From contig NZ_CP104275.1 of NCBI RefSeq assembly GCF_025244925.1, positions 2,046,001 to 2,110,000 of the forward strand: a stretch of DNA of 64,000 nt. The letters run 5' to 3'. Positions 1 to 64,000 of the stretch are shown here, piece by piece. The notes under the pieces were generated by a model. That model worked only from the letters and a program-made list of their open reading frames with translations, was not told the DNA's origin and searched no databases. Numbering within the stretch: position 1 is the first letter of the stretch; each line of letters opens with the position of its first letter. Made by a program: the position numbers and the translations under genes. This DNA comes from Arthrobacter zhaoxinii. Lineage in GTDB: Bacteria; Actinomycetota; Actinomycetes; Actinomycetales; Micrococcaceae.

Positions 1-1099
1 CATCGGGCAGACGTTCTACGGGTTCGGCTGGGAATCGCTCCTGCTGGAGGCCGGATTCCTGGCCGCGTTTTTGGGCTCCGACGACGTCGCGGCACCGGTG
101 GCGGTGCTCTGGGCCTTCCGCTGGCTGGTGTTCCGGCTGGAATTCGGGGCCGGCCTGATCAAGCTGCGCGGCGACAGGGTGTGGCGGGACCTCACGGCCC
201 TGTACTACCACCACGAAACCCAGCCGATGCCGAACCCGGCGAGCTGGTTCTTCCACCACCTGCCGCGGCCGCTGCACCGGGTGGAGGTGCTGGGCAACCA
301 CTTCGCCCAGCTGGTGGTGCCGTTCTTCCTGTTCTTCCCGCAGCCGGTGGCTTCGATCGCCGCGGCAGTGGTGGTGATTACCCAGTTCTGGCTGGTCCTC
401 TCGGGGAACTTCGCCTGGCTGAACGTGCTGACCATCCTGCTGGCGTGCACGGCGGTCAGCGATTCGGCCGTGCGGGCGGTGCTTCCGGGCGTGCAGTTCG
501 CCGCACCGGATCCGGAGGCAACCCCGGCGGCGTTCGCCGTCGTCGTCCTAGCCGTAACCGTGGCGGTCCTGTACTGGGCCTGGGCGCCGCTGAAGAACCT
601 GGTCCGCCGGGACCAGCTGATGAATGCCAGCTTCAACCGCTGGCACCTGTCCAACGCCTACGGCGCGTTCGGGAGCATCACCCGGCACCGCAGCGAGGTG
701 GTCATTGAGGGCACCAACGATCCGCCGGGGCCGGATGCCCGCTGGCTGGAGTACGAGTTTCGGGGCAAACCCGGGGACCCGCGCCGGATGCCGCGCCAGT
801 TCGCGCCCTACCATCTGCGGCTGGACTGGCTGATGTGGTTTCTGGGCCTGGGTGCCTCCGGGGCCTGGTTCCCGGTGCTGCTGCGGAAACTGCTCGCTGC
901 CGACCGCCGGACCCTGCGCCTGCTGCGCAGGGATCCGTTCGGCGGCGAGGCGCCCCGCTGGATCCGCGCCCGGGTCTACCGCTACCGTTTTTCCACGCCC
1001 GCGGAACTGCGCCGCGAACGGGTCTGGTGGGTACGGGAACCGGCGGGGATCCTCGTGGACCCGGTCGAGGGACCGGGTCCGGGAGGGGGTCCGTCCTAG
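1..1099 (+). CDS. Lipase maturation factor family protein (5' end outside window)
   Basis: The reading frame is open from the first bases, so the gene starts before the window and about 365 C-terminal residues are visible. Hydrophobic segments alternate with motifs typical of the LMF1-like family, such as the GFGWESLLLEAGF stretch and ALYYHHETQPMPNP. Relatives are polytopic membrane proteins; the vertebrate member assists lipase folding in the ER, but the bacterial role is unknown. The end is a basic cytoplasmic-type tail with R-rich segments. The stop overlaps the stop of the convergent winged-helix/X25 gene by three bases. Family assignment is good; function is inferred. Confidence 0.85.
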   Translation, partial: IGQTFYGFGWESLLLEAGFLAAFLGSDDVAAPVAVLWAFRWLVFRLEFGAGLIKLRGDRVWRDLTALYYHHETQPMPNPASWFFHHLPRPLHRVEVLGNHFAQLVVPFFLFFPQPVASIAAAVVVITQFWLVLSGNFAWLNVLTILLACTAVSDSAVRAVLPGVQFAAPDPEATPAAFAVVVLAVTVAVLYWAWAPLKNLVRRDQLMNASFNRWHLSNAYGAFGSITRHRSEVVIEGTNDPPGPDARWLEYEFRGKPGDPRRMPRQFAPYHLRLDWLMWFLGLGASGAWFPVLLRKLLAADRRTLRLLRRDPFGGEAPRWIRARVYRYRFSTPAELRRERVWWVREPAGILVDPVEGPGPGGGPS

Positions 1100-1863
1100 G
1101 CGTTTACCTTGGCGACCACGTTGTGCGTGGCGTGGTCGTACAGGAAGGTCAGCGGGCCGCCGGCATGCCGCGTTTCGATGTTGCCGCCGTCGCGGTGGGC
1201 ATCGAACCCGTAGTTCTCGTCCCAGGAACCGTTCAGTGCCACCTTGTAGGCGTACGTGCCTTCGGGCAGGTCCAGCGTGAGCTTCCACAGTTCGTCGTGG
1301 CGGTCGAAGGCGAACTGCGCTCCGGCCGGGTCCCAGTCCTCGGTGCCGAGCGCGGCGCCGAAGTCGCCGGCAAGGGCCACGGACTGCGGCTGCGGGAAGG
1401 ACGGCTCCGGAATATCGGTCTCCGGGTGTGAGCCGTGCTGCTCGGCCGGAGCCGACGGTACGGCGACGGCGTCGCGCAGGGCCTCTTCCACTACTTCCTC
1501 AGCCGGGGAGACTGCTTCGGGTACCGGCTTGCCGTTAAGGGCAGCGGACAGATGCGCCGGCTCCGGGAAGTCCTTCAGGGCCTGGCGGCCCTCGTTGGTG
1601 ATGCTCCAGCCGGCGCGGGCCTCCTTGAGGATCCAGCCGGCCTTGACGAGCTTGGTGGTGGCATTCACCAGGGCACGCTCGCCGCGGGTGGTGCCGCTGG
1701 CCAGGGTTTCCGCCTCGCGTCCGGCAAGCGGTACACGGTCCAGGGCGGTGCCGAGTACCTTCGCCTTGCTGACCTTGCCGGTAGCCGACGGGTCCTCTGC
1801 GGCGAGGATTTCAAGGACCGCCCGCAGCCGCAGCGCAGTGTTTTCAACGGTGTCTGAGCCCAA
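1096..1863 (-). CDS. Winged-helix plus pullulanase X25-like domain protein
   Basis: This 255-residue protein has no signal peptide. Residues 1-105 look like a winged-helix fold, with helices followed by a wing ending in GWSITNEGRQALKD, as in Mrr N-terminal or transcription-factor domains. Residues 105-160 are a Pro/Glu-rich linker. Residues 160-255 match the X25 carbohydrate-binding-like module of pullulanases, with VALAGDFGAALG, GTYAYKVALNGSWDENYG and LTFLYDHATHNV. X25 normally sits in secreted starch enzymes, so its attachment to a putative DNA-binding domain in a cytoplasmic protein is odd. No catalytic domain is visible. It could be an alpha-glucan-sensing regulator, but that is inference. 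Confidence 0.7.
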   Translation of the reverse strand: MGSDTVENTALRLRAVLEILAAEDPSATGKVSKAKVLGTALDRVPLAGREAETLASGTTRGERALVNATTKLVKAGWILKEARAGWSITNEGRQALKDFPEPAHLSAALNGKPVPEAVSPAEEVVEEALRDAVAVPSAPAEQHGSHPETDIPEPSFPQPQSVALAGDFGAALGTEDWDPAGAQFAFDRHDELWKLTLDLPEGTYAYKVALNGSWDENYGFDAHRDGGNIETRHAGGPLTFLYDHATHNVVAKVNA

Positions 1864-1963
1864 TGGAATTCCTTTGTTACGAATGAAGATAGCGGCTCCT
1901 GATAAGCCCGCTGACCGCCATCAACACTATCGTCGGGAACCCCGGCGACGAAGCACCACGGGC

Positions 1964-2704
1964 CTAGTGTTGCGTAACTCTCGCCCGCAGCCGGGCAAAA
2001 GACCCGTCGACGAGGGGTGCGTAGCCGGCATAAGCGGCCAGGACGGCGTCCTGCACCTGGGCCAGGTCCACCTCCGGGGCGAGGTCCCGGGCGGCGCCGG
2101 CAGTGCCCGGCTCCCAGTCCAGCCCGAGTTCGGCGTAGCAGTCGGTGAGGACCTCCCGCAGCGGTGCGGCGTTGTCCACCACCAGCACCGAGGAAAACAG
2201 CCAGCCGCCCGCGACAACCCGCTGGGCGGTGCCCACCAGTTTGATCCGTTCCCCGCCGGGGGCCTGCCCGTACACGGTGAACTCCCCGGGGCAGTACTCC
2301 CCCGGGATTTCGCCTACCCCGGCGGTCAGCCCGGCCTTGCGGAACGCAGCCGCCAGCAACTCGCCGAAGTCGGCGAACCGGCGTCGGGAACCTGCGAGCG
2401 CATCGACGTCGGGCTCCACATGGTCCAGGATCAGGCAGCCGTCGTGATAGGCGGCGGCCCGTCCGCCGGCCTTGCGGACCAGCGGCTCGAAACCGTGCCG
2501 CCGGCAGGCCGCCTGCGCTGCGGCGAAGCCGGGCAGCTTCGCGTCGCGCTGTCCCAGCGCCATGGTGGGGCGGGGGCGGTAGATCCGCAGGGCGGGGCCG
2601 AGCTCGCCGCGGCGAACGGAGTCAAGCATGGCGAGCGCGAAGTCCAGGTCCGCGGCGGCGCCGAGGGAGTCCTCCTGCCGGAACACCTCCAGGGCCGCGG
2701 GCAC
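1964..2704 (-). CDS. Lipoate--protein ligase A family protein
   Basis: The 246-residue protein has the LplA/LipB-type biotinyl/lipoyl transferase fold. RPRPTMALGQRDAKLPG and the lipoate-binding-loop-like segment VRKAGGRAAAYHDG are visible, followed by the IKLVGTAQRVV segment that usually carries the catalytic lysine. It probably attaches lipoate or octanoate to carrier domains of 2-oxoacid dehydrogenases or GcvH, in the cytoplasm. It starts at a GTG only three bases after the stop of the thioesterase gene, so the two are very likely co-transcribed. It lacks the C-terminal accessory domain of E. coli LplA, so it could be an amidotransferase or octanoyltransferase relative. Confidence 0.8.
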   Translation of the reverse strand: MPAALEVFRQEDSLGAAADLDFALAMLDSVRRGELGPALRIYRPRPTMALGQRDAKLPGFAAAQAACRRHGFEPLVRKAGGRAAAYHDGCLILDHVEPDVDALAGSRRRFADFGELLAAAFRKAGLTAGVGEIPGEYCPGEFTVYGQAPGGERIKLVGTAQRVVAGGWLFSSVLVVDNAAPLREVLTDCYAELGLDWEPGTAGAARDLAPEVDLAQVQDAVLAAYAGYAPLVDGSFARLRARVTQH

Positions 2705-2707
2705 GGG

Positions 2708-3493
2708 CTACGCTCCGCCGAGCGGGCGGACGGTCAGGATCTGCTCGCTGCGCCCGAACGGTCCGTGGACGTCATGCAGGACAGTGGAGGTCAGGCCGAT
2801 GCCGTCCGTGCCGAAGGTGACCCGGGTATCCAGGCCCAGCCACTCGCCGCGGGGATCCCGGTGCAGATGCAGCTGCAGGTCCACGTTGGGGAAAATGTAG
2901 CTGTCCCCTCCCGGCGGGACGCGGGTGGAGATGCCGTTGGCGGTATCGGCCATGCCCACCAGGCGGACCAGGTCCGAGGTGGGCAGGCCTTCCACCATTT
3001 CGTGCGGGGTGCGCAGCCAGGCCCGGCCGCGTCCCGGACGCAGCCCGGGCAGCGCCCGCTTCTCCAGGGACTCGATAAAGGCGCCGGGCCACGCGGTCAT
3101 GCCCTCGTGGCTGCCTGCCTCCGCCGGGCCGGGCATGGAGTCGTCTTCCACTGCGGCCACGTCCGCAGTGGAGCCGCGGGCAATGCGCCAGGCGGTGGCG
3201 CGCACGGCGGTGCGGCCCTCGGCCACCATCTCGGCCTGCACCAGTTCGATGGTGCGCCCGGGACGCAGGACGGAAGTCTTCACTTCGAAGGTGGTGCGCG
3301 GGATCAACCCGAAAATGTCGTAGCTGATCCGGGCCATGCGCAGTTCGGGCCGCGGACGGAACTGCTCCAGGCAGTGGGCCAGCAGGCCGGAAATCGGCGC
3401 CATGTGCTGTTCCTGCGGATTCCAGGCCCCCTGGGTGTGGATGGTTGCCTCATAGGCGCCGTTGCCCAGTGAGCGGTAATACGATTCAGCCAC
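2708..3493 (-). CDS. Thioesterase family protein (TesB-like double hotdog)
   Basis: The 261-residue protein resembles acyl-CoA thioesterases with two hotdog folds. The first half contains FGLIPRTTFEVKTSVLRPGRTIELVQAEM and ATAWRIARG. The second half contains FPNVDLQLHLHRDP, GLDTRVTFGTDGIGLTSTVLHD and a C-terminal SEQILTVRP, all typical of the TesB/4HBT_3 group. Such enzymes hydrolyse acyl-CoA thioesters; the substrate cannot be told. It is the first gene of a two-gene operon with the downstream lipoate ligase-like gene, which suggests a shared acyl-group theme. Confidence 0.8.
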   Translation of the reverse strand: MAESYYRSLGNGAYEATIHTQGAWNPQEQHMAPISGLLAHCLEQFRPRPELRMARISYDIFGLIPRTTFEVKTSVLRPGRTIELVQAEMVAEGRTAVRATAWRIARGSTADVAAVEDDSMPGPAEAGSHEGMTAWPGAFIESLEKRALPGLRPGRGRAWLRTPHEMVEGLPTSDLVRLVGMADTANGISTRVPPGGDSYIFPNVDLQLHLHRDPRGEWLGLDTRVTFGTDGIGLTSTVLHDVHGPFGRSEQILTVRPLGGA

Positions 3494-3595
3494 GTGCCTG
3501 CTTCTCCCTGCCGTTCGCGGAAATTGGAGCTTTCAGGCTACCCCAGCGCCGCCGGACGGCTGGCCCCGGAACGTAACGCAGGGCACACTGGCCGG

Positions 3596-4570
3596 ATGGA
3601 ATATACCCATCTCGGCCGCTCCGGCCTGTCCGTATCCCGCCTGTGCCTGGGCACCATGAATTTCGGCCCGAAAACCGAGGAGGCGGACGCCCACGCCATC
3701 ATGGACTCCGCCCGCGACGCCGGCATCAACTTTTTCGATACCGCCAATGTGTACGGCTGGGGTGAGCGCAAGGGCTGGACCGAGCAGATCATCGGCCGGT
3801 GGTTTGCCAAGGGCGGCGGCCGGCGCGAGGACACCGTCCTGGGCACCAAGCTGTACGGCTCCATGAGCGAGCGGCCCAATGACACGTTCCTCTCCGCCCT
3901 GAATATCCGCCGTGCCCTGGACGCCAGCCTGAAGCGGCTGCAGACGGACTACATTGACCTTTACCAGTTCCATCACGTGGACCGGAACACGCCCTGGGAC
4001 GAGATCTGGCAGGCCATGGAAGTGGCCGTGGCGCAGGGAAAGATCATTTACAACGGCAGCAGCAATTTCGCCGGCTGGCATATTGCCCGGGCCCAGGAAA
4101 ACGCCCGCCGCCGCAACTTCTCCGGACTCGTGAGTGAACAGTCCATCTACAACCTGATCAACCGGTCCGTGGAGCTGGACGTCCTTCCCGCCGCGCAGCA
4201 GTACGGTTTGGGAATCCTGCCGTGGTCTCCGCTGCAGGGCGGCCTGCTGGGCGGGATCCTGCAGAAGGAGGCCGACGGCGGCGGGCGGCGTGCCGAGGGC
4301 AGAGTGCGGGACCTGCTGGAGAAACACCGGGAGCAGATCCGGCAGTACGAGAACCTGGCGGCGGAGCTGGAGATCCTGCCCGGGGTCCTGGCCCTGGCCT
4401 GGCTGCTGCACCAGCCGGCGGTAACCGCGCCGCTGGTCGGTCCGCGCACGCAGGACCAGCTGGACGAGGCACTGCTTGCCCTGGACGTTACCCTCGATGC
4501 CGGGACGCTGGCCCGGCTGGACGAGATCTTTCCCGGGCACTCCCCTGCGCCGGAGGACTACGCCTGGTGA
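3596..4570 (+). CDS. Aldo/keto reductase
   Basis: The 324-residue protein is an NADPH-dependent AKR of the YajO/YghZ-like TIM-barrel group. The catalytic tetrad is visible as D48 and Y53 in FFDTANVYG, K85 in GTKLYG and H126 in YQFHHVD. The C-terminal cofactor segment reads VGPRTQDQLDEAL. The ATG at 3596 is chosen because the protein then begins with the family-standard MEYTHLGRSGLSVS; the longer frame upstream has no homology-like sequence. It is divergent from the thioesterase gene and stands alone. The carbonyl substrate is unknown. Confidence 0.9.
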   Translation: MEYTHLGRSGLSVSRLCLGTMNFGPKTEEADAHAIMDSARDAGINFFDTANVYGWGERKGWTEQIIGRWFAKGGGRREDTVLGTKLYGSMSERPNDTFLSALNIRRALDASLKRLQTDYIDLYQFHHVDRNTPWDEIWQAMEVAVAQGKIIYNGSSNFAGWHIARAQENARRRNFSGLVSEQSIYNLINRSVELDVLPAAQQYGLGILPWSPLQGGLLGGILQKEADGGGRRAEGRVRDLLEKHREQIRQYENLAAELEILPGVLALAWLLHQPAVTAPLVGPRTQDQLDEALLALDVTLDAGTLARLDEIFPGHSPAPEDYAW

Positions 4571-4600
4571 CCGGAGGGCAGCGGCTTTGGCGCCTGACTG

Positions 4601-5305
4601 TCAGGCGCTCGCCGGCTCAATCAGCTGCGGCCCGTTGTTGCGCACCGAGTTCACCTCGGTGGAAACCACCCGCGGGGTGAGCGTGGGTTCGGGTACGGCG
4701 TCAAGCAGCTGGGCGACGTCTGCCCCGCCGCTCAGTTTCGGATCCAGCCAGTCCGCGTAGAGGTCCGGCGGAATGATCAGCGGGGTGCGGTCATGGATGT
4801 GGCCCAGGGCGTCGGTGGCCTTCGTGGTGATGATGGTGACGCTCAGCAGCCATTTGTGTTCGTGGTCCTCCGGCAAGGCCGGGTCCGGCCAGAATTCGTA
4901 CAGGCCGGCGAACGCCAGCGGATCCTGCTTCCCGGAGTACAGATAGGTGGGGATCTTTCCGTCCTCGGACTTTTCCCACTCGTAGTAGCCGTCCGCCGGC
5001 ACCAATGCCCGGCGTTTCACGGCCGCCTTGCGGAACGCCGGCTTCTCCAGGAGAGTCTCGCGGCGGGCGTTGATCATCCGGGACCCGATCTTCGGGTCCT
5101 TGGCCCAGACCGGCACCAGGCCCCATTTCGCCGTCGCCAGCCGCCGCACCGGCGCTTCGTTGGAGAACCGCTCGGTGACGATCCGCACGTCGTCCGTGGG
5201 TGCAACGTTCCAGGACGGCAGCACGTCCGGTCCCACTGTCTGTTCGACGGCGAACGCCGAGACCAGGTCCGACGTCGCCCTTGCCATTACGTAGCGTCCG
5301 CACAT
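4601..5305 (-). CDS. SOS response-associated peptidase (SRAP/YedK/HMCES family)
   Basis: The 234-residue protein shields abasic sites in single-stranded DNA by forming a thiazolidine crosslink through its N-terminal cysteine. The start at 5305 is fixed by this: translation then gives MCGRYVMA with Cys2, exposed after Met removal. The other conserved residues are N79 in INARRET, E109 in GYYEWE and H171 in GHIHDRTPLI. The gene diverges from a small unknown gene, and the intergenic region carries a LexA-like box at 5362-5377, so damage induction is likely. Family and active site are clear; regulation is inferred. Confidence 0.92.
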   Translation of the reverse strand: MCGRYVMARATSDLVSAFAVEQTVGPDVLPSWNVAPTDDVRIVTERFSNEAPVRRLATAKWGLVPVWAKDPKIGSRMINARRETLLEKPAFRKAAVKRRALVPADGYYEWEKSEDGKIPTYLYSGKQDPLAFAGLYEFWPDPALPEDHEHKWLLSVTIITTKATDALGHIHDRTPLIIPPDLYADWLDPKLSGGADVAQLLDAVPEPTLTPRVVSTEVNSVRNNGPQLIEPASA

Positions 5306-5361
5306 GGCACCCATTGTGCACCATGCCCTGCCGGTGACGCCCGCTGCACCCGGACCGACAT

Positions 5362-5377
5362 TCGAACATATATTCTA
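5362..5377. promoter_or_regulatory. LexA (SOS) box between SRAP gene and small ORF
   Basis: The sequence TCGAACATATATTCTA has a perfect left half-site (TCGAAC) and a right half-site (ATTCTA) with two mismatches to the actinobacterial LexA consensus TCGAAC-N4-GTTCGA. It lies 57 bases upstream of the SRAP start and ends five bases before the ATG of the plus-strand ORF at 5383. On the minus strand the box contains TAGAAT, a good -10 element for the SRAP gene. Confidence 0.65.
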
Positions 5378-5382
5378 TTTAT

Positions 5383-5712
5383 ATGAACCAGGACGCCGCC
5401 GAGCGGCTGGCGGCCCGCTATGCCCGGCGGGCCGAGCCGATCAGCCTTACCCCGGAAGAACTGGACTTCGAGCACAATCCGGTCACCACGTCGGTGCCCG
5501 GGGTACCGGTCTGGGCCTGGATCCGGTTCCCCGGAGCCGCGGAGCGGGTGAAGGGCGAGGCCTGCAGCTGGTCCTCCCGCGCCGTGCAGGTGCTCTGGGA
5601 GGACGCGGGACTACGGCGGGCCACCTGGGTGTGGGCGTCCGCGGTGACGCGCCGGACCAACAACTCCCGCAAGGAAACCCTCGGGGACCGTACTGCCCGG
5701 GAGGCCGGGTGA
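5383..5712 (+). CDS. Small hypothetical protein, possibly SOS-controlled
   Basis: I do not recognise this 109-residue protein. It has an Arg/Ala-rich helical start, a Trp-rich middle (VWAWIRFPG, CSWSSRAVQVLW, ATWVWASAV) and a basic end (TRRTNNSRKETLGDR). No signal peptide or membrane span is seen. The ATG follows a LexA-like box by five bases, with a -10-like TATTCT at 5371-5376 and no ribosome binding site, so a leaderless SOS-induced mRNA is plausible. Typical GC and codon use support a real gene. Divergence from the SRAP gene suggests a role in DNA damage, which is inference only. Confidence 0.65.
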   Translation: MNQDAAERLAARYARRAEPISLTPEELDFEHNPVTTSVPGVPVWAWIRFPGAAERVKGEACSWSSRAVQVLWEDAGLRRATWVWASAVTRRTNNSRKETLGDRTAREAG

Positions 5713-5714
5713 GG

Positions 5715-6584
5715 TCAGTCCGCCGTCCATCCCGAGGCCCGGATCCACGCCGGGAAATCCAGCGGGGCGCCGCCCAGGAGGGTACGGGTTGCCTCAAAGT
5801 CGCCCTGGTAGGCGGGAGTCTGGCCGAACCAGCGGAACATGGCCGCCAGATCCTCCTGGGATGCGACCGCCTCCAGCGGCAGCGCCTCATAGCGGGCCGG
5901 CAGGCCGGCGGCCACGCCGAAGGCTGCGGCGATCTGCGGGCCGGTGAGCTCATCCCCCGCGATTTCGACGGCGCCGCCCTCCACCGCGGTGCCACCCAGG
6001 AGGATGGCGGCCGCGGCCCGGCCGACGTCGTGCACGGTCACCATCTGCAGCGGAACGTTGTCCGGCAGGGGCATTCGCACCACCACGTCGCCGTTCTCCG
6101 TGCTGATCCCGAACCCCTGGAAGTTGTCCGCAAAGAACACAGGGCGCAGGAAGGTTGCATGCAGCCCGAGGTTCTCGATGTGCTCCTCGACGCGGCGCTT
6201 GCTTTCGAAGTGGGGCACTCCCGACTGCCGTTCGGCGCCGCCGACAGAGCTGTAGACCAGATGCGGAAGGTCCGTGCGCCGGGCGGCATCGGCAACCGCT
6301 GCGCCGTGGGCGGTTTCCGCTTCCGTTCCGCCGGGCCCGGTCATGGTGGCCATTGAATAGGCCGCGTCCGCTCCCTTGAGCAACACGTCGAGGCTGTTCG
6401 GGTCCGCCAGGTCTCCGGGAACCAGTTCGACGCCGCGGTCCGCGAGCGCTGCCGCCCGGCTTGACTCCGGGTCCCGCACCAGGGCACGGACCCGTGCTCC
6501 ATGGTCAAGCAGGGCCGTGACCACGGCACCGCCCTGCTGTCCGGTGGCACCGACAACGGCAATCAGGGGGGATGAAACGTTCAC
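5715..6584 (-). CDS. NmrA-like NAD(P)-binding protein
   Basis: The 289-residue atypical SDR has a Rossmann start (VVGATGQQGGAVVTALLDHG), an NADP-type RDPESSRA segment after beta-2, and the NmrA/HSCARG-like stretch LVYSSVGGAERQSGVPHFESKRRVEEHI. The canonical Tyr-x3-Lys pair is replaced by a HFESK arrangement, as in redox-sensing NmrA proteins, so it may be a sensor or a reductase. The GTG start at 6584 is preceded by AGGAGA at good spacing. It ends two bases after the convergent small ORF, so the two 3' ends abut. Confidence 0.85.
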   Translation of the reverse strand: MNVSSPLIAVVGATGQQGGAVVTALLDHGARVRALVRDPESSRAAALADRGVELVPGDLADPNSLDVLLKGADAAYSMATMTGPGGTEAETAHGAAVADAARRTDLPHLVYSSVGGAERQSGVPHFESKRRVEEHIENLGLHATFLRPVFFADNFQGFGISTENGDVVVRMPLPDNVPLQMVTVHDVGRAAAAILLGGTAVEGGAVEIAGDELTGPQIAAAFGVAAGLPARYEALPLEAVASQEDLAAMFRWFGQTPAYQGDFEATRTLLGGAPLDFPAWIRASGWTAD

Positions 6585-6630
6585 GGCATTCTCCTGTCAC
6601 AGGTGGAGTTAGTGAAAGCTGGTTGCCGTG

Positions 6631-6975
6631 CTAACCCGGAAGGCTGCGCACATATTCCAGCGCCTCGCGGGTCAGTTCCGTCCACTGCCGCGCCGTGGCT
6701 GCCGGGTCCGCAGCGGCGGGCACCTCGATCCATTCCCGCATGGTGCGCTTACCCATGGTGACCGGCGTAGCGGCCCCGGCGGCGATGATCTCCTCCGCCC
6801 GAGCTTTGGGCAGCTTCACGATCAGACAGTCACCCGAGCCGAGGAAGGCCACGATCTTGGATCCGGTGCGCAGCCCGGGGCTGCGGAACATGGTGCCGAC
6901 GGCCAGCGGACCGTCATCCTGCAGTTCGTCTGCGATGGCGTGCAGAAGGTCGAGGGCTTCCTGGGACGGACGCAT
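6631..6975 (-). CDS. TfoX/Sxy N-terminal-like small protein
   Basis: The 114-residue protein has no membrane span. The middle reads GTMFRSPGLRTGSKIVAFL, then CLIVKLPKARAEEIIAAG, TPVTMGKRTMREWIEVP and a C-terminal helix ending in EALEYVRSL. This pattern fits proteins annotated as TfoX N-terminal-like or MmcQ/YjbR-related, whose biochemical role is unclear. A strong GGGAGG ribosome site precedes the ATG. It lies between an aldo/keto reductase and the NmrA gene on the same strand and could be co-transcribed with them. Confidence 0.6.
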   Translation of the reverse strand: MRPSQEALDLLHAIADELQDDGPLAVGTMFRSPGLRTGSKIVAFLGSGDCLIVKLPKARAEEIIAAGAATPVTMGKRTMREWIEVPAAADPAATARQWTELTREALEYVRSLPG

Positions 6976-7003
6976 TTTTCCTCCCGGGTAGTGCCTGCTT
7001 CAG

Positions 7004-7849
7004 TCAGAACTGGCTGAAGTCCGCCGTCGCCGGGTCGGCCCCGAGCCGGCGACCGCCGTCCAGCCCGTCCAGGACCGCCAGCTCCTCCTCCGTCAGCTCG
7101 AGTCCGGCCGCGGCGAGATTCTCCCGCATCCGCTCGGAATTGGCCGACTTGGGAATGACGATCCGGCCCGACCCCAGATGCCAGGCCAGAACCACCTGTG
7201 CGGGGGTGGCCCCGTACTTCCCGGCGAGCGCCGCCACTTCAGTTCCGGCCAGCTCAGTCCCCTGCCCCAGCGGGCTGTACGCCTCCACGGCAATGCCGCG
7301 GGACATGGTCTCGGCGGCGAGCGCCGCCTGCTGGAACCCGGGGTGCAGCTCGATCTGGTTCACGGCCGGCAGCACCTGGCTCTGCTCGTACAGGGCATCC
7401 AGATGGTCGGTGAGGAAGTTGGAAACCCCGATGGCCCGCATATAGCCGTCGCGGTACAGCGCCTCGAGTTCCTTCCAGGCCTGCACAAACATCCCCTGCG
7501 AGGGCACCGGCCAGTGGATCAGGTACAGGTCGACGACGTCGAGGTTCAGCGCTCGCCGACTGTCCAGGAACGCGGCCCGCGCCCTGCCCTGGTCTCCGTT
7601 GCGCAGCTTGGTGGTCACAAAGATCTCGGACCGCTCAATGCCTGACGCCGCGATGGCCGCTCCCACGCCGGCCTCGTTGCCGTACGCAGCGGCGGTGTCG
7701 ATGTGCCGGTATCCGGCGGCCAGGGCGTCTTCCACCACTTCCTGCGTCCGGCCGGGCGGAACCTGGAAGACGCCGAACCCCAGCTGCGGAATCCGCACGG
7801 AGTTGCCGAGTGTCAGGTCCGGAACAACGGTGCGGGGACTCTCTGTCAT
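7004..7849 (-). CDS. Aldo/keto reductase, 2,5-diketo-D-gluconate reductase-like
   Basis: The 281-residue protein is a short-form AKR (AKR5-like). The catalytic residues are D51 and Y56 in HIDTAAAYGNE, K81 in VTTKLRNGD and H112 in YLIHWPVP. The C-terminal IVIPKSANSERMRENL is the NADPH-binding loop. Relatives reduce 2,5-diketo-D-gluconate, methylglyoxal and other aldehydes, so the substrate cannot be named. It is the first gene of a run of three minus-strand genes and is divergent from the epimerase-like gene at 7965. Confidence 0.9.
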   Translation of the reverse strand: MTESPRTVVPDLTLGNSVRIPQLGFGVFQVPPGRTQEVVEDALAAGYRHIDTAAAYGNEAGVGAAIAASGIERSEIFVTTKLRNGDQGRARAAFLDSRRALNLDVVDLYLIHWPVPSQGMFVQAWKELEALYRDGYMRAIGVSNFLTDHLDALYEQSQVLPAVNQIELHPGFQQAALAAETMSRGIAVEAYSPLGQGTELAGTEVAALAGKYGATPAQVVLAWHLGSGRIVIPKSANSERMRENLAAAGLELTEEELAVLDGLDGGRRLGADPATADFSQF

Positions 7850-7964
7850 GGCGGTGCCTTTCCTGCGGTGAGGTCATCTAGGCTGGGTGCAGCCGGGAGC
7901 CGGGGCACCTCCACCTAAGCCCGGCTCCCGCCCCCAGTCAAGGAACCACCTAAGGAAACCCGCA

Positions 7965-8972
7965 ATGACGCATCCCGCGGCACTTGATCTGCTTTTTATC
8001 GGCGGCACCGGCGTGATCAGTTCGGCCGCCGTCGCGCACGCCTGCAGCCTCGGACACCGGGTGACCGTGCTGAACCGCGGCGTATCCGCGCTGCGTCCGG
8101 TGCCGGCCGGCGTCCAAGTGCTCTCCGCGGATGTCCGGGATGCCGGCGCTGTGCGCACCGCCCTGGGCGGCCGCACGTTCGACGCCGTGGCGGACTTCCT
8201 GTCCTTTACTGCCGAACACGTGGCAGCGGCGGTGGAACTGTACCGCGGTCGGACCGGACAGTATGTCTTCATCAGTTCGGCCTCCGCGTATCAGAAGCCC
8301 CCGGCCCGGCTCCCCGTGCGTGAGTCCACACCGCTGCGCAACCCGTTCTGGCAGTACTCCCGGGACAAGATCGCCGCCGAGGACATCCTGGTGCAGGCCT
8401 ACCGCAACGAGGGCTTCCCAGGCACTATCGTGCGGCCTTCCCACACCTACGACGCGACAATGGTGCCGCTGACCGGACACTGGACGGACATCCACCGGAT
8501 GCGCGCCGGGTTGCCCGTGGTGGTGCATGGGGACGGCACCTCCCTGTGGACGCTGACACACAGCCGGGACTTCGCGAAGGCCTTCGTGGGCCTCCTAGGA
8601 CGGCCCGCCGCCGTCGGCGAGAGCTACACGATCACGTCCGACGAGTTCCTGCCCTGGGATGCCGTGTACCGTTCCCTGGCGGCGGCCGCCGGTGTTCCGG
8701 AGCCGCTGCTGCTGCACGTGGCATCGGAGACCATTGCCGCCCATGATCCGGGGCGCGGCCCGGGCCTGCTGGGCGACAAGAGCCATTCGGTCATCTTCGA
8801 CAACAGCAAGATCAAATCCCTCGTGCCGGACTACCGGGCGGTGATCCCGTTTTCCGAAGGGGCCCGCGAAATCGTCCAGTGGCACGATGCCCATCCTCAG
8901 GAACAGGTCCTGGACACGGCCTGGATGGAGCTCAGCGACCGGCTCGCGGACCGGGTCCGGGCGGGGAGCTAG
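7965..8972 (+). CDS. NAD-dependent epimerase/dehydratase family protein
   Basis: The 335-residue extended SDR starts with a Rossmann motif LLFIGGTGVISSAAVAHA and carries VTVLNRG after beta-2. The active-site region is VFISSASAYQKPP, with Tyr in a divergent setting, and WQYSRDKIAAEDIL supplies a Tyr-x3-Lys pair. C-terminal motifs WTLTHSRDFAKAFVGLL and YTITSDEFLPWDAVY resemble sugar-nucleotide epimerase relatives. The ATG at 7965 follows an AAGGAA site and avoids a Pro-rich upstream frame. The substrate is unknown. Confidence 0.85.
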   Translation: MTHPAALDLLFIGGTGVISSAAVAHACSLGHRVTVLNRGVSALRPVPAGVQVLSADVRDAGAVRTALGGRTFDAVADFLSFTAEHVAAAVELYRGRTGQYVFISSASAYQKPPARLPVRESTPLRNPFWQYSRDKIAAEDILVQAYRNEGFPGTIVRPSHTYDATMVPLTGHWTDIHRMRAGLPVVVHGDGTSLWTLTHSRDFAKAFVGLLGRPAAVGESYTITSDEFLPWDAVYRSLAAAAGVPEPLLLHVASETIAAHDPGRGPGLLGDKSHSVIFDNSKIKSLVPDYRAVIPFSEGAREIVQWHDAHPQEQVLDTAWMELSDRLADRVRAGS

Positions 8973-9134
8973 AACAGTTCCCTCGGAGCGGGCGGGTTTG
9001 ACGCTTCTGTTTCCAGCGACTGTTAGAGTGCAGGCAGCAGGTATATCCGGATGCTTACGGCGCTCGCCGCCGGAGTTGAAACGCAATCTCGACACCCCGT
9101 CCGGATGGCTTCGAAAAAAACGTTAGAGGGAAGC

Positions 9135-9686
9135 ATGTCAGGTAACGGTCCAGGCCAGGGAAACAACCACGGAAACCAGTGGTCCGACGACTGGGACGAG
9201 CAATACGCCTCCCCCAAGAAACCCGAAGCTACCGCGCCGGCGGCCGACCGCCAGGCCCAGCACTCCCAGCCGCAGAATCCCCAGGGATACGGGCAGCAGG
9301 CACCTCACTATCCCTCACCCGGATACCCGAACCAGCCCGGCGATGGTTACCCGAACCAGGCCCAGGGGTATCCCGTCCAGGGTTACCCGGCAGCCGGCCA
9401 CCAGCAGGCCCAGGGCTACGGCCATGCCCAGTTCGGCCATGCGCCGCAGGGCTCCGGTTACCGTCCCCAGAAATCCCGCGTCGCCGCCGGACTGCTCGGA
9501 GTATTCCTCGGCGGCTTCGGCGTCCACCGCTTCTACCTGGGCAACAACAACCTGGGCATCGCACAGATTATCGTGACCGTTGTCACGAGCGGCTTGGGAG
9601 GTGTCTGGGGATTCGTCGAAGGCCTGATGATTCTCTGCAACGCCAAGACCTTCCGCACCGATGCCCACGGGGTTCCGCTCAAGTAG
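9135..9686 (+). CDS. TM2 domain-containing membrane protein
   Basis: The 183-residue protein has two parts. Residues 1-115 are a low-complexity Gln/Gly/Pro/Tyr-rich region with repeated GYP and NQP units. Residues 118-183 form a TM2 domain: KSRVAAGLLGVFLGGFGVHRFYLG, a DRF-like turn, then IAQIIVTVVTSGLGGVWGFVEGLMIL. The two helices form a hairpin in the membrane with the disordered tail probably cytoplasmic. The ATG at 9135 is preceded by AGAGGGA and fits better than upstream starts. Function is unknown in bacteria. Confidence 0.85.
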   Translation: MSGNGPGQGNNHGNQWSDDWDEQYASPKKPEATAPAADRQAQHSQPQNPQGYGQQAPHYPSPGYPNQPGDGYPNQAQGYPVQGYPAAGHQQAQGYGHAQFGHAPQGSGYRPQKSRVAAGLLGVFLGGFGVHRFYLGNNNLGIAQIIVTVVTSGLGGVWGFVEGLMILCNAKTFRTDAHGVPLK

Positions 9687-9716
9687 CGAACAGCAGTCCG
9701 GTGCTAGGCTATGGGT

Positions 9717-9732
9717 TCGAAAGTATGTTCTA
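9717..9732 (+). promoter_or_regulatory. LexA (SOS) box upstream of umuDC
   Basis: TCGAAAGTATGTTCTA matches the actinobacterial LexA consensus at five of six bases in each half-site with the correct four-base spacer. It overlaps a perfect palindrome, GTTCTAGAAC, at 9727-9736. A TAGGCT -10-like element lies at 9705-9710 and AGGAGG lies at 9745-9750, before the umuD ATG at 9758. The arrangement supports SOS control of the error-prone polymerase operon. Confidence 0.75.
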
Positions 9733-9757
9733 GAACAGTCCCATAGGAGGCCTCGGC

Positions 9758-10177
9758 ATGGCGGTGTTCTCAGCGGACCGTTCCCGCCGCCCCGCCCCGC
9801 CGTCGGAGTCCGACGCCGCGACCGCCGCAGGGTTTCCGAGTCCGGCCCGGGATTACTTCGACGGCCGGATCGACCTCAACCGGCACCTGATCCGGGACCC
9901 CACCTCCACCTACGTGGTCCGGGTGGAAGGCGATTCCATGGCGGGCACCGGCATCTGCAACGGCGATGAACTGATTGTGGACCGCTCACTCACTCCGCGC
10001 GACGGCGCCGTCGTCGTCGCCGTGGTGGACGGGGAACTCACGGTCCGCCGGCTGCTGCTGGACGGACAGCGGATCGTACTGCGGGCCGAGAGCCCGGGTT
10101 ATCCGGACATCCTGGTGGCCGAGCCGTCGGAACTGTCGGTCTGGGGCGTTGTGACCCGCTGCCTGCACCATGTCTGA
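9758..10177 (+). CDS. umuD: UmuD-like S24 family protein with altered catalytic dyad
   Basis: The 139-residue protein aligns along its length, without gaps up to residue 100, with E. coli Umu[18 protein letters not shown], then VRVEGDSM and [10 protein letters not shown]24-G25 corresponds to the C24-G25 cleavage site and S60 is the nucleophile. The general-base position 97, normally Lys in GEFTVKKL, is Arg here (GELTVRRL), as is 98. Self-cleavage to active UmuD' would therefore be impaired unless Arg substitutes. Normally UmuD' forms polymerase V with UmuC for translesion synthesis. The gene overlaps umuC by eight bases and sits behind an SOS box. Confidence 0.88.
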
Positions 10178-11474
10178 GCCGGCTGCGCCTCCGGGCGCCC
10201 AGCGGATCGCTCTGGTGGACGTCAACAGCTTCTACGTCTCCTGCGAGCGCGCCTTCGATCCGAAACTCGCCGGAGTGCCGGTGGTGGTGCTGTCCAACAA
10301 CGACGGCTGCGTGGTGGCGCGCTCGGATGAGGCGAAGGCCCTGGGCATCAAGACCGGCACCCCGTGGTTCAAGCTCGCCGAGTCCGCGCCGCGCGTGGGC
10401 CTGATCCAGCGCTCGAGCAACTACGAGCTCTACGGAGACCTCAGTTCCCGCGTGATGGAGCTGTTGGGGCGCTACGCGCTGTGGCAGGAGGTGTACTCCA
10501 TCGACGAGTCCTTCCTCGGACTCGCCGGCACGCCCCGCGAACTGGAGGCACAGGGCGCAACGATCCGCACCGCCGTCGCCCGGCACACCGGCCTGCCCGT
10601 CTGCGTGGGCATCGGCACCACCAAGACCCTGGCGAAGTTCGCCAACCGGATCGCCAAGCAGAACCGCCATCTGCAGGGCGTCTGCAACCTCGAGACCATG
10701 GATCCGGCCGCCGTGGAAGCCATCATGTCCCGGGTGCCGGTCACCGGACTCTGGGGTGTGGGGTCCCGGCTGGGCACGAAACTCGATGCGATGGGGATCT
10801 CCACCGTCGCGGACCTCCGCGCCGCCGATCCCGCACTGATCCGCCGGAAATTCTCGGTCACCCTGCAGCGCACCGTGCTGGAACTCAACGGCACCGCCTG
10901 CATCCCGCACGAGGACGAGCGGGCGGACCGCAAGCAGCTGATCTTCTCCCGCAGCTTCTCGACGCCGGTCACCAGCGCTGCGGAAATGCGGCAGGTGATG
11001 AGCATCTACGCCCAGCAGGCAGCCGCCCGGCTGGAGCGGGAGGGGCAACAGGCCAGCATCCTCACTGCCTACGCGGGGACCTCCCACTTCAGCGAGCGGG
11101 CGGCGTCGTTCCCCTCGGCCACCGTGCGCCTGCCCAGCCCGACGTCGGATCCCGTGATCCTCAGCCGGGCCGCCGTCGGCGCCCTGGAGTCCCAAGTGGT
11201 GGAGGGTGTCCCGTATACCAAGGCCGGGGTGATGCTGAGCGGACTGGAGTCCGCCGGTGCCCAGCCGCTCTTTGAGGAGTTCGTTTCCGTTCAGGAACGG
11301 CGGAACCTGGGCGAGCTGCTGGGGAAGGTCACGGACAAATACGGGGCTGCCAGCATCGGGCTCGGTTTGGCGGGGATGTCGACGGCGACGCCGGAGTGGA
11401 CCATGTCCCGCAGGTATTCCTCGCCCCGGTACACCACCGAGTGGAGTGAACTGCCGGTGGTCAAGGCCGTTTAG
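10170..11474 (+). CDS. umuC: Y-family translesion DNA polymerase UmuC
   Basis: The 434-residue protein is a full-length UmuC. The palm motif [17 protein letters not shown] supplies metal-binding D17, and YSIDESFL supplies D112 and E113. [11 protein letters not shown] is the conserved nucleotide-contact loop, and the helix-hairpin-helix region lies near [18 protein letters not shown]. The C-terminal little-finger and UmuC-specific tail are present. It synthesises past DNA lesions at the cost of mutation. The ATG lies within the umuD 3' end (ATGTCTGA), so translation is coupled. Expression should follow the LexA box at 9717-9732. Confidence 0.95.
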
Positions 11475-11502
11475 CGGCGGTCTGTGTGCCTTCGGCCGCC
11501 GC
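11474..11502. terminator. Possible hairpin between convergent umuC and vanY-like genes
   Basis: GCGGCGG at 11474-11480 pairs with CCGCCGC at 11496-11502 around a 15-base loop, just after the umuC stop. There is no U-run on either strand, so this is a weak terminator candidate. Confidence 0.35.
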
Positions 11503-11505
11503 GGT

Positions 11506-12192
11506 TCAGTACCCCGGAGCGGCCGGAAGACCGAGGAACTCCTCCAGCGTCACGCCGGCCTCGTGGACTCCGCCGGCGACCTCCGGCCCCACATAGCGCA
11601 GGTGCCAGGGCTCGTAGGCGTACCCGGTGATCTGTTCCGCCCCGGCCGGATAGCGGATGAGGAAGCCGTACCGGTGGGCGTTCGCCGCGGCCCAGGAACC
11701 GGCTGCCGTTCCTTCAAAACAGGTTTCCAGCGCGCACAGGCCGTCCGGATTGCCGATGTCCACGGCCAGCCCGGTTTCATGCTCGCTGAAGCCGGGCCGG
11801 GCGGAAAGCGAATCGGCTCCCTCCTGGCCGTACCTCTCGGTGTAGGAGGTGTGCAGCTGGGACTGATCCTCCCGTGACCGGTAGCCGCTGACCGGGGAAA
11901 TGGAAACGCCCTCCGCTGCGGCAGCACTCACCATGCCGGCATAGGCCGCAGCCGCTTCGGCCCGCAGCAGCAGCCCGCCCGCGTCTACCAGATCCGGCGG
12001 CACATAGTCCGCCGCGAGGGGGCGCTGCTTGTTGACCACGAGCGTGACGCTGTCCGGCGCCTCGGCTTCGGGCGCAGCCGCCGCGTCGGCCGGCTCCTTG
12101 GACAGATTCAGGAACACGGCAAGGGAGACGACCAGGCATAAACACAGCAGGCCGGCCATGGACGCGCATGTCCGCAGGTACAGGTACCGCAC
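11506..12192 (-). CDS. VanY/DacB-type D-alanyl-D-alanine carboxypeptidase (M15B)
   Basis: The 228-residue protein has a single N-terminal membrane anchor (about residues 12-30) and an extracytoplasmic zinc peptidase domain. The metal ligands are H138 and D145 in SEHETGLAVD and H197 in EPWHLRYVG; SGYRSREDQ is the conserved substrate-site segment. It likely trims the terminal D-Ala of peptidoglycan stem peptides in the cell wall. The start is a GTG at 12192; an ATG at 12159 (MAGLLCLC) is an alternative that keeps the anchor. No vancomycin-resistance genes lie nearby, so the role is wall remodelling. Confidence 0.88.
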   Translation of the reverse strand: MRYLYLRTCASMAGLLCLCLVVSLAVFLNLSKEPADAAAAPEAEAPDSVTLVVNKQRPLAADYVPPDLVDAGGLLLRAEAAAAYAGMVSAAAAEGVSISPVSGYRSREDQSQLHTSYTERYGQEGADSLSARPGFSEHETGLAVDIGNPDGLCALETCFEGTAAGSWAAANAHRYGFLIRYPAGAEQITGYAYEPWHLRYVGPEVAGGVHEAGVTLEEFLGLPAAPGY

Positions 12193-12342
12193 TGTTCCGC
12201 TACCCCCTCATCCACATGGCACCCTCGTCATTTCGCGCCATCCTCGCACGTGCGGTGCAAAGCACGCGGCACCGGCGCGCCCGTGCCGCCTACGGGATAC
12301 GCGGCGGCAACCCGTGCGCGCAGGAACGGTTAGCGTGGAGGC

Positions 12343-12909
12343 ATGAGTTATGCGTACGACGTCGAGATCCTGCACCTGCTCGTCTCGCCCGCACACGCCT
12401 ACTTTGGGCGTGCCAAGGACGGGGCGGCCGACGTCGCCACCACCGATGCGGATCGCGCCGAGGTGGTGGCCGGCAAGGGAATTGTCGGTGACCGGTTCTT
12501 CGGCAAGGCAGCCCACATGGATGCTGCCGTTACGCTGTTCGCCGTCGAGTCGCTGGAGGCCATCGCCGCGGAGCTGGGTGCGGACCGGTTCGATCCGCTG
12601 CTGCCCCGCCGCAACGTGGTGCTCCGCGGTGCCGAGCTGATCCCGCTGCTGGGGCAGGACTTTGTTCTCGAATCGGCAGGTGGCCGGGTTGAGTTCCACG
12701 GCGGCAGGCAGGCTCATCCGTGCGCCTGGATGGATCGGGTGCTGGCGCCCGGTGCGCACAAGGCGATGCGGGGCCGGGGCGGGCTGCGCTGCCGGCCGTT
12801 GAGCACAGGAACACTTCACCGCGGACCGGCCGTGCTCCTCAGCCCCGTGCCGTTGGATCCGGCGCGGGCTGCCGTCCCCTCGCTGCTGCGGCCCGGCCGG
12901 CTTCCCTGA
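12343..12909 (+). CDS. MOSC domain-containing protein
   Basis: The 188-residue protein is a stand-alone MOSC domain. Motifs are GKGIVGDRFFG, LPRRNVVLRGAEL, the cysteine site HPCAWMD and the GGLRCRP segment. MOSC domains bind a molybdenum cofactor or carry sulfur on a conserved cysteine, as in YiiM, YcbX and Moco sulfurases. It probably acts in the cytoplasm on hydroxylated N-bases or molybdenum-cofactor chemistry. It has its own promoter region and no molybdenum genes nearby. Confidence 0.85.
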   Translation: MSYAYDVEILHLLVSPAHAYFGRAKDGAADVATTDADRAEVVAGKGIVGDRFFGKAAHMDAAVTLFAVESLEAIAAELGADRFDPLLPRRNVVLRGAELIPLLGQDFVLESAGGRVEFHGGRQAHPCAWMDRVLAPGAHKAMRGRGGLRCRPLSTGTLHRGPAVLLSPVPLDPARAAVPSLLRPGRLP

Positions 12910-12932
12910 CGGAGGTGCCTAATCCCCGCGAG

Positions 12933-12946
12933 CGGGTAATTACCCG
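12933..12946. repeat. 14-bp perfect palindrome, possible operator
   Basis: CGGGTAATTACCCG is perfectly self-complementary. It lies 24 bases after the MOSC stop and 78 bases before the ATG of the membrane protein at 13024. Its symmetry without a loop suits a dimeric protein site better than a terminator. Confidence 0.4.
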
Positions 12947-13023
12947 GTGACAGCACGGTCCCGTTGATTTAGCCTTCCGGCAGCCCGGCAGCCGGGCCCA
13001 GTCTCATTCACCGGGGGTTCTTT

Positions 13024-13479
13024 ATGTCCGTTTTCTGGCCGGGCGTCATTATCGGCTCACTCATTATCGCCGGGTGTGCTGTCGGCTATTCCCAGCGTGG
13101 CAGGCTGGTCAAGGCCATGAACGCGGGGATGGAGGGGTCATACGGTAAGCGGACCGCCGAAACGTTTACCGGGAACCTCGATGCAGCCAAGGCAAACCTC
13201 ATCATTCCCTTGTTCGGGGGAATGGCACTGGGAGCCGTGATGGTTCTTCTGTCCCTCACCGGTGTCATAGGGAGCGACCCTGCGCCTGAAGGCCCGCCGT
13301 TGAATCCGGTGGTTATTGTGCTTGCACTGATTGGTTTCTGTTTCGGCATCCTGGCTTTTATTCACACGGTCACCCGGAGGGGCAGGAAACCGTCCCGCAT
13401 GCTTACCGCCGGATCAGCAACGCTCGGCATGCTCTTCATCGTGGCCGCCGGGATCGTCTTCCACTTTTCCGCCAACTGA
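13024..13479 (+). CDS. Hypothetical four-helix membrane protein
   Basis: I do not recognise this 151-residue protein. It has four hydrophobic segments: about residues 4-23, 60-84, 96-118 and 128-150. The loop between helices 1 and 2 is charged (QRGRLVKAMNAGMEGSYGKRTAETF). It has no catalytic-looking motif. It is a lone gene between the MOSC gene and the convergent CoA-transferase gene, with a 14-bp palindrome in its upstream region. Slightly lower GC than its neighbours is noticeable in the third-position choices. Confidence 0.7.
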   Translation: MSVFWPGVIIGSLIIAGCAVGYSQRGRLVKAMNAGMEGSYGKRTAETFTGNLDAAKANLIIPLFGGMALGAVMVLLSLTGVIGSDPAPEGPPLNPVVIVLALIGFCFGILAFIHTVTRRGRKPSRMLTAGSATLGMLFIVAAGIVFHFSAN

Positions 13480-13510
13480 CTACCGCGGGATGGCCCGACG
13501 GAAGGCGGGG

Positions 13511-14920
13511 TCATTCCCAGACCAGCCCGGAACTGCCGTAACGCTGCGGCGGCCGGCTGTAGTCATGCTGCCTCCCGTCCACGTGCAGGGGCGGCGGCAC
13601 AAACGTCAGCTCGCCGTAAGCGCTTGGCGAGGTGCGGACTTCGGGATCCAATTCGCTCCGCTCGGTCCCCGGCGGCGGAGCAGGCAGCCGCATCAGCTCC
13701 AGCGCGGTGCGCGCCAGCGACAGGTGAGCAGCTCCGCTGATTCCCCGGTTCCGGGCACCCATGAGCGCCGCCGCGGCGGCTGCCACCCCGAGTCCGGTGG
13801 CATAGTCCAGGGCCTGGACCGGCAGCGCTCCGGGCCGCCACAAGTCCCCGTCCCAGCCGCCGTAGAGGGAGGCGATGCCGCTGGCAGCCTGCACGATGCT
13901 GTCGAACCCCCGCCGGCCCGCCCACGGCCCGGCATCACCCCAGGCGTCGAAGCTGACCACGCCCAGCCCCGGGAAATCCGCCCGCAGCGCTTCCGGTTCC
14001 AGTCCGAAGCGGGCCAGGGAGCCGCCCCGGTACCCCAGCAGCACGACGTCGGCCGCCTCGAAGAGCTCGCGGAACCGGCGGTAGGCGGCCGGGTCGGCGA
14101 AGTCGGCCACCGCGCTGCGCTTCGAGAAGCCGGTGTCAATGTGTTGCTCCACCAGCTCCGGGGTGGCGGGCGGGTCGATCCGCAGCACGTCGGCACCCAG
14201 GGCGCCCAGGATCCGGCTGCCCGACGGACCGGCGATCACCCGCGTCAGGTCCAGAACACGCAGGCCGTCCAGAACCCCGCCCGACCCGCCGCGCAGCGCT
14301 GCCCCGACGGCGCGCTTGGGAGCAGGACCCGGCTCCGTATCCACCCGAATCCACGGCTCGTTCTGCAGCGCCCGGCCCGCCGGGGACTCTGCCCACTCCT
14401 TCGGAGTGCGGACCCTGGCGGCCACTCCCCCATGCGCAGTCACCCGTTCCTCCACCTCGGGCGCGGAGAGACGAAGCAGCGCAGTATCGACGTCGTCCGG
14501 CGAGGCAACTCCCAGTCCCTTAAGCAGGGCACGTTCGTGATGCGGATAGTTGGCGTGCAGCCGGACCCATCCGTCGATGGTCCGGCGGAAACCCGACAGC
14601 GGGGCGAACCCGCCGACTGCCTGGCCGTCCACCCGCAGATGGGTATAGGAAGCAAAAGACACTGCGGCGCCCCGGGAGGTCAGTGCGATGTCCCGGCCCC
14701 TGCCTGCGGCGCCGGTCCCGGCGGCGAGCGCCGTCGCCAGCGCCTGCAGGGATCCGAGGGCCAGTCCTTCCACGTCCAGTACGCCCGCCCACCACCAGCG
14801 CGGCCCCGACCACGGCGCCGGTTCCGTGTCCGCCGGCAGCAGCGGGGCCAGGTCCTGCCAGAGGGGAGGTAGCCGGTCTGCGGCCGGGTGGGGCAACTGC
14901 GTTACCCGGCTTCGATCCAA
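13511..14920 (-). CDS. CoA-transferase family III (CaiB/BaiF-like), permuted domain order
   Basis: The 469-residue protein belongs to the family III CoA-transferases, which exchange CoA between acids through an aspartyl-CoA thioester. The usual N-terminal signature GLRVLDLTRVIAGP with GADVLRIDPP occurs only at about residue 240. It is followed by the QAASGIASLYGG and QALDYATG segments, the latter holding the probable catalytic Asp. Residues 60-225 (SGFRRTIDGWVRLHANYPHH, TPKEWAESPAGRAL) look like the family's C-terminal half. The start is probably the TTG at 14920, but this is uncertain. The substrate is unknown. Confidence 0.75.
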   Translation of the reverse strand: MDRSRVTQLPHPAADRLPPLWQDLAPLLPADTEPAPWSGPRWWWAGVLDVEGLALGSLQALATALAAGTGAAGRGRDIALTSRGAAVSFASYTHLRVDGQAVGGFAPLSGFRRTIDGWVRLHANYPHHERALLKGLGVASPDDVDTALLRLSAPEVEERVTAHGGVAARVRTPKEWAESPAGRALQNEPWIRVDTEPGPAPKRAVGAALRGGSGGVLDGLRVLDLTRVIAGPSGSRILGALGADVLRIDPPATPELVEQHIDTGFSKRSAVADFADPAAYRRFRELFEAADVVLLGYRGGSLARFGLEPEALRADFPGLGVVSFDAWGDAGPWAGRRGFDSIVQAASGIASLYGGWDGDLWRPGALPVQALDYATGLGVAAAAAALMGARNRGISGAAHLSLARTALELMRLPAPPPGTERSELDPEVRTSPSAYGELTFVPPPLHVDGRQHDYSRPPQRYGSSGLVWE

Positions 14921-14999
14921 ACGTACTCAACATCGGCCATCGCACCGGTTGCGCCGCTCACCCGATCGGCCAGGTTCTCAACATCCGCGCCCAAGACAG

Positions 15000-15305
15000 T
15001 TACTGTTCCTCCGCTCGGCGGACCAGTTGGTGCGCACGCTCATCAGCCCGGCGCATGAACTCGTCCATATCAATCTCTCCCCGGGCATGCGCCACCAGAT
15101 CCGCCACATCCTCGCGGTTCGGTTCCCATCCCGCATGCCAAGAGGAGGCGCAGGTTTGCCGGATGGAGTTTTTCCTCTCCTCGGTCAGGCCTTCAAATAA
15201 TCCGGGCCACATCGAAACCACGTCCATACCCGGTCCTACAGGGACCGGGTCCGGACGTGGCGCAGCCGCCAGACGTGCCAGGACGTCCATCAGGTTCTCA
15301 ACCAC
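15000..15305 (-). CDS. VbhA-like antitoxin domain protein, orphan
   Basis: The 101-residue product starts at a GTG directly behind GGAGGAAAC, which decides this start over an upstream TTG. The region LTEERKNSIRQTCASSWHAG with WEPNREDVADLVAHARGEI and a final DEFMRRADERA resembles VbhA family antitoxins, which block Fic AMP-transferase toxins through an inhibitory helix. No Fic protein (HPFxxGNGR) follows. The next 80 bases hold only a 29-codon frame before the CoA-transferase gene. The protein is therefore an orphan or the remnant of a toxin-antitoxin pair. The assignment rests on recall of the domain pattern. Confidence 0.5.
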   Translation of the reverse strand: MVENLMDVLARLAAAPRPDPVPVGPGMDVVSMWPGLFEGLTEERKNSIRQTCASSWHAGWEPNREDVADLVAHARGEIDMDEFMRRADERAHQLVRRAEEQ

Positions 15306-15435
15306 GTTTCCTCCATCTGCTTTCCGGACTTCATGCTTTCCGGACTTCGCTGCCGGGCGCGGGCCCGTTCCGTCCAAGAGTTTGTTTTCTATCAGTAAAT
15401 TGCCGGCCGGGCCAGAGCCGTCCGAAGTCCGCCGG

Positions 15436-16422
15436 CTACCTCAAAGCCGCGGCGAAGCGGGCGGCCAGCGTCCCGAAGGCGGCTGCCAGTTCAGGCGGGC
15501 CAACCACCTCGAGTCCGGCGTCGAACCGGCCGAAGGAGGCCGCCAGTGCTGCCCACGACCAGGAGCCCGCCTCCAGCCGGCACCGGTCGGATCCAACCGC
15601 TTCAACGGTGCCGTCCCCGGCGAACGGAACGACGTCGGCCGCCGGCAAATGCAGGATCACGGCGCCGCGGCAGGGCCAGTCTTCAGCGGGACTCTTACCC
15701 GGTTCCGCTCCCCGGAACCGGGCGGAGACGAAGGCGTACACGCTGCCGCCGGGCAGATCCCGCTGCCGGAACCGGGCACCCGCCGGCGTCCGCGGCGTGA
15801 TGCGGTCGGCACGGAAGATCCGCCAGTCGTTCCGGTCCAGGTCCCAGCCCACCAGGTACCAGCGTCCGCGCGAGGCCACCAGATGGTGCGGCTCCGCCCG
15901 GCGCGGCGGTGCGAAACCTGCGCCGTCATCGTGCCGGCCGTCCGCATAGTCAAAACGCAGCACCTGCCGGGACCGGACGGCGCCGGACAGAGCCAGCAGG
16001 AGTTCCGGCGACACCGATCCGGCTGTGCCGGAAAGTCTCGGCAGCGTAGTGAACTGCAGCGCGTCCAGGCGATGGCGCAGCCGGGAGGGCATGACCTGCC
16101 GGACCGTCGCCAGCGCCCGGGCCGCGGCCTCCTCGATCCCCGCTCCCGTCAGGGGTGCGGATTGCAGCGCCACGGCGAGCGCCAGCACCTGGTCCTCATC
16201 GAAAAGCAGCGGAGGCAGCTCGGCCCCTGCCTCCAGGCGGTAACCTCCGTCCGGGCCTTTCAGCGCGGAGATGCGGTACCCCATCTCCCGCAGCCGCTCG
16301 ACGTCGCGGCGCACCGTGCGGGGGCTGGTATCGAGGCGGTCTGCAAGAGTCTGCCCCGGCCACCTCCGCGGCGTCTGCAGGAGGGAAAGCAGCTGAAGGA
16401 GCCGCGACGTCGTGGTGGTCAT
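15436..16422 (-). CDS. YafY-type HTH/WYL transcriptional regulator
   Basis: The 328-residue protein starts with a DeoR/HTH_11 helix-turn-helix (TSRLLQLLSLLQ and DTSPRTVRRDVERLREMG). A WYL domain follows, with VLRFDYADG, RAEPHHLVASRGRWYLVGWDL and WRIFRADRI. A WCX-like C-terminal region ends the protein. WYL domains bind ligands or nucleic acid and control DNA-damage or metabolic genes. The ATG at 16422 is chosen since the family begins just before the HTH. It is divergent from the VOC protein at 16523, 100 bases away, which is its most likely target. Confidence 0.88.
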   Translation of the reverse strand: MTTTTSRLLQLLSLLQTPRRWPGQTLADRLDTSPRTVRRDVERLREMGYRISALKGPDGGYRLEAGAELPPLLFDEDQVLALAVALQSAPLTGAGIEEAAARALATVRQVMPSRLRHRLDALQFTTLPRLSGTAGSVSPELLLALSGAVRSRQVLRFDYADGRHDDGAGFAPPRRAEPHHLVASRGRWYLVGWDLDRNDWRIFRADRITPRTPAGARFRQRDLPGGSVYAFVSARFRGAEPGKSPAEDWPCRGAVILHLPAADVVPFAGDGTVEAVGSDRCRLEAGSWSWAALAASFGRFDAGLEVVGPPELAAAFGTLAARFAAALR

Positions 16423-16522
16423 AGGGAAAAAGATAAGCGAAGTAGCGGCCAGAACTTGACCTCTACTGGGAGAAGAGTGGGTGTTACCGGGAAACGCCCG
16501 GGCTATCCAGAAGGAGCAATCC

Positions 16523-16951
16523 ATGTCTGTCACCACCACTCCGCATCTGAACTTCCGCGGCGATGCCCGGGCCGCCCTGGAGTTTTACCACTCGGTCTTC
16601 GGCGGTTCACTCGTCGTTGTCACCAACGAGGACGCCTACAGCGTCGAGCTCCCGGAGGAGGCGGGCCAGGTCAAGTTCGGGCAAGTCACCAGCGAGAACG
16701 GGTTCTCGATCATGGCCTACGACGTCCCCGCCGGTGTGTCCTATGACCAGGGCGAGAAGTCCTCCTTCGTTTCGGTCCGCGGCGACTCGGCGGAGGAGAT
16801 CGCCGACCTCTGGGGGCGGCTTTCCGCCGGCTCCACCGTGCTGCAGGATCTGGCGCCCTCGGCCTTCTCCCCCGCCTACGGAATGGTGCAGGACCGCTTC
16901 GGCGTCACGTGGGTGCTTGACGTCGCCGTCGCCTATGACCGCGCCGGCTGA
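16523..16951 (+). CDS. VOC family protein (PhnB-like glyoxalase fold)
   Basis: The 142-residue protein is a single-domain VOC member: HLNFRGDARAALEFYHSVFGG at the start, a SFVSVRGDSAEEIADLW stretch in the middle and QDRFGVTWVLDV at the end. This is the PhnB/DUF899-like arrangement, forming a dimeric metal- or ligand-binding barrel. A GGAGCA ribosome site precedes the ATG. Pairs of YafY regulators with divergent VOC genes are common, so the regulator at 15436-16422 probably controls it. The substrate is unknown. Confidence 0.88.
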   Translation: MSVTTTPHLNFRGDARAALEFYHSVFGGSLVVVTNEDAYSVELPEEAGQVKFGQVTSENGFSIMAYDVPAGVSYDQGEKSSFVSVRGDSAEEIADLWGRLSAGSTVLQDLAPSAFSPAYGMVQDRFGVTWVLDVAVAYDRAG

Positions 16952-17094
16952 CCCCCTGCCCGGTACACGGCGGGCACGCACCGATGTCCGGGACGTGCCC
17001 GCCGCGGCGCGGGTCCGGGAGTGCCGGAGACCGGCTAGTCTCAGAGGCATACACCCGGCGGTTCCCCCGCCGGCACTCTAAGCATGGGAGCGTT

Positions 17095-17928
17095 ATGGCC
17101 TCGGACGTACTGGTAGTCATCGGCATGGGCGGCATGGGGCAGGCGGTTATGCGCCGGTCCGGCGCGGGACGGAAGATCCTGCTGGCCGACTTCAACGAGG
17201 ACCTGCTCGAAAGTGTGCACGCCGCGGCACTGGGCGAAGGCTACGACGTCGTCTCCCAGCAGGTGGACGTCTCCTCGCGGCAGTCGGTGGCCGCGCTGGC
17301 CGCAACCGCCCGTGAGTTGGGAACCGTAACCGGCGTCGTCCACACCGCCGGGCTCTCCCCCGTCCAGGCGCCGGTGGAGGCCATCTGGAAGGTGGATCTC
17401 TTCGGTGTCGCCGTGGTGCTGGAGGAGTTCGAAAAGGTCATCGCCCCGGGCGGCGCCGGCGTCGTTATTTCCAGCATGTCCGCGTACATGGCCGGCGGCC
17501 AGATGCCCGCCGACGTGCTGGCCAGCCTGGCCACCGTCCCTGCGGACGATCTGCTGCTGATTCCGTTTATTGCCGGCATCGACCACCCCGGACACGCCTA
17601 CAGCGTGGCCAAGCGCGCCAACCAGGTCCGCGTCCAGACCGCCAGCCTGCGCTGGGGTGCCCGCGGGGCACGCGTGAACAGCATCAGCCCCGGCGTCATT
17701 TCCACCCCAATGGGCCAGCAGGAGCTCTCCGGCGAATCCGGCGCGCAAATGCGCGCCATGATCGAGGCGTCCGGGACCAAGCGCCTCGGCACCGCCTTCG
17801 ACATCGCCAATGCCACGGCCTTCCTGCTCAGCCAGGATGCCAGCTTCATGACCGGCGCGGACCTGCTGGTCGACGGCGGCGCAGTGGCCGCCGTCGATAC
17901 CGGCCAGCGCAGCCAGGTCACCGGCTAG
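17095..17928 (+). CDS. SDR family oxidoreductase
   Basis: The 277-residue protein is a classical-size SDR with a divergent glycine motif, VIGMGGMGQAV, at residues 8-18. The catalytic Tyr-x3-Lys is Y169 and K173 in HAYSVAKRANQVR, with S127/S128 in VVISSMSAY. The end carries INSISPGVISTPMG and MTGADLLVDGG, both typical. Residues 140-162 are an insertion before the active site (VPADDLLLIPFIAG). It reduces or oxidises an unknown alcohol or ketone with NAD(P). The ATG at 17095 follows GGGAG. Confidence 0.88.
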   Translation: MASDVLVVIGMGGMGQAVMRRSGAGRKILLADFNEDLLESVHAAALGEGYDVVSQQVDVSSRQSVAALAATARELGTVTGVVHTAGLSPVQAPVEAIWKVDLFGVAVVLEEFEKVIAPGGAGVVISSMSAYMAGGQMPADVLASLATVPADDLLLIPFIAGIDHPGHAYSVAKRANQVRVQTASLRWGARGARVNSISPGVISTPMGQQELSGESGAQMRAMIEASGTKRLGTAFDIANATAFLLSQDASFMTGADLLVDGGAVAAVDTGQRSQVTG

Positions 17929-18009
17929 GAAGGGAAAGTTCCGCACCTTCAGGAACGGATGCGGATTCACTGATTGCCGGGGCGTCGGTGGTGTGATCGA
18001 ATCTGGGAC

Positions 18010-18792
18010 ATGTTGTACGCAACCTCCGCAGACGGCACCCGCATCGCCTTCGACCAGGTGGGCCACGGCACCCCGGTAGTCATTGTCGGCGGCGCCTTTT
18101 CAACCGCCGACGCCGGCGCCCCGCTGGCCGACGCGCTGAAGGCCGCAGGCTTTCAGGCCGTGACCGTGGACCGCCGTGCCCGCGGGGAAAGCAGCGACAC
18201 CTCCCCCTACTCCCCGCAGCGGGAGGTGGAGGACCTAGCAGCGGTCCTGAACGCCGTCGGCGGCGAGGCGGCGGTCCTCGGACATTCTTCGGGCGCGATG
18301 CTAGCGTTGCTGGCCGCAGCCGAAGGAGCGCCGATCAGCCACCTGTTCCTTTCCGAACCGCCGTTCCTCTTCGGCGAGGGGGAACCGTCCGCTGATCTTC
18401 CGGACCGGCTCCAGTCCCTCGTCGACGCCGACAAGCCCACCGAGGCCGTCACCACCTTCCAGCGTGAAGGCATCGGCCTGCCGGAACCGATGATTGAACA
18501 GATCCGGACCAGTCCGTTCTTCCCGGCGCTCCTTCCGCTGGCCCAGTCCGCTGTCTACGACGCGCGCCTTTCACAGGCCGTATCAACCCCGACGGCGGCG
18601 ATGGCTGAGGTCTCGGTGCCCGTCACGATTCTGCGCGGAACCACCACGTACCCGGTGATCATGGACGCCACTGAGAAGCTGGCCCGGCTCATGCCCCATG
18701 CCGTCCTGGTGACAGTGCCGGAGTCCCACGACCACTCCCCTGACGCATCCGGCACAGTCCGCGAAATCCGCCGCCGCATACCGGTGCAGTGA
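18010..18792 (+). CDS. Alpha/beta hydrolase
   Basis: The 260-residue protein has the alpha/beta hydrolase fold. The nucleophile is S93 in VLGHSSGAML, the acid is probably in the strand around VPVTILRG, and the histidine is in VPESHDHSPD near the end. The early VVIVGGAFS and TVDRRARGES stretches are typical of the family. It is small, cytoplasmic and lacks a signal peptide. The stop overlaps the GTG start of the DUF1697 gene (GTGA), so the two are translationally coupled. The substrate is unknown. Confidence 0.88.
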   Translation: MLYATSADGTRIAFDQVGHGTPVVIVGGAFSTADAGAPLADALKAAGFQAVTVDRRARGESSDTSPYSPQREVEDLAAVLNAVGGEAAVLGHSSGAMLALLAAAEGAPISHLFLSEPPFLFGEGEPSADLPDRLQSLVDADKPTEAVTTFQREGIGLPEPMIEQIRTSPFFPALLPLAQSAVYDARLSQAVSTPTAAMAEVSVPVTILRGTTTYPVIMDATEKLARLMPHAVLVTVPESHDHSPDASGTVREIRRRIPVQ

Positions 18793-19358
18793 CGGACAAT
18801 CCGGGCGGGGAACTGACCCCCTATCTGGTACTCCTGCGCGGCATCAACGTCGGCGGGCGGAACAAGGTCCCCATGCAGCCGCTGAGGGAGCATTTGGAGG
18901 ACCTCGGGTATCAGCAGGTCTCCACCTATATCGCCAGCGGCAATGTTCTCCTCGCGTCAAACGACGACGCCGCCTCGATCGGCAGCCGGATCGAGGCCGC
19001 ACTCACCGAGCATTTCGAACTCGACGACGAACTCGTCAAGGTGCTGGTGCTGAGCCGCGCGCAGCTGCAGTCCGTCGTCGAGCACCGGCCCGAGAACTTC
19101 GGTGAGCGGCCCGACCTCTACCACTCCGACGCGATCTTCCTCATGGGCATCGATGCCGACACCGCGATGGGCGCGTTCCGGCCGCGGGAAGGCATCGACG
19201 GGATCTGGGCCGGCGAGGGCGTGATCTATTCGCAGCGGCTCAGCGCCGAGCTGACCAAGAGCCGGCTGAGCACCATCGCGGCCTCCCCGCTGTACAAGTC
19301 GATGACGATCCGCAGCTGGAAGACCACCCGGAAGCTGTGGGACCTGCTGCCCGGGTGA
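18789..19358 (+). CDS. DUF1697 domain-containing protein
   Basis: The 189-residue protein matches the DUF1697 family: YLVLLRGINVGGRNKVPM at the start, LGYQQVSTYIASGNVLLAS and the SPLYKSMTIRSWKTTRKL end. Function is not known. It begins at a GTG that overlaps the hydrolase stop by four bases, so it is the second gene of an operon. Length and codon use are ordinary for the family. Confidence 0.88.
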   Translation: MTDNPGGELTPYLVLLRGINVGGRNKVPMQPLREHLEDLGYQQVSTYIASGNVLLASNDDAASIGSRIEAALTEHFELDDELVKVLVLSRAQLQSVVEHRPENFGERPDLYHSDAIFLMGIDADTAMGAFRPREGIDGIWAGEGVIYSQRLSAELTKSRLSTIAASPLYKSMTIRSWKTTRKLWDLLPG

Positions 19359-19381
19359 TGCGTCGGTGTTAGGGTCCTGCC

Positions 19382-19747
19382 ATGTCCGAACCCCTGCCGT
19401 CCGAAAACACCTTTGACCATCTGCGGAGCGATGACGGCGAGCACGTGGGGTACATCCATATGACCGACGACGGCGCTTTCATACCGTATGACTTGCTGCA
19501 CCGCCGCTGCGCTGAGGCCGGTGACCTTGATGCCGCGGAATCCCTGCTCGACGAGCTGGGGCTTCGGATGTTCATGGAGCAGTGGTGGCTCGACGCCGAC
19601 GGACAGCAGATCCCCGTGCTGATCCAGGAAGTGCACAGGGACCGGGTGCTGGTGGCTCCGACAGCTGAGGGCGCGATTGCCAAGGCAGCCGATATGACCG
19701 CTGTCGTCGAGTTGGTGCTGCCCACCGACCGGCTGCATTCGCGTTAG
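19382..19747 (+). CDS. Hypothetical protein
   Basis: I do not recognise this 121-residue acidic protein. It contains GYIHMTDDGAFIPYDLLHRR, EAGDLDAAESLLDELGLRMF and MEQWWLDADGQQIPVLIQEV, with no signal peptide or membrane span. The predicted mix of strands and helices suggests a small soluble domain. The ribosome site is weak. It lies between the DUF1697 gene and arfB on the same strand, with short gaps, and may belong to that transcript. Confidence 0.6.
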   Translation: MSEPLPSENTFDHLRSDDGEHVGYIHMTDDGAFIPYDLLHRRCAEAGDLDAAESLLDELGLRMFMEQWWLDADGQQIPVLIQEVHRDRVLVAPTAEGAIAKAADMTAVVELVLPTDRLHSR

Positions 19748-19780
19748 CCCTACCGGATTCGTTCGTGCGACGCTGGTGGG

Positions 19781-20203
19781 ATGGATTTAGTGGTGTCGCC
19801 CGCGCTCACGATTCCCGCGGCTGAACTCGAGTGGCGGTTCTCCCGTTCGTCCGGCCCTGGCGGCCAGCACGTCAACACCTCGGACAGCCGCGTCGCCCTC
19901 TCCTGGAACGTAGCCGGTTCTACGGTGCTGTCGGACCAGCAACGTCTGCTGCTGCTGCAGCAGCTGAAACGCAGCCTGGTGGCTGGAGTGCTGACTGTGA
20001 CGGCCTCCGAGCAACGTTCCCAGCTTCGCAATCGGGAAACAGCCCTGGCCAAGCTCGCCGCCCTCGTGGCAGGTGGACTCGCGCCCGGACCTCCCCCGCG
20101 CCGCAGGACCAAAGCCACCCGGGGCTCGAACTACCGCCGCCTCGACGCCAAGAAACAACGGGCTGCCACGAAGCGGCAACGGCAGCGGCCTCCGGCTGAT
20201 TAA
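19781..20203 (+). CDS. arfB: Alternative ribosome-rescue factor ArfB (YaeJ)
   Basis: The 140-residue protein is a stand-alone peptide-release-factor domain. The catalytic GGQ is at residues 27-29 in SRSSGPGGQHVN, followed by SDSRVALSWN. The C-terminal tail is strongly basic (RRRTKATRGS to RQRQR) and enters the mRNA channel of stalled ribosomes, as in E. coli ArfB. It hydrolyses peptidyl-tRNA on non-stop complexes. It is convergent with the DivIVA-like gene. Confidence 0.92.
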   Translation: MDLVVSPALTIPAAELEWRFSRSSGPGGQHVNTSDSRVALSWNVAGSTVLSDQQRLLLLQQLKRSLVAGVLTVTASEQRSQLRNRETALAKLAALVAGGLAPGPPPRRRTKATRGSNYRRLDAKKQRAATKRQRQRPPAD

Positions 20204-20257
20204 GTCCACCAGGGCTTGGGCCCGAGGGCTGCTGCCCACGGATGGGCCGACTCCGGG

Positions 20258-20731
20258 TTAGCCCGGCGTCGTCGGCGTTCCGTACTGGGGTGTCTCCGGT
20301 ATCTCCCCGGAAGCCGGCGTCCTGAGCTGCTCGTTTTCGGAAGTCCACCGCCTCAAATCGACAACAACGAGGTCCAGGAAATCATCCACCTCGTCCTGGT
20401 CTAAGCCCGGCCGAAACTGAGACACAGTGAACCTCTGATTCACTACCTGTTCCGGCGTGATTATGGGACTGGTAACCGGGACCGGCTGCCGGAGAATATC
20501 GGCCTTTTGCAGCTGCTCACGTTCTTTTTCGAGCCTCCGAAGTTCCAGGACAACTGTTTTCAGCAGTTCAGTGACCTGCTCCGAGTCATAGCCCTGCCTG
20601 ATTTTCCTTGGCATGAAGCGCTTTTCGGCAACTTCGTCAGCAGTGATGGGAGGCTTCTTTGTCCCGTTGGATTTGCGGATTATCACAAGGATCAAAGCCA
20701 GCAGCGCTGCCAGCCCAATAAGAATTTCCAA
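20258..20731 (-). CDS. Membrane-anchored protein with two DivIVA-like repeats
   Basis: The 157-residue protein starts with a membrane segment (ILIGLAALLALILVII) followed by two related units. The first has ITADEVAEKRF and RQGYDSEQVTELL; the second has ITPEQVVNQRFTVSQF and RPGLDQDEVDDFL. Both match the start of DivIVA/Wag31 coiled-coil domains, and the tail is Pro/Thr-rich. Such proteins locate to the curved membrane at poles and septa. Here each coil is short, so it is not Wag31 itself. The start is probably the TTG at 20731. The gene is convergent with arfB. Confidence 0.7.
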   Translation of the reverse strand: MEILIGLAALLALILVIIRKSNGTKKPPITADEVAEKRFMPRKIRQGYDSEQVTELLKTVVLELRRLEKEREQLQKADILRQPVPVTSPIITPEQVVNQRFTVSQFRPGLDQDEVDDFLDLVVVDLRRWTSENEQLRTPASGEIPETPQYGTPTTPG

Positions 20732-20893
20732 AACGCTGACACTTCACTTCCGTTTATTGGAATCAATCAGAATCGATCAGAACCATAGTGGCAGTAACTA
20801 TAAATCACAATCGACTCCTGAACAGCCCGTAGTTCCCCAACTACATTGGCTCACCGCCGACGAAGTGCGGTCAGAGACGCATAAGCCGATCGC

Positions 20894-21652
20894 TCACCGT
20901 ACGGAGGTGAGAAGCGTTCGTGACCAGAGATCCTGATGGCGCTGTGCATACTGGGTTGCAGCCCGCCAATGATCCCCGTGGCCCTCCACGTACATCGAGC
21001 CCCATGGTTCGCGGCCTGAGTCATGGGACGACTTCAGAAGCTGATACATAGCCGCGGCACGCTGATGCATTGCCTCTGGCAATTGTTTGCGCAGAGACTC
21101 ATCCGCGCCATATCCATCGACAAAGGCTTTAAGATTTTGGGCAGCATCCTTTGGCTCCTGCTTGGTGTTGGAGAGCGTGAAGGCTTGCGCGGCGTAGGCG
21201 AGGTCCCACAACCGCGTACTCGGCGCGGCAGCATCCCAATCAATGAACGCCCATCGATCACCAATAATGAGATTCCAGGGCGCAAGGTCATTGTGGCAAA
21301 TCAGCTCGTCGCCCGGTGATGGGATAGCAACGATCCAACAAGCATCCTCAGGAGGTCTAAACGTCTCGCTGGCGTCATGAATCGCGCGGACCATTGCTCC
21401 GACACGGTGAAGCTCGGCATGCGTCAGCGGATCCATTTCAATTGCAAGTTGCCCAGGAATGAATTCGATAACCTGCCGGCCCTGCTCATCCTCACCTATG
21501 ACCGCCGGCACATCGACCCCAGCCTCCCGAACAGCTGTCATGAACTCGAAGACGCTCGGAGTCGACTCCGTCCACGGCTTCCGGACCGTTGATCCAACAC
21601 GGACCACACCGTCACTGACATTGCCGCCTTCGAGTATCTGCTCGTCATCCAT
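20894..21652 (-). CDS. Aminoglycoside phosphotransferase-fold kinase
   Basis: The 252-residue protein has the APH/choline-kinase fold. The catalytic loop is ICHNDLAPWNLI and the metal-binding DFG equivalent is FIDWDAA. The N-lobe starts with VRVGSTVRKPW, in place of the usual glycine loop and Lys. The family phosphorylates many small molecules, so antibiotic resistance cannot be claimed. It stands alone in an AT-richer stretch with few features around it, consistent with acquisition. Confidence 0.8.
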   Translation of the reverse strand: MDDEQILEGGNVSDGVVRVGSTVRKPWTESTPSVFEFMTAVREAGVDVPAVIGEDEQGRQVIEFIPGQLAIEMDPLTHAELHRVGAMVRAIHDASETFRPPEDACWIVAIPSPGDELICHNDLAPWNLIIGDRWAFIDWDAAAPSTRLWDLAYAAQAFTLSNTKQEPKDAAQNLKAFVDGYGADESLRKQLPEAMHQRAAAMYQLLKSSHDSGREPWGSMYVEGHGDHWRAATQYAQRHQDLWSRTLLTSVR

Positions 21653-21718
21653 CAGACGATGCTAACTCCACCCGTAAGCCGATCCTGTATCGCGATACTT
21701 CCTAGGTGATTTTCCGAT

Positions 21719-22648
21719 TCAGACGGCTCCTTCTGCGTCTTTGCTGTCCGAGTGAGTGGGTGTGGCACGGTTCTGGAGAGTCCTGAGGACTTTCTGAACG
21801 GCTGTTCGGTGCAGGCTTTCGGGGCGGCAGAGGATGTCGACATGTCTGCTGAGGTGTACATCGCGGAGTGGTTTGAGGACTATGCGGCTGCCGGGTTGAG
21901 GTGCTGCGGTGTAGCGGGGCATGAGCGCAACGGCGGGACTGTTCGCAATAATCGCGGCGGCGACAAAGAACTCGTTGATCCGGTGCGTGATGTTCAGGGA
22001 TTTCCCTGCATGCACGGCGATGCTGTGCAGAGCTGATACCAAGGGAAATCCATCCTGAACAGACACCCATTCCTCATCGATGAGCTCCGCGACACCGACG
22101 GTGGATTGACCGGCCAGAGGATGTTGATCCGACATTGCGACGTCTAAGGGTTCACGGACTAGGGGTAGCACAGTCAGGGACGACGGCCAGGGCGCGCTGT
22201 GCTCGAGGCGGTGAGCGATCACGAGGTCATAGTCAGCTGCGAGGGCGGGAAAGGCATCTTGCCCTACGTCCCGGTCGTGACAAACAACGCGGGGATTCCC
22301 CTCACCAGCAAGGTCTCCCAGAAGCGGGCCGAAGTAAGTCAGTCCGGCGCTGTTGAATGCGCAGATCCTCACTGTCGCGGTCGGATCCTGCACGTACCGG
22401 CTCACGGCCTGCTCCGCGGAGCTCATCGCCACGCTGATCTGGGTGGCGGCTTCGGCTAATGCCTGCCCGGCTCCGGTGAGGACCAGGTTTCGACCTCGGC
22501 GTTCTGTCAGGGGCACCTCGACCCGGCGCTGTAACGCGGTGAGCTGCTGGGACACAGCAGACGGTGAAACGTGGAATGCCCGCGCCACGGCAGCCAGACT
22601 TCCGCGTTCTCCCAGCTCCCTGAGCATTCGCAATTGATTCACATCCAT
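21719..22648 (-). CDS. LysR family transcriptional regulator
   Basis: The 309-residue protein has the N-terminal LysR helix-turn-helix (MLRELGERGSLAAVARAFHVSPSAVSQQL) and a periplasmic-binding-protein-like effector domain from about residue 90. It is divergent from the EamA transporter gene, and AAGTGA-N11-TCACTT lies between them, next to its own start. It probably controls the transporter and itself in response to a small ligand. The protein ends with a short Thr/Ser/Asp-rich tail. Confidence 0.92.
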   Translation of the reverse strand: MDVNQLRMLRELGERGSLAAVARAFHVSPSAVSQQLTALQRRVEVPLTERRGRNLVLTGAGQALAEAATQISVAMSSAEQAVSRYVQDPTATVRICAFNSAGLTYFGPLLGDLAGEGNPRVVCHDRDVGQDAFPALAADYDLVIAHRLEHSAPWPSSLTVLPLVREPLDVAMSDQHPLAGQSTVGVAELIDEEWVSVQDGFPLVSALHSIAVHAGKSLNITHRINEFFVAAAIIANSPAVALMPRYTAAPQPGSRIVLKPLRDVHLSRHVDILCRPESLHRTAVQKVLRTLQNRATPTHSDSKDAEGAV

Positions 22649-22671
22649 AAGTGAACGCTAAACCATCACTT
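22649..22671. promoter_or_regulatory. Candidate LysR operator (inverted repeat)
   Basis: AAGTGA at 22649-22654 and TCACTT at 22666-22671 form a perfect inverted repeat with an 11-base spacer, the usual T-N11-A geometry of LysR sites. It lies immediately upstream of the LysR start and 23 bases before the EamA frame. Confidence 0.5.
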
Positions 22672-22693
22672 CAGAAACTGCCCTCTCGTCTAA

Positions 22694-23842
22694 TTGATAA
22701 GGACCGGCGACACTCGAAAAGTGCCATCTTTCCTTTCACCCCCAGCCTCACCGAACTCCTTCGCCCGGCGTTTACGACAGGGCTGGCACGGTCGTGTCCT
22801 CTCCTTACTCGCTTCACGACGTGTCGATGTCCTTCTCCTGCTGGTCGCCGTGGTGTGGGGTAGCAGCTACCTGGCAGCGAAAACTCTCACCGACACCGTC
22901 GGCGTCACCGTAATTCTCTCCCTGCGGTTCCTCATCACGACCGCTGCGCTGGTTGTAATCGCGCTCATATGGAACCGGCGCAAGGCGGGACTGCGTGAGA
23001 GTGCCATCGGCGTCGTACTCGGCCTCACTCAGGCGGCCGTACTGATCCTGGAAACCCACGGGATCGCCGGCACCAGTGCCACGAATGCCGGCTTGATCAT
23101 CAGCCTCGTCGTCGTTTTCACCCCAGTCGCCGAGAGCATCGCCTTTCGGGTGAAGCTACCGCGCATGGTGCTCGGCGCCGGCGTGATCGCCGTCGTCGGT
23201 GTGTGTCTGCTCGTTTCCGAAGATGGGCTCGCTACCCCGACTCCTGGCGACACACTGATGCTCGCCTCCGCGATCGTCCGTGCAGTCCACGTCACCGCTG
23301 TCTCCGGCCTTACCCGAGGACGGGCCTACAGCCCGCTGACTCTGACTCTGGTGCAAAGCGCCGTCTGCGCCGTCGTCTACACCGCCGCAGACCATACCGG
23401 CGTCCTTGCCGCCATCAGAACCTTCCACCCGACACAGTGGCTCGGCGTCTTCTACCTGGGCCTGGCCTGCAGCGTCTTCGCGTTCCTCGTCCAAACCTGG
23501 GCCATCCAGCAGACCTCTGCTTCACGAGCCAGCCTCCTCATGGGCACCGAACCCATCTGGGCAGTCCTCATCGGACTCACCATCGGACAGGACACCCTCG
23601 CCCTGCTCGGGCTCCTCGGCGCCGCACTCATCATCACCGGCACCTACCTCGGGCTACGAGCCGAAACCCGCCACCGAAACCAACAAGAACCGACACTCCC
23701 GGGCGCAAGCCACGCCCCGTCGTTGCCGGCCCGTAAGTCGATCCTTCGATGGGGCACAGGTTCGAGATTTAGAGGTGCTTCATTTTCGTGGTCACTATTT
23801 CGTAACCCATCGATTCGTAGAGCCCTCGGGCGCCGTGGTTGA
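22694..23842 (+). CDS. EamA/DMT family transporter
   Basis: The 382-residue frame encodes about ten membrane segments in the two-fold EamA repeat, from LLLLVAVVWGSSYLAAKTL to LGLLGAALIITGTYLGL. Such permeases export amino acids or other metabolites. The start is unclear: TTG at 22694 or GTG at 22721. The last 55 residues are basic and unlike the family, and their 3' part lies antisense to a broken acetyltransferase gene. The original 3' end may therefore have been replaced by recombination. Divergent LysR regulator upstream. Confidence 0.82.
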   Translation: MIRTGDTRKVPSFLSPPASPNSFARRLRQGWHGRVLSLLASRRVDVLLLLVAVVWGSSYLAAKTLTDTVGVTVILSLRFLITTAALVVIALIWNRRKAGLRESAIGVVLGLTQAAVLILETHGIAGTSATNAGLIISLVVVFTPVAESIAFRVKLPRMVLGAGVIAVVGVCLLVSEDGLATPTPGDTLMLASAIVRAVHVTAVSGLTRGRAYSPLTLTLVQSAVCAVVYTAADHTGVLAAIRTFHPTQWLGVFYLGLACSVFAFLVQTWAIQQTSASRASLLMGTEPIWAVLIGLTIGQDTLALLGLLGAALIITGTYLGLRAETRHRNQQEPTLPGASHAPSLPARKSILRWGTGSRFRGASFSWSLFRNPSIRRALGRRG

Positions 23843-23885
23843 ATCCGAAGACGCTTAGTCCAGGAAGTGTGGGCGCCTTGGGAAG
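23769..23885 (-). pseudogene. Remnant of a GNAT acetyltransferase (C-terminal end only)
   Basis: Minus-strand translation gives LPGLSVFGFNHGARGLYESM followed by GYEIVTTKMKHL and a stop. This is the standard end of GNAT N-acetyltransferases (hydrophobic strand, then N-x-x-A-x-x-LYES-x-GY). The sequence upstream in the same frame is not GNAT-like and no N-terminal half is present. The fragment overlaps the antisense 3' end of the EamA gene. It is too short to be a functional enzyme. Confidence 0.65.
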
Positions 23886-23997
23886 CACAGGCGTGCACGA
23901 ATACGATCCTTTCCGTGCACGCCATCTGTCCGTGGTGCGTGTTCCGTTGTGAACCGCAACGGTAGGTGCATGGTTCACAGTGGAGCACAAAGTCAGG

Positions 23998-24642
23998 TTA
24001 GGTCCAGGACCATCCTGCCGCCGGACGGCCGCGGCCCGCGGCGACTGCCTCGCTGGACTTGAACAGGGCCGGGTTCCGGGCCAGCATCCGGCCCAGATTG
24101 GATGAATCGGGTTCGCTGCGGCCCGCGGCGGCAGCGAGACTCCGGATGATCCTGGCCGCCTGCGCGGTGGTGAAGTGCTTTCCCAGCAGTGCCTTCGTCA
24201 GCGGCTGGTCCACCCAGAGGGCATCCAGCACGGTGCCGGTAGTGCGGCGGATGATGGTGTCGTGGTCGAACGGCAGTCCGGAGACCTGCCCCACCGGCGT
24301 GACCTTGGCCCTCGTTTCATCGAGCCGGGCGTCCGGCTGCAGGACGGCGGTGTGGACAATCGAGATGGTCGGCCCGCGCGGATCACGGTCCGGATTGTCG
24401 TACACGCCCGCCGTGCCGATGTGTTCCACCTGGCCCTCCCCTACTCCGGTCTTGGCCGTCAATGCCCGCAGTGCGGCCTCGGCCAGCCGTTCGGAGGGAA
24501 GCAGGAGGACACCGGGGAGCGCCTGGACACCGGCAAACGGTTCGTTGGCCCGCTCCGCGGTCACCACGCACAGCCCCCCGTCCCTTCCGATGAAGGGCAC
24601 GGTATCGATCGAGACGAGGGGCTGCTGCCGTTCAATGCTCAT
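23998..24642 (-). CDS. Nudix-fold protein, degenerate; probable NrtR-like regulator of NAD salvage
   Basis: The 214-residue protein has an N-terminal Nudix fold and a C-terminal winged-helix-like region from about residue 145 (LLGKHFTTAQAARIIRSL and SSNLGRMLARNPAL). The Nudix box is degenerate: GVLLLPSERLAEAALRALTA lacks the REUxEE glutamates, so hydrolysis is unlikely. This is the usual state of NrtR/NdnR repressors, which sense ADP-ribose or NAD. Its ATG overlaps the end of the NAMPT-like gene by four bases. It may bind the palindrome at 27044-27068. Activity is inferred. Confidence 0.75.
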   Translation of the reverse strand: MSIERQQPLVSIDTVPFIGRDGGLCVVTAERANEPFAGVQALPGVLLLPSERLAEAALRALTAKTGVGEGQVEHIGTAGVYDNPDRDPRGPTISIVHTAVLQPDARLDETRAKVTPVGQVSGLPFDHDTIIRRTTGTVLDALWVDQPLTKALLGKHFTTAQAARIIRSLAAAAGRSEPDSSNLGRMLARNPALFKSSEAVAAGRGRPAAGWSWT

Positions 24643-26186
24643 GAGGAAATGTTACCGAGCACTGTCCGCACGTCGGCGAAGGACTGGCGGCGGAGGAACT
24701 CGCCGTTGGCCCAGACCGGCTGCAGCAGGGAGGCTTCTTCCTGCTCGGGGGTGGCCTTCTCGATGAGGGCCAGCTCGCCGTCGTCGTTCCGTGTCACGGC
24801 CAGGCGGCCGGTGGCTGAGCGCTTGGACCCGAAGCCCTTGGCCGTGATCGGATCCTTGAAGACGTTGCGCCCTTCGCCGTTGACCTCGATGTAGGTGACC
24901 TTGACGGCGGAGGAGAACGTGTCCCGGGTGACGTACTGGTAGGTGAACGAGCCGGCGCCCAACACTACGTTCTCGGCTGCGTAGCCCGCCTTCTCCAAAC
25001 GATCGGTGATGTCGGCGGCGCGTTCCGGCGTGATCGAGTCCCCGTACATCACGCGCACTTTGTTCAGGACCTTGTAGCCGGCCTGGTTGCGGGCGGAGCC
25101 GAACTCTGCGTCGAGGATGGCGACGACGCCGAAGAAGGCAGGGTCGTCGGTCATGGCCGGCACCGCGGCTGGAACGACGGCGCCGGGCCGGGTGGAGGTT
25201 CCGCAGACAATGTCGGCGGGATCCCCGGAGTCGGGACGGATGACGACGTTGCCGTCGCGGGACGTGATGATGTCCTTAAGCCCCGGCAGGATGTTCTGCA
25301 GCACGTGCCACAGATCGTAGCCGTCGGAAACCAGCGAGATGTTGCCGCTGGAATTGACCTCCAGGATGTGGCGGAAGGTCTCGGCTTCTCCGTCCTGGCC
25401 GCCGGCGCACATGACCGCATGCTCGCTGGCGGGGATGGAACCGAGGATCTGGCCGTTGTCGGCCCCGAAGGAGGAGTTGTAATAGCGGCGGATGAAGTCC
25501 GCCGAGCCGAGGGAGTCCGATCCCTTGAAGGACAGCAGGTGGCCGGCGCCGGAGGCGGCAGCGGCTTCGACGCCGGGCATTCCGCGGAAGGAGAAGTCGT
25601 GGAGCTGCCAGTCCACGAACGCGGCGTCCGTGCCGGTCTTTTCGGCAGCGGCATCGAGGATGCCGCGGTACTTGTCGGCGATGGTCGCTGCGGTGGAGGG
25701 CTGCCAGATGGACGCGCTCAGCGCCGTCTCGATGTAGTTGACCAGCCAGAAGAACTCCGGTTCGGTGGACTCAACAGTGACGGACGGGACCCGCAGGGGT
25801 ACCCGGGTTCCTTCGGGAACGGCGCGGAAGATCAGCGGCAGGTAGCCGCGGCGGTGCAGGGCCCGGATGTGGCTGGTGCCTACGGTATTGGGGCCGAGGA
25901 TGTCATTGAGGCCGGCCTGGTACTCGGCCACGGCCTCGTCTTCGTCTGCGGCGAAGAACGGAGCGAAGGCCTCGATGCAGAACTTCTGCAGGAAGGCCTG
26001 CAGTCCGAAGTGCACCACGTGGTCCACGCCCTCGAGGCGGGAGCCGCGGTTGGTGAAGTTGGAGAGGACCTTCGTGGTGCCCTGCGGGTACATGTGGATG
26101 TGGCCGAGCTTGTACGCGTCCGTCTGGAAGAGGGCGGCCGTGATGCTGGCAGTGGTCAGTGCGGTGGCGGGTGCTGTTGTGGTCAT
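24639..26186 (-). CDS. nadV: Nicotinamide phosphoribosyltransferase-like (NadV/NAMPT)
   Basis: The 515-residue protein is a full-length NAMPT relative: FQTDAYKLGHIHMYPQGTTK and SNFTNRGSR at the start, HDFSFRGM in the middle, GSIPASEHAVM, the PRPP-binding VIRPDSGDPADI, and VLGAGSFTYQYVTRDTF near the end. It normally makes NMN from nicotinamide and PRPP. It lies 10 bases after a Prs-like gene and overlaps a Nudix-type regulator, forming a salvage operon. Because the Prs-NAMPT pairing also occurs in ADPR-pyrophosphate pathways of phages, the exact donor should be tested. Confidence 0.9.
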   Translation of the reverse strand: MTTTAPATALTTASITAALFQTDAYKLGHIHMYPQGTTKVLSNFTNRGSRLEGVDHVVHFGLQAFLQKFCIEAFAPFFAADEDEAVAEYQAGLNDILGPNTVGTSHIRALHRRGYLPLIFRAVPEGTRVPLRVPSVTVESTEPEFFWLVNYIETALSASIWQPSTAATIADKYRGILDAAAEKTGTDAAFVDWQLHDFSFRGMPGVEAAAASGAGHLLSFKGSDSLGSADFIRRYYNSSFGADNGQILGSIPASEHAVMCAGGQDGEAETFRHILEVNSSGNISLVSDGYDLWHVLQNILPGLKDIITSRDGNVVIRPDSGDPADIVCGTSTRPGAVVPAAVPAMTDDPAFFGVVAILDAEFGSARNQAGYKVLNKVRVMYGDSITPERAADITDRLEKAGYAAENVVLGAGSFTYQYVTRDTFSSAVKVTYIEVNGEGRNVFKDPITAKGFGSKRSATGRLAVTRNDDGELALIEKATPEQEEASLLQPVWANGEFLRRQSFADVRTVLGNISS

Positions 26187-26196
26187 GGCGGCGTCC

Positions 26197-27012
26197 TTAG
26201 ATGAGGTGGGAAATCAGGGGCGTGATGGAAGCGGCAACGTCCGGGTTGGCGGCGCCGGGATGTGAATCGGTGGTGTAGATGGAGCCGTAGGCCTGCCGCA
26301 GCTGGGCCGCCTTGCCGGAGAAGACTCCGTGGCTGACCCACAGGTCCAGGCGGTCCGGCCCGAGTCCGGTGGCGGCGGCCAGGCCCATGAAGGTTCCGCC
26401 GCCGTCGCAGATGTCGTCGACAACCAGGAAGCGGCCTTCGGCGGGCAGCTCCTCGCAGGTGAAGGAGGAGAGCTTGCCGGTGGCAAAGTCGCGGTGCTTC
26501 TCGGCGGAATAGAGCGGAAGTCCGAGCGCTGCGGCGGTTCGGGCGGTGCGTTCCTTCGCTCCGGCGTCCGGGCAGATGACCCCGGCATACTCCCCCGCCT
26601 TGTTCCGCAGGACCTGGGCGATCACGGCGGAGGAATCCACAACGCGCAGGTTGCGCACCAGCGCCGGCATGACGGGCGAGTGCGGATCGAAGCAGACCAC
26701 TTCGTCGGCGTTCATGGCGTTGATGAGGTTGGCGTAGACCTTGGCGCCGAAGGGGTTGCCCCGGTCCTGGCGCGCTCCGGGCAGGTACGGGATGAGGGCC
26801 TGGACCTTATGGCCGCCCTGGTGGGCGTAGTCGATCCACATGGCCGCGCTCATATACTCGTTTGCGTCGGCACCGGTGAGGTAGAGGTAAAGCGGCGTCT
26901 CATTCGGACTGCCGTCGACTTTGAGGTGGGCCTCCCCGGCCGGGAAGGACATCGGCGTAGCGGCCGAATGGACGGTGTATCCCTGCGGGACTGTGGCGTA
27001 TGCGGTGAACAT
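26197..27012 (-). CDS. Short ribose-phosphate pyrophosphokinase-like protein (Prs family)
   Basis: The 271-residue protein is about 45 residues shorter than housekeeping Prs. The conserved IPYLPGARQDRGNPFGAKVYAN segment holds the RQDR element, FDPHSPVMPAL replaces the usual DLHAGQ, and VVDDICDGGGTFMGLA is the PRPP loop. It transfers pyrophosphate from ATP to a ribose 5-phosphate or a related acceptor. It heads the operon with the NAMPT-like gene, so its product is likely the co-substrate for that enzyme. The ATG is 32 bases from a perfect inverted repeat. Confidence 0.88.
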   Translation of the reverse strand: MFTAYATVPQGYTVHSAATPMSFPAGEAHLKVDGSPNETPLYLYLTGADANEYMSAAMWIDYAHQGGHKVQALIPYLPGARQDRGNPFGAKVYANLINAMNADEVVCFDPHSPVMPALVRNLRVVDSSAVIAQVLRNKAGEYAGVICPDAGAKERTARTAAALGLPLYSAEKHRDFATGKLSSFTCEELPAEGRFLVVDDICDGGGTFMGLAAATGLGPDRLDLWVSHGVFSGKAAQLRQAYGSIYTTDSHPGAANPDVAASITPLISHLI

Positions 27013-27043
27013 GCTGCCAGCCTACACAAGTTTTTCGTCAATG

Positions 27044-27068
27044 GAAGTTTATTTCCTGAATAAACTTC
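27044..27068. promoter_or_regulatory. Inverted repeat, candidate operator of the NAD salvage operon
   Basis: GAAGTTTATT at 27044-27053 and AATAAACTTC at 27059-27068 are perfect inverted arms of 10 bases around TCCTG. The site is AT-rich in a high-GC setting and lies 32 bases upstream of the prs-like ATG, where a repressor would block transcription. The Nudix-type regulator of the same operon is the natural candidate to bind it. Confidence 0.65.
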
Positions 27069-27096
27069 ATATTACGACTAATGACAGGGCGGCGGG

Positions 27097-27945
27097 CTAG
27101 CCCGGCACGCTGATATACCGGCCTCCCAGCTCCTGGGCGAGAGCGGCGATTTCCTCGGGGCCAGGCGCCTGCCCCTCACGGCCCGGCAGGACCAGCACGT
27201 GCCAGTTGCTGCCCTCGGCGAAGTACGCAGGTCCGTTTTCAGCGCCGTGAAGCAGGTCCGAGGCCTTGGACCGGTCCGCCTCGTTGTCATAGCGGACTAT
27301 TTCGACCGTGTCCGTACACATCCGGTACTCTGCGGTGGAGCCGTCGATGTGCACGGTCACCGGTTCGGCAGTGGTGCCGGGGTCGCAGCCCAGGACCCCG
27401 GCAACGGCGTCGTACGCTTCGTGAATCGAGGCGAAGGACGGGACCCGCTCTTCCACCCGAAGGTCGATCGAAATCGCCGTCGTGCGGTCCGACATCTTTC
27501 GCTGCACCAGCAGTGACCAGCACCCGGGCTCGTCGAACTCATAGACGGCGTCCCATCCCTCCCCCGGTTTGTCCGGCCCTTGCCCCATCGAAGTGACCGG
27601 CTTCTTGAACACCTCGACCCGGTTTCCCTGCGGATCGGCAAGCCACGTATCGAATGTGCCGGTGCCGGTCACCCGCCAGGCAATCTCCACCGGCGATCCG
27701 GTGGAGAACGGAACCGAGGCGTCGGCCGTGTCCACTAAGCCCCAGGCCTGAAAGTCCGGGGCGTCGCTCAGGTCCAGCACCCTGTCCTCGCCGAGGACCA
27801 CGGTGTCCCGGCAGGCCGCTTTCGAGACTTCCGCGCCGTCGTTCGACGCCGGCTGCTCGTCCGCGCTCGACGAGCCGGCGGCCGTGCAGGCGGACAGCAG
27901 CAGCACCGCCGCCGCTGCGGCTGTGAGTCCCTTTACGTTGCGCAT
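27097..27945 (-). CDS. Hypothetical lipoprotein
   Basis: The 282-residue protein has a lipoprotein signal, MRNVKGLTAAAAAVLLLSAC, with the lipidated cysteine at residue 20, so it is anchored on the outer face of the membrane. The rest contains WRVTGTGTFDTWLADP, PGCWSLLVQRKMSDRTTAIS and VRVEERVPS-type beta strands, suggesting an extracellular beta-sandwich. I do not recognise the family. The ATG at 27945 is chosen because only that start places the lipobox correctly. It lies downstream of the ABC transporter gene pair on the same strand. Confidence 0.72.
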   Translation of the reverse strand: MRNVKGLTAAAAAVLLLSACTAAGSSSADEQPASNDGAEVSKAACRDTVVLGEDRVLDLSDAPDFQAWGLVDTADASVPFSTGSPVEIAWRVTGTGTFDTWLADPQGNRVEVFKKPVTSMGQGPDKPGEGWDAVYEFDEPGCWSLLVQRKMSDRTTAISIDLRVEERVPSFASIHEAYDAVAGVLGCDPGTTAEPVTVHIDGSTAEYRMCTDTVEIVRYDNEADRSKASDLLHGAENGPAYFAEGSNWHVLVLPGREGQAPGPEEIAALAQELGGRYISVPG

Positions 27946-27997
27946 TGGCGCCCACCCCGTCGTGTTTGGTGGGGACATCATGACACAGGGCAGCAGA

Positions 27998-28792
27998 TCA
28001 CGCGCCGATGTCCCTCCGGGTGAGCGCGAAGGCCGCAAGCAGCACCAGCAGCGCACTTGTTCCGTACAGTGCGCCGAGCCCGGCCCAGTCGGCCCCGTTG
28101 CTGAGCGGGCCGGCGCCGAAGGCCCAGTGATAGGGCGTCCAGGCGTGGAGGTAGTCCAGGTCAGGGTTCTGGTTGGCCACCGCGTTGAGGGCGTACCCGC
28201 CGACGGCGACCGCAACGGCCGCAGCGAGCGCCCAGACACGGCGGCCGGTGATGGCTCCCGCTGCCAGGGCGATGGACGCGGTCAGGAGTGCCAGTCCGAT
28301 GAGCGCCGCGCACCCGGCCCAGACATGGGAAGGAACGAGTCCGAGTTGTGCTGGGCGGTTGAAAACCAGCACGGCCAGGCCGGTGAAAAGGCCGAGCAGC
28401 AGCAGGCGGGCAGCAATGGCGGCGCTGCGCTCCAGGACGAGCTGGACCCGGCCGACTGCATGCGCCAGGACGAGTTCCAAGGCCCCGCTCTCTTCGTCGC
28501 CGGCAATGGCCCGGGTTCCCCAGGAAACGGCGGCGATGGTGAAAAGGGCGAACCCGATGAGGCCGAAGAACGTCGACTGGGTGTATCCGGCGCCGGTGGT
28601 CAGCTCGTCATAGCCCAGTGCGGAAATGAGTTCGGGCGGCAGGCTCTGCAGGAGATCCTGGAAATCCTGGCCGGCCAGGGACGGATACAGGGGCAGGTAC
28701 AGGCTCAGGACAGCCAGGATGCCCGCCGCCCATCCCAGAAGCGGACGCCATGACCCGGCAAGCGAACGGGTGAACAAGGGGAGGCGACTCAT
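27998..28792 (-). CDS. ABC transporter permease (ABC-2-like)
   Basis: The 264-residue protein has six hydrophobic segments, starting with LGWAAGILAVLSLYLPLYP and ending with GTSALLVLLAAFALTRRDIG. The GDEESGALELVLAH stretch is typical of ABC-2/NatB-like exporters. The preceding ATPase gene overlaps it by four bases, so the two form one transporter. The cargo is unknown. A 53-base gap separates it from the lipoprotein gene downstream. Confidence 0.85.
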   Translation of the reverse strand: MSRLPLFTRSLAGSWRPLLGWAAGILAVLSLYLPLYPSLAGQDFQDLLQSLPPELISALGYDELTTGAGYTQSTFFGLIGFALFTIAAVSWGTRAIAGDEESGALELVLAHAVGRVQLVLERSAAIAARLLLLGLFTGLAVLVFNRPAQLGLVPSHVWAGCAALIGLALLTASIALAAGAITGRRVWALAAAVAVAVGGYALNAVANQNPDLDYLHAWTPYHWAFGAGPLSNGADWAGLGALYGTSALLVLLAAFALTRRDIGA

Positions 28793-29757
28793 TCGCCCGC
28801 ACCGCCGTCGGCCGGTCCGGCAGTGTTCTCCGGCCCGTAGAACCGCAGCACGGCCTCCTCGAGGTCGGGCTCCTGCACCACCAGGTCCAGGAGGTGGTAT
28901 CCCGCCAGAGCCGTGATCAGGTCCGGCATGTCCCCCTCGAACCGGGCAGAGATTGAGGCTGCGTCCCCGGACCCCGGGTCGGCGGGCACCTGCAGCAGCT
29001 CAAATCCAGGCACCCGCCGAAGGCGTTCAACCAAGGCAGGTGCCTCTGCCGCAGCAATTCCAATCCGCACCCGGCGGCCGGCCGAAGCCCGGATGGCCGC
29101 GGTGCCGGCGGCGGATATCACTGTCCCTGACCGGAGGATGGCCACAGTGTCAGCGGCCTCCTCGATCTCGCTGAGAACGTGCGAACTAAGCAGTACCGTC
29201 TGGCCGTTGCTGCTCGCCTCCCTCACCAGCGCCAGAAACTCCTGCTGGATCAGCGGATCCAGTCCGCTGGTCGGTTCGTCCAAAATGAGCAGCGGGGGTT
29301 GGTGCATGAATGCCTGAATGAGTCCCAGTTTCTGCCGGTTTCCCTTGGACAGGGCACGCGCCGGGCGGCCGAGGTCCAGATCGAGCCGCTCCGCCAGCGC
29401 CGGAACGGTTCCCGGATCCACGGGTCCACTGATGCGCGAGAAAAAGCGGAGAAGTTCCCGTCCGCTGACTCTGTCCGCGACGGCCAGTTCTCCCGGCAGG
29501 AACCCGATTCGCCGGCGCAGGGCCGGGCCGCCGCTGCGGGGATCAACGCCGAGGACGGTTACCTCCCCGGAGCTGGGCCGCAGCAGGTCCAGCAGCAGGC
29601 GCATAAGCGTGGTCTTACCGGCACCGTTGGGACCGATGATCCCGAAGACACTTCCGGCGGGAACCTCTAAATCGATGCCTTTCAGCGCTTCAACGCGGCC
29701 GAAGTACTTCTGCAGCCCCCGGGTGCGGACAGCGGTTGAGGCAGAGCCAGTACCCAT
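28789..29757 (-). CDS. ABC transporter ATP-binding protein
   Basis: The 322-residue protein is a complete ABC ATPase: Walker A GPNGAGKTT, signature RALSKGNRQKLGL, Walker B LLILDEPTSGLDP and the H-loop LLSSHVLSEIEEAA. The C-terminal 100 residues are the extension of drug and antibiotic exporters of the CcmA/NatA class. It couples ATP hydrolysis to export through the downstream permease, with which it overlaps by four bases. The substrate is unknown. Confidence 0.93.
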   Translation of the reverse strand: MGTGSASTAVRTRGLQKYFGRVEALKGIDLEVPAGSVFGIIGPNGAGKTTLMRLLLDLLRPSSGEVTVLGVDPRSGGPALRRRIGFLPGELAVADRVSGRELLRFFSRISGPVDPGTVPALAERLDLDLGRPARALSKGNRQKLGLIQAFMHQPPLLILDEPTSGLDPLIQQEFLALVREASSNGQTVLLSSHVLSEIEEAADTVAILRSGTVISAAGTAAIRASAGRRVRIGIAAAEAPALVERLRRVPGFELLQVPADPGSGDAASISARFEGDMPDLITALAGYHLLDLVVQEPDLEEAVLRFYGPENTAGPADGGAGE

Positions 29758-29766
29758 GGGGTCAGG

Positions 29767-30375
29767 CTACGCGCCTGCCGCGGGTGCCGGATAGGCGGCG
29801 GTGCCGGACGCCGGAGCGGGCCAGGATACGTCCGCCGGAGGATCCTCCCCCACCAGCCCGTCCACGGATTCACGAATCAGATCGGCATGACCGGTATGCC
29901 GGGCATATTCCTCGATCAGGTCGATCAGCATGCGGCGCAGGCTGCCGGCCTGACCCTCGATGGCGGGCAGCAGCTGGTCGAGTCCGCCGTCGTCGAGTGC
30001 GGCGGCAAGGCGTTTCCGGGAGCGCCCGACGGCGCCGCTCCACAGGGCGTAGAGGTCCTCCGGACTGTCGTCTGCGGCGGTGCGCCAGTCCCAGTCCGGA
30101 TCGCTCTGCCAGTCCACGGCATTCCACGGGGCTCCCGGGTCCTGACCTTTCAACCGCCAGGCGAAGTAGGTATCTTCCACACCCGCCAGGTGCTTGAGCA
30201 GACCGCCGAGGGTAATCGCTGAGGCGCCGACGGTCCTGGTGAGCGCTTCAGCATCAAGGCCGCCTGTTTTCCAGGCAAAGGTGGCACGCTGCCGGTCCAG
30301 GGACCCCAGCAGGGTTTCTGTTTCCGTTCCCGCCAGCGGGGGTTCGATTTTGCGCGTGAGTTCTTTTTCGGTCAT
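29767..30375 (-). CDS. DinB family protein (DUF664-like)
   Basis: The 202-residue four-helix-bundle protein has the DinB-like pattern: LLGSLDRQRATFAWK, LGGLLKHLAGVEDTYFAWRL (metal-binding His), and EEYARHTGHADLIRESVDG at the end (further His). Members bind divalent metals and some act as thiol transferases such as mycothiol-dependent enzymes. The ATG at 30375 gives the usual start; the upstream frame is non-homologous. It lies nine bases before the ABC ATPase gene and may share its transcript. Confidence 0.85.
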   Translation of the reverse strand: MTEKELTRKIEPPLAGTETETLLGSLDRQRATFAWKTGGLDAEALTRTVGASAITLGGLLKHLAGVEDTYFAWRLKGQDPGAPWNAVDWQSDPDWDWRTAADDSPEDLYALWSGAVGRSRKRLAAALDDGGLDQLLPAIEGQAGSLRRMLIDLIEEYARHTGHADLIRESVDGLVGEDPPADVSWPAPASGTAAYPAPAAGA

Positions 30376-30432
30376 GACGCGGAAGGCTACGCGGGAGGGG
30401 GCACCACCGTCCACGGGTACAGTAACTGCGGT

Positions 30433-31491
30433 TTACCTCCAGTAGCGATCGACACACTCCATGGGATCGCCTCCGTTGCCGGATGTACCCAAGTACCCCA
30501 GCATGAGAGCGGCTCGCCTTTCCTCTGCAACAGGGTGTGACGATCCCGCCTGAGCAGAAGCGATCGCATTGAGTGCAGCAACGGCCTCATCGACGTCACC
30601 GGGCTCAAGCATTCCCTCGTAGTATGCCGTTGTCATCCAGACACCGGCGAAACAGTCGGCGATTGCCTCCTTGTTGGAACCGGTAAAAGCGGGGACCTGC
30701 CCCGGATAGAAACGTTCCCACTGGATACTCAGTTCGTCCTGCACACTATGCCCATATTCATGGGCGACTATAACGGCCGCCGCGAAGTCACCCACCCGCA
30801 TACTTGTCCTGCCCAGAACGTCCCCCTTCCACATGCGCTGCATGGTCGTGACAGGAAATATTACTGTTCCATTATCGGAACCGTTGGCCACGTTATAGGG
30901 ATCCCTGGAGCAGTAGTAGGCATTTGGATGATCATGCGGCACCACAGTGGAACCGCAGTTCATAACGTAGGCAGGGTCCGTCTCATAGACCACTTTGAAA
31001 TAGACCACTGGTTCGGCGAAGTTGTTCTCGGTAAACCATTGGGTCCACTTTTTGTGCAGGTCTTCGAGGATCCACTCCACATATTCCTTGACCGTGTAGG
31101 AGTATGTGTTGGTTGTAACTTTGCTCTGCGGAGGGGCGGCGCCCTGTGGTGCCTCATTCAAAGGCTCCAGGCAGGATTCGTCTACCCGATCCGCGCACTG
31201 ATTTGCGGAGAAGATTTCGGGCACCGCTGTCGCAGACGGTGAGGGGGAACTCGGCTCAGAGCCCGGTTGTTCAGCCGGAATACTGGTTTGCGTCTGAGCT
31301 GTCGCAGACGGTGAGGGGGAACTCGGTTCAGAGCCCGGTTGTTCAGCCGGAATACTGGTTTGCGACTCACCTGTTGCAGAGGTGGTTTCCGACGTTGGAT
31401 CACCCTCTTTGGGCAGCAAGGAGCAGCCACTGGCGAACAATGCGCCAACGGTGAGCAGCCCCAGAAGGCAGCGGTTAAAGTGCTGATGCAT
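30433..31491 (-). CDS. Neutral zinc metallopeptidase lipoprotein (YpfJ-like)
   Basis: The 352-residue protein has a lipoprotein signal, MHQHFNRCLLGLLTVGALFASGC, then a Ser/Pro/Glu-rich linker with two 24-residue repeats (QTSIPAEQPGSEPSSPSPSA). The peptidase domain carries the zinc motif HEYGH in VIVAHEYGHSVQDEL and a later ADCFAGVWMTTAYYEG segment with the third ligand. The start at 31491 follows AAGGA by about nine bases; an ATG at 31509 lies just upstream. It is likely a surface protease in the cell wall. The linker probably spans the wall. Confidence 0.85.
   Translation of the reverse strand: MHQHFNRCLLGLLTVGALFASGCSLLPKEGDPTSETTSATGESQTSIPAEQPGSEPSSPSPSATAQTQTSIPAEQPGSEPSSPSPSATAVPEIFSANQCADRVDESCLEPLNEAPQGAAPPQSKVTTNTYSYTVKEYVEWILEDLHKKWTQWFTENNFAEPVVYFKVVYETDPAYVMNCGSTVVPHDHPNAYYCSRDPYNVANGSDNGTVIFPVTTMQRMWKGDVLGRTSMRVGDFAAAVIVAHEYGHSVQDELSIQWERFYPGQVPAFTGSNKEAIADCFAGVWMTTAYYEGMLEPGDVDEAVAALNAIASAQAGSSHPVAEERRAALMLGYLGTSGNGGDPMECVDRYWR
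31226..31365. repeat. Two-copy 72-bp tandem repeat in the linker of the zinc peptidase
   Basis: The units starting at 31226 and 31298 are nearly identical, with one visible C/T difference (CTCGGCTCAG versus CTCGGTTCAG). Each encodes 24 residues of the Pro/Ser/Glu linker, in frame. Such recent duplication can change copy number and thus linker length. Confidence 0.85.
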
Positions 31492-31693
31492 GTTGGTCGT
31501 CCTTCGCATCGGGAATGAACGAGTGGTCCTGCAATGCCGCTGCGGTGTCAACCTGCACCGTGCAACGGGGCTTCCGGCTTGCGCCGACGCATATCCATCC
31601 CCCGAGGCGGATTTTAGTCCGCGGTCAGAAGCCGCTGCGAGGTCGAAAGCCGGTTTCGGCTGCCGAAAGCCCCGGAAACCGGAGACGCGCATA

Positions 31694-31731
31694 AAAAAAC
31701 CCGCTGCCCTAACGCGGGCAGCGGGTTTTTC
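31694..31731. terminator. Bidirectional terminator downstream of nrdF
   Basis: CCCGCTGCCC and GGGCAGCGGG form a perfect 10-bp stem with a TAACGC loop, flanked by A-runs on the left and T-runs on the right. It stops the nrdHIEF transcript on the minus strand, 30 bases past the nrdF stop. Confidence 0.85.
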
Positions 31732-31759
31732 ATTGCTCAGAAAGCTCCGAGCCTTGGAA

Positions 31760-32788
<1,029 letters not shown>

Positions 32789-34927
32789 TTACAGCATGCA
32801 GGAAACGCAGCCCTCAACCTCGGTGCCTTCCAGCGCAAGCTGGCGCAGGCGGATGTAGTAAATGGTCTTGATGCCCTTGCGCCAGGCGTAGATCTGCGCC
32901 TTGTTGATGTCGCGGGTGGTTGCGGTGTCCTTGAAGAACAGCGTCAGGGACAGGCCCTGGTCCACGTGCTGGGTGGCAGCGGCGTAGGTGTCGATGATCT
33001 TCTCGTAACCGATTTCGTACGCATCCTGGTAGTACTCCAGGTTGTCGTTGGTCAGGTACGGCGCCGGGTAGTACACGCGGCCCAGCTTGCCTTCCTTGCG
33101 GATCTCGATCTTCGACGCCACCGGGTGAATGGAAGAGGTGGAGTTGTTGATGTAGGAGATCGAACCGGTGGGCGGCACGGCCTGCAGGTTCTGGTTGTAG
33201 ATGCCGTGCTCCATGACCGAAGCCTTCAGCGCCTCCCAGTCAGCCTGGGTGGGGATGTGCACGCCCTCGAACAGCTCACGCACGCGCTGGGTCTGCGGAA
33301 CCCATTCGCGGTTGGTGTACTTGTCGAAGTACTCGCCGGTGGCGTACTTGGAGCGCTCGAAGCCGGCGAACTTGCGGCCGGTTTCGATGGCCAGCAGGTT
33401 CGACGCCCGCACGGCGTGGAAGACCACCGTGTAGAAGTACATGTTGGTGAAGTCGATGCCCTCTTCGGAGCCGTAGTAGACCCGCTCACGCGCCAGGTAG
33501 CCGTGCAGGTTCATCTGGCCCAGGCCGATGGCGTGGGACATGTCGTTGCCCTTGGCAATGGACGGCACCGAGCCGATGTGGCTCATGTCCGACACTGCAG
33601 TCAGCGCGCGGATGGCCGTTTCAATGGTCCGGCCGAAGTCCGGCGAGTCCATGGTCTTGGCAATGTTCAGCGAGCCGAGGTTGCAGGAGATGTCCTTGCC
33701 GGTCTCGTCGTAGGACAGGTCATCCTTGTACGTGGTGGGCTGGGAAACCTGGAGGATCTCCGAGCACAGGTTGGACATGATGATCTTGCCCTCGATCGGG
33801 TTCTCCCGGTTCACCGTGTCCTCGAACATGATGTAGGGGTAGCCCGACTCGAACTGGATCTCGGCGAGGGTCTGGAAGAAGTCGCGGGCACGGATCTTGG
33901 TCTTCTTGATCCGCGCGTCGTCGACCATCTCGTAGTACTTTTCGGTGACCGAGATGTCGGAGAACGGCATGCCGTAGACCTTCTCGACGTCGTACGGGGA
34001 GAACAGGTACATGTCCTCGTCGCGCTTGGCCAGTTCGAAGGTGATGTCCGGGACGACGACGCCGAGTGAGAGGGTCTTGATGCGGATCTTCTCATCCGCG
34101 TTCTCACGCTTGGTGTCCAGGAACCGGTTGATGTCCGGGTGGTGGGCGTGCAGGTACACGGCACCGGCACCCTGGCGGGCTCCGAGCTGGTTGGCGTAGG
34201 AGAAGCTGTCCTCGAGGAGCTTCATCACGGGGATGACGCCGGAGGACTGGTTCTCGATCTGCTTGATCGGCGCGCCGACCTCGCGGATGTTGGTCAGCGC
34301 GAAGGCAACGCCGCCGCCGCGCTTGGACAGCTGCAGCGCGGAGTTGATGGAGCGCCCGATGGACTCCATGTTGTCCTCGATACGCAGCAGGAAGCAGGAG
34401 ACCAGCTCGCCGCGCTGTGCCTTGCCCGCGTTGAGGAACGTGGGGGTGGCCGGCTGGAAGCGGCCCTCAATGATTTCATCCACCATCTGCGTGGCCAGCT
34501 GCTCGTCGCCGCGGGCCAGGTGCAGGGCAACCATGCAGACACGGTCTTCGTAGCGCTCCAGGTAACGCTTGCCGTCGAAGGTCTTCAGCGTGTACGAGGT
34601 GTAGAACTTGAACGCGCCGAGGAAGGTCTCAAAGCGGAACTTCTTCTTGTAGGCGCGGTTGTACAGCTCCTTGATGAAGGTCATGGAGTACTGGTCGAGC
34701 GTTTCCGGCTCGTAGTACTCATTCTTGACCAGGTATTCCAGCTTCTCTTCCAGGTCATGGAAGAAGACCGTGTTGTTGTTAACGTGCTCAAGGAAGTACT
34801 GGCGCGCAGCAGCGCGGTCGGCGTCGAACTGGATCTCTCCGTTCTTGCCGTACAGGTTCAGCATGGCGTTGAGCTCGTGATAGCCCAGGCCCTTGTAAGC
34901 CTCCGGGAGCTCCTTGGAGTCCGTCAT
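32789..34927 (-). CDS. nrdE: Ribonucleotide reductase class Ib, alpha subunit NrdE
   Basis: The 712-residue protein reduces ribonucleoside diphosphates to deoxyribonucleotides. It carries the RNR-specific NxCxE site ([10 protein letters not shown]) and the C-terminal redox pair in EGCVSCML that NrdH reduces. N-terminal [20 protein letters not shown] is typical of NrdE, and the ATP-cone of class Ia enzymes is absent. The ATG at 34927 overlaps the nrdI stop as ATGA. The longer frame to 34954 overlaps nrdI and is less likely. Confidence 0.96.
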
Positions 34928-35433
34928 GCCGGCTTCTGCGACTGATGTGTCCAAAACTTTTCCAATCCTTCGTTAACCTTGGCAACGTCCTCGGACGTGC
35001 CCATGAGTTCAAATCGATACAGCACGGGGACCTGGCATTTCACGGCAATGATGTCTGCCGCGAGGCAATAGGTTTCCCCGAAGTTTGTGTTGCCCGCCCC
35101 GATCACTCCCCGGATCAAGGAGCGGTTGTGCTCGCTGTTCAGGAACTTGATGACCTGTTTTGGAACGGCACCCCGGGCCGCTGCGCCCGGCTGGGCTGCC
35201 GTCCCGCCGTAGGTGGGAAGCAGCAGCACGTACGGGCTGCGGGCGAGCAGGGTGGGCTGGGAGGTGTGGAGCGGAAGCTGCGCCGCGCGGATCCCGAGCT
35301 TTTCCACAAAGCGGCGGGTGTACCCGGAGGCTGAGGAGAAGTAAATCAGGGACGCATCCGTTTCCGGCTGCCCATTCCCTGCGGATGCCGATGCCGGCCC
35401 GAGGCCGGCCTGGTCTGCCATCCCCAGTGTCAT
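34924..35433 (-). CDS. nrdI: NrdI flavodoxin-like protein
   Basis: NrdI provides the oxidant that activates the manganese cofactor of NrdF through FMN. The 169-residue frame has the flavodoxin start [20 protein letters not shown], the VLLLPTYGG loop and the [17 protein letters not shown] segment. Compared with the usual 130-150 residues it has about 25 extra N-terminal residues and an Ala/Gly-rich insert ([11 protein letters not shown]) before the KFLNSEHN helix. An ATG at 35421 is an alternative start. It overlaps nrdE by four bases. Confidence 0.93.
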
Positions 35434-35542
35434 GGTTGCTGCGCTCCTGACGGGTACTGCGCGGGTGGTGCGTGGTGCGGATGATGCGAGGTGCTGCGGA
35501 ACCGGGAACCCCCGGGGGTTCCCGGCCGCCCTTCGGCGGTGC

Positions 35543-35788
35543 CTAGGCTACGGAGGAAACCTGTGCCTGGGCCAGCTCTTCGATCTTGTCGGGCCGGAAG
35601 CCGGACCAGGAGTCCTGCTCGGTGACGACAACGGGTGCCTGCATGTAGCCCATGGCACGAACGCGCTCGAGGGCCTCGGGGTCCTGCGACATGTCCACGC
35701 TCTGGTACACAATGCCCTTCTTGTCGAGGGCGCGGTAAGTGGCGTTGCACTGTACGCAGGCGGGCTTGGTGTAAACCGTAACGGTCAT
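35543..35788 (-). CDS. nrdH: NrdH glutaredoxin-like protein
   Basis: The 81-residue protein has the redox motif CVQC at residues 11-14 and the NrdH signature [11 protein letters not shown] near the end. It passes electrons from thioredoxin reductase to NrdE. It is the first gene of nrdHIEF and its 5' region carries NrdR boxes about 130 bases upstream. The 109 bases between nrdH and nrdI have no gene. Confidence 0.95.
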
Positions 35789-35916
35789 GGCGTGGTCTCC
35801 CCTAGTGAAGCGTGAAGTCTGTTCTGTGATGCTGGATGGAGCTGGTGATGCGGGACGTTCGCGGTGCTGGAAATCTGCTTGCGGAGCTTCGTGAAGCTCC
35901 CGAAGTCTGTTCCTAG

Positions 35917-35957
35917 ATACTACATCCAGTTCCCTGCCCAGACACTACATCTAGTGC
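35917..35957. promoter_or_regulatory. Pair of NrdR boxes upstream of nrdH
   Basis: ACACTACATCTAGTGC at 35942-35957 is close to the NrdR consensus acaCwAtATaTwGtgt, and ATACTACATCCAGTTC at 35917-35932 is a weaker second copy. They lie 25 bases apart centre to centre. NrdR-ATP/dATP should repress the operon here. The 438-base gap between nrdH and the LysR gene holds no ORF that I trust; the remainder is promoter DNA. Confidence 0.75.
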
Positions 35958-36164
35958 GCCCCCCGAGGCGGAACCCCTACATGATGTATTACAAGTATGT
36001 CATTACATGGGGCGTCCGTCCACAGTTTGTGCACAGGCGGTGCCCCGTTATTCGGCGGATTTCCGGAGCTCGGCGGAGGTTCTCCACAGCCTGTGCAGAA
36101 CGCAATGCACATGTGATGAGGCAGGCAAGATTCGTGCGTGTCGCGTACCGTGGGCGTGTCGGCC

Positions 36165-36184
36165 CTAGTGCCGGCCAACACTAG
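36165..36184. promoter_or_regulatory. Inverted repeat upstream of LysR-type gene
   Basis: CTAGTG at 36165-36170 and CACTAG at 36179-36184 are inverted around eight bases, 43 bases before the regulator ATG. It could be its autoregulatory site; the right arm also resembles half of an NrdR box. Confidence 0.4.
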
Positions 36185-36226
36185 ATATTGTGGTCGACGC
36201 CGCCGGGCAAGGAAGGAGGGCACAGG

Positions 36227-37147
36227 ATGGTAAACCCCGTGCACTTGAAGACGCTGCTGGAGGTGATCCGCACCGGATCATTTGCCGCCGCCGCCCTGCG
36301 GCTGGGCTACACCGCCTCGGCAGTGTCCCAGCAGATGTCCGCTCTGGAGAAGGACACCGGAGCGCGCCTGTTCGAGCGTTCCGCCCGCACCGCTGCTCCC
36401 ACGGACGCCGCCGTCGTCATGGCCAGGCACGCCGTCAAGGTCCTTACTGACATGGACGCCCTCCTGGCTGCCGCAGCTCGGCCCGGGCCGGGCAGCGGGC
36501 ACGAGCTGCGGCTCGGCATCTTCCCCAGCCTCGCTACCTTTGCCCTGCCGGAGCTGCTTGCCTCACCCCGGTGGGTGGACCTGGGGATTGAGCTGCTGCT
36601 GTCCGTGGCTGAGCCCGCGCAGACCATCCAGGGCCTGCGTACCGGCGGCAACCTCGACGTCGCACTGGTGTATCAGGTGGGCCAGGGCGGACTGGCCTGG
36701 CCCTCCTCGATCAGCCGCCGGTGGCTGGGCGATGACAACTTCCGGGTGGTGCTGCCCGAGTCCTGGGGCATCCGCAGCGGCGCCGAGGTGACGGCTGAAC
36801 AGCTGGCGGGGATGCCCTGGATCATGCACCACCCCGGCACCCCGGACGCCCTGGTGATTGAACGGCTCTTCGCCAGCTGCAGCCTGCACCCGCAGGTCGC
36901 CGCGTACTGCGATGACTTCAACGCCAGCCTGGCCATGGCGTCCGCCGGTCTGGGCGCGGCGCTGGTGCCGGAACTGGCGATGCTGAGCCGCCCCGCCGGC
37001 ACGGTGGTGCTGGACGTCCCCGAGATCCGGCTGGCGCGGAGCATCTTCGCCCTGCTGATTCATGAACAGAACGTCCAGGTCGGGCTTTTCCTGGACCGGC
37101 TGGCCGAGGTGCTGGGCCGCCGCAGCATAGTGCCGCTCCCCACATAA
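36227..37147 (+). CDS. LysR family transcriptional regulator
   Basis: The 306-residue protein has the LysR HTH at residues 1-60 (HLKTLLEVIRTGSFAAAALR and TASAVSQQMSALEKDTGARL) and an effector-binding domain from about 88. The ATG at 36227 is chosen because GGAAGGAGG precedes it and it directly begins the HTH. It lies 58 bases upstream of the FUSC gene on the same strand, which may be its target or partner. The ligand is unknown. Confidence 0.92.
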   Translation: MVNPVHLKTLLEVIRTGSFAAAALRLGYTASAVSQQMSALEKDTGARLFERSARTAAPTDAAVVMARHAVKVLTDMDALLAAAARPGPGSGHELRLGIFPSLATFALPELLASPRWVDLGIELLLSVAEPAQTIQGLRTGGNLDVALVYQVGQGGLAWPSSISRRWLGDDNFRVVLPESWGIRSGAEVTAEQLAGMPWIMHHPGTPDALVIERLFASCSLHPQVAAYCDDFNASLAMASAGLGAALVPELAMLSRPAGTVVLDVPEIRLARSIFALLIHEQNVQVGLFLDRLAEVLGRRSIVPLPT

Positions 37148-37205
37148 GGCCCGCTGCAGGGCGAAAAAGTCGTTTCCCGGGGAACGCCCGGGCCATACTC
37201 GAATC

Positions 37206-38306
37206 ATGACCACTGGCGAAAAAACCATCTCCAAACGGTCATTGAGTGCCGTTACCAACCGGGTAACCGGAGTCCTGCGTGTCACCCGCTTCCAGCTCGC
37301 CTTCAAGGCAACCCTCGCGGTCGGCATCGCCTGGACACTCGCCCCGCATGTGCCCGGGGTAGCTTCGCAGTACCCGTATTACGCACCGCTGGGTGCCATT
37401 GTCAGCATGTACCCCACGGTGTCCGGTTCCTTCCGCACCGGCATGGAGACCCTGGCGGGACTGGTGACCGGCATGCTCCTCGCGCTGGGGGCACTGCTGA
37501 TCGGCACCCCGAACGTCTGGACCATTTCCGTGATCGTCGGGATTGGCGTGCTGCTCGGCGGGCTGTCCTTCCTGGGCGCGTCCGGCCGTGAATACGTGCC
37601 GATGGCTGCGTTGTTCGTGCTGCTCCTGGGCGGCGACGATCCGGACGGCTACTCGTTCGGCTACGGCGTGCAGATGCTGGTCGGTGTTGGTGTCGGGCTG
37701 GCCGTGAATGCCCTTGTCTTCCCGCCCCTGCACCTGAACGGCGCCGTCAACGGGCTGGTGACGCTGCGGAAATCGCTGGCGCGGCAGCTGCGGGACATGG
37801 GCACGGCGCTGGAGGAAACCTGGCCGCCGAAGCACGAGGACTGGTCCCAGCGCGAGAGTGAACTGGATACCCTGACCAAAGAGGTCCGGGAAGCCGTGGA
37901 GCTGGCCGACACCAGCCGGCACGGAAACATCCGCAGCCGCAAGTACAGCCGTGATTTCACTGCCGACTACCGGGCGCTGCGGGCCATGGAACGCGCCACC
38001 CGGCACGTGAAGGATATGACGGAAGTGCTCACGGATGCGATCTGGCGCAATCCCGAACATGTGGCCGTCCCGGCTGCCCTGACCGTACCGCTGGCCAAGG
38101 CCGTGAACGGCTGCGCAGAAGCGGTGGAGATCTGGGATCCCGAAAGCGAGGAGCACGCGACGGCCACCCAGGCACTCGTGGAGCTGGTGCGGCTGGTCAA
38201 CACCTCAGGCTCGGCCGAGAGCCCGGTGGATGCGACGGCGGCACTGGCCATGGACCTGCGCCGCATCCTGCGGATCATCAATACGGAGTCCGACGACGAC
38301 GCCTAG
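37206..38306 (+). CDS. FUSC family (aromatic acid exporter-like) membrane protein
   Basis: The 366-residue protein has about six membrane segments in residues 30-185 (FKATLAVGIAWTLAP, LGAIVSMYPTVSGSF, AGLVTGMLLALGALLIG and so on). A long cytoplasmic helical region with many charged residues follows. This is the FUSC/AaeB/YccS arrangement, half-size, so it may dimerise. Such pumps export aromatic acids or phenolic compounds. The preceding LysR gene suggests ligand-induced expression. Confidence 0.85.
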   Translation: MTTGEKTISKRSLSAVTNRVTGVLRVTRFQLAFKATLAVGIAWTLAPHVPGVASQYPYYAPLGAIVSMYPTVSGSFRTGMETLAGLVTGMLLALGALLIGTPNVWTISVIVGIGVLLGGLSFLGASGREYVPMAALFVLLLGGDDPDGYSFGYGVQMLVGVGVGLAVNALVFPPLHLNGAVNGLVTLRKSLARQLRDMGTALEETWPPKHEDWSQRESELDTLTKEVREAVELADTSRHGNIRSRKYSRDFTADYRALRAMERATRHVKDMTEVLTDAIWRNPEHVAVPAALTVPLAKAVNGCAEAVEIWDPESEEHATATQALVELVRLVNTSGSAESPVDATAALAMDLRRILRIINTESDDDA

Positions 38307-38635
38307 GCCGTGTTCCTGTCCTGCCTGCCGGCGAAAGGCCCGCCCCGGATTTCCGCCGCTGATTCGCCAACGCTAATGCGGAAGACTTCGCCGGGTAAAG
38401 CCGCCGTTCTGAAAATAATTGAATTCCCGCAATAAGCGTGCAATGACAGGCATTCAGGAGTATTCGGCGTTCCTCCCTGGAATCCGCAAGGTTGACACTG
38501 TCCCGCGGAAAAGCAAGACTGCGAAACAGAAAGACACAGTGCACTGCGTATCACAAAGCACCATCCGTAGGGGTCAGCCGCCCGGAAATCCGGGGTAGAC
38601 AACATGGAGGGCCTCCCCAATTAAAGGGGGAACGA
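38307..38635. other. 329-base intergenic region without a supported gene
   Basis: No reading frame here has ribosome-site and codon support. It contains a TTGACA at 38492 that could be a -35 element but no convincing -10. The last bases, AAAGGGGG, are the ribosome site for the lipoprotein ATG at 38636. Confidence 0.5.
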
Positions 38636-39115
38636 ATGTCAGTGAAACAACGCAGAAATATCCTGCCGGGATTAGCCGCATTTTCGCTTGCAGCCATATC
38701 CCTGGCGAGTTGCTCTCCAGCAGACACGGCGGAAGGTTCCGCTGCCCCGGCGACGTCAGCTAGCCAGAGTCCGGGAAACGACCCCTCCGGATCGGCCTCC
38801 CCGGTCTCGGCGCCGGACCAGGGCGATGCCGTCCTCGTTACCCGGATGGAGGAGCCGGACGGCGGCAGCTTCGCCGTCCATGGTCTCCGTAGTGATGCCG
38901 AGGCCCTCACCTTCCACGCAAACTGTGCCCGGGCCAGCACCGTCACCGTTGACGTGGCGAAGCTCGGACCTGTGACGTTCACGTGTGGGCAGCATGGTGC
39001 AACCACCACCGCGACGGTGGATGCCCGGCCCGCCGCAGGCATCATTGACGTGACGGTGACCGGGGAGGAAAGCGTTGCCTGGGGTGTGACCATCACCGAG
39101 GACGAACTGCGCTAA
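38636..39115 (+). CDS. Hypothetical lipoprotein
   Basis: The 159-residue protein begins with a basic n-region and lipobox: MSVKQRRNILPGLAAFSLAA then ISLASC, with Cys about residue 26. A Ser/Pro/Ala-rich linker follows. The C-terminal 90 residues form beta strands with FHANCARASTVTVDVAKLG and PVTFTCGQHG, whose two Cys could pair. I do not recognise the family. It is exported and membrane-tethered. A strong hairpin terminator follows the stop. Confidence 0.75.
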   Translation: MSVKQRRNILPGLAAFSLAAISLASCSPADTAEGSAAPATSASQSPGNDPSGSASPVSAPDQGDAVLVTRMEEPDGGSFAVHGLRSDAEALTFHANCARASTVTVDVAKLGPVTFTCGQHGATTTATVDARPAAGIIDVTVTGEESVAWGVTITEDELR

Positions 39116-39119
39116 ACGC

Positions 39120-39162
39120 AAAACGGCTCGTGTCCCGGGATATTCCGGGACACGAGCCGTTT
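39120..39162. terminator. Long perfect hairpin, bidirectional terminator
   Basis: AAACGGCTCGTGTCCCGG at 39121-39138 pairs with CCGGGACACGAGCCGTTT at 39145-39162, giving an 18-bp stem with a six-base GATATT loop. It ends in TTTTA. It separates the lipoprotein gene from the convergent App1 gene. Confidence 0.85.
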
Positions 39163-39180
39163 TATGTGAAATGCGGGGGT

Positions 39181-40254
39181 CTAGCCCTCGTCCGTCAGCA
39201 GACCAATCTCGGCGAGCTGACGGGCCATCCCGGCGCCGTCGGGGGCGTAGATCCACGGCACGTCCACCGGGGTCTCCCCCGGCTTCCCGGTCCGTCCACC
39301 GGCGAGCACCGCTTCGCCGGCCGAGAGCTGGCGGATGGCGATGGCCCGGACGTTCTCCGGGTGGCGCTTAGCGAAGTCCGCATAGATCTCTTCGTCGTGC
39401 TGGCCGTTGTCGCCGATCAGCAGCCACTTGATATCCGGGAACTCCTGGGCCAGCCGTTCCAGCTGGGTGCGCTTGTGCGCCTGGCCGCTGCGGAACCAGC
39501 GGTCCGTGGTGGGACCCCAGTCGGTCAGCAGCAGCGGACCGGCCGGATACAGGTTGCGGGTAATGAACCGGGTCAGGGTGGCGGCCACATTCCAGGCACC
39601 TGTGGAGAGGTAGAGCACGGGGCCTACGGGGTTCTCCCGTGCCAGCCGGTCCATCATCACCGACATGCCGGGCGTGGGCGTGCGGGCATGCTCATCGAGG
39701 ACAAAGGTGTTCCACGCTGCCAGCATCGGACGCGGCAGGGCGGTGACCATGATCGTGTCGTCAATGTCGGACACCACACCCACCTCCGCGGCAGGATCCA
39801 CTACGTAGATCGGTGCAGTGGTTTCTTCGCCGTCTTCGGAACGAAGCAGAACGGTGGTCCAGCCCGGTGCCAGGTCCGCCGGGAGGACGGCGTCCACCAC
39901 TCCCCCGCGGTCAGCGGTGACCACATGCTTCTGGTCGCCCACGACGACGGTGACGGTCGCCTTGTTCACGGGCGGGCTCATGAAGTTCCGCCAGCCGCGG
40001 ATGCCGTCGGCAATCGCCTTGGACGCCATCGACTTTTCCGCACCGTCGAAATAGCCGGGCTTGGCCAGGATGACCCGGCCCAGGACCCGCACCCATTCGG
40101 TGGAGCCGTACCCGGTGAAAGGCAGGACGGTCTGCACATCGCCCCGTTTGCGGGCACGTTCGTCACGCCATGCGTGGAGGGAATCCTCCATGCGCATGCC
40201 GAGGTGGGCCACCGGGGTCTTGTCCGCCGGGCGGGCGAGGGGGTTTTTAGTCAT
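39181..40254 (-). CDS. App1-type phosphatase domain protein (DUF2183)
   Basis: The 357-residue protein has the App1/DUF2183 phosphatidate-phosphatase-like core with the HAD nucleophile motif VSDIDDTI (D-x-D-x-T type), STGAWNV, LLTDWGPTTDRWF and WLLIGDNGQHDEEIYADF. The N-terminal 140 residues form a separate domain including VLGRVILAKPGYFDGAEKSM. Yeast App1 dephosphorylates phosphatidic acid. In bacteria the substrate is unknown. It is soluble and stands alone. Confidence 0.88.
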   Translation of the reverse strand: MTKNPLARPADKTPVAHLGMRMEDSLHAWRDERARKRGDVQTVLPFTGYGSTEWVRVLGRVILAKPGYFDGAEKSMASKAIADGIRGWRNFMSPPVNKATVTVVVGDQKHVVTADRGGVVDAVLPADLAPGWTTVLLRSEDGEETTAPIYVVDPAAEVGVVSDIDDTIMVTALPRPMLAAWNTFVLDEHARTPTPGMSVMMDRLARENPVGPVLYLSTGAWNVAATLTRFITRNLYPAGPLLLTDWGPTTDRWFRSGQAHKRTQLERLAQEFPDIKWLLIGDNGQHDEEIYADFAKRHPENVRAIAIRQLSAGEAVLAGGRTGKPGETPVDVPWIYAPDGAGMARQLAEIGLLTDEG

Positions 40255-40316
40255 ATTCCTAGTCTGTCAGATGCTTCGATCGGAGGTATTCGCCGGTCTT
40301 CCGACGGACCTCCCGG

Positions 40317-41414
40317 CTAGATGCGGTACTTGGACCGGACCGGGCAGTCGAACGGGTCACGAGCTGAGAGGCCAACCTCGTTGAGGTACCGGACCACAAT
40401 GCCGTAGGACTGCACCAGGGTGGTTTCGGTGTAGGGAATGGAGTGCTTGGCACAGTGTTCCTTCACCAGCTGGCTGGCCCGGGCCAGGTGCGGCCGGGGC
40501 ATGCTCGGGAACAGGTGGTGCTCCACCTGGTAATTCAGTCCACCCATCAGGGTGTTCATGCCGCGGCCGACAATATTGCGTGAGGTCAGCACCTGGCGGC
40601 CGAGGAAGTCCACCTTGGAGTCCCGGGGAAGGATCGGCATGCCCTTGTGGTTCGGGGCGAAGGATGCGCCCATGTAGACGCCGAAGACTGCGAGCTGCAC
40701 GCCGATGAAGGCGAAGGCCATTCCCACCGGCAGGAAGAAGAACACGGCGGCCAGATACAGGCCCAGACGCGTGAACACCATGACCAGTTCAGAGATACGG
40801 CCCTTGACCTGCTTGTTCGCAAAGAGGTGCTTGATGGATGTCGCATGCAGGTTGATGCCCTCGAGCATCAGCAGCGGGAAGAACAGCCAGCCCTGGCGGC
40901 GGGCGAACCACGCCATGAAGCCCTTTTGCCGAGCGGCCTGCTCGGGCAGGAAGGAGATGGTGTCCATGTCGATGTCCGGATCCTTGCCCACCGTATTGGG
41001 GTTGGCATGGTGCCGGCTGTGCTTGTTCATCCACCACTGGTAGCTGATGCCGACGACGGCGTTGGCCACGAACTTCCCGGCGCGGTCATTCGCCGGTCCC
41101 GATTCGAAGACCTGCCGGTGCGAGGCCTCGTGGGCAATAAAGGCAAGCTGGGTCAGCAGGATGCCCAGTGCGGCGGCGATAAGCAGCTGGAACCAGCTTT
41201 CCCCGATAAAGAAGGACCCGGTGGCAGCGGCAACGAGACCGAGGCACAGAAACACGAACGTGGTGATGTAGAAAGAGCGGCGGCGCTTCAGCAGCCCTTC
41301 GTCACGGACTGCTTTGAGCAGTCCGGAGTAGGTGCTGGTCACGTTGTTCCGGCGCGGTTTCTTTTCGCTCGGGGTTTCTTCAACGGGTGCAGTGGAGGAT
41401 GCGGTTACGCTCAT
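40317..41414 (-). CDS. Fatty acid desaturase (front-end type)
   Basis: The 365-residue protein has two pairs of membrane helices and the three His boxes HEASH, HSRHH and QVEHH. The Gln in the third box is typical of front-end (delta-5/6-like) desaturases and linoleoyl-CoA relatives. No cytochrome b5 domain is present, so electrons come from a separate ferredoxin. It introduces double bases in membrane acyl chains, which helps in the cold. The start at 41414 (MSVTASS) is chosen because upstream sequence is not family-like. Confidence 0.88.
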   Translation of the reverse strand: MSVTASSTAPVEETPSEKKPRRNNVTSTYSGLLKAVRDEGLLKRRRSFYITTFVFLCLGLVAAATGSFFIGESWFQLLIAAALGILLTQLAFIAHEASHRQVFESGPANDRAGKFVANAVVGISYQWWMNKHSRHHANPNTVGKDPDIDMDTISFLPEQAARQKGFMAWFARRQGWLFFPLLMLEGINLHATSIKHLFANKQVKGRISELVMVFTRLGLYLAAVFFFLPVGMAFAFIGVQLAVFGVYMGASFAPNHKGMPILPRDSKVDFLGRQVLTSRNIVGRGMNTLMGGLNYQVEHHLFPSMPRPHLARASQLVKEHCAKHSIPYTETTLVQSYGIVVRYLNEVGLSARDPFDCPVRSKYRI

Positions 41415-41612
41415 TCTGCCTTCTGGTGGTGTACGACTTCCCAGCCGGCGTGATGAGCGGTTCCGCTCTACAGATGTGATCACCCTAACCCGGAAGTCTG
41501 GTATTTGTCTGTGACACTCCCGTGACCTTTGCCGCCGCCTCTCCGGACCGCCGGCAGGACGGGTCCCCGGCAGGCCCAGTACCATTGGCAGCAGCCGACC
41601 CGAAGGAGTGCC

Positions 41613-42317
41613 GTGACCACCGCACCGGCCCGCAGCAAGACCCCTGCCCTTCCCCGCTCGTGGTGGTGGGGGTTCCTGCCTTTCGCAGCGGCCTCTGCCG
41701 TCCATATCGGGGCGCGGGCGGTCGAAGCAACCGACATCGCCGAACCCACCAAGCTCACCCTGATGCCGCTGCTGGCGGCCGCGGCCCTGTGGGGCGGGCG
41801 GAGCCTGTTCAGCGGGCCCGCCGGCCGGAAGCTGCCGGCCGTACTGCTGCTGGCGGCACTGTTTTTCTCCTGGATCGGCGACGGGGCTGCCGCGTTCTTC
41901 CCCTCGGCACCGGAACTGCCGGTAATGCTCGGCTCCTTCGGGCTCGCGCACCTCTGTTACATCTGGCTGCTGGCACGGTATGCCGCAGCAGGCCCTCTTC
42001 CCCGGTGGGCACTGGTCTTTCCGCTGTGGTGGGTGCTGATGCTCGTGGTCCTCTGGCCGGCTCTCGGCGGTCTCGCCTTCGCCGTGGCAGCCTACGGCAT
42101 TGTCCTCGCAGGCACGGCGGCGACGGCGGCGCGGTGCCGTCCGATGGTGGCAGCCGGCGGCCTGCTGTTCCTGGCCTCGGACACCGTCCTCGCCTGCCGG
42201 ATTTTCCTGCCGGAACAGATGCCGGACTGGACCAGTCCCCTCGTGATGCTCACATACTGTGCGGGGCAGGGCCTGATTGTTGCCGGTGCCCTTCGCACCT
42301 GGGGGAACGCCCGCTGA
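41613..42317 (+). CDS. Lysoplasmalogenase-like membrane protein (YhhN/TMEM86)
   Basis: The 234-residue protein has about eight membrane helices in the YhhN pattern: AHLCYIWLLARYAAAG and LTYCAGQGLIVAGAL near the end, and a conserved FSWIGDGAAAFF (the D is conserved). Such proteins hydrolyse the vinyl ether of lysoplasmalogens in eukaryotes, while the bacterial substrate is less clear. The GTG at 41613 is preceded by GAAGGAG, which decides this start over the upstream frame. It is divergent from the desaturase and convergent with the Nudix gene. Confidence 0.82.
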   Translation: MTTAPARSKTPALPRSWWWGFLPFAAASAVHIGARAVEATDIAEPTKLTLMPLLAAAALWGGRSLFSGPAGRKLPAVLLLAALFFSWIGDGAAAFFPSAPELPVMLGSFGLAHLCYIWLLARYAAAGPLPRWALVFPLWWVLMLVVLWPALGGLAFAVAAYGIVLAGTAATAARCRPMVAAGGLLFLASDTVLACRIFLPEQMPDWTSPLVMLTYCAGQGLIVAGALRTWGNAR

Positions 42318-42333
42318 CCCGGGCGGTAAAGCG

Positions 42334-43077
42334 TCAGCTCTCCGCGGCGGGGCGGATCATCGGGGGGCTGAGATACTCGTCCCGAACGGTGAACACTGCG
42401 GCCGGGGCGCCCTTGCCACGGGCAACCTTGCGCCCGGTGTCATGCAGCGCGCCGGTCATCTTGCGGGTGAAGTTGCCGGCGTCGAGCTTGTCGGTGTTCC
42501 ACACGGCCTGGTAGACCCGGCGCAGCTGGTAGAGGGCGAACTCCCCGGGCAGGAGCCGCGCGGCGGCCAGGGTGTATTCGATTTTGCCGGCGAGGCGTTC
42601 AAGAGCGGCGGTGAGAATCTCGCGGTGGTCGAAGGCCAGCGTCTCCTGGGCGAGGACTTCGTACACGGGCAGCCATTGGGCTGCCGCACTGTCGGTGCCG
42701 GGATCGAGTGCGGGCAGGGTGCGGCCGTCCGTGGCGAGCAGCGCAAGGTGGGCGACGGAAACGACGCGCATGCGCGGGTCCCGTTTCGGGGAACTGTAGG
42801 TGGCGAGCTGCTCGACGTGGGCGCGGTGTGCCCCGAGGTCCAGTCCCGTCTCCTCCTCCAGCTCGCGCCAGGCGGCTGTAAGGGCGTCCTCATTCGGTCC
42901 GACGAACCCGCCCGGCAGCGCCAGGGACCCCTTGAAGGGATGTCCTCCGCGGCGGACGAAGGCTGCCTGGAGAGTGCTTCCGGTGACGGCGAAGACCACC
43001 AGATCCACGGTCAGCGCCACGGAGGGATACTCCCTGGGCGCGTAGTCCTGGAGGAACTGCTGTTCTTCGCCGGCCAT
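42334..43077 (-). CDS. Nudix hydrolase with C-terminal winged helix (NrtR family)
   Basis: The 247-residue protein has an intact Nudix box at residues 57-79, GFVGPNEDALTAAWRELEEE then TGL, that fits Gx5Ex7REUxEExGU. It follows the CoA/ADP-ribose-type ALPGG start. The C-terminal 90 residues (GEFALYQLRRVYQAVWN, NFTRKM) look like the NrtR winged helix. It may hydrolyse ADP-ribose, regulate NAD genes or do both. It overlaps the NadR stop by one base (TGATG), so it is the last gene of pnuC-nadR-nudix. Confidence 0.82.
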   Translation of the reverse strand: MAGEEQQFLQDYAPREYPSVALTVDLVVFAVTGSTLQAAFVRRGGHPFKGSLALPGGFVGPNEDALTAAWRELEEETGLDLGAHRAHVEQLATYSSPKRDPRMRVVSVAHLALLATDGRTLPALDPGTDSAAAQWLPVYEVLAQETLAFDHREILTAALERLAGKIEYTLAAARLLPGEFALYQLRRVYQAVWNTDKLDAGNFTRKMTGALHDTGRKVARGKGAPAAVFTVRDEYLSPPMIRPAAES

Positions 43078-44183
43078 CAGGCTCCTGTCAGCACCGTCCG
43101 TGTGGCCCAGGGCGGGGACGTGAAGCTGTTGCGCTGGGCGATGATGAGGTCGATTATTCCAGTTGCAGTGGCAATCCGCTCCTCCGGACTGCCGGTAACC
43201 AGTATCCAGGAGGAGCCGGCGGCCGTGAGCTCCTCCTTGAACCACTCGGTCATTTCGGCGCGGGGGTGCCCGGCATCGCGCCAGCCGTCGTCCTCGAAGG
43301 CGACGCCGTCGTGGTCGGTAATGAGGTACAGGTCGCGGTGCGGCAGCCGGCTGACGGCGAGATAGGAGCCGTAGCTTTTCTCACCGATGTAGACACGTTC
43401 GAAGAGGGAGGTGGTGATGACATCCGTATCGGCAATCACCAGGGGGCACCGTGCCGCTGCCTCGTTCTCCATCTGGTTCTGGCGTTCTCCGATGACCGCG
43501 AAATCCTCGGCCGTCCAGACCATGTCGGAGAGGACGGCGTCGGGCTTCTCCGCCTGCAGCGCCGCGAACTTGTCGTAAGTGAACTGGCGGCCGAATTCCG
43601 GAACATCCGCCAGTTCGGGATAGCGCTTCCGGTAGTGCGTGGTCAGAGCCTGGGCGAGGGTGGTGGCGCCGGTGGATTCGGCACCGACGACGATGATCCG
43701 GACGGCCATGTCCTGGCGGGCGGGCTTGAGGATGTTCCGCCAGGCCGCGCCGAGGTCGTCGCGGCAAAGGGTGCCGCTGACCGGGTACGAGCTCCGGGCC
43801 TTGTCCACCATGACATGTTCGGCGCCGAAATCCCCCGCCAGGGTTGCACCGTACTCCTCGGAGCTGAAGACGGCGTCGACGGCCGTGATGCCTTTGCTTT
43901 TGAGGGCAAGGCGCAGGAGCTCATTGTGCGCCTTCCAAATGGCCCGGGAGGTGTAGTCCACGGGACAGTCGTCCGGCATTCCGATGACGGTGACGTTGGT
44001 GTCCTCGAACTCCGCGGCGAGCCATTTCACGCGGTCGGCAAGGCCGATGTCCTCGAACCGGGTGCCGAGGACCACCACGGCCAGCCTGGCGGACTGCTTC
44101 GACGCCGTGGCGATGAGGTGGCGGTGTCCGGTGTGCGGCGGATAGAACTTGCCGATGACCAGGCCTTGCGCGAAGAGGCTCAT
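43077..44183 (-). CDS. nadR: NadR-like NMN adenylyltransferase/ribosylnicotinamide kinase
   Basis: The 368-residue protein lacks the N-terminal HTH of E. coli NadR. The adenylyltransferase site is GKFYPPHTGHRHLI, with H17 and H20. The kinase half begins at about residue 160 with IIVVGAESTGATTLAQAL: the Walker A lysine is Ala in GAESTGATT, where enterobacterial-type members have GKS. The middle holds VPEFGRQFTYDKF. It would adenylylate NMN and phosphorylate nicotinamide riboside imported by PnuC. The kinase step may be weakened, or another residue replaces the Lys. ATGA overlap with pnuC. Confidence 0.88.
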   Translation of the reverse strand: MSLFAQGLVIGKFYPPHTGHRHLIATASKQSARLAVVVLGTRFEDIGLADRVKWLAAEFEDTNVTVIGMPDDCPVDYTSRAIWKAHNELLRLALKSKGITAVDAVFSSEEYGATLAGDFGAEHVMVDKARSSYPVSGTLCRDDLGAAWRNILKPARQDMAVRIIVVGAESTGATTLAQALTTHYRKRYPELADVPEFGRQFTYDKFAALQAEKPDAVLSDMVWTAEDFAVIGERQNQMENEAAARCPLVIADTDVITTSLFERVYIGEKSYGSYLAVSRLPHRDLYLITDHDGVAFEDDGWRDAGHPRAEMTEWFKEELTAAGSSWILVTGSPEERIATATGIIDLIIAQRNSFTSPPWATRTVLTGA

Positions 44184-44830
44184 ACCGGAACGGCGGCGGG
44201 GCGGGCGGCTGCGGTGCGGGTGCGCTTCCAGTCGATCAGTCCGTAGACGCAGAGGGCGGTGAAGCCGATATACAGGAGGGCAGTGAGGTTGAGGCCGCGG
44301 GAGAAGTAGAGCGGGACGCTCACGAGGTCGATGGCGATCCAGACGTACCAGTGCTGGAAAATCTTCTTGGCCTGTCCGTAGGTGGCCAGGAGCGAGGCAG
44401 CCAGGACAAAGGCATCGGGCCAGGGGACCTCGGAGTCGGTTCCGTGGGTGAGGATCATCGCGATCCCCGCGGTGGCCAGGACGACGGCGGCGATTCCGCC
44501 GATGATTTCGTTCCGACCGGCGTCGCGGATGGGCAGGTCGCTTTTCTGCTCCGTGTCCTTCGCTCCCCGGACCCAGTTGTACCAGCCGTAGACGGCGACG
44601 GCGGCGAACACTGCCTGCAGGACGGTCTCCCCGTAGAGGCCGGCCCCGAAGAACAGGATCATGAACGCAATGTTGTTGATAATGCCGACGGGCCAGTTCC
44701 AGGCCTGCTGCCGGGCCACGCCGTAGACGCAGGCTGCGCCGGTGACGAATCCGATGACTTCGATCCAGCTGACCGGTGCTCCGAGCAGGTGTGCCGCCGG
44801 GGAGTTCATCCAGTCCAGTACTGCGTTCAT
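44180..44830 (-). CDS. pnuC: Nicotinamide mononucleotide/riboside transporter PnuC
   Basis: The 216-residue protein is a PnuC-family facilitator with about seven helices. Signature stretches are FVTGAACVYGVARQQAWNWPVG, VYGWYNWVRG, and WYVWIAIDLVSVPLYFSRGL. It brings nicotinamide riboside into the cell for the following NadR. The ATG at 44830 follows AGGAG. A 17-bp palindrome lies 17 bases upstream. It heads the operon pnuC-nadR-nudix. Confidence 0.92.
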   Translation of the reverse strand: MNAVLDWMNSPAAHLLGAPVSWIEVIGFVTGAACVYGVARQQAWNWPVGIINNIAFMILFFGAGLYGETVLQAVFAAVAVYGWYNWVRGAKDTEQKSDLPIRDAGRNEIIGGIAAVVLATAGIAMILTHGTDSEVPWPDAFVLAASLLATYGQAKKIFQHWYVWIAIDLVSVPLYFSRGLNLTALLYIGFTALCVYGLIDWKRTRTAAARPAAVPV

Positions 44831-44846
44831 GTCGCTCTCCTGATTT

Positions 44847-44863
44847 ATTGTCAATGTGACAAT
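44847..44863. promoter_or_regulatory. 17-bp palindrome upstream of pnuC, candidate operator
   Basis: ATTGTCA at 44847-44853 and TGACAAT at 44857-44863 are perfect inverted arms around ATG. The site is at the pnuC promoter region. The Nudix/NrtR protein of this operon, or the one at 23998-24642, could bind it; its sequence differs from the palindrome at 27044-27068. Confidence 0.6.
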
Positions 44864-44935
44864 TTGTAGCCTAGGGCTGTGACGGAGATAACGGAAGGGC
44901 TGGCCGGGACGAGTAGTGAGAGGTGCATCACATGC

Positions 44936-44993
44936 TGTTGCCCTCACTGGGGCAACAAAAAACCGCCGGACACGTTTTCACGCGTCCGGCGGT
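44936..44993. terminator. Two adjacent hairpins, terminator of the tRNA-Ala transcript
   Basis: On the minus strand, ACCGCCGGAC pairs with GTCCGGCGGT (44962-44993) and is followed by TTTTTT, a standard terminator after the tRNA genes. A second perfect 8-bp hairpin, TGTTGCCC/GGGCAACA, is at 44936-44957. Confidence 0.8.
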
Positions 44994-44998
44994 CTTGT

Positions 44999-45074
44999 TG
45001 GTGGAGCTGAGGGGACTCGAACCCCTGACCCCCTGCATGCCATGCAGGTGCGCTACCAGCTGCGCCACAGCCCC
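44999..45074 (-). tRNA. tRNA-Ala (anticodon GGC)
   Basis: The 76-nt gene folds into a standard cloverleaf read on the minus strand. The acceptor stem GGGGCTG pairs with CAGCTCC and includes G3:U70, the alanine identity element. The anticodon stem CCTGC/GCAGG encloses ATGGCAT, so the anticodon is GGC. The T arm is AGGGG-TTCGAGT-CCCCT, and the 3' CCA is encoded. It is identical to the copy at 45124-45199. Confidence 0.96.
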
Positions 45075-45123
45075 GAACTTTCAGTGGTTTTCCACCGCAA
45101 ACCCTCCGGTCTCCCGAAGGTTT

Positions 45124-45199
45124 TGGTGGAGCTGAGGGGACTCGAACCCCTGACCCCCTGCATGCCATGCAGGTGCGCTACCAGCTGCGCCACAGCCCC
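45124..45199 (-). tRNA. tRNA-Ala (anticodon GGC), second identical copy
   Basis: This copy matches 44999-45074 base for base over 76 nt, including the encoded CCA. It is the upstream copy in transcription order; 49 bases separate the two, with no promoter that I see, so they are probably one precursor cut by RNase P and RNase E/Z. The G3:U70 pair and GGC anticodon define alanine. Confidence 0.96.
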
Positions 45200-45325
45200 A
45201 AAACTAAAGGTTGTTTACTTCACTTTTCCGTTCACCGGGGCGAAGCAACTCCTCTACCTTAGTACAAATCAACAGGAGCGCAAAATCCACTCAGAGCTCC
45301 CCTGCCGGGCAGGAAGGAGGGTCTT

Positions 45326-46009
45326 TCAGCCCTCCACCGGACCGCTCGGAAGCGAGTCCAGCCCCACGTTGTGCTGGGTGAGATGCCAGGCGGAACGCCC
45401 GTGCCGGTCCGGGATTTCCTGCAGGACGGACCAGTGGCAGTTGGAGACTCCGGAGATGACCGCCCAGGACTCCGTGGGGAGTCCCAGCAAAGCGCAGATG
45501 CCGGCACGGATTGCTCCTCCGTGGCTTACTGCCACCAGGGTGCCGCCTGCGGGCATGTCCCGGACCGCCTCGGTCACGGCCTCGGACACCCGCCTGCCGA
45601 CGTCGACACGGGTTTCCCCTCCGCCGGCCCGGGCACTGCCGACGCCGGCGGACCAGGCGGCCAGCAGCGGTGCGTCCTGCTCGGCGATCTGCGTGAAGGT
45701 GCGGCCCTCCCACGTCCCGGCGAAAGTCTCACGCAGGCGCTGGTCCTGCGCCACCTCGAGGCCTGTCTCCGCGGCCAGGGCCATGCCCGTGGTCAGGGCA
45801 CGGCTCAGGTCCGAGGACACAATAACGTCAGGGTCGAGGAAGCGCAGGACTGCCGCAGCTTCGGCGGCCTGGCGGAGGCCGCCGTCGTCAAGGGCAATAT
45901 CCTGCTGCCCCTGGAAGCGCCCCACCCGGTTCCACTCGGTACGCCCATGGCGCCAGAAAACCACCCGGCGCGACGCGGTATCGGGATCCCAGGGGGCAGG
46001 GGCGCTCAC
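45326..46009 (-). CDS. Histidine phosphatase family protein
   Basis: The 227-residue protein has the phosphoglycerate-mutase-like RHG motif (VVFWRHGRTEWN, R20 H21 G22), a core SSDLSRALTTG with the second Arg, ETFAGTWEG and the second histidine in LVAVSHGGAIRAG. These residues make the phosphohistidine pocket. It is a phosphatase of unknown substrate; proteins after RsfS are often annotated as phosphoglycerate mutases. A GTG start lies nine bases after the rsfS stop, so they are co-transcribed. Confidence 0.9.
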   Translation of the reverse strand: MSAPAPWDPDTASRRVVFWRHGRTEWNRVGRFQGQQDIALDDGGLRQAAEAAAVLRFLDPDVIVSSDLSRALTTGMALAAETGLEVAQDQRLRETFAGTWEGRTFTQIAEQDAPLLAAWSAGVGSARAGGGETRVDVGRRVSEAVTEAVRDMPAGGTLVAVSHGGAIRAGICALLGLPTESWAVISGVSNCHWSVLQEIPDRHGRSAWHLTQHNVGLDSLPSGPVEG

Positions 46010-46018
46010 AGCCGTTGC

Positions 46019-46405
46019 TTATTCGGACTCGGCGCCGGCGGGGGCGTCCTCGAGCTGAAGGTCAACCTCGGGGCAGTCCTTCCACAGGCGCTCCAGTGCA
46101 TAGAACACCCGGTCTTCCTCGTGCTGGACGTGCACCACGACGTTGGCGTAGTCGAGCAGGACCCAGCGGCCTTCGCTGCGGCCCTCACGGCGTACGGGCT
46201 TGAGGTCCATCTTGGACAGTTCCTCTTCGATGCCGTCAACAATGGCGTTGACCTGGCGTTCGTTCGACGCCGAGGCAATGAGGAAGACGTCCGTAATGGC
46301 GAGCCGTTCGCTCACGTCAATTGCGACGATATCGTCCGCAATCTTGGCCGACGCCGCTTTGGCCGCCGCCCGTGCAATGGCGATGGAAGATTCGGTGGCG
46401 CTCAA
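46019..46405 (-). CDS. rsfS: Ribosome silencing factor RsfS
   Basis: The 128-residue protein fits RsfS (YbeB/Iojap): DIVAIDVSERLAITDVFLIA, SASNERQVNAIVDGIEEEL and WVLLDYANVVVHVQHEEDR. It binds L14 and keeps 50S subunits from joining 30S when nutrients are low. The start is a TTG at 46405 with AGGAG at good spacing. It belongs to the nadD-...-rsfS-phosphatase cluster common in actinobacteria. Confidence 0.94.
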   Translation of the reverse strand: MSATESSIAIARAAAKAASAKIADDIVAIDVSERLAITDVFLIASASNERQVNAIVDGIEEELSKMDLKPVRREGRSEGRWVLLDYANVVVHVQHEEDRVFYALERLWKDCPEVDLQLEDAPAGAESE

Positions 46406-46429
46406 AGTGTGTCTCCTTGGGGTAATCGG

Positions 46430-47605
46430 TCAGCTGCCAAGGCGGCCGACGATCATTAGTATTCCGACGATCAGGGCAAGTGCGCCCAGACCTGCAACAC
46501 CGGCAGCCGCAAAACGCAGCTTCCGGGTACGGCCGAGTCCGGCCGTCATAACATCTAGGGGGTCGAGTCCGAAGGCACTGCGGGCCCCGACGGGGGTGGC
46601 AGCGTCCTCGGATTCAGGTGTTGCGCTGACCGGCGCATCCGTGCGGGCGAGGGCCCGGGAACGGCGCACATCCGTAGCGCCGACCGGCACCCGGCGCGGC
46701 ACGGAGGCCGGACGCTGGGCGGGAACCGCGGCCGGAGCCGCCCGCTGCGTTGCCGCGGTAACGATGGGCACATGCGAGGTGGGCGGTGCCTTCATCACGG
46801 GATGCTCCATCCCGGGAACCGAAACGAATTCGAGCGGTGTCACCATGGCCAGGTTGTGGGCAGTGCTCGGATCGCCGGTGGAGGGCCGGCGCTGCTCGTT
46901 CTCCTCCGACAGCTTCCGGATGACCTCCGTCCGCCGGTTCAGGACCTTGGCGCGTTCGGCCAGGGCCTTCTGCTGCGCCAGCAGTTCGAGATCCACTGCC
47001 TGCGGATCCGCCGACTGCAGGGCTTCCATGGCTGCAACCTGGTTGCGGGCCTGGCCTTCGAGTGCCTGGCGGGCGGCCAGTGCCTGTTCCACGCTCATGC
47101 CTTCGACGTCGGCGTTGGGGTCCGTGCCGGCCGCCGCAGCGGGATCCTCTGCGACGGATTCCGTCGCCCCGGAAGGGCCGGCTTCCGTTGCCGGGTGCCG
47201 GGTCTCCTGCTCCGCCGGTGCGGCGGCACGCTGGCTCTCCTGCCGCCGTCGTTCCCGGCGCGCGGGTACAGGGGCGGAGGAAGTATCGGGTGCGGACAGG
47301 TCTGTCGGCGAAACGGCAGGTGACGGGTCAACCGGTTCGGAGGACACCGCGGTGGTGGTTCCCGGCAGGGCACCTGCTGCTGCTGCGCGCTGCTGTTGCT
47401 GCTGCCTCAGCTGCCGGCGGGTGGGCAGGGCGGACTCAGGGTCCCGGCGCTCCTGCGTCTCGGTCAGGGCCTTGTACGCACGCAGCGCCTCCCGGTCACG
47501 GGCACGCTGCTGGGACTCACGTTCCCGCGGCCCGGCCGGGGAATCCACGGGTACGTCAGCCGCCCTGCGGCTGCGCCGCGGCGCGGACTCTGGACCGTTC
47601 GTCAT
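46430..47605 (-). CDS. Hypothetical protein, coiled-coil with C-terminal membrane anchor
   Basis: I do not recognise this 391-residue protein. The N-terminal 75 residues are Arg/Glu/Gln-rich with a Q-run (RRQLRQQQQQRAAAAG), and a Pro/Ser/Ala-rich middle follows. Residues 168-245 can form a coiled coil (SVEQALAARQALEGQARNQV, QKALAERAKVL). The C-terminal end is a single membrane segment (LRFAAAGVAGLGALALIVGI, LMIVG). It is a tail-anchored type protein with the bulk in the cytoplasm. It lies between nadD and rsfS on one transcript. Confidence 0.72.
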   Translation of the reverse strand: MTNGPESAPRRSRRAADVPVDSPAGPRERESQQRARDREALRAYKALTETQERRDPESALPTRRQLRQQQQQRAAAAGALPGTTTAVSSEPVDPSPAVSPTDLSAPDTSSAPVPARRERRRQESQRAAAPAEQETRHPATEAGPSGATESVAEDPAAAAGTDPNADVEGMSVEQALAARQALEGQARNQVAAMEALQSADPQAVDLELLAQQKALAERAKVLNRRTEVIRKLSEENEQRRPSTGDPSTAHNLAMVTPLEFVSVPGMEHPVMKAPPTSHVPIVTAATQRAAPAAVPAQRPASVPRRVPVGATDVRRSRALARTDAPVSATPESEDAATPVGARSAFGLDPLDVMTAGLGRTRKLRFAAAGVAGLGALALIVGILMIVGRLGS

Positions 47606-47629
47606 TTCCTACCCATCCGGTATCTGTCT

Positions 47630-48295
47630 TTACGCTACTGGTTCTGTTTCGGTTTCCGCGGAGCTCTCGGCCTGCCGTCCGGCGGCATACAGACGGTGCT
47701 TCGCAATGTACTGCACCACTCCGTCCGGTACGAGGTACCAGACCGGCTTGCCCCCTGCCACGCGGCGCCGGCAGTCGGTGGAGGAGATCGCCATGGCCGG
47801 CACCTCCATCAGGGAGACGTCGTCGCGGCCCACGTTTTCCAGCACATGCCCGGGCCGTGTCACTCCCACGAAGTGGGCCAGCGACCACAGTTCCTGGATG
47901 TCCTTCCAGGACAGGATCTGCGCCATCGCGTCCGCACCGGTGATGAAGTACAGCTCGGCCTCGGGGCGCGCTGCCTTCAGGTCCCGCAGGGTGTCGATGG
48001 TGTACGTGGGGCCGGGCCGGTCAATGTCGACACGGCTCACCGTGAAGCGGGGGTTCGATGCAGTGGCGATGACCGTCATGAGGTACCGGTGTTCCGCCGG
48101 GCTCACCTGCTGGGCGGCCGGCTTGTGCCACGGATCGCCGGTGGGTACAAAGACAACCTCGTCCAGATCGAACGTGGACGCCACTTCGCTTGCGGCCACC
48201 AGGTGGCCGTGATGAATCGGGTCGAACGTTCCGCCCATGACTCCCAGCCGGAACCTGCGTTTTCCGTTGCTGTCTGTCCGCTGCGGTTCACCCAT
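47630..48295 (-). CDS. nadD: Nicotinate-nucleotide adenylyltransferase NadD
   Basis: The 221-residue protein makes nicotinate adenine dinucleotide from NaMN and ATP. The nucleotide-binding motif is [18 protein letters not shown] and the second motif [12 protein letters not shown] is intact (ISSTxxR). The ATG at 48295 follows GGAGG by about 11 bases; a GTG at 48322 also fits, so the start is uncertain. It is the housekeeping route to NAD, next to rsfS and obg as in other actinobacteria. Confidence 0.93.
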
Positions 48296-48330
48296 GGGCA
48301 GGAACGCCTCCGCTGGATTCACGTACCAGG

Positions 48331-48564
48331 TCAGTCCCGGATCGCCTGGCCGTGGTCATGCTTGTTCGTGAACTGCCGCTGGGGATCAACGTGCTCCGCC
48401 TCGGCCGAGTGGCGGTTGCCCACGTTGCTGAAGGACACGGTGATCAGCATCAGCAACAGCAGCGCCGCAAAGATGACCCCGCCGTAGACGTACGGAGACG
48501 CCGGCAGTTCAACGTGGTGTTCTTCGGCAGCAGTAAACACGGCGCTCGTGAGCTGGATCAGCAT
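48331..48564 (-). CDS. Small single-span membrane protein
   Basis: The 77-residue protein has one membrane helix ([18 protein letters not shown]) between a Glu/His-bearing N-terminal part and a basic cytoplasmic tail (HDHGQAIRD). I do not recognise a family; short proteins of this kind occur next to nadD and proA in Arthrobacter relatives, as far as I recall. A hairpin lies upstream at 48589-48610. It may be co-transcribed with nadD. Confidence 0.65.
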
Positions 48565-48588
48565 GTATCTCCCCTAGAGATTGATAGG

Positions 48589-48610
48589 TTCCGCCGGGCA
48601 GCCGGCGGAA
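48589..48610. terminator. Hairpin downstream of proA
   Basis: TTCCGCCGG and CCGGCGGAA form a perfect 9-bp stem with a four-base loop. It lies 76 bases past the proA stop. No U-run follows on the minus strand, so termination is uncertain. Confidence 0.4.
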
Positions 48611-48685
48611 TGGGTTCTGAGTCAATGGTACGCGTAACGGAGTGCACATCGCAGCCGGGCAGATCACGGCGCGTACCGGGCGGAA

Positions 48686-50017
48686 CTAGTCGCGGATCTG
48701 CCCGTCGCCCTGGATGATCCATTTGGTAGTGGTCAGTTCCTTCAACCCCATGGGACCGCGGGCATGCATCTTCTGCGTGGAAATTCCGACTTCGGCTCCC
48801 AGGCCCAGCTCTCCCCCGTCGGTGAACCTGGTGGAGGCATTAACAATCACAGCGGCCGAATCAATCTCGGCGATGAAACGCTCGGCATTGGCGAGGTCGT
48901 TGGTGATGATCGCCTCCGTGTGCCCGGTGGTCCAGCGCCGGATGTGCCCGAGGGCATCGTCGAGGGTGTCCACCACCGCCACGGCCAGGTCAAGGTCCAT
49001 GTACTCACGCCCCCAGTCGCCGTCGTCGGCGGGTTCGGCAGTCACGCCGGCAGGAAGCAGCTCCATGGCACGGGCGTCGGCATGGAGGCGGACGCCGGCG
49101 GCGGCCAGGGCAGCGAGGACGTCCGGAGCCGCCGGAGCACCTTCGTGGATGAGCAGGGTTTCCACGGTGTTGCAGACGCTGGGACGCTGTGTCTTGGCGT
49201 TGAGGAGGATATCGACGGCCATCTCCACCGGAGCACTTTGGTCGAGGAAGATATGCACGTTGCCCTCCCCCGTTTCGATGACGGGGACGGTGGCGTTGGT
49301 GACCACCGACTGGATCAGGGACCGGCCGCCGCGGGGAATCAGCACATCCACCCGGCCGCGTGCCTTCATGAGTACGTTGGCGCCCTCGCGCCCGTACTGG
49401 TCCACACTCTGCACCGCATCGGCAGGCAGGCCGACGTCCTCGAGGGAGTCACGGATGATCTCCACCAGGACGGCGTTGGTGGCCGCTGCTGCGCTGCCTC
49501 CGCGCAGGAGTACCGCGTTGCCGCTTTTCAGTGCCAGTCCGGCAATATCGAGCGTGACGTTGGGGCGTGCCTCGTAGATGGCTGCCACCACGCCCATGGG
49601 TACGTGGACCTGGCGCAGCCGCAGGCCGTTGGGCAGTGTCTGGCCGCGGGCAACCGATCCCACCGGATCCGGCAGCCCGGCAAGGTTCTCCAGTGCCGCA
49701 GCCAGTGCGGTGATCCGCGCGGGTGTCAGCGACAGCCGGTCCAGCAGAGCCGTTGAGGTGCCGTTCTCCCGGCCTGCCGCGACATCCCTGGCGTTGGCGG
49801 CGAGGATGGCGGCCTGTTTCGCGTTGACGTTCTGCGCGATCTGCCGCAGGGCACGGTCCTTCCAGGCGCGGTTGGCCCGGGCCAGGCGCCGGGAGGCGGT
49901 GCGGGAGCGGTCGGCGAGGGCATGGACCCGGGCTTCGACGCCGGCGTCTGCCTCGGGATCGGTGCCGGCGGACCCCGGCTCGGCGGCCGCTGCCTCAGTT
50001 GTGTTCACGGAAGTCAT
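48686..50017 (-). CDS. proA: Gamma-glutamyl phosphate reductase ProA
   Basis: The 443-residue enzyme reduces glutamyl-5-phosphate to the semialdehyde in proline synthesis. The NADP fold holds VPMGVVAAIYEARPNVTLDI and SAAAATNAVLV. The catalytic cysteine lies in KTQRPSVCNTVETLLIH. The N-terminal Glu/Ala-rich start is about 15 residues longer than usual. It overlaps proB by four bases (ATGA), forming a coupled proBA operon. Confidence 0.95.
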   Translation of the reverse strand: MTSVNTTEAAAAEPGSAGTDPEADAGVEARVHALADRSRTASRRLARANRAWKDRALRQIAQNVNAKQAAILAANARDVAAGRENGTSTALLDRLSLTPARITALAAALENLAGLPDPVGSVARGQTLPNGLRLRQVHVPMGVVAAIYEARPNVTLDIAGLALKSGNAVLLRGGSAAAATNAVLVEIIRDSLEDVGLPADAVQSVDQYGREGANVLMKARGRVDVLIPRGGRSLIQSVVTNATVPVIETGEGNVHIFLDQSAPVEMAVDILLNAKTQRPSVCNTVETLLIHEGAPAAPDVLAALAAAGVRLHADARAMELLPAGVTAEPADDGDWGREYMDLDLAVAVVDTLDDALGHIRRWTTGHTEAIITNDLANAERFIAEIDSAAVIVNASTRFTDGGELGLGAEVGISTQKMHARGPMGLKELTTTKWIIQGDGQIRD

Positions 50018-51228
50018 GATCCCAGTGTAGGTCCGGTGCCGGCATCCGGCCCGGGTGCCGGTGCTTCGTTGGGATGCAGGAGAACGAGGTCGTTGACGTG
50101 CACCACCGCACGTTCATATCCGCGTCCCAGCTCGCGGGACAGTTCGCGGGTGGAGCGGCCGAGCATGGAGGGCAGCTCGTCGGAACCGTAGTTGGTCAGG
50201 CCATGGGCAATCACGCGGCCCGCGGTGTCAGCCAGGGCAACGGCGTCACCGGGCTCGAACTGCCCTTTCACAGCAGTGATTCCCGCCGGCAGCAGTGAAC
50301 GGTGCCGGTCCCCCACCGCCCTTGCCGCGCCGTCGTCGAGCACCAGGGTGCCTTGAATGCGGGCGAGGTGGGCGAGCCACAGCAGGCGGATGGACCGACG
50401 CCGGCCGCGGGTGGTGAACCAGGTGCCCACGTCTTCTCCGGCCAGCGCAGCGGCGGCGTTGGCCGTGGACGTGACCAGGGCCGGGATGCCCGATTCCGCG
50501 GCAATGGTGGCCGCTTCGACCTTGGTCGCCATCCCGCCCGTCCCGACGCCGGCCTTGCCCACCTTGCCGATCCGCACGTCCGCCAGGTCCTTGGGACCGG
50601 TGACTTCGGGGATGCGGCGGGCACCCTCGGACGGCGGACCGTCATAGAGGGCGTCGACGTCGGAGAGCAGGATAAGCGCGTCCGCCTTCACGAGGTGCGC
50701 CACCAGGGCGGCCAGGCGGTCATTGTCGCCGAAGCGGATCTCGTGGCTGGCGACGGCGTCGTTTTCATTGACAATCGGCAGCACGCCGAAGTTCAGCAGC
50801 CGCTCCATGGCCCGGTGCGCGTTGGCGTGATGGGCCCGGCGCATCAGGTCCTCGATGGTGAGCAGCACCTGGCTGACCGTGACGCCGTGCGCACTGAAGG
50901 CGGAGGTGTAGCGGGCCATCAGGAGGCCCTGGCCGACGCTGGCGGCAGCCTGCTGGGAGGAAAGCTGGGCCGGGCGCTTGGTCAGTCCCAGCGGCGCCAA
51001 CCCGGCGCTGATAGCGCCGGAGGAGACCAGGATGATTTCGGTGCCCTGCGCATGCCGGGCGGAAAGCACATCGGCCAGGGACTTCAGGGCAGAGTCGGAG
51101 ATCCCGCCCGCCACGGAGGTCAGGGACGAGGAGCCCACTTTGACGACCACCCGGCGGGCCCGGGCCAGACCGGAGCGTGAGGTCAGCGCACGGCGGGCAG
51201 GCGGGGCGAATTCATTTTGTTCACTCAT
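50014..51228 (-). CDS. proB: Glutamate 5-kinase ProB
   Basis: The 404-residue enzyme phosphorylates glutamate, the first step of proline synthesis. The kinase core has RVVVKVGSSSL, LVSSGAISAG, GVLPIVNENDAVA and FGDNDRLAALVA. The C-terminal 75 residues are a PUA domain (GDAVALADTAGRVIAHGL). Proline probably inhibits it by feedback, as in the family. It lies 52 bases after obg and overlaps proA. Confidence 0.95.
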   Translation of the reverse strand: MSEQNEFAPPARRALTSRSGLARARRVVVKVGSSSLTSVAGGISDSALKSLADVLSARHAQGTEIILVSSGAISAGLAPLGLTKRPAQLSSQQAAASVGQGLLMARYTSAFSAHGVTVSQVLLTIEDLMRRAHHANAHRAMERLLNFGVLPIVNENDAVASHEIRFGDNDRLAALVAHLVKADALILLSDVDALYDGPPSEGARRIPEVTGPKDLADVRIGKVGKAGVGTGGMATKVEAATIAAESGIPALVTSTANAAAALAGEDVGTWFTTRGRRRSIRLLWLAHLARIQGTLVLDDGAARAVGDRHRSLLPAGITAVKGQFEPGDAVALADTAGRVIAHGLTNYGSDELPSMLGRSTRELSRELGRGYERAVVHVNDLVLLHPNEAPAPGPDAGTGPTLGS

Positions 51229-51280
51229 AACCTGCCCAGCCTATGCGCTGCGCCTCATCCCTACCGGGACTATGAAGGAG

Positions 51281-52864
51281 TTACTCCCCTTCGTTACCCT
51301 CGACGTCCGCAGGGCGGGAGGAGTGCTTGTAGTTCACGGACTCGGTCCAGATGCCTGCCTTGCGCTCTGCTTCGAGCTCGTCGCGGGCCGCGGCGCGGGC
51401 TTCCTTGCGCTTCTGGTGGTCGCCGCGCTTTTCCTCGCGGGTCGGGCGGGAGAAGTCCTCCACTCGGATGTCGCTGCCTCGCGGGGAAGCGGCAAGCAGT
51501 TCCGCTCCGCCGATCATCGTGGGCTCCCAGTCGAAGACGACGCCGTCGCCCTCGCCGATGACCACGGCGTCACCGGGCTTGGCGCCTTCCTTGAACAGTT
51601 TCTCCTCCACGCCCAGCTTGGCCAGGCGGTCCGCCAGGTAGCCAACGGCTTCGTCATTGGTGAAGTCGGTCTGCTGGACCCAGCGAACCGGCTTCTCGCC
51701 CAGGACGCGGAAGAGCGGCTCGAGGTTGCGCTCCTCGCGGCGGATCAGGAAGCCGCCCTTGTAGTTGACGCCGCGCGGCTTCAGGACCGGCGGCTGGATG
51801 CGCGGCGGAGCCTTCTCCACGGCATCGCGGGCGTCCTTGACGATGGCAGCCATGGCGAACCCGAGTTCACGCAGGCCTTCATGGCTGGACGCGGAAACCT
51901 CGAACACGCGGTAGCCGCGCTTCTCCAGTTCCGGCCGGACGAACTCGGCCATGTCGCGGCCGTCAGGAACGTCCACCTTGTTCAGTGCGACAAGGCGGGG
52001 ACGGCGGTTCAGCGGCACGACGTCGCCGTCGGTGCCCGCGTAGCTCATGTCCACTTCGTACTTCTCGAGCTCGCGCTCAATGACTTCCAGGTCCCCAATG
52101 GGGTCGCGGTCCGTTTCCAGTGCGGCACAATCCAGCACGTGCACCAGGGCGGCGCAGCGTTCCACGTGGCGCAGGAAGTTGTGGCCCAGGCCCTTGCCTT
52201 CCGAGGCGCCTTCAATCAGGCCGGGAACATCGGCGACGGTAAAGCGCACGTCACCGGACTGGACAACGCCCAGGTTCGGGATCAGCGTGGTGAAGGGGTA
52301 GTCGGCAATCTTCGGCCGGGCCGCGGAGATCGCGGCAATCAGCGAGGACTTGCCGGCCGACGGGAAGCCGACCAGTGCAATATCGGCAATGGACTTCAGC
52401 TCCAGGACAATGTCGGCCTCTTCGCCGGGGACGCCCAGCAGCGCGAATCCGGGAGCCTTGCGCTTCTGCGAGGAAAGCGAGGAGTTGCCGAGGCCGCCCT
52501 GGCCACCGGCGGCAGCGATGTACTCGGCGCCCTCCCCGACCAGGTCCGCCAGGACCTCGCCGGCCTTGTTCTTGACGACGGTGCCGTCCGGCACCGAAAG
52601 GATCAGCGTCTCGCCGGTCTTGCCCGCGCGCCAGTCACCCATTCCGTTGCCGCCGTTGGTGGCGTGCCGGTGCGGGGCGTGGTGGTAGTCGAGCAGGGTG
52701 GTGGTATTCGTGTCAACGCGCAGGATGACGTCGCCGCCGTCGCCGCCGTTGCCGCCGTCGGGCCCACCCAGGGGCTTGAACTTTTCACGCTTGACGGACA
52801 CGCAACCATGGCCGCCTGTACCGCCCGAAACGTGCAGCACTACGCGGTCTACAAAGCTGGCCAT
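51281..52864 (-). CDS. obg: GTPase Obg (CgtA)
   Basis: The 527-residue GTPase helps assemble the 50S subunit and links growth to GTP and ppGpp. It has the Gly-rich Obg fold ([20 protein letters not shown]), the G1 loop [27 protein letters not shown] (G3) and NKVDVPD (G4), and a C-terminal OCT domain with [17 protein letters not shown]. An extra Glu/Arg-rich tail of about 60 residues follows. It lies downstream of rpmA. Confidence 0.96.
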
Positions 52865-52912
52865 GGTTCTCCTTCAGAGGAACTTCTTGATCATGCCAAT
52901 TCTACTTGGCTT

Positions 52913-52950
52913 AAAAAACGACGGGGCGGGCCATCAAGGCCCGCCCCGTC
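52913..52950. terminator. Terminator downstream of rpmA
   Basis: GACGGGGCGGGCC and GGCCCGCCCCGTC form a perfect 13-bp stem with a five-base loop. On the minus strand GTTTTTTAA follows, the form of an intrinsic terminator between rpmA and obg. Some read-through may feed obg. Confidence 0.85.
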
Positions 52951-52971
52951 GGAAAAGCTAAATGCCGGTGA

Positions 52972-53235
52972 TTACTCGGCGGCTGCAGCAGCCACGATGT
53001 TCACGACGCGGCGGCCACGACGGCTGCCGAATTCAACTGCGCCTGCTTCCAGGGCGAACAGGGTGTCATCGCCTCCGCGACCAACGCCCTCACCCGGGTG
53101 GAAGTGGGTGCCGCGCTGGCGAACGATGATTTCGCCTGCCTTGACAACCTGGCCGCCGAAACGCTTTACGCCGAGGTACTGGGCGTTGGAGTCGCGACCG
53201 TTGCGAGTGGAACTCGCACCTTTCTTATGTGCCAT
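52972..53235 (-). CDS. rpmA: 50S ribosomal protein L27
   Basis: The 87-residue protein begins with [20 protein letters not shown] and contains [20 protein letters not shown], both standard for L27. Its N-terminal tail reaches the peptidyl-transferase centre. It starts after a good ribosome site, 85 bases downstream of the rplU stop. The usual rplU-rpmA-obg order is kept. Confidence 0.97.
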
Positions 53236-53319
53236 TTCTTTGCCTGCCTTTGCTAACTGATATTGAAACCCTCAGGCGGGATCACACCCGCGTTCCCGGC
53301 CCTGGGGCCGGCAGGAGAA

Positions 53320-53631
53320 TCAGGAGTTGATGGACGTAACCTTGACCTTGGTCAGCGAGGAGCGGTAGCCCTGACGCTTCTTGTAGCCGGTCTTGTTCTT
53401 GAACTTCTGGATGACAATCTTCGGACCCCGGAAGTTCTCGACGATTTCTGCAGTCACGGTAACCTTGGCCAGGTCCTGTGCAGCAGAGGTGACCTTGTCG
53501 CCATCAACCAAAAGCAGGGCAGGCAGCTCAAAGGTGCTACCGGCTCCACCGGGGACGCGGTCCAGGGTTACGAGGTCTCCGACGGAAACCTTTTCTTGGC
53601 GGCCGCCAGCGCGGACAATCGCGTACACCAC
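53320..53631 (-). CDS. rplU: 50S ribosomal protein L21
   Basis: The protein is standard L21: [20 protein letters not shown] at the start and [20 protein letters not shown] near the end. The GTG at 53631 is chosen since it yields the family's usual start and has a GAGAAG site at workable distance; an upstream GTG at 53643 lies too close to the ribosome site. It binds 23S rRNA and L20. Confidence 0.95.
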
Positions 53632-53980
53632 TTGGGAACTCACTTCTCTCGACGTTTAATACTTGGATGCGCATTTAGCCAGATCCAGATTGGACCCGCC
53701 TTGCGCCATGCAGTTGCGCCTGAACCGATAAACGGTTGGAAGGCGTTCGCACCGAAGTTCAAGGCTACGCTAACGGGCCCGTAACCCGCAAATGCGCTGT
53801 GCATCTGCGGAGCCGACCCACGCGCCACCGAACCGGTGCCACTGCTCGGTCTCTACTTTATCCCATGGACCCGGTGTTGCGGGCATCGGACCCGCCCCGG
53901 AGCGGCGGACCCGGTTAAACACCTGCGGGCGGCCCGCCCCCTTAGGGGACAGACCGCCCGCAGACGGGAGGACGAAGCGG
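53632..53980. other. Gap between rne and rplU: rplU leader and rne 3' hairpin
   Basis: No gene is supported in these 349 bases. It holds the rplU promoter and leader and a structured element at 53923-53963: CTGCGGGCGG pairs with CCGCCCGCAG, and inside is CCCC-TTA-GGGG. The hairpin follows the rne stop by about 18 bases and may end that transcript. Confidence 0.55.
53923..53963. terminator. Nested hairpin downstream of rne
   Basis: The outer stem is a perfect 10-bp pair at 53923-53932 and 53954-53963, and the inner hairpin CCCCTTAGGGG sits in its loop. No U-run follows on the minus strand, so it may stabilise the 3' end rather than terminate. Confidence 0.5.
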
Positions 53981-56900
53981 TTACAGCTCGGAGGCGGGTA
54001 CGCCCACACCCAGGATCACCGGGGCCGCAGCTCCGGCTTTCTCTTCCTGAGCAGCCGGCCTGCCTGCGGCCGTGACCGTATGCCGTGCCGGGACAGAGGG
54101 AACCGTGTCCCCTGCAGCCGGTGCCGTGACCTCCGCAGCACCCTGGGGGCTGCTTGCTGCCCTGCGCCGGCGCGCCGGGCGGACGGGTGCTTCCGGTGCC
54201 GCAGCCGGTGTCTCGGGCCTGCGGACGGATTTCGGCTCAGCCGCCTGCTTCTGCTCCTGTTCCTGCTCCTGCTCCTGCTCCACCGAGCGCGACACGGCCG
54301 AGGCTGCCTCGTTGAAGGCCTCCGTGAGGCTTTCCAGTGTCAGGGCAGGCTCTTCCTTGACCGGACGACGCCGCTGGCGGCGGGGAACCACTACGGTTTC
54401 TCCCTGGATGTTCAACACTGCACCGGGTTCGGTGTCGGACTCGTCGCCGGCTCCCTGATCCGCTGCCGGGGTTCCACCGTTGCCGTTGGCTGCGGCATCC
54501 ACTACCTCGTGCGCGGCAGCAGTAGCGGCCGCGATGCTGGCGAGGGCGGCGCGAGCGGCTTCGGCCTTTGCCTGCCGCTCGGCATCCTCCTGCACCGGCT
54601 CGTCCGGCTGCGGCTGTTCTTCCGCTGCCTGGACGTTGCCGTTCTGTCCACGGCTGCGGTTGCGCTTCCGGTCCCCGCGGGACTGCTTCTCCTGCTTGAG
54701 GTGCTGCTGGTGGTTCTCGTCGGCAACCGCGTGGCCGTTGCCGGACGGAGTGTGGCTGGTGCTGCGGCGGTGCTCCACGGGTACGTCCTGGGTGACGACG
54801 CCGCGGCCGTCGCAGTGTTCGCAGGTCTCGCCGAAGACTTCCAGCAGGCCGGTGCCCATGCGCTTGCGTGTCATCTGGACCAGGCCGAGCGAGGTGACCT
54901 CTGCCACCTGGTGCTTGGTCCGGTCCCGGCCCAGGCACTCCACCAGGCGGCGCAGCACCAGGTCGCGGTTGGCTTCAAGGACCATGTCGATGAAGTCGAT
55001 CACGATGATGCCGCCGATGTCGCGCAGGCGCAGCTGGCGGACCACTTCTTCGGCTGCTTCAAGGTTGTTCTTGGTGACGGTCTCTTCCAGGTTGCCGCCG
55101 CTGCCGGTGAACTTGCCCGTATTCACGTCCACCACGGTCATGGCTTCGGTGCGGTCAATCACCAGGGAACCGCCCGAGGGCAGGAACACCTTGCGGTCCA
55201 GGGCCTTCGCAATCTGCTCGTCGATGCGGTGGGCCGAGAAGATGTCCTCGTCCTTCATCCACTTCTCGAGCCGCCCCACGAGGTCCGGTGCCACGTACGT
55301 GACATAGGCCTCGATGGTGTCCCAGGCTTCCTCACCGGAGACCACAAGCTTGGAGAAGTCCTCGTTGAAGACGTCCCGGACCACCTTGATGGTCAGGTCC
55401 GGCTCGCCGTACAGGAGCTCCGGCGGCAGCGTCTTGGTGGACTTGGACTTCGCCTCGATGGTCTCCCACTGCGCGCGGAGGCGGTTGATGTCATTCATCA
55501 ACTCTTCCTCGCTGGCGCCTTCAGCGGCGGTGCGCACAATGACGCCCGCGTTTTCCGGCAGGTGGTCCTTGAGGATCTTCTTGAGCCGGTTGCGCTCGAC
55601 GTCGGGCAGCTTGCGCGAGATGCCGGTCATCGATCCGCCCGGAACGTACACGAGGTAGCGGCCGGGCAGGGAGATCTGGCTGGTCAGGCGTGCGCCCTTG
55701 TGGCCCACCGGGTCCTTGGTGACCTGCACCAGGACGGAGTCGCCGGACTTGAGCGCCAGTTCGATGCGGCGCGGCTGGCCGTCGAGGCCGGCGGCGTCCC
55801 AGTTGACCTCGCCGGCATACAGCACGGCATTGCGTCCGCGGCCGATGTCCACGAAGGCTGCCTCCATGCTGGGCAGCACGTTCTGGACCTTGCCGACATA
55901 GACGTTGCCGATGAGCGAGTCCTGCTGGGTGTTGGAGACGAAGTGCTCCGCGAGGATGCCGTCCTCCAGCACACCGATCTGGATCCGCTCGTCGCGCTGG
56001 CGGACAATCATCTGCCGGTCAACGGATTCCCGGCGGGCCAGGAACTCGGCCTCGGTGATCACGTGGCGGCGGCGGCCGGACTCGCGGGACTCGCGGCGGC
56101 GCTGCTTCTTGGCTTCCAGCCGGGTGGAACCCTTAACGCTGGTGACGCGGTCCGAGACCGGGGCGTCAGCGTGCGCACGGGGGGCACGCACCCGGGTCAC
56201 GGTGTTGGGCGGATCGTCGTCCGCTCCCCCGGTCAGTTCCAGATCGGCGTCTCCGCGGCGGCGGCGGCGACGGCGGCGGGAGGTGACGCCGTCGGACTCG
56301 CTGTCCTCGGGGCCGGCGGACGGTTCTTCCGCAGAGGCTTCCTGTACGTTTGCCGGCTCCGTGCCCTGGCGGCTGCGGCCTCGGCGGGAACGGCGGCGCG
56401 GACGGCCCGAGTCTTCGGCACCCTCCTGCTCGTCCGTTTCCTCGGCTTCGGCGGGCTTGGCCACCGGCACGGAACGGACAGCAGTGAGGTCCGGGGCGTG
56501 GAACAGCACCGACGTGGGGGATTCCGGCACGGAGAACGGATCCAGTGCCGAGGTCGGCCCGGCGGCCTCGGCCTGTACCGGGGTCTCGGTCTTGACGGGC
56601 GCTTCGGCGGCGGCGGGCAGTACCGGCTCGGCGGGGGTTTCGGCGGGCTCCGCGGCGGCGGGCGTTGCCGACTCGGCCGAGCGTGCCGGGCCGGTGGGCG
56701 TGCTGGCACGGCGGCGGGCACGGGTTTTCGGTGCCGGCGCTTCAACAGCGGGTTCGGCAGTGTTGGTGGACTCGGGTCCGGCTGCCAGCGTTACCTCGTC
56801 GGCAGCGCGGGTTTCAACTGCGGCGGAGGTTTCAACTGCGGCGGGAGTTTCAACGGCGGCTGCGGCGTCGGCGGCAGGCTTCCTGGCCGGGCTGCGGCGC

Positions 56901-57292
56901 CGTCGGACCGTCTTGGCCGGGGTTTCGGACGGCGCGTCGGTTGAAGCGGCGCCGTCGGCGGGAACCGAATCCGCGGCGGCGGCCGCGGCTTCCGGGGTTT
57001 CCTCCGGTGCGGTCGGTGCTTCGGCGGCCGGTGCTGCCTTCTTGCGGGGTGCGCGTGTCCGCTTGGGCTTCTCAGCTGCGGGCGCCGGGGTGTCTGACGG
57101 GGTTTCGGCTGCCGGCGTTACCGCTGCTGCGGTGTCTGCCGCCGACTGCGGGGAAGAAACCGGAACGGACTTGCGGCGGCTGCGGGTGGCCTTCTTGACC
57201 GGGGCCGGCTGCTCGTCCGGCTGCACGGGGCTCTCCCCTGCCGTGCCGTTTTCTACAGGCAGTTCATTGGTTCCATTATTCTGATTAGTCAT
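53981..57292 (-). CDS. rne: Ribonuclease E/G family protein
   Basis: The 1103-residue protein is an RNase E/G with long disordered arms. Residues 1-400 are Ala/Pro/Glu-rich with several Arg patches. The S1 domain begins at about 430 (DERIQIGVLEDGILAEHFVS). The catalytic DNase-like centre is near 722 (VVDVNTGKFTGSGGNLEETV and GGIIVIDFIDM). The zinc-link CEHC is near residue 825. The C-terminal 250 residues contain basic clusters and a (QE)n run. It starts decay of mRNA and matures rRNA and tRNA in the degradosome. The divergent 5' gap of 439 bases may carry an autoregulatory leader. Confidence 0.95.
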   Translation of the reverse strand: MTNQNNGTNELPVENGTAGESPVQPDEQPAPVKKATRSRRKSVPVSSPQSAADTAAAVTPAAETPSDTPAPAAEKPKRTRAPRKKAAPAAEAPTAPEETPEAAAAAADSVPADGAASTDAPSETPAKTVRRRRSPARKPAADAAAAVETPAAVETSAAVETRAADEVTLAAGPESTNTAEPAVEAPAPKTRARRRASTPTGPARSAESATPAAAEPAETPAEPVLPAAAEAPVKTETPVQAEAAGPTSALDPFSVPESPTSVLFHAPDLTAVRSVPVAKPAEAEETDEQEGAEDSGRPRRRSRRGRSRQGTEPANVQEASAEEPSAGPEDSESDGVTSRRRRRRRRGDADLELTGGADDDPPNTVTRVRAPRAHADAPVSDRVTSVKGSTRLEAKKQRRRESRESGRRRHVITEAEFLARRESVDRQMIVRQRDERIQIGVLEDGILAEHFVSNTQQDSLIGNVYVGKVQNVLPSMEAAFVDIGRGRNAVLYAGEVNWDAAGLDGQPRRIELALKSGDSVLVQVTKDPVGHKGARLTSQISLPGRYLVYVPGGSMTGISRKLPDVERNRLKKILKDHLPENAGVIVRTAAEGASEEELMNDINRLRAQWETIEAKSKSTKTLPPELLYGEPDLTIKVVRDVFNEDFSKLVVSGEEAWDTIEAYVTYVAPDLVGRLEKWMKDEDIFSAHRIDEQIAKALDRKVFLPSGGSLVIDRTEAMTVVDVNTGKFTGSGGNLEETVTKNNLEAAEEVVRQLRLRDIGGIIVIDFIDMVLEANRDLVLRRLVECLGRDRTKHQVAEVTSLGLVQMTRKRMGTGLLEVFGETCEHCDGRGVVTQDVPVEHRRSTSHTPSGNGHAVADENHQQHLKQEKQSRGDRKRNRSRGQNGNVQAAEEQPQPDEPVQEDAERQAKAEAARAALASIAAATAAAHEVVDAAANGNGGTPAADQGAGDESDTEPGAVLNIQGETVVVPRRQRRRPVKEEPALTLESLTEAFNEAASAVSRSVEQEQEQEQEQKQAAEPKSVRRPETPAAAPEAPVRPARRRRAASSPQGAAEVTAPAAGDTVPSVPARHTVTAAGRPAAQEEKAGAAAPVILGVGVPASEL

Positions 57293-57731
57293 GTAGGCCT
57301 ATGCTCCGGCCCTGCGGCACTGGCCACATTCCAATGCCCCAAGGCAATGTGTCGGCTGTGCGGTGGCATCGCAGCCAGCCCGCCAGCCGGAAGTCGTCTG
57401 GATGTCATTCGAGGTCGTGCCAGCTGTGGGGCGCGGTATCACTCGAAGACCAGCGGCGCTTTTCCTGCTACCCCTGCGGAACGGATATTTCGTTACGGCT
57501 GTTCTGGGTAGGTCTGGCCGGCGGATTCCCTGGTTCCCATCCGGATTGATGGGCTAACTACACGGGAAGCGTCACCGGCAGAACCGGAAGCCTGTCGCTG
57601 GACCGGCGGCGGAATGTGGTTCCGCCATCAGCCAAGCTTCATTATCGCATACGGCCGCCTTTTTGGCCTGCCTCTGCGCATAGACTCGACGCAGATAGTT
57701 ACTTCTGCCGACTACTCCGTAAGGAGCTTCC
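57293..57731. other. Gap between rne and the VKOR gene, 439 bases
   Basis: No gene is supported here. It serves as the rne 5' untranslated region plus the VKOR promoter. On the plus side, CATAGACTC near 57680 resembles a -10 element (TAGACT) and AAGGAG precedes the GTG at 57732. Long rne leaders are known targets of RNase E autoregulation, but I found no clear known fold. Confidence 0.5.
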
Positions 57732-58394
57732 GTGCCTTCCAGCGCAGCCCGTCCATCTTCCGGCGCCACCCCGGCCGACACCGCCGGCCTCCGGGATCCG
57801 GAGGGCGCAGCGGTCCGCCCGGAACGCCGGTCCTTTATCTGGACGCTGCTGGTTACCGCGGTTGTCGGCTGGGTGGCTTCCGGAATCCTGGTGATTGAAC
57901 GCCTCCGCGTGTACGCGGACGCCAACTACATCACCAGCTGCGACATCAGTCCCTGGGTCTCCTGCGGGACGGTGTTCCAGACCTGGCAGGCGGCCATCTT
58001 CGGCTTCCCCAATCCGCTGATCGGCATCGTTGCCTTTGCCGTGGTGATCACCACGGCCATGGGGCTGCTGGCGGGTGCCCGTTTCGCCCGCTGGTACTGG
58101 ATCGGCCTGCAGGTCGGCGTCACCCTCGGCATGGTGTTTGTTGTCTGGCTGTGGAGTCAGGCGCTGTTCGACATCTATGTACTGTGCATCTACTGCATCG
58201 TGGTGTGGGCTGCCATGATTCCGCTGTTCGTCTTCACCACCATCCGCAACCTGGCGGCCGGCGCCATACCGGCGCCGGCCGGGCTGGTCCGTTTCCTGAC
58301 GGACTGGGCGTGGCCGCTGGTCGTCCTGCTCTGGGTGGCAACGGCCGCGTCGATCTTCTTCCGGTTCCTGAATTCGTTTGTAGGCGGCCAGTAG
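57732..58394 (+). CDS. Vitamin K epoxide reductase family protein
   Basis: The 220-residue protein has a disordered start followed by a four-to-five-helix VKOR domain. The cysteine pairs are visible as CDISPWVSC (with the loop cysteines) and CIYC in the helix near residue 155. Such proteins reoxidise DsbA-like disulfide catalysts using quinone in actinobacteria. The GTG at 57732 follows AAGGAG. A DsbA partner is not seen nearby. It is convergent with the Mak-cap gene. Confidence 0.9.
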   Translation: MPSSAARPSSGATPADTAGLRDPEGAAVRPERRSFIWTLLVTAVVGWVASGILVIERLRVYADANYITSCDISPWVSCGTVFQTWQAAIFGFPNPLIGIVAFAVVITTAMGLLAGARFARWYWIGLQVGVTLGMVFVVWLWSQALFDIYVLCIYCIVVWAAMIPLFVFTTIRNLAAGAIPAPAGLVRFLTDWAWPLVVLLWVATAASIFFRFLNSFVGGQ

Positions 58395-58401
58395 CCCTTC
58401 C

Positions 58402-59040
58402 CTAGGGATTCAGCGGAAGCCCCCAGGCCAGGACCACCGGGATCTCCTGCCCCTCCCAGGTAGCCGTCAGTGAGGGGTCCGGTGCCGTGCGCCCGTCCAG
58501 GTCCAGCAACCGCACCACGGAGAATTCCCACCCGCCCTCGGTCAGGACGGAGGTTGCCCAGCCCTCCGGATCGGAAGCGGGAGCTTCAACCAGCCCGGCG
58601 CCGTCGGGCATCCCCGTGCTGCTGACCTGCATGGTTTCGGGCAGCAGCTCGCGGGCGCCGTCGTTGTCCAGGTACTGGGCCGCCTGCGGCTGCCGGGAAA
58701 GGAGCGCGGCTTCCAGGGCCCGCGCATAGACCGGGTCACCGAGGGCATCGTAGACCCAGCGGTGGCCGAGGACGGAGTGCTCCATTTCGTTGATCAGGAA
58801 TTGCTCCGCGCCTTCCAGCGGCGCCCCGCGGTAGGTCAGGGGAACCTGCACCACTGCCGATCCGGCTTCCACGATGGTGGTTTCCACCCCCACCTCCCCG
58901 TCGGGGTCGTCGAACCGGAAGGAAGCCAGCTTCCGGACCGTCACCGGCTCCGTTGAGGGAAACCACCACGTTCCCGGCAGCCAGCCGGAGATCAGTTCCA
59001 TTTTGCCCGGACGCAGCTCGGCGTCGTATATAAGTGCCAT
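58402..59040 (-). CDS. Orphan maltokinase N-terminal cap domain protein
   Basis: The 212-residue protein looks like the Mak_N_cap domain of actinobacterial maltokinase, with MALIYDAELRPGKMELISGW, LTYRGAPLEGAEQFLINEME and HSVLGHRWVYDALGDPVY. The kinase domain (APH fold) that follows in maltokinase is missing. Such orphan caps (CG0192-like) are seen in actinobacteria without a known function. The ATG at 59040 begins the family-typical MALIY. No treS or glgE lies nearby. Confidence 0.75.
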   Translation of the reverse strand: MALIYDAELRPGKMELISGWLPGTWWFPSTEPVTVRKLASFRFDDPDGEVGVETTIVEAGSAVVQVPLTYRGAPLEGAEQFLINEMEHSVLGHRWVYDALGDPVYARALEAALLSRQPQAAQYLDNDGARELLPETMQVSSTGMPDGAGLVEAPASDPEGWATSVLTEGGWEFSVVRLLDLDGRTAPDPSLTATWEGQEIPVVLAWGLPLNP

Positions 59041-59163
59041 GGGCACAGCCTAGGCGCCTTCCGGGAACCCGTGAGGAATTTCCCCCGCCGTTTCCCCGTT
59101 GCCGCAGAAGAAGGCGTGCGGACTTTTTACGCCGGCGCCACTTTTCGATCCATGAGGAGAACC

Positions 59164-60264
59164 ATGCTCAGAACCATCCCTGCCCGCTCAGAAGGCCAGC
59201 GCACAGCACTTGTTGCCGGTGCCACCGGAATCGCGGGGGCAGCCCTGGTGGACCTGCTCTCGAGTGAGGGCTGGACCGTCCTGGCTCTGTCGCGGAAGGC
59301 CGGAAACCCCGACCCGGCACGTCCCGGCGTCGTTCCCGTTGCAGCGGACCTGGGCTCGCCCGAAAGCCTGGCGCAGGCGCTGGAAGGCGCCCGTCCCACA
59401 CACGTGTTCTTCACCTCCTGGTCCCGGCAGGAAACGGAAGCGGAGAACATTGCGGTCAACTCCGCCATGGTCCGCAACCTCCTCACGGCGTTGGCGGATG
59501 CTCCCCTGGAGCACGTGGCCCTGATGACCGGGCTCAAGCACTACATGGGACCGTTCGAGGCCTACGGCGAGGGCCCCATGCCGGACACGCCGTTCTCCGA
59601 AGACGAGCCGCGGCTGCTGGTGGAGAACTTCTACTACGCGCAGGAAGACGAACTGATGGAAGCCGCCGAGCGGCAGGGCTTCGCCTGGTCCGTCCACCGC
59701 GCGCACACGGTGATCGGCTTCGCCGTCGGCAATGCGATGAACATGGGCCAGACCCTGGCCGTGCAGGCCACGCTCTGCCGTGAGCTCGGGATGCCGTTTG
59801 TCTTCCCCGGCTCCGAAACCCAGTGGAATTCAGTCACCGACATGACCGACGCCGGCCTGCTCGCCGAGCACATGCTCTGGGCGGCCACGGATGCGAACAC
59901 CGCCAATGAGGCCTTCAACGTGGTCAACGGCGACGTCTTCCGCTGGCGTTCGCTCTGGCCGCGGCTGGCCGAGGAATTCGGTGTGGAGCCGGTGGGCTTC
60001 GAATCCGTTCCGCGTCCGTTGGAAGAGCAAATGGCCGGCATGTCAGAAGCCTGGACCAAGATTGCCGACCGTCACGGCCTGGCCGAAGCGGATCTCGGAC
60101 GGCTGGCGTCCTGGTGGCACACTGACGCGGACCTGGGCCGGAAGGTCGAAGTGCTCACGGATATGAGCAAGAGCCGGCTGGCCGGCTTCACCGGTTACCG
60201 CCGCACGGAGGACGCCTTCAAGGCGCTCTTTGCACGCCTGCGGAACGAAAAGCTGATTCCGTAA
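59164..60264 (+). CDS. SDR family oxidoreductase (PRISE/iridoid synthase-like)
   Basis: The 366-residue extended SDR has TALVAGATGIAGAALVDLL and the PRISE-type active-site stretch LMTGLKHYMGPF with NFYYAQEDELMEAAE, in which Tyr and Lys residues are conserved. Plant relatives (progesterone 5-beta-reductase) reduce enones with NADPH. Long internal matches (GSETQWNSVTDMTDAGLLAE) support full-length function. The ATG at 59164 is set by AGGAGA just before it. A strong hairpin follows the stop. Confidence 0.87.
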   Translation: MLRTIPARSEGQRTALVAGATGIAGAALVDLLSSEGWTVLALSRKAGNPDPARPGVVPVAADLGSPESLAQALEGARPTHVFFTSWSRQETEAENIAVNSAMVRNLLTALADAPLEHVALMTGLKHYMGPFEAYGEGPMPDTPFSEDEPRLLVENFYYAQEDELMEAAERQGFAWSVHRAHTVIGFAVGNAMNMGQTLAVQATLCRELGMPFVFPGSETQWNSVTDMTDAGLLAEHMLWAATDANTANEAFNVVNGDVFRWRSLWPRLAEEFGVEPVGFESVPRPLEEQMAGMSEAWTKIADRHGLAEADLGRLASWWHTDADLGRKVEVLTDMSKSRLAGFTGYRRTEDAFKALFARLRNEKLIP

Positions 60265-60280
60265 CCTCCGGTTGCAGACA

Positions 60281-60314
60281 GAAGGGCCGGCACCATCACT
60301 GGTGCCGGCCCTTC
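60281..60314. terminator. Bidirectional terminator between SDR and ndk
   Basis: GAAGGGCCGGCACCA at 60281-60295 pairs with TGGTGCCGGCCCTTC at 60300-60314, a perfect 15-bp stem with a four-base loop. It serves both convergent genes, though the U-run is short. Confidence 0.8.
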
Positions 60315-60325
60315 GTCTATCCGTA

Positions 60326-60742
60326 CTAGCTGAACCAGATACCGATTTCCCGTGCTGCGGACTCGGGCGAATCGGAGCCGTGGACCAGGTTCTGCTGGAC
60401 CGCGGAGCCCCAGTCGCGGCCGAAGTCGCCGCGGATGGTGCCGGGGGCCGCCGTCGTGGGATCGGTGGTGCCGGCCAGGGACCGGAACCCTTCAATCACG
60501 CGCTGTCCCTCGAGGACTACGGCAACAACCGGGCCGCTGAGCATAAACTCCACCAGCGGTTCGTAGAACGGCTTGCCCTGGTGCTCGGCATAGTGCTCTT
60601 CGAGGATGGCGCGGGTAGCAGCGGTCTTCTTCAGCTCCGCCACGGTGTAACCCTTGGCTTCGATCCGCGCCAGGATGGCGCCGGTGAGCCGGCGCTCGAC
60701 GCCGTCGGGCTTAATCAGGACAAGTGTGCGCTCGGTGCTCAC
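60326..60742 (-). CDS. ndk: Nucleoside diphosphate kinase Ndk
   Basis: The 138-residue enzyme equilibrates NTPs through a phosphohistidine. The start is TERTLVLIKPDGVERRLTG, and the catalytic His lies in VQQNLVHGSDSPESAAREI. Arg and Lys contacts to nucleotide are standard. The GTG start follows GGAG. It lies downstream of the DUF4233 gene and folC, in the ileS-folC-DUF4233-ndk order typical of actinobacteria. Confidence 0.96.
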   Translation of the reverse strand: MSTERTLVLIKPDGVERRLTGAILARIEAKGYTVAELKKTAATRAILEEHYAEHQGKPFYEPLVEFMLSGPVVAVVLEGQRVIEGFRSLAGTTDPTTAAPGTIRGDFGRDWGSAVQQNLVHGSDSPESAAREIGIWFS

Positions 60743-60781
60743 GGTGTATCTCCTTGGAACGATCGGATATCGGATCTAAGC

Positions 60782-61258
60782 CTAGTCGGTGCCCGCTGTG
60801 GATCCGGGCCCGGCAGCAGCGTTTCCTTCTTCCGGGTGGGCCTTCTCCCATTCAGCCTGCATCCGGTCCCGTTCCCGGTTTTCCCGGTCCAGGCGCATCC
60901 CGGCCCGCAGGCCGTACCACCAGGTCATGGCGAACAGCACGCCGACGAAGAACATCATGGGATCCAGGAATCCGGTGGCGATGAGCACCAGCTGCAGAAT
61001 CCATCCGATCAGCGGACCTGCCGGCTTGGAGAGCAGCGCACACGTTCCGATCATCGCCGCCGCGAGCAGGACGCCCCCGCCCAGGAGCAGCGGCGGGGAG
61101 ATGGTGTCGCGGTGGACACCGAAGACGGCGAGCGTTCCGAACAGCACCACGAACGCTTCAAGCGTGAGGACCGTGGACGCGAACATCACCTTGACGGAAC
61201 GGCGCTTCTTGGGCATGCCCGGGCGCCATTCGCGCTGCGCCTTGGTCAGTCTTGCCAT
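60782..61258 (-). CDS. DUF4233 membrane protein
   Basis: The 158-residue protein has four membrane segments (SVKVMFASTVLTLEAFVVLF, PPLLLGGGVLLAAAMIG, LIGWILQLVLIATGFL and MMFFVGVLFAMTWWYGL) and a charged C-terminal tail. It fits DUF4233 proteins found between folC and ndk in actinobacteria. Function is unknown. The ATG at 61258 is the best start (MARLTKAQREW); a later ATG (MPKKRRSV) also fits. It lies 10 bases after folC. Confidence 0.85.
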   Translation of the reverse strand: MARLTKAQREWRPGMPKKRRSVKVMFASTVLTLEAFVVLFGTLAVFGVHRDTISPPLLLGGGVLLAAAMIGTCALLSKPAGPLIGWILQLVLIATGFLDPMMFFVGVLFAMTWWYGLRAGMRLDRENRERDRMQAEWEKAHPEEGNAAAGPGSTAGTD

Positions 61259-61268
61259 AACTGCATGC

Positions 61269-62648
61269 CTACTTTCCGAGGAGGGTGCGCGCTTCGGCGA
61301 CCACGGTGATGGAACCGACCACGAGCACGCCGCCGGAGAGGTCGTTGTTCTCCTCGGCCTTGGCCACGGCCCATTCGAGGGCGTTGTCCAGGCCTGCCTC
61401 GACCTGGATGTCTTCATCCGCAAAGCCTGCATCCACCGCGTCCTGGACCAGTTCGTCGGCGGGGATGGCCCGGGGCGAGCCGGACTGGGTCAGGACAACG
61501 CCGCTCACCAGGTCCCCCAGCTGCTCGCGGAGTTCGCTGAGGATGCCGACGGCGTCCTTCTCCGCCAGGATGCCGACCACCAGGACGAGCGTGGTGAAGT
61601 TGAACGCCTCGCGCAGTGCCTCGGCGGTCGCCTTGGCACCGGCGGGGTTGTGCGCGGCGTCGACGACGATGGTGGGAGCGGTCCGCACCACCTCCAGGCG
61701 GCCCGGCGAGGTGACGGTCAGGAACCCGGTCCGCAGCAGTTCGACGTCGAGCTCCTTCGTGCCGCCGCCGATGAAGGCTTCCAGCGCCGCCACGGCAACC
61801 GCTGCATTTTCGGCCTGGTGCGCACCGTGCAGGGGAACCTGGAGATCCTCGTAGCGGCCGGCGAGGCCGTTGATGGTGACCATCTGCCCGCCTACGGCCA
61901 TCACGCGGGATTCCACGCCGAATTCGACGCCCTCGAACCGGAATGGAACGCCGGCCTCGTGTGCCTTTTCGAGCAGCACCTGCGCAGCCTCCATGGGCTG
62001 TGCGGCGCTGATGAGGAACCCGTCCTCCTTGATGATGCCGGCCTTTTCCCGGGCAATATCGGCGACGTCGTCGCCCAGCAGCTCGGTGTGGTCCAGCGAA
62101 ATGGGTGTGACGACGGAGACGGTGCCGTCGCTGACGTTGGTGGCATCCGTGATGCCGCCGAGGCCGACCTCGATGACCGCCACGTCCACGGGCTCGTCCG
62201 CGAAGACCGCAAACGCGAGGATGGTTACGGCTTCGAAATAGGTCAGCCGGGGCTCGCCCTCGGCCTCGAGTTCGGCGTCGACAATGTCCAGGTAGGGATG
62301 GATCTCGTCCCAGATCCGGACAAACGTTTCATCGCTGACGGGCTCGCCGTCAATGCTGATCCGCTCGGTGACGCTGGTCAGGTGCGGGCTGGTGTAGCGG
62401 CCGGTGCGCAGTCCGTAGGCGCGCAGTCCTGCTTCGATCATGCGGGCCGTTGAGGTTTTGCCGTTGGTGCCGGTGATGTGGATGATCGGGAACGCCTTGT
62501 TCGGCTCCCCCAGCACTTCCATTGCCCGGAACAGCGGAGCCATGCGCGGCTCCATCTTGTTTTCCGGCGCGCGGCTGAGCAGTTCGGCATAAACGCTCTC
62601 CACCGAGAACCCGTCAATGGAACCGGACGGGCGGTCTGCTGAACTCAT
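61269..62648 (-). CDS. folC: Folylpolyglutamate/dihydrofolate synthase FolC
   Basis: The 459-residue enzyme adds glutamate to folates and makes dihydrofolate. The P-loop is HITGTNGKTSTARMI and the core holds YTSPHLTSVTERI and DHTELLGDDVADIAREKAGI. Long C-terminal halves (RPGRLEVVRTAPTIVVDAAH) are present. The ATG overlaps the ileS stop by one base (TAATG), so translation is coupled. Confidence 0.95.
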   Translation of the reverse strand: MSSADRPSGSIDGFSVESVYAELLSRAPENKMEPRMAPLFRAMEVLGEPNKAFPIIHITGTNGKTSTARMIEAGLRAYGLRTGRYTSPHLTSVTERISIDGEPVSDETFVRIWDEIHPYLDIVDAELEAEGEPRLTYFEAVTILAFAVFADEPVDVAVIEVGLGGITDATNVSDGTVSVVTPISLDHTELLGDDVADIAREKAGIIKEDGFLISAAQPMEAAQVLLEKAHEAGVPFRFEGVEFGVESRVMAVGGQMVTINGLAGRYEDLQVPLHGAHQAENAAVAVAALEAFIGGGTKELDVELLRTGFLTVTSPGRLEVVRTAPTIVVDAAHNPAGAKATAEALREAFNFTTLVLVVGILAEKDAVGILSELREQLGDLVSGVVLTQSGSPRAIPADELVQDAVDAGFADEDIQVEAGLDNALEWAVAKAEENNDLSGGVLVVGSITVVAEARTLLGK

Positions 62649-64000
62649 TAGATCTTCTCCACTGTGACGATGTACTTGTCGGCGTCGGTGTCGGCGCCGT
62701 CGGTGACCAGGTCGCCGGTGACCACCAGGTCATCGGTGAGCGTTTCGGCCTTCACCAGGTTCCCGTTGGCTTCGAGCGCGGCCGCTTCTTCCGCGCCAGT
62801 GCTGATGCGCGTGCGGATGCGGTCGCTGATGTGCAGGTCCGCGTCGCGGCGGGCCTGCTGGACGGCGCGGATGGCGTCGCGGGCGGCGCCTTCGGCAGCC
62901 AGTTCCGGGGTGACCTCGGTGTTCAGCACCAGGAATCCGATTCCGGGCAGCAACCCTATTTCGGTTTGACCGGTACCAGTTGCGACAGTTCGCATCTCGT
63001 ACATGAACTGAGGGAGCTTTATGAACTCACCCTCGCCAATTTCTACGTTGAGCCCATCAGGCCCGCCAACAAACTTATTAGCATCTATGGCCTTTTTGAT
63101 GACCGGGAGTTGTTTGCCAAATGATTTGCCGATCTCCCGGAAATTCAGCCTTAGCTCGCTGCCCAGTCCATACTCTTCGGCCCGCGCTTCCGACCAGTTC
63201 TCCAAGCGCACGGACTTCAGGTTCAGTTCATCGGCGATGATGGCCGCGAACTGTCCTTCAAGCGCGTCGGCATCCGGTGCCACTACGGTCATTTCGGACA
63301 GCGGAAGCCGCACTCGGAGGTTTGCAGCCTTGCGCAGCGAGGAACCCACGGAAGCGATCTTCCGGGTGGCTTCCATGCGTTCCACCAGTGCGGGGTCGCT
63401 CGGGAAGAGGTCGGCGTCCGGCCAGTCGGTCAGGTGCACGGAGCGCCCGCCGGTGAGGCCGCGCCAGATTTCCTCGCCGATGAGCGGCAGCAGCGGGGCT
63501 GCCACCCGGCACACGGTTTCCAGGCAGGTGTAGAGCACGTCGAAGGCCTGCGGATCCTCTTCGAAGAAGCGCGTGCGGCTGCGGCGGATGTACCAGTTGG
63601 TCAGCGTGTCCATGTAGGCGCGCAGGATCTCGCACGCCACGGACACGTCGTAGCCGTCCAGTGCCGTGCCCATGTCCCGGACCAGGTCGCCTGTGGCGGC
63701 GAGCAGGTAGCGGTCCAGCGGTTCGGTGGAGTCGTAGCAGGCCTTGGCCTCGTAGCCGTTGCCGTTGTTCGCGGCGTTGGTGTAGAGGCTGAAGAAGTGC
63801 CACACGTTCCACAGCGGCAGGATGGCCTGGCGGACACCGTCGCGGATCCCCTGTTCGGTGACAATCAGGTTGCCGCCGCGCAGGATCGGGGAGGCCATCA
63901 GGAACCAGCGCATGGCGTCGGATCCGTCGCGGTCCAGGACCTCGGAGACGTCCGGGTAGTTGCGCAGCGACTTGGACATCTTCTGTCCGTCGGAGCCGAG
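62648..64000 (-). CDS. ileS: Isoleucyl-tRNA synthetase IleS, C-terminal part (continues beyond window)
   Basis: The frame continues past the window edge, so about 450 C-terminal residues are visible. The KMSKS signature (MSKSLRNYPDVSEV) lies near 63970. The anticodon-binding domain follows (WNVWHFFSLYTN, YDVSVACEILRAYMDTLTNW) and the C-terminal RNA-binding region after about residue 280. A stretch near 62941-63180 is AT-richer than its flanks. It charges tRNA-Ile. It is the first gene of the ileS-folC unit here. Confidence 0.95.
   Translation of the reverse strand, partial: LGSDGQKMSKSLRNYPDVSEVLDRDGSDAMRWFLMASPILRGGNLIVTEQGIRDGVRQAILPLWNVWHFFSLYTNAANNGNGYEAKACYDSTEPLDRYLLAATGDLVRDMGTALDGYDVSVACEILRAYMDTLTNWYIRRSRTRFFEEDPQAFDVLYTCLETVCRVAAPLLPLIGEEIWRGLTGGRSVHLTDWPDADLFPSDPALVERMEATRKIASVGSSLRKAANLRVRLPLSEMTVVAPDADALEGQFAAIIADELNLKSVRLENWSEARAEEYGLGSELRLNFREIGKSFGKQLPVIKKAIDANKFVGGPDGLNVEIGEGEFIKLPQFMYEMRTVATGTGQTEIGLLPGIGFLVLNTEVTPELAAEGAARDAIRAVQQARRDADLHISDRIRTRISTGAEEAAALEANGNLVKAETLTDDLVVTGDLVTDGADTDADKYIVTVEKI

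Follow-up and report, generated by a model that had tools for sequence, protein, structure and literature searches.

The locus described here raises the question of whether a bacterial pair of Prs-like and NAMPT-like genes rebuilds NAD+ from ADP-ribose (ADPR), as in the phage NARP1 pathway, or produces NMN from phosphoribosyl pyrophosphate (PRPP), and to what its regulator responds. In the ORF list of the window, i.e., the whole analyzed stretch of 64,000 nucleotides, three minus-strand open reading frames of this Arthrobacter-type soil bacterium form an operon in the order Prs-like, NAMPT-like and Nudix winged-helix regulator (Table 1). As the original prediction had stated, the short Prs relative lies directly upstream of the NAMPT relative, on the same strand and separated from it by a gap of 10 bp, and a Nudix-type regulator comes third, overlapping the stop of the NAMPT-like gene by 4 bp. 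The regulator gene lies outside the interval marked at that time (24639..27012).

Table 1. Positions in the window of the operon genes, diagnostic motifs and candidate regulatory elements.
Feature	Position	Strand	Remark
Adps-like gene, 271 aa	26197..27012	-	predicted Prs-fold ADP-ribose pyrophosphokinase
Namat-like gene, 515 aa	24639..26186	-	predicted NAMPT-fold nicotinamide ADP-ribose transferase
NrtR-type Nudix and winged-helix regulator gene, 214 aa	23998..24642	-	catalytic Nudix glutamates lost
FDPHS loop, residues 108-112	26677..26691	-	usual Adps form [DE]PHS
DDICDGGGTF loop, residues 199-208	26389..26418	-	replaces DDMIDTGGTI of Prs
SCL clamp arginine, residue 50	26037..26039	-	equals Arg40 of SPbetaL1 Namat, by alignment
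SCH clamp motif GSFTYQYVTRD, residues 412-422	24921..24953	-	fits GSX-Phi-X-Phi-X-Phi-TRD of PMC12774641
-10-like hexamer TAGGCT	27019..27024	-	6 nt before ATG; from sequence; also in L044-L048
Proximal operator-like site AATAAACTTCC-AT-TGACGAAAAAC	27030..27053	-	17 bp before start codon; 14/22 to consensus
Perfect palindrome GAAGTTTATT-cagga-AATAAACTTC	27044..27068	-	formed by inner half-sites of both operator-like sites
Distal operator-like site ATTAGTCGTAA-TA-TGAAGTTTATT	27059..27082	-	16/22 to footprint consensus

The Prs-like protein scored 88.8 bits with TIGR01251, below the cut-off of 113, and 241.6 bits with phrog_619. A phylogeny placing it inside the housekeeping Prs had been named as a refutation of the ADPR route; in the tree, the protein instead fell inside the Adps family, which was split from the housekeeping Prs with 100/100 (54 Adps, hand-chosen from 174, versus 17 Prs, all from the window's own order; an eighteenth fetched Prs locus, L020, dropped out through a motif filter). 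Phage and bacterial Adps were interleaved in this tree. The housekeeping signature, i.e., the DTGGT ribose-5-phosphate loop combined with a DLH[TA] loop, is replaced by DGGGT and DPHS: DTGGT was present in all 17 housekeeping Prs and in 0 of the 53 listed Adps rows (54 in all). The FDPHS loop had been taken as a hint that the acceptor is not plain ribose 5-phosphate. This holds insofar as the loop has the usual Adps form, also seen in the two assayed phage Adps that were aligned (IEPHS in SPbetaL1, VDPHS in DyoEdafos), whereas the alignment count gave DLH[TA] for 17/17 housekeeping Prs. The hint is weak, however, and FDPHS as proof of ADPR use was ruled out, since the Sulfolobus Prs 4twb carries EPHK at this position; some Adps carry other letters. 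Compared with FDPHS, the adenine clamp of the NAMPT-like partner and the DDICDGGGTF loop are the stronger evidence for ADPR.

The NAMPT-like protein reached 511.5 bits with NF006629 and 586.6 bits with phrog_448. Its best PDB matches, at 406 bits, were 9w5w and 9w5x, in comparison with about 231 bits for human NAMPT; both entries show SPbetaL1 Namat with NAD+ and nicotinamide (PMC12774641). Identity was 57.0% to DyoEdafos Namat and 45.2% to SPbetaL1 Namat, and of the 20 NAD+-contacting residues named for phage Namat, 19 were identical when the fetched Namat-like proteins were aligned. Two elements make up the adenine clamp of Namat, Arg40 in a loop and the motif GSX-Phi-X-Phi-X-Phi-TRD in a helix; a double clamp mutant lost most ADPR-PP use and kept NMN synthesis (PMC12774641). 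The NAMPT/NadV signature, a GGG-type SCH position without adenine clamp, was not found; the window protein carries GSF..Y..TRD instead.

The SCH motif was absent from all four control NAMPTs (VCPH and Ccr34, which come with an NMN adenylyltransferase gene, and two further NAMPTs; no Prs-like gene is annotated nearby). S391, F392 and Y396, which include the two aromatics of the clamp, were missing from all four, and other clamp positions were shared with some of them (Arg40 with Ccr34, T398 with Roth27, R399 and D400 with 4/4). A slightly relaxed motif, in which position 7 may also be His, was found in 81/85 bacterial and plasmid proteins, 69/88 viral proteins and 0/4 controls; the 19 viral misses comprised 11 with Met at position 7, 2 truncated sequences and 6 unlisted. 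At the SCL position, Arg occurred in 48/85 and Ala in 26/85 of the bacterial set, and Arg in 85/88 of the viral set; the SCL loop is described as variable in PMC12774641, too. By these features, the NAMPT-like protein is classified as a Namat. As PMC12774641 describes the clamp as a sequence signature, the view that sequence alone cannot choose between the routes is now too cautious, the activity itself being predicted. Clamp, DDICDGGGTF loop and tree favor the ADPR route over the PRPP/NMN route, and the proposed likeness to phage NARP1 was borne out by gene content and order, the NAD+ contacts and the grouping with assayed phage Adps.

Of all parts of the locus, the regulator proved the most informative. 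It matched PF00293 with 26.7 bits, and its predicted fold has both a Nudix domain and a C-terminal winged helix. Its Nudix box reads RALTAK in place of REUxEE, and the box was degenerate in 70 of 72 regulators of NARP1 loci. Since the regulator scored 33.8 bits with the curated NCBIfam model NF050029, below the cut-off of 400, it is named NrtR-type here; the model is a narrow equivalog, and the paralogue at 42334-43245 also remained below the cut-off (129.3 bits). Structural alignment gave 24% identity to SoNrtR. Shewanella NrtR (3gz5/3gz6/3gz8) and M. smegmatis NrtR likewise combine Nudix and winged-helix domains with a palindromic site, which in the window is a candidate operator, and the Nudix box of the latter is degenerate as well. 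ADPR is the known ligand of relatives. Unlike these NrtR, the window regulator adjoins Adps and Namat and not nadABC or pnuC-nadR.

To follow this linkage across NARP1 loci, an HMM was trained on these same loci, using 64 seeds. The sample consisted of the best 80 of 111 bacterial matches with 6 kb flanks, 28 of them from Curtobacterium, and the best 80 of 364 viral matches with 4 kb flanks; some contigs were shorter than the flanks, and the survey covered NARP1 outside the Firmicutes. Of the 80 bacterial loci, 70 had an NrtR-type regulator at most 3 kb from Adps or Namat, as had 5/5 plasmid loci. In contrast, only 2 of the 80 viral contigs and 0/8 named phage records had one. The linked loci, among them L113 and L114 with weak regulator matches, spanned twenty named genera and two unclassified groups in four arrangements. 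Four of the ten bacterial loci without NrtR (L068, L097, L100 and L103) lie among phage-family genes (tail, primase, helicase); in the tree, which does not settle the placement of L068, the other three are paired with Adps of phages. L060 is located at a contig edge, and the remaining five are from Nocardia, with upstream palindromes scoring 7.5-13. At one Nocardia locus, L106, an ADP-ribosylglycohydrolase gene adjoins. Of the two viral matches, L124 and L125, the latter has neighbors in phage families of unknown function. A tree-based sign test of the linkage was weak (7 pairs, 3.6 versus 0, median p 0.125).

Upstream of the operon, comparison with related loci favored two operator-like sites of 24 bp in tandem over an operator consisting of a single perfect palindrome. 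The core GTTTATTN5AATAAAC occurs at one place in the single-contig host genome of 3.47 Mb, with no other at up to 2 mismatches, and the backward control gave 4 places per strand. Of 22 Micrococcaceae loci, 21 (17/17 first scored and 4/5 more) had a 24-bp site of the type AATAAACATCA-N2-TGATGTTTATT at a distance of 15-17 bp upstream of the start codon. The exception, L084, differs in gene order, and its best site scored 13/22 at a distance of 41 bp. Proximal scores in this family ranged from 13 to 22 of 22 (weakest in L045, shuffle p 0.07), the p values being optimistic because some of these loci had served to derive the consensus. In the window, L003, L005, L006 and L044-L048, the proximal copy is weaker (13-14/22) and is accompanied by a second site 29 bp further up (14-16/22). 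The best score among 15 phage upstream stretches, several of which ended where the match began instead of at the start codon, was 12. More generally, AT-rich upstream palindromes scoring at least 9 were observed in 24 of 74 loci with NrtR, as against 0.4% of shuffles. They were also present in 3 of 10 bacterial loci that lack NrtR, namely two from Nocardia and the contig-end L060, and in 1 of 85 viral loci. The 74 loci were the five plasmid loci and 69 of the 70 bacterial ones (L101 was too short upstream), the plasmid locus L041 is the same record as L090, and the start codons of some genes were approximate. In the window, the proximal site directly precedes the -10-like TAGGCT, a position that fits repression as would be expected, and the transcript is likely leaderless.

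Taken together, we consider it probable that the chromosome carries here a NARP1 operon with a dedicated regulator, the operon serving host NAD+ repair and being induced by its substrate ADPR. By homology, Adps would transfer pyrophosphate from ATP to ADP-ribose, giving ADPR-PP, and Namat would combine ADPR-PP with nicotinamide to NAD+ in one step; thus, both NAD+ cleavage products would be recycled. Less certainly, the third gene may encode an NrtR-type repressor acting on one or two 24-bp palindromes over the operon promoter. When NAD+ is cleaved, ADPR would rise, the repressor would be released and the ADPR-consuming enzymes would be switched on; consumption of ADPR would then restore repression. 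It is rather unlikely, although it deserves weight, that the NARP1 chemistry is right and the regulator senses NAD+, a sugar (as AraR) or ATP (as NadQ), or regulates only itself.

Ordinary NAD salvage is an improbable explanation. Here, ribose 5-phosphate would be converted to PRPP, PRPP and nicotinamide to NMN, NadR would adenylate the latter, and NrtR would regulate the operon like other NAD genes. The window does encode a NadR-like protein (43077-44183; 128.6 bits, below the cut-off of 341) and NadD (47687-48241; 185.4 bits, above the cut-off), Namat retains PRPP activity in vitro (PMC12774641), and NCBIfam assigns the Prs-like protein, sub-threshold, as ribose-phosphate diphosphokinase. 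However, a separate housekeeping Prs with 27% identity to the Prs-like protein is encoded elsewhere in the genome, and the replaced DTGGT loop, the retained adenine-serving clamp residues and the placement in the Adps family all argue against salvage. Since NadR-like and NadD genes are encoded, the operon is probably not needed for finishing NMN and would rather be a recycling route for NAD+ cleavage; a side flow via NMN is likely.

Chance or mis-annotation of the operon was ruled out by its reading frames, the family matches and its recurrence within the genus, where the Prs-like gene was detected at E<=5e-71 in 12 of 28 genomes, own included (in two pieces in G013). Among the best 80 of 111 bacterial matches, the nearest named relative was Arthrobacter zhaoxinii, with a 98% identical Prs-like protein. 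Outside the genus, no match in 31 genomes was better than 6e-14, which is the level of housekeeping Prs. Within the order, 2 of 297 sampled genomes, counting the own one, carried the operon. It was also found on Arthrobacter megaplasmids, and horizontal movement is likely. The four neighbors scanned were an ABC-2 membrane protein, a LysR regulator, an EamA transporter and one protein without family; with no phage family among them, a prophage origin was rejected. That the pair is a prophage remnant, i.e., a phage counter-defense gene pair with no host role, is the least probable reading: although the interleaved tree and the patchy distribution would suit it, it is opposed by these neighbors, by a regulator and operator-like site kept across genera and by the four bacterial loci among phage genes, which lack the regulator. 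As to a defense context, SIR2 had one match in the own genome and TIR_2 none, and PADLOC gave no match for any of the three operon proteins. The Citrobacter locus L118 had no match in E. coli genomes (distant search) or in plasmids (near search).

Among known systems, the NARP1 pairs of SPbetaL1 and DyoEdafos, both of which were assayed (PMC12774641; PMC13232231), share with the window the two genes and their order, the clamp residues (with His for Tyr396 in DyoEdafos) and the Adps loops. SPbetaL1 Adps is 26.1% identical to that of the window, and in mycobacteriophage DyoEdafos, unlike in the window, RyDEP lies between the two genes. A bacterial NARP1 with activity is already known from Paenibacillus foliorum, which by its description has a chromosomal Adps-Namat pair as in the window, reported to be ADPR-active (PMC12774641). 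No regulator is mentioned for it, and the main text of that paper contains neither NrtR nor Nudix. The NadV pathway of Vibrio phage VCPH and Caulobacter phage Ccr34 also rebuilds NAD+ with a NAMPT-fold enzyme but has an NMN adenylyltransferase partner and lacks the clamp motif. ADP-ribosylglycohydrolase systems with Nudix or WYL regulators resemble the window in that a Nudix-HTH repressor in an ADPR-handling operon is the predicted ADPR sensor; they differ in removing ADPR from macromolecules, and the section on them names no Adps or Namat (PMC9503650). In the literature searched, neither the gene trio Adps-Namat-NrtR nor a link between NARP1 and NrtR or Nudix was found; the gene link, though not the ADPR chemistry, may already be contained in older NrtR work. 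Rodionov et al. in 2008 are said to have described some NrtR as recruited for phosphoribosyl pyrophosphate biogenesis, which may be a prs-nadV link under an older name.

According to PMC12774641, further work is needed on what bacterial NARP1 does physiologically. Because a dedicated ADPR-type sensor would lie beside the enzymes, the operon offers a testable answer, namely that it stays silent until NAD+ is cleaved. The operon together with a regulator family known to sense ADPR suggests a host-owned NAD+ repair switch. We regard it as evenly balanced whether host NARP1 is a domesticated form, with a feed-forward circuit in which ADPR is both substrate and, via a catalytically dead NrtR-type sensor, inducer, and whether the regulator marks cell-serving as opposed to phage counter-defense NARP1. 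If so, a cell-serving NARP1 may, for example, help to survive the cell's own NADases, those of rivals or ADP-ribosylating toxins, and the regulator would be a simple genomic marker separating host from phage NARP1. Bacteria would then possess an inducible antidote to the very NAD+ depletion on which many anti-phage systems rely, and phages would carry NARP1 copies without the switch.

A second operon related to NAD metabolism, composed of genes for PnuC, a NadR-like protein and an NrtR paralogue, lies in the window, with roughly 15 kb separating it from the NARP1 operon.

Coordinates of the second NAD operon and associated features in the window
Feature	Position	Strand	Remark
Second NAD operon	42334-44947	(-)	PnuC + NadR-like + NrtR paralogue
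PnuC	44180-44947	(-)	Member of second NAD operon
NadR-like NMN adenylyltransferase	43077-44183	(-)	Score under model cut-off
NrtR paralogue	42334-43245	(-)	Nudix box intact
NadD	47687-48241		
tRNA-Ala (GGC), two in tandem	44999-45199	(-)	Immediately upstream of PnuC ORF

The make-up of the NARP1 operon, with its predicted ADP-ribose pyrophosphokinase (Adps) and nicotinamide ADP-ribose transferase (Namat) genes, varied among the fetched loci. On a bacterial contig of Mycobacterium sp. D16Q14, the order Adps, RyDEP-like, Namat and NrtR-type gene unites a phage cADPR glycosidase (RyDEP-like) with a host-type regulator. Three Curtobacterium plasmids (L042, L043 and L092) share the order Adps, TerD-like, Namat, NADAR and Nudix regulator, the last being preceded by a TnpB gene in L042. 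In Galactobacter caseinivorans, the order was changed to Namat, NrtR and Adps, and a search of this locus for a clear operator-like site found none.

Genes split over two reading-frame pieces were observed for Adps in Arthrobacter sp. ATA002, and for Namat in a Frondihabitans plasmid and in Nocardia acididurans. One Arthrobacter genome (G015) carries two Adps copies, on contigs C1 and C2, with 96% and 83% identity to that of the window; the start coordinate of the second copy is identical to that given in the record for a plasmid from Arthrobacter sp. zg-Y1110.

The Nocardia NARP1 loci (L105-L109) had no NrtR-type gene within 3 kb of Adps or Namat. A histidine phosphatase gene is located close to three of these loci, and an ADP-ribosylglycohydrolase is present in L106. 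Palindromes of the TTTTGGT/TTTTAGT type occur upstream in four of the five, and the Nocardia loci may possibly have a regulator whose gene is located elsewhere.
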